Origin: Candidatus Omnitrophota bacterium
GTDB taxonomy: Bacteria; Omnitrophota; Gorgyraeia; Gygaellales; Profunditerraquicolaceae
Assembly: GCA_018814745.1 (NCBI GenBank)
Contig: JAHIZC010000186.1
Location: 1 to 12,198 of the forward strand
Length of the DNA: 12,198 nt
Direction: 5' to 3'
Below the pieces are notes generated by a model. That model saw only the letters and a list, made by a program, of their open reading frames with translations. It had not been told where the DNA came from and made no database searches. Made by a program: the position numbers and the translations under genes. Each line of letters opens with the position of its first letter. The stretch's first letter is position 1. Positions 1-12,198 of this stretch are shown piece after piece.

Positions 1-914
1 TGGTCGAAATATGTTAAATCTTTTCCACTCTGCTCTGCGTGCCGCCTTAAGTCGAAATCCGTTCTATTAGCAATACCTTCTAATTCTGACCAACCGATGG
101 TTCGACTACGCTCACCATTAGCACTGAGCGAAATCGAAGTGCCAAAAGGAAATTTATATTCTATATCCGTACATGCCTTAGCATAATGGGCAAGCTGATC
201 CTTTGCGTGAGGCCGTTTCTTTAGATTATCCTTATCTATCCCTAATTTAATGTACCAATCAAAACGGTAATCAATCCACTCAGTAAGCTTCTCATCTGCA
301 TCCTCAGGACGGACAAAATACTCTACCTCCATCTGCTCAAATTCTCTGGTCCTAAAGATAAAATTTCCCGGTGTAATTTCGTTACGAAAGGCTTTACCGA
401 TCTGCGCTAAACCAAAAGGCAGCTTCAGATGCTTGGCGTCAATGATGTTGGAAAAATTAACAAACATCCCCTGGGCTGTCTCAGGCCGCAAATAAATCAG
501 GTTTGAGTCATCTGCCAAAGCGCCCTGATGGGTCTTAAACATCAAATTAAAAGGCCGGGCTTCGGTTAATTCTCCCTGGCACTCAGGACACTTTTTCTTA
601 TCCCCAAGATCCTCTGCTTTATAGCGTTTTTTACAATTCTTACAATCACTCTTTAGGTCAAAGAAATTCTCGACGTGGCCTGAGGCCTTCCAAACATCCG
701 GATGCATGAGAATTGCGGCATCCATACCAAATATATCATCTCGCTCATAGACTACCGACTTCCACCATGCGCGCTTAAGATTATTCTTTAGTTCTACGCC
801 ATAAGGGCCGTAATCCCAGGTATTCGCTAATCCGCCGTAGATATCCGATGACTGAAAGATAATCCCCCGGCGCTTAGACAATGCTACGATTTTATCCATT
901 AAATTATCTGCCAT
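1..914 (-). CDS. glyS: Glycyl-tRNA synthetase, alpha2 (single-chain) type, C-terminus cut by window edge
   Basis: Charges tRNA-Gly with glycine in the cytoplasm; class II aminoacyl-tRNA synthetase of the single-chain homodimer type, not the GlyQ/GlyS two-subunit type. About 304 residues are visible from ATG at 914. The N-terminus carries the family signature [14 protein letters not shown] at about residues 26-39. A CxxC...CxxC zinc knuckle follows (C91, C94, C109, C112), then class II motif 2 around FRNEITPG (176-183) and the segment [11 protein letters not shown]. An in-frame palindromic repeat adds 16 residues (about T259-G274) into what is normally a continuous FPFGWSELEG-type stretch, with no stop or frameshift. 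The start at 914 has no clear Shine-Dalgarno; an in-frame ATG five codons downstream (899) is an alternative. The gene lies 104 bases beyond panB, so it either has its own promoter or is read through. The anticodon-binding domain is outside the window. Confidence 0.95.
93..143. repeat. In-frame palindromic repeat element inside glyS (two hairpin modules)
   Basis: Positions 97-118 form a module with outer arms ATGGT/ACCAT. Positions 121-142 form a second with outer arms GCACT/AGTGC. The 12-base cores between the arms, TCGACTACGCTC (102-113) and the reverse complement of 126-137, TCGATTTCGCTC, match at 10 of 12 positions, so the two modules face each other. Relative to the conserved GlyRS sequence the insertion is 48 bases, exactly 16 codons. 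Its ends cannot be fixed because G residues at both borders are ambiguous, and no clear target duplication is visible. As far as I recall, similar TTCGACT-CGCTCA repeats are scattered in genomes of uncultivated bacteria; that is memory, not a search result. Confidence 0.8.
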
Positions 915-1018
915 AGCTTTTTATTTATATCTTATATTTGACAAAAAATCAAGGGAATTCACCTAAAAGGAATATCAGTGAAAGCAGGAAGTATTTCTTA
1001 TAATCTTTCTTAACTTTT
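915..1018 (-). promoter_or_regulatory. panB-glyS spacer with a possible sigma70-type promoter for glyS
   Basis: This AT-rich spacer is the longest non-coding stretch here. On the minus strand it holds TTGATT (947-952), a 17-base gap and TATAAA (924-929), a fair match to a -35/-10 pair. The -10 box ends only 9 bases before the glyS ATG at 914, so a transcript from it would be nearly leaderless or would serve the ATG at 899. No convincing hairpin plus T-run terminator was found after panB, so read-through from the upstream operon is also possible. In DNA this AT-rich, promoter-like hexamers occur by chance. Confidence 0.3.
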
Positions 1019-1846
1019 TTAGTCAATTTTTTTAAGCTCCTCTTCCTTTATAGTGAAACTATGCTCTTTAGCAGGGAATTTACCGCTGGTCACTTCGTCT
1101 TTGAATTCCTCTAACGCCTGGAGTATCACTGCGCTGATGTCCTTATACTTTTTTACGAACTTCGGAGTAAAGCGCTCGAATAGCCCGAGAAGATCGTGGG
1201 TGACTAACACCTGGCCGTCGCAATCTATTCCTGCCCCGATACCGATCGTAGGTATCTTTAATTTTTTAGTGATCATCCCGGCGATTTTATCCGGAACGCA
1301 TTCTAACACCAGAGCGAAACATCCTAACTTTTCTAAATCCTGCGCCTGCTGCATTAGGCGCTTTGCAGTCTCTGCATCCTTACCCTGTACCTTGAATCCG
1401 CCTAATTTATCAGCGGTCTGAGGTGTTAAGCCGATATGCCCGATTACCGGAATTTTCGCCTGGATTATCTTCTCGGTTACCTCAAGGCATTTGTCAAACC
1501 ATTCTAATTTTACAGCATCACAATTAACTTCTTTGATAAACCTCTCTGCGTTCTTTACTGACTCTTCAATTTGCACCTGATAAGACTCATAAGGCATATC
1601 ACCTACTACTAAAGCATTCTTCACTGCCCGGGTTACGGCCTTAGAATGATGCAGCATCTCTGCCATTCCTACCTGGGTAGTCGAATCTAACCCCAAGACT
1701 ACATTGGCTACTGAATCACCCACCAGAATCATATCTATTCCTGCCCGGTCAACCAAAGATGCCAAAGGATAATCATAAGCAGTAAGCATAGTCAACTTCC
1801 TCCTGCCTTTAGCAGCTAATATATCCTGCACTGTAATTTTTTTCAT
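1019..1846 (-). CDS. panB: 3-methyl-2-oxobutanoate hydroxymethyltransferase (ketopantoate hydroxymethyltransferase)
   Basis: Catalyses the first committed step of pantothenate (vitamin B5, CoA) synthesis: transfer of a one-carbon unit from 5,10-methylene-tetrahydrofolate to 2-oxoisovalerate, giving ketopantoate. At 275 residues it has the usual length for the family and looks intact. Visible hallmarks are LTAYDYPLA near residues 21-29, VGDS with metal ligand D44, VGDMPY with metal ligand D83, KLEW with K113 and E115, GHIGLTPQ (136-143), and LVLECVP with the probable catalytic base E182. The ATG overlaps the TGA of the preceding NfnB-like gene (ATGA) and has a strong GAGGAG ribosome site five bases upstream, which fixes the start. 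PanE, the next enzyme of the pathway, is encoded about 5.4 kb upstream in the same block. No panC or panD is in the window. Confidence 0.97.
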   Translation of the reverse strand: MKKITVQDILAAKGRRKLTMLTAYDYPLASLVDRAGIDMILVGDSVANVVLGLDSTTQVGMAEMLHHSKAVTRAVKNALVVGDMPYESYQVQIEESVKNAERFIKEVNCDAVKLEWFDKCLEVTEKIIQAKIPVIGHIGLTPQTADKLGGFKVQGKDAETAKRLMQQAQDLEKLGCFALVLECVPDKIAGMITKKLKIPTIGIGAGIDCDGQVLVTHDLLGLFERFTPKFVKKYKDISAVILQALEEFKDEVTSGKFPAKEHSFTIKEEELKKID

Positions 1847-3246
1847 CTTTTCTCCTCAATGTATTTATTAATAGAGCGGGCGGCTTTTTTACCTGCACCC
1901 ATCGCAGATATCACTGTATCTGCTCCAGTCGTAATATCCCCCCCGGCAAATACACCCGGAAGCGAAGTCATAAAGTTATCATCCACCCAAATCGTGCCGT
2001 ATTTATTAGTCTTAAGATTCGGGGTTACTTTAGGTAATAGCGGGCTGGGATTCTGCCCGATAGCCACAATCACCGTATCTACATCTAAAATAAAATTAGA
2101 ATCTTTAACCGGAACCGGCCTTCTTCTACCTGACTGATCAGGCTCACCCAACTCCATCTTAATACATTCCAGGGCCTTTACAAAACCTTCTTGATCCGGA
2201 ATAATCCTTACCGGCTGAGTCAAAATCCGAAAGATAACTCCTTCTTCTTTTGCATTCTCTAACTCTTCAATTCTCGCTGGCATCTCTTTTTCACTGCGGC
2301 GATAAACTAAAGATACATCTTTACCCAGCCTCAATGCTGCTCTCGCGCAATCAAAAGCAACATTACCCCCTCCGATAACTGCTACTTTGTTCCCGATATT
2401 TATCGGAGTGGCGTACTCAGGGAATTTGTATGCCTTCATCAGATTCACCCGAGTCAAAAACTCATTTGCAGAATAGACCCGGCCTAGATTTTCACCCGCT
2501 ATCCCTAAAAACTGCGGCAGGCCTGCGCCAACCGCGACAAATATCGCCTGAAATCCATCTTTAAATAACTCCTCGATTGTATAGGTATTTCCGATAAGTA
2601 TATCTGTCCTGATTTTAACCCCAAGGCTCCTGATATATTCGACCTCATTGCCTACGATCTTTTTGGGAAGCCGAAATTCAGGAATTCCATAGACCAATAC
2701 GCCTCCTGCCAAATGCAATGACTCAAAAAGCTCGACTCTGTAACCCATTTTCGCCAGGTCGGCTGCGCAAGTCAATCCTGCCGGACCAGAACCCACCACC
2801 GCAACTTTTTCTTGTTTTTTAAGAATTTTAGCTAATTGCTGAAAGCTCCTGCCTGCCGGCAGGCATGGGATAGCTGAAGGCTGATTCAATTCATAATCGG
2901 CAGCGAAGCGCTCTAATGCGCCGATATTTATGGGAATTTTTTTCTTGTTTAATACGCAGGCGGCTTCACATTGATCCTCCTGCGGACAGACCCTGCCGCA
3001 TATAGCAGGAAGATTATTCTTCTCTTTTATCTTACCCAATGCCTCTTTACGCCTCTTCTCTTTGATTAATTTTATAAAAGCAGGGATATCGATTTCTACC
3101 GGACAGCCTTTAATGCAGGGGGAATTCTTGCATTGCAGGCAGCGGCCAGCCTCTTTTATCGCTTGCTCTTCGGGCAAGCTAAGTGCTACCTCAAAAAAAT
3201 TCTTAGCGCGCTCAAGCGGAGCTTGTTTTAAAGTTTTAGTTCGCAT
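1843..3246 (-). CDS. nfnB: NfnB/SudA/GltD-like NAD(P)H-dependent FAD oxidoreductase with N-terminal Fe-S domain
   Basis: A 467-residue flavoprotein of the glutamate synthase small subunit (GltD)-like family. The N-terminal domain has two cysteine sets for [4Fe-4S] clusters: C36, C39, C44, C48 (CLQCKNSPCIKGCP) and C83, C87, C93, C97. A first dinucleotide fold with GSGPAG near 152-157 should bind FAD, a second with VIGGGN binds NAD(P)H, and the C-terminal GDITTGAD segment contacts FAD. Length and layout match the large subunit of NADH-dependent ferredoxin:NADP+ oxidoreductase (NfnB) and sulfide dehydrogenase SudA. No glutamate synthase large subunit is nearby, while an NfnA/SudB-type partner lies one gene upstream, so an Nfn/Sud role is the better inference; which electron donors it uses cannot be read from sequence. 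The linker between the Fe-S and FAD domains contains a palindrome-encoded insertion (about residues 126-133) adding C128. It starts one base after the mgtE stop and overlaps panB by 4 bases. Confidence 0.88.
   Translation of the reverse strand: MRTKTLKQAPLERAKNFFEVALSLPEEQAIKEAGRCLQCKNSPCIKGCPVEIDIPAFIKLIKEKRRKEALGKIKEKNNLPAICGRVCPQEDQCEAACVLNKKKIPINIGALERFAADYELNQPSAIPCLPAGRSFQQLAKILKKQEKVAVVGSGPAGLTCAADLAKMGYRVELFESLHLAGGVLVYGIPEFRLPKKIVGNEVEYIRSLGVKIRTDILIGNTYTIEELFKDGFQAIFVAVGAGLPQFLGIAGENLGRVYSANEFLTRVNLMKAYKFPEYATPINIGNKVAVIGGGNVAFDCARAALRLGKDVSLVYRRSEKEMPARIEELENAKEEGVIFRILTQPVRIIPDQEGFVKALECIKMELGEPDQSGRRRPVPVKDSNFILDVDTVIVAIGQNPSPLLPKVTPNLKTNKYGTIWVDDNFMTSLPGVFAGGDITTGADTVISAMGAGKKAARSINKYIEEKR
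1852..1857 (-). promoter_or_regulatory. Strong ribosome binding site of panB
   Basis: On the minus strand this is GAGGAG, separated by AAAAG (5 bases) from the panB ATG at 1846. It lies inside the last codons of the upstream gene. It is the clearest Shine-Dalgarno sequence in the window; several other genes here show weak or no such site. Confidence 0.7.
2850..2865. repeat. Perfect 16-base palindrome inside the nfnB-like gene
   Basis: TGCCTGCCGGCAGGCA reads identically on both strands and is translated in frame as part of P-C-L-P-A-G-R (about residues 127-133). It lies in the variable linker between the Fe-S and FAD domains, just before the conserved KVAVVGSGPAG segment, where length variation is tolerated. 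GCCTGCCGGCAGGC-type palindromes are, from memory, a repetitive element in several uncultivated bacterial lineages and often leave CLPAGR-like peptides in proteins. A chance GC-rich palindrome cannot be excluded from one copy. Confidence 0.6.
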
Positions 3247-3247
3247 G

Positions 3248-4651
3248 CTAAAAACTTAACGCAGGAATAAACATCTGGGCAATCTTAAAATAAATAATCA
3301 AACCGATGATATCTACGACGCTGGTAGTAATCGGCCCGGCTAAAACCGCAGGATCTAAACCAATCTTTTTGGAAAAGAGCGGTAAAAAGACACCCGTCGA
3401 TATAGCCAAAATCGCAATCAGCAACATAGTAATCCCGACCACTGCGGCAAGATGAAAATCCTTCTGCAAGAGTAAAGCCCTGCCAAAAGCTACGCTTCCG
3501 ATAATTACACCCATCAACAAAGCAGCGCTAAGTTCCAGCCGGATAATTTTTGAAACATTCTTGAAGTTAACATCACCGGTTGCAAGCCCCCTGATAATCG
3601 TAATCGATGTTTGATTCCCGGCATTGCCTCCGGTATCTAAAAGCATCGGTATAAAGAAAGCCAGGGCGACAACGGTACTTAGGCTGTTCTCAAAGCTCTT
3701 TAATACAGTACCGGTCAAAAAGTCAAAGATTAAAAGAAGGATCAGCCAACCCGCCCTTCTTTTTACTAAATCTATAGTTGTTGCACGGGCATAGCTGATG
3801 ATCTCACCGCCCTTGGGATCCATCTTACCGATTTCATATATATCCTTTGTGGTCTCTTTATCTATCAGCTCCACGATATCGTCGATAGTGATAATCCCCA
3901 CTAATACATTTTCCTTATCTACAATCGGAGCATCTAATAGATCATATTTCTTAAAGAGTCCGGCTGCTTCTTCAACATCGGCCTCAGCATCGATCTTGAT
4001 CAAATCGGCTCTCAACATAATATCTTTAACTTGAATATCCGGCGGTGCCTTTAATAGGTCCTGCAGCGGCACGGCAGCGATCAATCTATGGCTCTCATCG
4101 GTAACGAAACCGGAATATAGATCTTTGGTATACTCCGTCCTGAGATTCTCCTGGATATGGATGATCGCCTGCCTGGCAGTCATCTCTTTCTTTAACTCTA
4201 CGAACTCAGTGGTCATCAAACTGCCGGCAGCCCCCTCCTGATACTCCATTAACTCCCTTAAATCCTGGGCTTCCTCTTTACTTACCAGCTGAAATAATTT
4301 TTTAAAGATTTTATCGGGTAATTCCTTAAAAAGATCGGCCCTCTCGTCAGGGGCCATCTCATTAATAACCTGTGAGACCTGTTCATTCTCAAGATTATTA
4401 ATCACATAGGTCTGTTCGGAGAACCTTAAATCCTCAAACACCTCAACCGCTTTCTTAGGAGAGAGCAGTTTAAAAACGATAATCTTATCAGTGGGCTCAA
4501 GATAGCGCCACCCCTCAGCTAAATCCATAGAGTGGATACTCTTCAGGAAGCTCTTTAATCCGTTAAAATCCTTCTTCGAGAGCAGCTCTTTAATCTCCGG
4601 CAGGAATAAAGTAAACACATGCATTGATTTACGTGATGAAGTCTTGATCAT
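3248..4651 (-). CDS. mgtE: MgtE-type magnesium channel
   Basis: Mg2+-gated Mg2+ uptake channel of the cytoplasmic membrane, 467 residues, close to the usual length. In order: an N-terminal helical domain (about 1-140; MAPDERADLFKELP is typical), a pair of CBS domains (about 140-270, with TTEFVELKKEMTARQA and later PIVDKENVLVGIITIDDIV), a connecting helix, and a C-terminal membrane domain with about five hydrophobic segments. The pore region carries LDTGGNAGNQTS and LDPAVLAGPITTSVVDIIG, the latter with the conserved aspartate of the ion-selectivity region. In the family, Mg2+ binding between the N and CBS domains closes the channel. Its ATG overlaps the TGA of the nfnA-like gene (ATGA) and its TAG ends one base before the nfnB-like start, so it is translationally embedded between the two oxidoreductase subunits. 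Confidence 0.96.
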   Translation of the reverse strand: MIKTSSRKSMHVFTLFLPEIKELLSKKDFNGLKSFLKSIHSMDLAEGWRYLEPTDKIIVFKLLSPKKAVEVFEDLRFSEQTYVINNLENEQVSQVINEMAPDERADLFKELPDKIFKKLFQLVSKEEAQDLRELMEYQEGAAGSLMTTEFVELKKEMTARQAIIHIQENLRTEYTKDLYSGFVTDESHRLIAAVPLQDLLKAPPDIQVKDIMLRADLIKIDAEADVEEAAGLFKKYDLLDAPIVDKENVLVGIITIDDIVELIDKETTKDIYEIGKMDPKGGEIISYARATTIDLVKRRAGWLILLLIFDFLTGTVLKSFENSLSTVVALAFFIPMLLDTGGNAGNQTSITIIRGLATGDVNFKNVSKIIRLELSAALLMGVIIGSVAFGRALLLQKDFHLAAVVGITMLLIAILAISTGVFLPLFSKKIGLDPAVLAGPITTSVVDIIGLIIYFKIAQMFIPALSF

Positions 4652-5472
4652 TTCACTTTACGCTCTTGTGTAACGAATAATTTTAGTCTTTTTTCCAGTT
4701 CCTTAAAATCTACTTTGTGGCCGTCAAAATCCGGGCCGTCAACACAACCAAACACAGTCTTACCATCAACCGTACAACGGCAAGAACCGCACATCCCGGT
4801 TGCATCCACCATCACCGGATTCAGGCTGACTATCGTCTTGACACCATATACCTTTGTCAGTTCAGAAACTGCCTGCATCATTACAACCGGGCCAATAGCA
4901 TAGACTAATGCCGGATATTTGGTCTGCGTGGATTTTTCAATCACTTCCAGAAAGTCCTTTAAAACATCGGTGACGAATCCTTTATGGCCATAACTACCAT
5001 CATCCGTAGTAATCAGTAATTCATCACACACATCCTTCATCTTTTTCTCTAATATTAATAAATCTTTAGAGCGCGCTCCGATTATCCCTACAACCCGGTT
5101 ACCGGCATCTTTGAAAGCACGCGAAACCGGATAGACTTCAGCAATCCCTACACCTCCGCCGACACAGTAAACCTCACCGAGATTCTCGATTTCCGTAGGA
5201 TGCCCTAACGGCCCGAGTATATGCTCAATATCATCCCCGGCCTTTAAGGCAGCTAATCTCTTAGTAGTAAAGCCCACCTTTTGAAGAATCAAAGTAATCC
5301 TGCCTAAATCTCTATCCCAATCAGCTAATGTTAAAGGGATTCTCTCCCCCGTATCGTCTAAGATTGAAACTACGAATTGTCCTGCCTTTGCTTTACTGGC
5401 AATCAGAGGAGACTCAACTATAATCTCAGTCACTTCTTGATTAAGCTCTTTTTTCTCGATTATCTTATACAT
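4648..5472 (-). CDS. nfnA: NfnA/SudB-like FAD/NAD-binding oxidoreductase subunit (ferredoxin-NADP reductase family) with [2Fe-2S] site
   Basis: A 274-residue member of the ferredoxin-NADP reductase-like flavoproteins that includes NfnA, SudB and the electron-transfer subunit PyrK. The N-terminal beta-barrel has RIPLTLADWD (44-53) for FAD binding. The NAD(P) domain has VYCVGGGVGIAEVYPV (101-116) and a later YAIGPVVMM (191-199). Near the C-terminus the VDATGMCGSCRC segment and C243 supply a [2Fe-2S] site; NfnA proteins are known to use one aspartate and three cysteines, here plausibly D223, C228, C231 and C243, with C233 as an extra cysteine. Function is best inferred as the small subunit working with the nfnB-like protein, moving electrons among NADH, NADPH and ferredoxin. 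A PyrK role is less likely without pyrD nearby. It overlaps apbE by 8 bases and mgtE by 4. Confidence 0.88.
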   Translation of the reverse strand: MYKIIEKKELNQEVTEIIVESPLIASKAKAGQFVVSILDDTGERIPLTLADWDRDLGRITLILQKVGFTTKRLAALKAGDDIEHILGPLGHPTEIENLGEVYCVGGGVGIAEVYPVSRAFKDAGNRVVGIIGARSKDLLILEKKMKDVCDELLITTDDGSYGHKGFVTDVLKDFLEVIEKSTQTKYPALVYAIGPVVMMQAVSELTKVYGVKTIVSLNPVMVDATGMCGSCRCTVDGKTVFGCVDGPDFDGHKVDFKELEKRLKLFVTQERKVK

Positions 5473-6382
5473 CGCGTTCTTCGATTATTTGTACTTGAAC
5501 TTCAGGGAATCTAGCTGCCAGCTCCTTACCTTTATCTTTCCCCAAAACCATTATTGATGTAGCCAGGAAGTCAGCAGTCAGGCAATCAGAAGCCACAACT
5601 GTAACTGAAACTACACCTGATTCTACGGGGTATCCTGTTTCAGGATTAAAGATATGCGCATACCTCTTTGAATTCTCAAAGAAATACTGTTCGTAGTCAC
5701 CAGAGGTAGCCACAGCCCTATCCTTTAACTCAAGGGTTCCGGGAGAGCTGAATCCACGAGGGTCCTTAATCGCTACATGCCAGGGTTTCCCGAACTTACT
5801 CCCCAGACAGTATATATCACCGCCCGCATTTATCAAACAGCTTGTAATGCCACTCTTCTTTAATTCTGCTACGGCATAATCTATAGCATAGCCTTTGGCA
5901 ATAGCGCCAAGGTCTATCTTCATCCCCAAGAGCATAAATTTTACCATATTATCGCTCTGATTTAAAACAATTTTATCTGAGCCAACCAACTCTAAGGTCC
6001 TACGGATTTCTTCAGCCTTAGGTAACCTATATTCTTTTTCAGTAAACCCCCAAAGATCCAGAAGCGGGCCTACGCTTACATCAAATGCCCCGTTTGTAAT
6101 CTTATGGAATTCTTTTGCTCTTTTGATAATATAGAAAGTCTCGGAACTAGCATAAAGTTGGCCCTCTAAATTTAATTTTGAGGCTTCGCTTTCAGGATTA
6201 TATTTACTTAAGAGCTGATCAATTTTTTTTATTGCATCAAAGGCGATATTTGCCGCACGAGAATCCGCAGAAGTAACCTCGATAATCGTACCCATGATTA
6301 TGCGATTGCTCTTGTAAAGCTTTTGATCCTGACAACCGCACAAAAGGAGAATTATAAATATAAGTTTTAGGCTTCTTGTCAT
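5465..6382 (-). CDS. apbE: ApbE family FAD:protein FMN transferase, lipoprotein
   Basis: Attaches FMN covalently to threonine/serine of target flavoproteins (such as Rnf/Nqr subunits) outside the cytoplasmic membrane, using FAD and Mg2+. The 305-residue protein starts with a basic and hydrophobic signal sequence ending in a lipobox LLCGC, with C17 as the expected lipidated cysteine. The ApbE domain follows: MGTIIEVT (30-37), NGAFDVSVGPLLDLWGF (97-113), DLGAIAKGYAID (157-168), INAGGDIYCLG (184-194), VATSGDYEQY (224-233), IFNPETGYPV (244-253) and ADFLATSIMVLG (270-281, metal site with D271 and T275). The hallmarks look intact. It sits 15 bases after the TPR gene and overlaps the nfnA-like gene by 8 bases, which ties it to redox functions, but no recognisable D-x-x-[ST]-G-A-[ST] flavinylation motif is present in its neighbours, so the target must be encoded elsewhere. 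Confidence 0.95.
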   Translation of the reverse strand: MTRSLKLIFIILLLCGCQDQKLYKSNRIIMGTIIEVTSADSRAANIAFDAIKKIDQLLSKYNPESEASKLNLEGQLYASSETFYIIKRAKEFHKITNGAFDVSVGPLLDLWGFTEKEYRLPKAEEIRRTLELVGSDKIVLNQSDNMVKFMLLGMKIDLGAIAKGYAIDYAVAELKKSGITSCLINAGGDIYCLGSKFGKPWHVAIKDPRGFSSPGTLELKDRAVATSGDYEQYFFENSKRYAHIFNPETGYPVESGVVSVTVVASDCLTADFLATSIMVLGKDKGKELAARFPEVQVQIIEERDV

Positions 6383-6397
6383 ATTCTAATCGGCCTG

Positions 6398-7234
6398 CTA
6401 ATCCCTGAGCTCTTCCAACACCTCATTCTCAGGATCCAGCTCTTTTACCTGATTAAGATAATAATTGTATTTCTCCTGTTGGCCTTTCTTTTTATAGGCT
6501 TGAGCAAGGCGGGCTTTGACAGTAGCGAATTCAGGGGCAATCTTCTCTGCTAACTCCAGCTGCTTTATCGCTTCCTCTAAATTACCGCCGAAGAGTGAAG
6601 GCGCGAGAAGATAAAATGTTCCTAGGCCCAGGTGAACCTCGGGTAAATCCGGAGCCAATTCTTGAGCTTTTAAAAAATAGCGCTTGATCTGCGTGCCGTA
6701 CTTTATTTTACTAAAAAACCAGCCTCTTTTACTGCGTTTACTATTAATCGAACCCAGCATCATATATATCAAAGCTAGATTATTCCTATCCTGGCAGCCG
6801 CCCTCTAAGACTTGATTCAATAAATCTTCGGCTTGGCCCAACTCACCATCATTGTATCTTATATAAGAAAGACTGATCAAAGCGGGAATGTAAGAATTGT
6901 CTTTAAATAAAATTTTATTTAAGATTCCCTCTGACTCCTGGAAATCCCGCCTTCTTCTTAAAACCTCTGCCTTACCCCAGGAAGCTGCAGTATCCTCTTG
7001 GTCCTGCATTAGGATCTGCTCAAAAATCACTAAGGCCTGTTTATCCTCCCTAACCCTTAGTAGTTCTAAACCTTGATCTATTGAGATGTTCTGGCTGACT
7101 TCTTTGGGCGGTTCTGTCCGCCCGGGTAAAAGAAAAGATGACAACAAACAGCTCCTTTTCTGATAAGTATTTACCAAAAAGAACGCTGCAACTGAACATA
7201 CAACTACTAATAGAATTGATAGATATTTCTTCAT
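6398..7234 (-). CDS. TPR repeat protein with N-terminal signal anchor, function unknown
   Basis: A 278-residue protein with a short basic start (MKKY) and a hydrophobic stretch at about 5-22, probably a signal anchor or uncleaved signal peptide placing the rest outside the cytoplasmic membrane. Residues from about 50 onward form tetratricopeptide-like helical repeats, e.g. around 52-80, 85-112, 116-144, 183-196 and 217-268, with typical A-x-x-x-[FL]-x-x-[AI]-L spacing. The segment HLGLGTFYLLAPSLFGGN (201-218) resembles a motif seen in a class of exported TPR proteins. TPRs mediate protein-protein contacts, so an assembly or scaffold role is plausible, but nothing shows the partner. It is 7 bases after panE and 15 before apbE, and could be accessory to the lipoprotein ApbE, though this is only positional. 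Confidence 0.9.
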   Translation of the reverse strand: MKKYLSILLVVVCSVAAFFLVNTYQKRSCLLSSFLLPGRTEPPKEVSQNISIDQGLELLRVREDKQALVIFEQILMQDQEDTAASWGKAEVLRRRRDFQESEGILNKILFKDNSYIPALISLSYIRYNDGELGQAEDLLNQVLEGGCQDRNNLALIYMMLGSINSKRSKRGWFFSKIKYGTQIKRYFLKAQELAPDLPEVHLGLGTFYLLAPSLFGGNLEEAIKQLELAEKIAPEFATVKARLAQAYKKKGQQEKYNYYLNQVKELDPENEVLEELRD

Positions 7235-7241
7235 CCTGAAA

Positions 7242-8174
7242 CTAGGATTTTACTGCGAGGGTGTAACTTGATTCAATCGTTCTTACCAAATCAACTAAAA
7301 GAGAATTTACCGGTACGGGTATGCCTAGTTCCTGGCCCTGCCTTACAATCACTCCGTTAATAAAACCTATCTCCGTACGCTTCTTCCTCAAAACATCCTG
7401 CAGCATTGAGGATACATTACCCGAAGTCGCCTCAGAGACAGCCTCTACCTTTGCCAGGGGATCATCATAAATCAGCTTTATTCTTTTCCTCTTGGCGATC
7501 CTGGTTGCTTCTGCTACTGCAGCTTGCATTACCCTGCGCGCCCCTTCAAACTCCACCAGCCTTCCGTTATGCAGATGCGTTATGGCAGTCAAGGCATTAA
7601 TCCCCACATTGATAATCAACTTTGACCACAAGACTCCTTTTATATCGCGCGATATCTTGGTCACTAAACCTACTTTATTAAAAATTTCACGTATTGAACG
7701 CAGCTTTACAGAGATCTTTTTATCAGTCCGGCCGATGACCGTTTCCCCCCTGCCTGCATGCCTGATCCGTCCGATATCAAGCAAAGTAGCGCCCTGACTG
7801 GTAACGCCGCCGATAACCTTATCCTGCCCTACTACCTCGCTGATAATATCAATATTACCGATGCCATTCTGCACCGTAAGCACAGCCGTATTTTCTCCTA
7901 CTAAAGGCCTTGCCGCCATAATTGAGGACTTTGTATCATAGGATTTTACAGAGATAATTACTAGATCGACTTCGCCGATTTCTTTTGCGCTATCCGTAAC
8001 TTTTACTCCTGCCTTCCAATTCCCGCTGATACCTTCGACTTTAATTCCCTGCTGATTCAGTTTCTTCGAGCGCTCTTTACTTTTATCTAAAATCCAGATC
8101 TCTTCCTTTGATTTAGAAAGGTAGGCCGCTAATAAACAACCCAGGGCACCCGGACCAACTATAGCTATCTTCAT
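7242..8174 (-). CDS. panE: 2-dehydropantoate 2-reductase (ketopantoate reductase)
   Basis: Reduces ketopantoate to pantoate with NADPH, the step after PanB in pantothenate synthesis. The 310-residue length is typical. The N-terminal Rossmann fold begins at once with IAIVGPGALGC (GxGxxG at 7-12). VKSYDT (76-81) and VQNGIGN (101-107, N103) are the usual cofactor and substrate positions, and VLWSKLIINVGINALTAI (181-198) holds the catalytic lysine K185. The C-terminal helical domain has GNVSSMLQDVLRKKRTEIGF (252-271), where S255/S256 and E268 match the substrate-binding serine and the conserved acidic residue. It lies 14 bases after recO, with an unusual G-rich ribosome site, and 7 bases before the TPR gene. 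The companion panB lies further down the same block. Confidence 0.95.
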   Translation of the reverse strand: MKIAIVGPGALGCLLAAYLSKSKEEIWILDKSKERSKKLNQQGIKVEGISGNWKAGVKVTDSAKEIGEVDLVIISVKSYDTKSSIMAARPLVGENTAVLTVQNGIGNIDIISEVVGQDKVIGGVTSQGATLLDIGRIRHAGRGETVIGRTDKKISVKLRSIREIFNKVGLVTKISRDIKGVLWSKLIINVGINALTAITHLHNGRLVEFEGARRVMQAAVAEATRIAKRKRIKLIYDDPLAKVEAVSEATSGNVSSMLQDVLRKKRTEIGFINGVIVRQGQELGIPVPVNSLLVDLVRTIESSYTLAVKS

Positions 8175-8179
8175 CTCAA

Positions 8180-8186
8180 CCCCCCC
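8180..8186 (-). promoter_or_regulatory. G-run serving as probable ribosome binding site of panE
   Basis: On the minus strand a run of seven G residues ends five bases before the panE ATG at 8174. A G-run can pair with the CCUCC end of 16S rRNA with one G-U pair, and it is at the right distance. It also sits right after the recO stop codon (8189-8191). Homopolymer length in raw assembly data can be uncertain here, but this does not affect either reading frame because it lies between genes. Confidence 0.4.
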
Positions 8187-8188
8187 GC

Positions 8189-8944
8189 CTAAACTGCAAC
8201 CTCCAGTTTACTTAAGACTCTCTGTGATTTGAGTTCTTTGCCTAGATGAAAATTTAGAAAAGACTCTAAAATCAAATCTAACTCTTTCTTAATCTGAGGA
8301 TTCATACCCAGATTGAGGATCTTTTTGAAATCATTCTTTTCAATATGCAAAATTGAAGCTACCGTCCCGCGAAAGATCACCCGGCTGCTCAAATCTTTAC
8401 TGTAACATTTAGCACAGAGTAACCCCCCTAAAGTAAGACTAAATTTACATTGCCCAAGCACCCTATCGCCGCAGACGACACAAGAGTCAAAATGAGGTTT
8501 AAACCCTGAAAGCGCCAATATCTTAATTTTAAAAATATTCAATACCTTATGCGGATTATTGGTAGAGCTCAATTCCCGAAGGCAATCAATACTCAGATTG
8601 AATACTTCTTCATTTTTATCTTCCGCAGGCATAATCGCATCCAATAACTCCATCATAATACTACAAATGCCTGTCTTAATTACGTTCGCCCTGATGCTGT
8701 CGAAATTATCTCTTAGGTCACATTGACTTACCAGATGCAAAGCAGAATTAGTCTTAGGGTAAAATATAATTTCATTATAAGAGAACGGTTCCAGGCTGCT
8801 AGCGAACTTGCCGGGCTCAGCCCTGATGCCCTTTAATAAACCGCAGAGCTTCCCGAAATCTTTTGAATAGAAATTTGCTATTATCGAAGTCTCCCTGAAA
8901 TCTCTCTTACGTATAACTATGGCTTCGGTTTTTTCTATCGGCAT
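8189..8944 (-). CDS. recO: DNA repair protein RecO
   Basis: Mediator of RecF-pathway recombination: binds single-stranded DNA and SSB and helps RecR load RecA. The 251-residue protein has the standard layout. An N-terminal OB fold comprises about 1-80, with TEAIVIRKRDFRETSII (6-22), FGKLCGLLKGIR (30-41) and LEPFSYNEIIFY (51-62). An all-helical middle domain carries a zinc-finger-type CVVC/CAKC set (C155, C158, C177, C180), which many but not all RecO proteins retain. The helical C-terminus ends at LEVAV. It lies between ybeY (14 bases upstream) and panE (14 bases downstream). No clear Shine-Dalgarno precedes the ATG at 8944, so translation may depend on coupling to ybeY. RecO next to ybeY and ahead of a glycyl-tRNA synthetase is a familiar order, but here six other genes and panB intervene. 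Confidence 0.93.
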   Translation of the reverse strand: MPIEKTEAIVIRKRDFRETSIIANFYSKDFGKLCGLLKGIRAEPGKFASSLEPFSYNEIIFYPKTNSALHLVSQCDLRDNFDSIRANVIKTGICSIMMELLDAIMPAEDKNEEVFNLSIDCLRELSSTNNPHKVLNIFKIKILALSGFKPHFDSCVVCGDRVLGQCKFSLTLGGLLCAKCYSKDLSSRVIFRGTVASILHIEKNDFKKILNLGMNPQIKKELDLILESFLNFHLGKELKSQRVLSKLEVAV

Positions 8945-8958
8945 ATTATTTAAGTGAT

Positions 8959-9393
8959 TTATCCGGTTTTAAGAGCTTCTAGGGCCTGCTTGGTTTTCTG
9001 TTCCATTATTCTTCTTTCCTTAAGAGTGCCGTCGCCGTAACCTAAGAGATGCAGCAGGCCATGGACTACGTACATATGTATTTCGCACAAAGCACTAGTC
9101 TTAAAGATCTTCGAATTAGAGAGCGCGGTATCCGTTGAAATGATTATATCGGCAAAAAGCTTCTTTTTTGCACCATCAGTCTCAGTTAAATCGAAACTCA
9201 ATACATCGGTCGGTTCGTTCTTGCCCAGATATAATCGGTTGAGTTGCTTGATCCTTTTATCAGTTACAAAACAGATACTGATTTCACCGGACTTTTCTTT
9301 ACTTTGCGAAGAGAGAACCTTAAGTGCGGCCTTCTTTATTGTTCTCGGATCGATGGGAATCTTCTTTTGGGAGTTTTTTATTGTTACTTTCAC
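8959..9393 (-). CDS. ybeY: Endoribonuclease YbeY (rRNA maturation factor), variant active site
   Basis: Metal-dependent RNase of the UPF0054 family, involved in 16S rRNA 3'-end maturation and ribosome quality control. The 144-residue protein has the family segments LNRLYLGKNEPTDVLSFDL (51-69) and GDI-like ADIIIS (81-86), then HMYVVHGLLHLLGYGD (106-121). Two hallmark positions differ. The usual H-x3-H-x5-H zinc site reads H111-x3-H115-x5-D121, so the third ligand is aspartate. The arginine of the normal YRG (R59 in E. coli) is leucine at 56. Aspartate as third ligand is known in some metzincin-type zinc proteins, so activity is possible. The start is GTG at 9393, since no ATG, GTG or TTG follows in the N-terminal strand region, which makes this gene overlap the preceding HD gene by 74 bases in another frame. 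Confidence 0.93.
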   Translation of the reverse strand: MKVTIKNSQKKIPIDPRTIKKAALKVLSSQSKEKSGEISICFVTDKRIKQLNRLYLGKNEPTDVLSFDLTETDGAKKKLFADIIISTDTALSNSKIFKTSALCEIHMYVVHGLLHLLGYGDGTLKERRIMEQKTKQALEALKTG

Positions 9394-10720
9394 CTTTAAG
9401 TTTCTCAGGATAATTGATACGGCTGTGATATATGCCGCCTAATAAACGTATAAACACTGCGGCAATCTTTTCTAAGTCCTTTAAAGTCAATTCGCATTCA
9501 TCAAGCTGGCCATCGATGAATTTATTATTGATGATCTTATGCACTACCTCGCTGATCTTTGACGGAGAAGGCTCTTTTAATGCCCGGGTAGCTGCTTCAA
9601 CAGAATCTGCAAGCATAACAACTGCTGTCTCTTTGCTGTCCGGTTTAGGCCCGGGGTAACGGAACCCTTCTTCCTTTATGTCCTGATCCTCTTCCAGGCT
9701 CTCCAGAGCCCGGCGATAAAAGAAATAAACCAGGCTCTTGCCGTGATGTTGACGGATAAAATTTATGATACTCTGATTAAGTTTATATTTTTTAGCAAGC
9801 TCAACACCATCCTTAGTATGGCTGGTGATCACCAGTTTACTCATCGAAGGGGTTAAGGTATCGTGTTTACTGGCGAATATATTCTGATTTTCGCTGAAGT
9901 ACTCCGGCTTTTCAAGCTTCCCGATATCATGATAATATGCGCCGATCCTGGCCAATAAAGCATTGGCACCTATAGCACCACAAGCGGCCTCGGAAAGATT
10001 ACCTACTATCAGGCTATGATGATATGTACCCGGGGCCTCAAGGATCATCCGCTGCAAAAGCGGATGGTTAAAATCAGCCAGCTCTAGCAGGCTGATATTG
10101 GTAATCGTATTAAATAGATACTCGAATAAAGGCAAAACTCCAATTGCTATGATACTAGAAGCTAACCCATTAAAGAACAGTGTAGCATAGCTGAAATAAT
10201 AGACTTCCTTCGGCACCACCCAGAAGATATCGATGAAGAATAGAAGCATCGCCTGTAAAATACCTGCCAGGAAACCTGCCCGGATAATTGTCATACGCCT
10301 GCGGGCATTTAAGACTAAGATACTGGAAATTAACCCGCTGACAAAAAATACAACCCCAAGGTGTAAATGATTTCCGGTAATAGAAGCCGTGACTATTGAA
10401 ATCGCCAGCGTCATCAATAAAGACAACTCCAGCCGATTAAAGAGCAGGGTGGTTAATATCGGAATAGCACAGAAGGGTATATAAAATTTTGACCAGCCAT
10501 GATTGATAACAAAATATGCGGTAGCGAGAATCGAGGTAAACAGTAAAATCAGATAGAGCAAGTTAACTTTTTTTAGCCCCGGACGGGCTTTGATATATAC
10601 GATCAAAGACAATAAGAATGCGGCGATAGTAAAGTTCAACCCGATCATGTAACAAAAGAGGAATACTAAGATTGTTCCGATGATAAATTTGATCCTATCT
10701 TTAGTGCTTTGTTTTATCAT
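9320..10720 (-). CDS. pgpH: PgpH-like membrane HD phosphohydrolase (probable c-di-AMP phosphodiesterase), lacking the extracellular domain
   Basis: A 466-residue protein of the 7TMR-HD (YqfF/PgpH) family. About seven to eight hydrophobic segments occupy residues 10-200, then a cytoplasmic HD domain. Metal-site residues are visible as YHHS (233-236), YYHDIGK (262-268, H264/D265), the SH at 300-301, RQHHGK (323-328) and ADS (371-373), with the typical ENQNIFASKHD stretch between. The family hydrolyses cyclic di-AMP to pApA. Usual members are around 700 residues, with a large extracellular region between the first and second membrane segments; here the membrane segments follow each other directly, so that domain is missing. 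The C-terminal tail from about 437 is hydrophilic and lies partly over the ybeY start. The ATG overlaps the end of phoH by 20 bases. Position between phoH and ybeY is the classical one. Substrate assignment is by family only. Confidence 0.9.
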   Translation of the reverse strand: MIKQSTKDRIKFIIGTILVFLFCYMIGLNFTIAAFLLSLIVYIKARPGLKKVNLLYLILLFTSILATAYFVINHGWSKFYIPFCAIPILTTLLFNRLELSLLMTLAISIVTASITGNHLHLGVVFFVSGLISSILVLNARRRMTIIRAGFLAGILQAMLLFFIDIFWVVPKEVYYFSYATLFFNGLASSIIAIGVLPLFEYLFNTITNISLLELADFNHPLLQRMILEAPGTYHHSLIVGNLSEAACGAIGANALLARIGAYYHDIGKLEKPEYFSENQNIFASKHDTLTPSMSKLVITSHTKDGVELAKKYKLNQSIINFIRQHHGKSLVYFFYRRALESLEEDQDIKEEGFRYPGPKPDSKETAVVMLADSVEAATRALKEPSPSKISEVVHKIINNKFIDGQLDECELTLKDLEKIAAVFIRLLGGIYHSRINYPEKLKGESNNKKLPKEDSHRSENNKEGRT

Positions 10721-11651
10721 AAGCCTCGATTATCCTCTGTACTAATGCGTGCCTAACAACGTCTGACCCGCTAAAATATATAAATTTTATCCCCTCTATC
10801 TCTTGTAATATATCCTGCGCCTCTAGTAATCCTACGGGTTTTCCTTCCGGCAGATCGCTCTGGGTTACATCTCCGGTAATCACAGCCCTGGAATCAAACC
10901 CTAAACGCGTAAGAAACATCTTCATCTGTTCAGCCGTACAATTCTGCGCTTCATCGAGAATAATAAAAGCATCATTAAGCGTTCTTCCTCTCATGTAAGC
11001 CAGGGGCGCTACCTCGATTACTCCAGTCTCGAGATATTTCTCGATCCGCTCTGCCTCAACCATATCATAAAGGGCATCGTAAAGAGGCCTAAGGTATGGC
11101 GCGATCTTCTCGTGCATATCGCCAGGTAAAAACCCTAATGACTCACCGGCCTCAATCGCAGGGCGGGTCAGCACAATCCTGCGTACATGATGGTTCTTTA
11201 ATGCCTCTATGGCACAACTCATCGCCAGGTAAGTCTTACCGGTTCCTGCCGGTCCAATACCAAATACTATATCGTGTTTCTTTATTGCCTCTACATACTC
11301 ACTCTGGCCCTTTGTCCTCGGCCCGATCTGCTTGCCGGAGAATGAGAGGATAATATTCGTCTCACGGCGATCAAATGTACTTTCTTTTTTTGCTTTCTTG
11401 AAATTACCTATTAAATAAGATAAATCTTCTGCTCCTAACTCTCTCTGCCCCAAACGGAACTCCTGCAAAACATATTCTACCAACTCTGCAGCTTTTTTGA
11501 TGTTTATAGCAGTACCGCCGATCTTTAAATTACCTCCTCGAAGAACCAGTTTTACCTTGAATTGCTTTTCTATCTCTCTTAGATGAAGGTCATGATGGCC
11601 AAACAGATTTTGCGCTTCCTGATGATTCTGGAAACTAATAACCTTATCCAT
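10701..11651 (-). CDS. phoH: PhoH-family ATPase (YbeZ type)
   Basis: A 316-residue cytoplasmic P-loop ATPase of the PhoH/YbeZ family. After an N-terminal domain of about 110 residues, which includes a KH-like part with VLRGGNLKIGG (36-46), the ATPase core shows Walker A GPAGTGKT (133-140), LTRPAIEAGESLGFLPGD (161-178), Walker B and DEAQN (IILDEAQN, 230-237), TRLG and TGDVTQ sensor-like segments, and the C-terminal SDVVRH. All expected motifs are intact. PhoH proteins are linked to RNA metabolism and in many bacteria YbeZ is a partner of YbeY, which fits the nearby ybeY. It starts four bases after the stop of the LysM lipoprotein gene and overlaps the HD gene by 20 bases, so it is probably co-translated with both. 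The exact role of this ATPase is not settled for the family. Confidence 0.96.
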   Translation of the reverse strand: MDKVISFQNHQEAQNLFGHHDLHLREIEKQFKVKLVLRGGNLKIGGTAINIKKAAELVEYVLQEFRLGQRELGAEDLSYLIGNFKKAKKESTFDRRETNIILSFSGKQIGPRTKGQSEYVEAIKKHDIVFGIGPAGTGKTYLAMSCAIEALKNHHVRRIVLTRPAIEAGESLGFLPGDMHEKIAPYLRPLYDALYDMVEAERIEKYLETGVIEVAPLAYMRGRTLNDAFIILDEAQNCTAEQMKMFLTRLGFDSRAVITGDVTQSDLPEGKPVGLLEAQDILQEIEGIKFIYFSGSDVVRHALVQRIIEAYDKTKH

Positions 11652-11655
11652 AAAA

Positions 11656-12198
11656 TTACTTAAAGCTCTCTCCTGCTCCTGTTGACCGCTTGAGCGGTAT
11701 TTTGATTACCTGTCCTAAGGTAAGTTTATCCGGACTGCTTAATACTCCTTGATTCGCTTCATAGATCTTCATCCATTGTCTGGTGGTACCGTAAAATCTC
11801 TGAGAGATCTTCTGCAGAGTATCATTTTCTCTTACGGTATAATCTTGGAAATAAACTTCAGCGCTCTCTTCTGCTTTGACTTCTTCAGAGGAAACACTTT
11901 CTGGCTTATAACCCTGATTACCCCAAAGTCCAGTATCCACATCCTCATCTTTAAAGGCCTCCTCTACAGCTTCAGCTTCCTCTTTGACTTCTACGTCTTG
12001 CGCTGCCTTCTCAAGCTTTATTGATTTACCTCCCAGCTCAACCTCTACTACCTGAGTAGTCCTGGTAGACTTTCTTTCTACTTCCTCCCCGGAAACCTCT
12101 CCTTCGAGATAGCCGCGGTTACCTGAATCTAGGTCTTGGTCAATTCTGTCACGGGTCTGCTTATACGATCTTACTGTACAACCGGATAAGATTAAAAA
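11656..12198 (-). CDS. LysM-domain lipoprotein, N-terminus cut by window edge
   Basis: The open frame runs from the right window edge to the TAA at 11656, 180 visible residues. The first seven, FLILSGC, end in a lipobox (LSGC), so only the start of the signal peptide is missing and the mature protein is complete. A GTG at 11940 inside the frame is not the real start. After the cysteine there is a charged, Glu/Lys-rich region (about 8-118) with two copies of a D-x-D-[ST]-G...N-x-G-Y motif (22-30 and 86-97). A single LysM domain follows at about 120-168 (YTVRENDTLQKISQRFYG ... VIKIP). LysM binds peptidoglycan, so this is probably an envelope protein tethered to a membrane and touching the cell wall. 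It ends four bases before phoH. Partner and exact role are unknown. Confidence 0.9.
   Translation of the reverse strand, partial: FLILSGCTVRSYKQTRDRIDQDLDSGNRGYLEGEVSGEEVERKSTRTTQVVEVELGGKSIKLEKAAQDVEVKEEAEAVEEAFKDEDVDTGLWGNQGYKPESVSSEEVKAEESAEVYFQDYTVRENDTLQKISQRFYGTTRQWMKIYEANQGVLSSPDKLTLGQVIKIPLKRSTGAGESFK

Follow-up and report, generated by a model that had tools for sequence, protein, structure and literature searches.

The stretch of DNA analysed here (12,198 nucleotides, hereafter the window) opens with glyS, the gene for class II glycyl-tRNA synthetase (GlyRS). The gene occupies positions 3..914 of the minus strand and is cut by the contig end after 304 codons. It was assigned from its open reading frame, a PF00587 match and a match of the ORF at 3-914 to PDB entry 8u2q (E 3.2e-101). 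Between the FPFG and WSELEG motifs of the encoded protein stand 16 extra codons, an inserted 48-bp unit at 94..141 of the minus strand that is absent at this turn in 25 of the 30 GlyRS genes read. The minus-strand frame of glyS stays open through the insert region.

Read along the minus strand, the insert follows the target tetranucleotide TTGG (left X, 142..145), which is the TTY-GG of the Phe-Gly codons. The first module consists of arm a, CAC (139..141), the core, TTCGATTTCGCTCA (125..138), and arm a', GTG (122..124), the complement of a. A central tetranucleotide, X' (CTAA, 118..121), separates it from the second module, composed of arm b, TGG (115..117), core', TGAGCGTAGTCGAA (101..114), and arm b', CCA (98..100), the complement of b. 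The unit ends with the right X, TCGG (94..97); this tetranucleotide, like arms a and b, was delimited by parsing the layout of the copies described below. The X' of the window copy is decayed: its reverse complement agrees with three of the four bases of the left X and with two of the four of the right X, and the GlyRS copies in loci L034 and L035 carry CCGA at this place.

A first-pass annotation, made from the letters alone, had proposed a palindromic insert in frame in glyS, with two related inverted modules in 16 codons. Both proposals hold, as the frame is open, TTCGATTTCGCTCA (138-125) has a near reverse complement in TGAGCGTAGTCGAA (114-101), and 25 of 29 relatives are uninterrupted there. 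The ends that it gave, 93-143, had taken in two flanking Gly codons, and the insert is best placed at 141-94 (48 bp). Its description of the gene as intact on both sides is borne out for about 32 codons downstream, up to the contig end that cuts the gene at 1-3.

The GlyRS search gave matches in 47 of 58 genomes; the sequences of 30 loci, the window's own gene among them, were retrieved and read. At the turn in question, 25 genes have no insert, three carry the element (the window's gene, L034 and L035) and two carry another palindrome (L039 and L045). The alignment with the 29 relatives, which the annotation had recommended, places the 48-bp unit best at 94-141, and far from all close relatives carrying a related 16-residue stretch, 25 of the 29 lack any insert. 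A single TYGG stands at this place in 21 of the 23 empty GlyRS sites that could be parsed. The length of the turn also varies in a solved structure, the PDB alignment giving GFAGDPW in 8u2q, as compared to FGW in most of the relatives read. The RNA fold of the insert is unexceptional (z -1.47; 20 of 200 shuffles fold equally well), and the window gave no match to Rfam at gathering thresholds. We therefore judge the insert to be real because it is repeated across genomes, and not because of the strength of its hairpins.

The insert is a copy of a dispersed palindromic element. Further copies, another point on which the annotation had made its reading depend, exist: the window's genome (G000) has four copies of the full double-core form, and single cores with at most 2 mismatches are found there at 28 places, as compared to 9 for the reversed control. 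Within the host class, a double-core match (at most 2 mismatches) was obtained in 57 of 384 genomes, whereas the reversed control gave 0. When the gap was left free between 4 and 30 bases, an order-level search matched 22 of 127 genomes, and the middle was 10 bases long in all but one of the copies listed. The fetched loci, which are a part of the class matches, yielded 92 distinct copies with a 10-base middle. Ten more regions were fetched afterwards, and seven of their copies were counted as new, for a total of 99. As for the further three, L306 and L310 are the same DNA as the counted loci L198 and L171, while L309, a perfect copy located elsewhere and identical over 54 bases to the counted L222, is separate and stands outside the 99. 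L171 and L198, which are two of the three Omnitrophota loci in the outside-group control described below, share a stretch of 138 identical bases with G419 and G418, from the same family as the window's genome; the phylum of the window is therefore very probably Omnitrophota. Three related copies in the window's own genome (L009, L012 and L022), read by eye, have derived cores and an apparent 5-base X (TTACG, CGCAG).

The copies follow a common layout, X-a-core-a'-X'-b-core'-b'-X, with lengths of 4, 3, 14, 3, 4, 3, 14, 3 and 4 bases. A typical unit is thus 44 bp (arm, core, arm, X', arm, inverted core, arm) plus one 4-bp X. X is the flanking tetranucleotide at both edges, usually of the form YYRR, and varies from copy to copy; its reverse complement, X', takes the exact middle. 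This combination of flanking X and complementary centre, which the annotation had not noticed, is the most unusual trait of the element. X' complements both flanks in 56 of the 92 copies (the left in 64 and the right in 68), whereas 2000 shuffles of the flank pairs among copies averaged 8.5 agreeing copies and never exceeded 18. Left and right X are identical in 61 of 92. The seven copies counted later are all perfect, so that all three tetranucleotides agree in 63 of 99 copies; in the other 36, the left is odd in 12, the right in 8 and the centre in 5, and none agree in 11. X' has the form YYRR in 93 of the 99. X' agrees with one or both flanks in 76 of the 92 copies. Among these 76, pairing is complete for a/a' in 57 and for b/b' in 68, and the two arm pairs are alike in none. 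As in a target site duplication of the MITE kind, X lies at both edges, and empty sites mostly hold a single TYGG, including 13 of 16 empty ArgD-like sites judged by eye. A target duplication longer than 4 bp was also considered, and flank comparison of the 92 copies gives it no support.

In-frame palindromic inserts are known mainly from Rickettsia and from REP families. As a kind they are therefore not new; the target-complementary centre appears to be. In open-licence literature, the titles and abstract openings among the matches listed describe no X-X'-X layout. The 14- and 13-letter core strings were not found in open-licence papers, and the six strings of 11 to 12 letters led, among the matches listed, to papers on other topics as far as title and abstract opening tell. 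Since the target tetranucleotide is present at both edges of most copies and, as its complement, in their centre, guide-directed insertion becomes directly testable, and the layout hints at how tiny elements choose their insertion sites.

This arrangement suggests the following scheme. The element would move as a single-stranded hairpin or a closed dumbbell, with its ends joined at X, so that b'Xa becomes complementary to a'X'b. Some enzyme would open the element at X and join it to the target, which would be chosen by pairing of its tetranucleotide with X', much as the guides of IS200/IS605 elements select cleavage sites. The tandem arrays in L344 and L346 display the predicted b'Xa junction. 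Of the 63 perfect copies, 58 favour, as linear strands, the core-core' hairpin, which would leave X' exposed in a loop, over the pair of X/X' hairpins; in circular folding, 37 of the 63 do so. Flipped copies, with core' first, as would arise from a dumbbell opened at X', gave three matches in one of 127 genomes, all of them junctions of tandem arrays. Overall, we consider it probable, by a clear margin over an even chance, that the element is a mobile palindrome of miniature size, non-coding and dispersed in one Omnitrophota class; this judgement applies to the element reading as a whole. The guide step alone, in which X' would direct insertion by pairing with the target X, is a possibility that we place somewhat below an even chance. 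The fuller picture, a mobile element of less than 50 bases with one central guide for both ends, a self-complementary dumbbell form, a length that is a multiple of three and essential genes as its refuge, is offered tentatively, and with slightly greater reserve still.

The central complement could also have been written from the target. Insertion with a 4-bp duplication would be followed by hairpin template switching, which copies X into the centre; such switching is the known process of quasi-palindrome correction. Consistent with this, X varies among copies within one genome, the three readable copies of G000 having three different values, and of the 25 copies in which a single tetranucleotide disagrees, 5 have the disagreement in the centre, which does not exceed what random decay of initially perfect copies would produce. 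However, arm a' and X' are associated (76 of 92 copies, p 4e-4, a value that includes relatedness among copies), and X tracks the arm type within genomes: in a comparison that used 83 of the 99 copies, same-genome pairs share X in 11 of 18 cases when their arms are the same, versus 7 of 57 when they differ (shuffle p 0.017). Such tracking is expected if the element carries X'. The association between X and arm type is weakened by L256 and L258-L260, in that the shared X of some same-arm pairs goes back to a tandem duplication or to a single insertion that was copied together with the DNA around it. Writing from the target would, moreover, demand efficient correction at almost all copies, and the same cores in other phyla lack the layout. 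In an outside-group control on named genomes, at least 120 stretches gave at least 110 distinct core-pair copies, of which 109 were used, one flank being too short. Among the matches listed, the complete X layout was present in 3 of 3 copies from Candidatus Omnitrophota records and in 0 of 106 others, which showed one-sided X matches in one case on the left and two on the right. These 106, again among the matches listed, are mainly from Cyanobacteriota, Bacteroidota, Pseudomonadota, Planctomycetota, Thermodesulfobacteriota and Chloroflexota, two being without a phylum. We accordingly hold the writing of X' from the target to be unlikely, though it deserves serious weighing.

According to PMC8266576, IS200/IS605 elements and TnpA-REP use a tetranucleotide guide beside a hairpin, which picks the cleavage site by complementarity, and in IS200/IS605 this guide lies 5' to each hairpin. 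Judged from the letters, X' is likewise complementary to the site X. In contrast, a single central X' could serve both ends, X is found at both sides, and no Y1 HUH transposase is linked to the element, either in its own genome or in 20 sampled loci. The element also resembles MITEs in being short and non-coding, with inverted repeats and a direct repeat at its flanks, but differs in holding the complement of the target inside; no parent transposon was found, Y1_Tnp being the sole family searched.

A REP/REPIN-type element moved by a RAYT (TnpA-REP) would likewise account for small, paired hairpins, and Y1_Tnp genes are frequent in the class (296 of 384 genomes). In other species, GTAG/CGTC REPs have small stems with compensatory changes, form dimers and occur within genes, with tRNA synthetases among their hosts, as stated in PMC3733652; the present element shares each of these features with that description. 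On the other hand, its modules end in the variable X and X' and have no GTAG or CGTC tag, the core is 14 nt long and the centre matches the target. No Y1_Tnp or RAYT gene was matched in the window's genome (81% complete). Unlike in RAYT-mobilised REPINs, repeats flanking a RAYT gene were not seen: although 18 of the 20 sampled RAYT loci came from genomes carrying the element, a core-like hairpin was present in one of the 20, versus 5 per 106 kb of GlyRS loci, so that the cores are not enriched there. We regard mobilisation as a REP/REPIN as decidedly unlikely.

The reading of the element as a mobile palindrome tolerated in frame has its precedent in the Rickettsia palindromic elements (RPEs), which PMC2229807 and PMC10969869 describe as palindromic repeats in frame in conserved protein genes. 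The sizes given there are 105-146 bp and about 150 bp, and the target duplication is marked with a question mark. The present element is also palindromic, in frame and in conserved genes; it differs from those descriptions in its size (44 bp plus 4), its X-X'-X layout and its phylum. The annotation's suggestion of an RPE-like element of a different family and phylum, inserted in frame and tolerated, thus gains support from its repetition, its presence in many conserved genes, its 48-bp length and its one reading phase.

The last of these comes from counting the copies in genes and their frames, as the annotation had advised. Forty-eight of the 92 copies are located within long ORFs (150 aa or more, with 25 or more codons to either side of the copy), in both orientations (31 one way, 17 the other), and 44 lie outside such ORFs. 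Of the former, 44 are read in phase 2, four in phase 1 and none in phase 0, which would meet a stop (TGA in core'). From the phase of the target alone, 65% of the copies in the two open phases would be expected in phase 2, as compared to the observed 44 of 48 (p = 2.3e-5), and because of this excess, selection for the encoded peptide, which in the usual phase is a polar stretch of 16 residues rich in S, T, G, E and R, seems likely. Given that the net gain is 48 bp, the frame is never shifted. Pfam scans of 20 host ORFs, picked from 52 listed, assigned a family to 18, and the match spans the whole insert in 13 of the 20. The hosts include a class-III aminotransferase, which we take to be ArgD-like, RACo, a dCTP deaminase-like protein, LpxB, phosphofructokinase and a phosphoribosyltransferase that is presumably of the CobT type. 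Insertions at turns of conserved enzymes thus appear to survive, and we infer both their survival and their surface position.

Several of these sites were occupied more than once. At the RKF^G place of the ArgD-like gene, the element is present in G000, G032 and G016 (3 of 30 loci, with 16 lacking it and 11 in which the motif was not parsed). The copies of G032 and G016 have in common a 12-base insertion inside the core and were therefore probably inherited, as far as this marker indicates. In-frame arrays of two or three tandem 48-bp units are found in the ArgD-like gene and GlyRS (L344 and L346 of G417, L256 of G383), and unit number differs among related species: the ArgD-like gene has two units in G383 and three in G417, while a second place in GlyRS has one in G383 (L261) and two in G417 (L346). 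The N-terminus of an MtaB-like gene carries the element in five genomes; for L313 the name rests on UPF0004 and Radical_SAM matches, and the hosts in L065, L224, L230 and L262 are assumed to be MtaB-like from their motifs. These hosts form a natural experiment, with the same 16-residue stretch in GlyRS, an ArgD-like enzyme and an MtaB-like gene, in one, two or three tandem units.

At fourfold sites, identity between genera is 83-100% inside the inserts versus 32-51% in the rest of the gene (seven pairs, 6-12 sites per pair), which could reflect constraint at the DNA level, conversion between copies or repeated insertion. The GlyRS tree is weakly resolved, and the inserts of G000, G015 and G025 are compatible with one or several origins. 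That the insert is an old, functional and non-mobile protein part, a conserved loop, would agree with this fourfold-site identity and with the core insertion common to G032 and G016, but it is highly improbable, as the loop is absent from most relatives read, the same DNA recurs in many unrelated genes, unrelated palindromes occupy the same GlyRS place, and the copies, dispersed in both orientations and in nearly half of the cases outside long ORFs, already contradict it.

Other palindromes were encountered in the same genes. In L039 and L045, from different families, the GlyRS gene carries an unlike, GC-rich palindrome of 30 bp at the same place as the element, and in L035 a second element is nested within core' of the first with the frame kept. 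A third palindrome type lies in frame at the second GlyRS place, near VKDDTRVV (L034; G015). The window itself holds one more palindrome, TGCCTGCCGGCAGGCA, at 2865-2850 on the minus strand. It lies in the ORF 1843-3246, which encodes a GltD-like oxidoreductase, is read in frame as IPCLPAGRS and falls between the Fer4_20 and Pyr_redox_2 matches; it is possibly an insert of another palindrome family.
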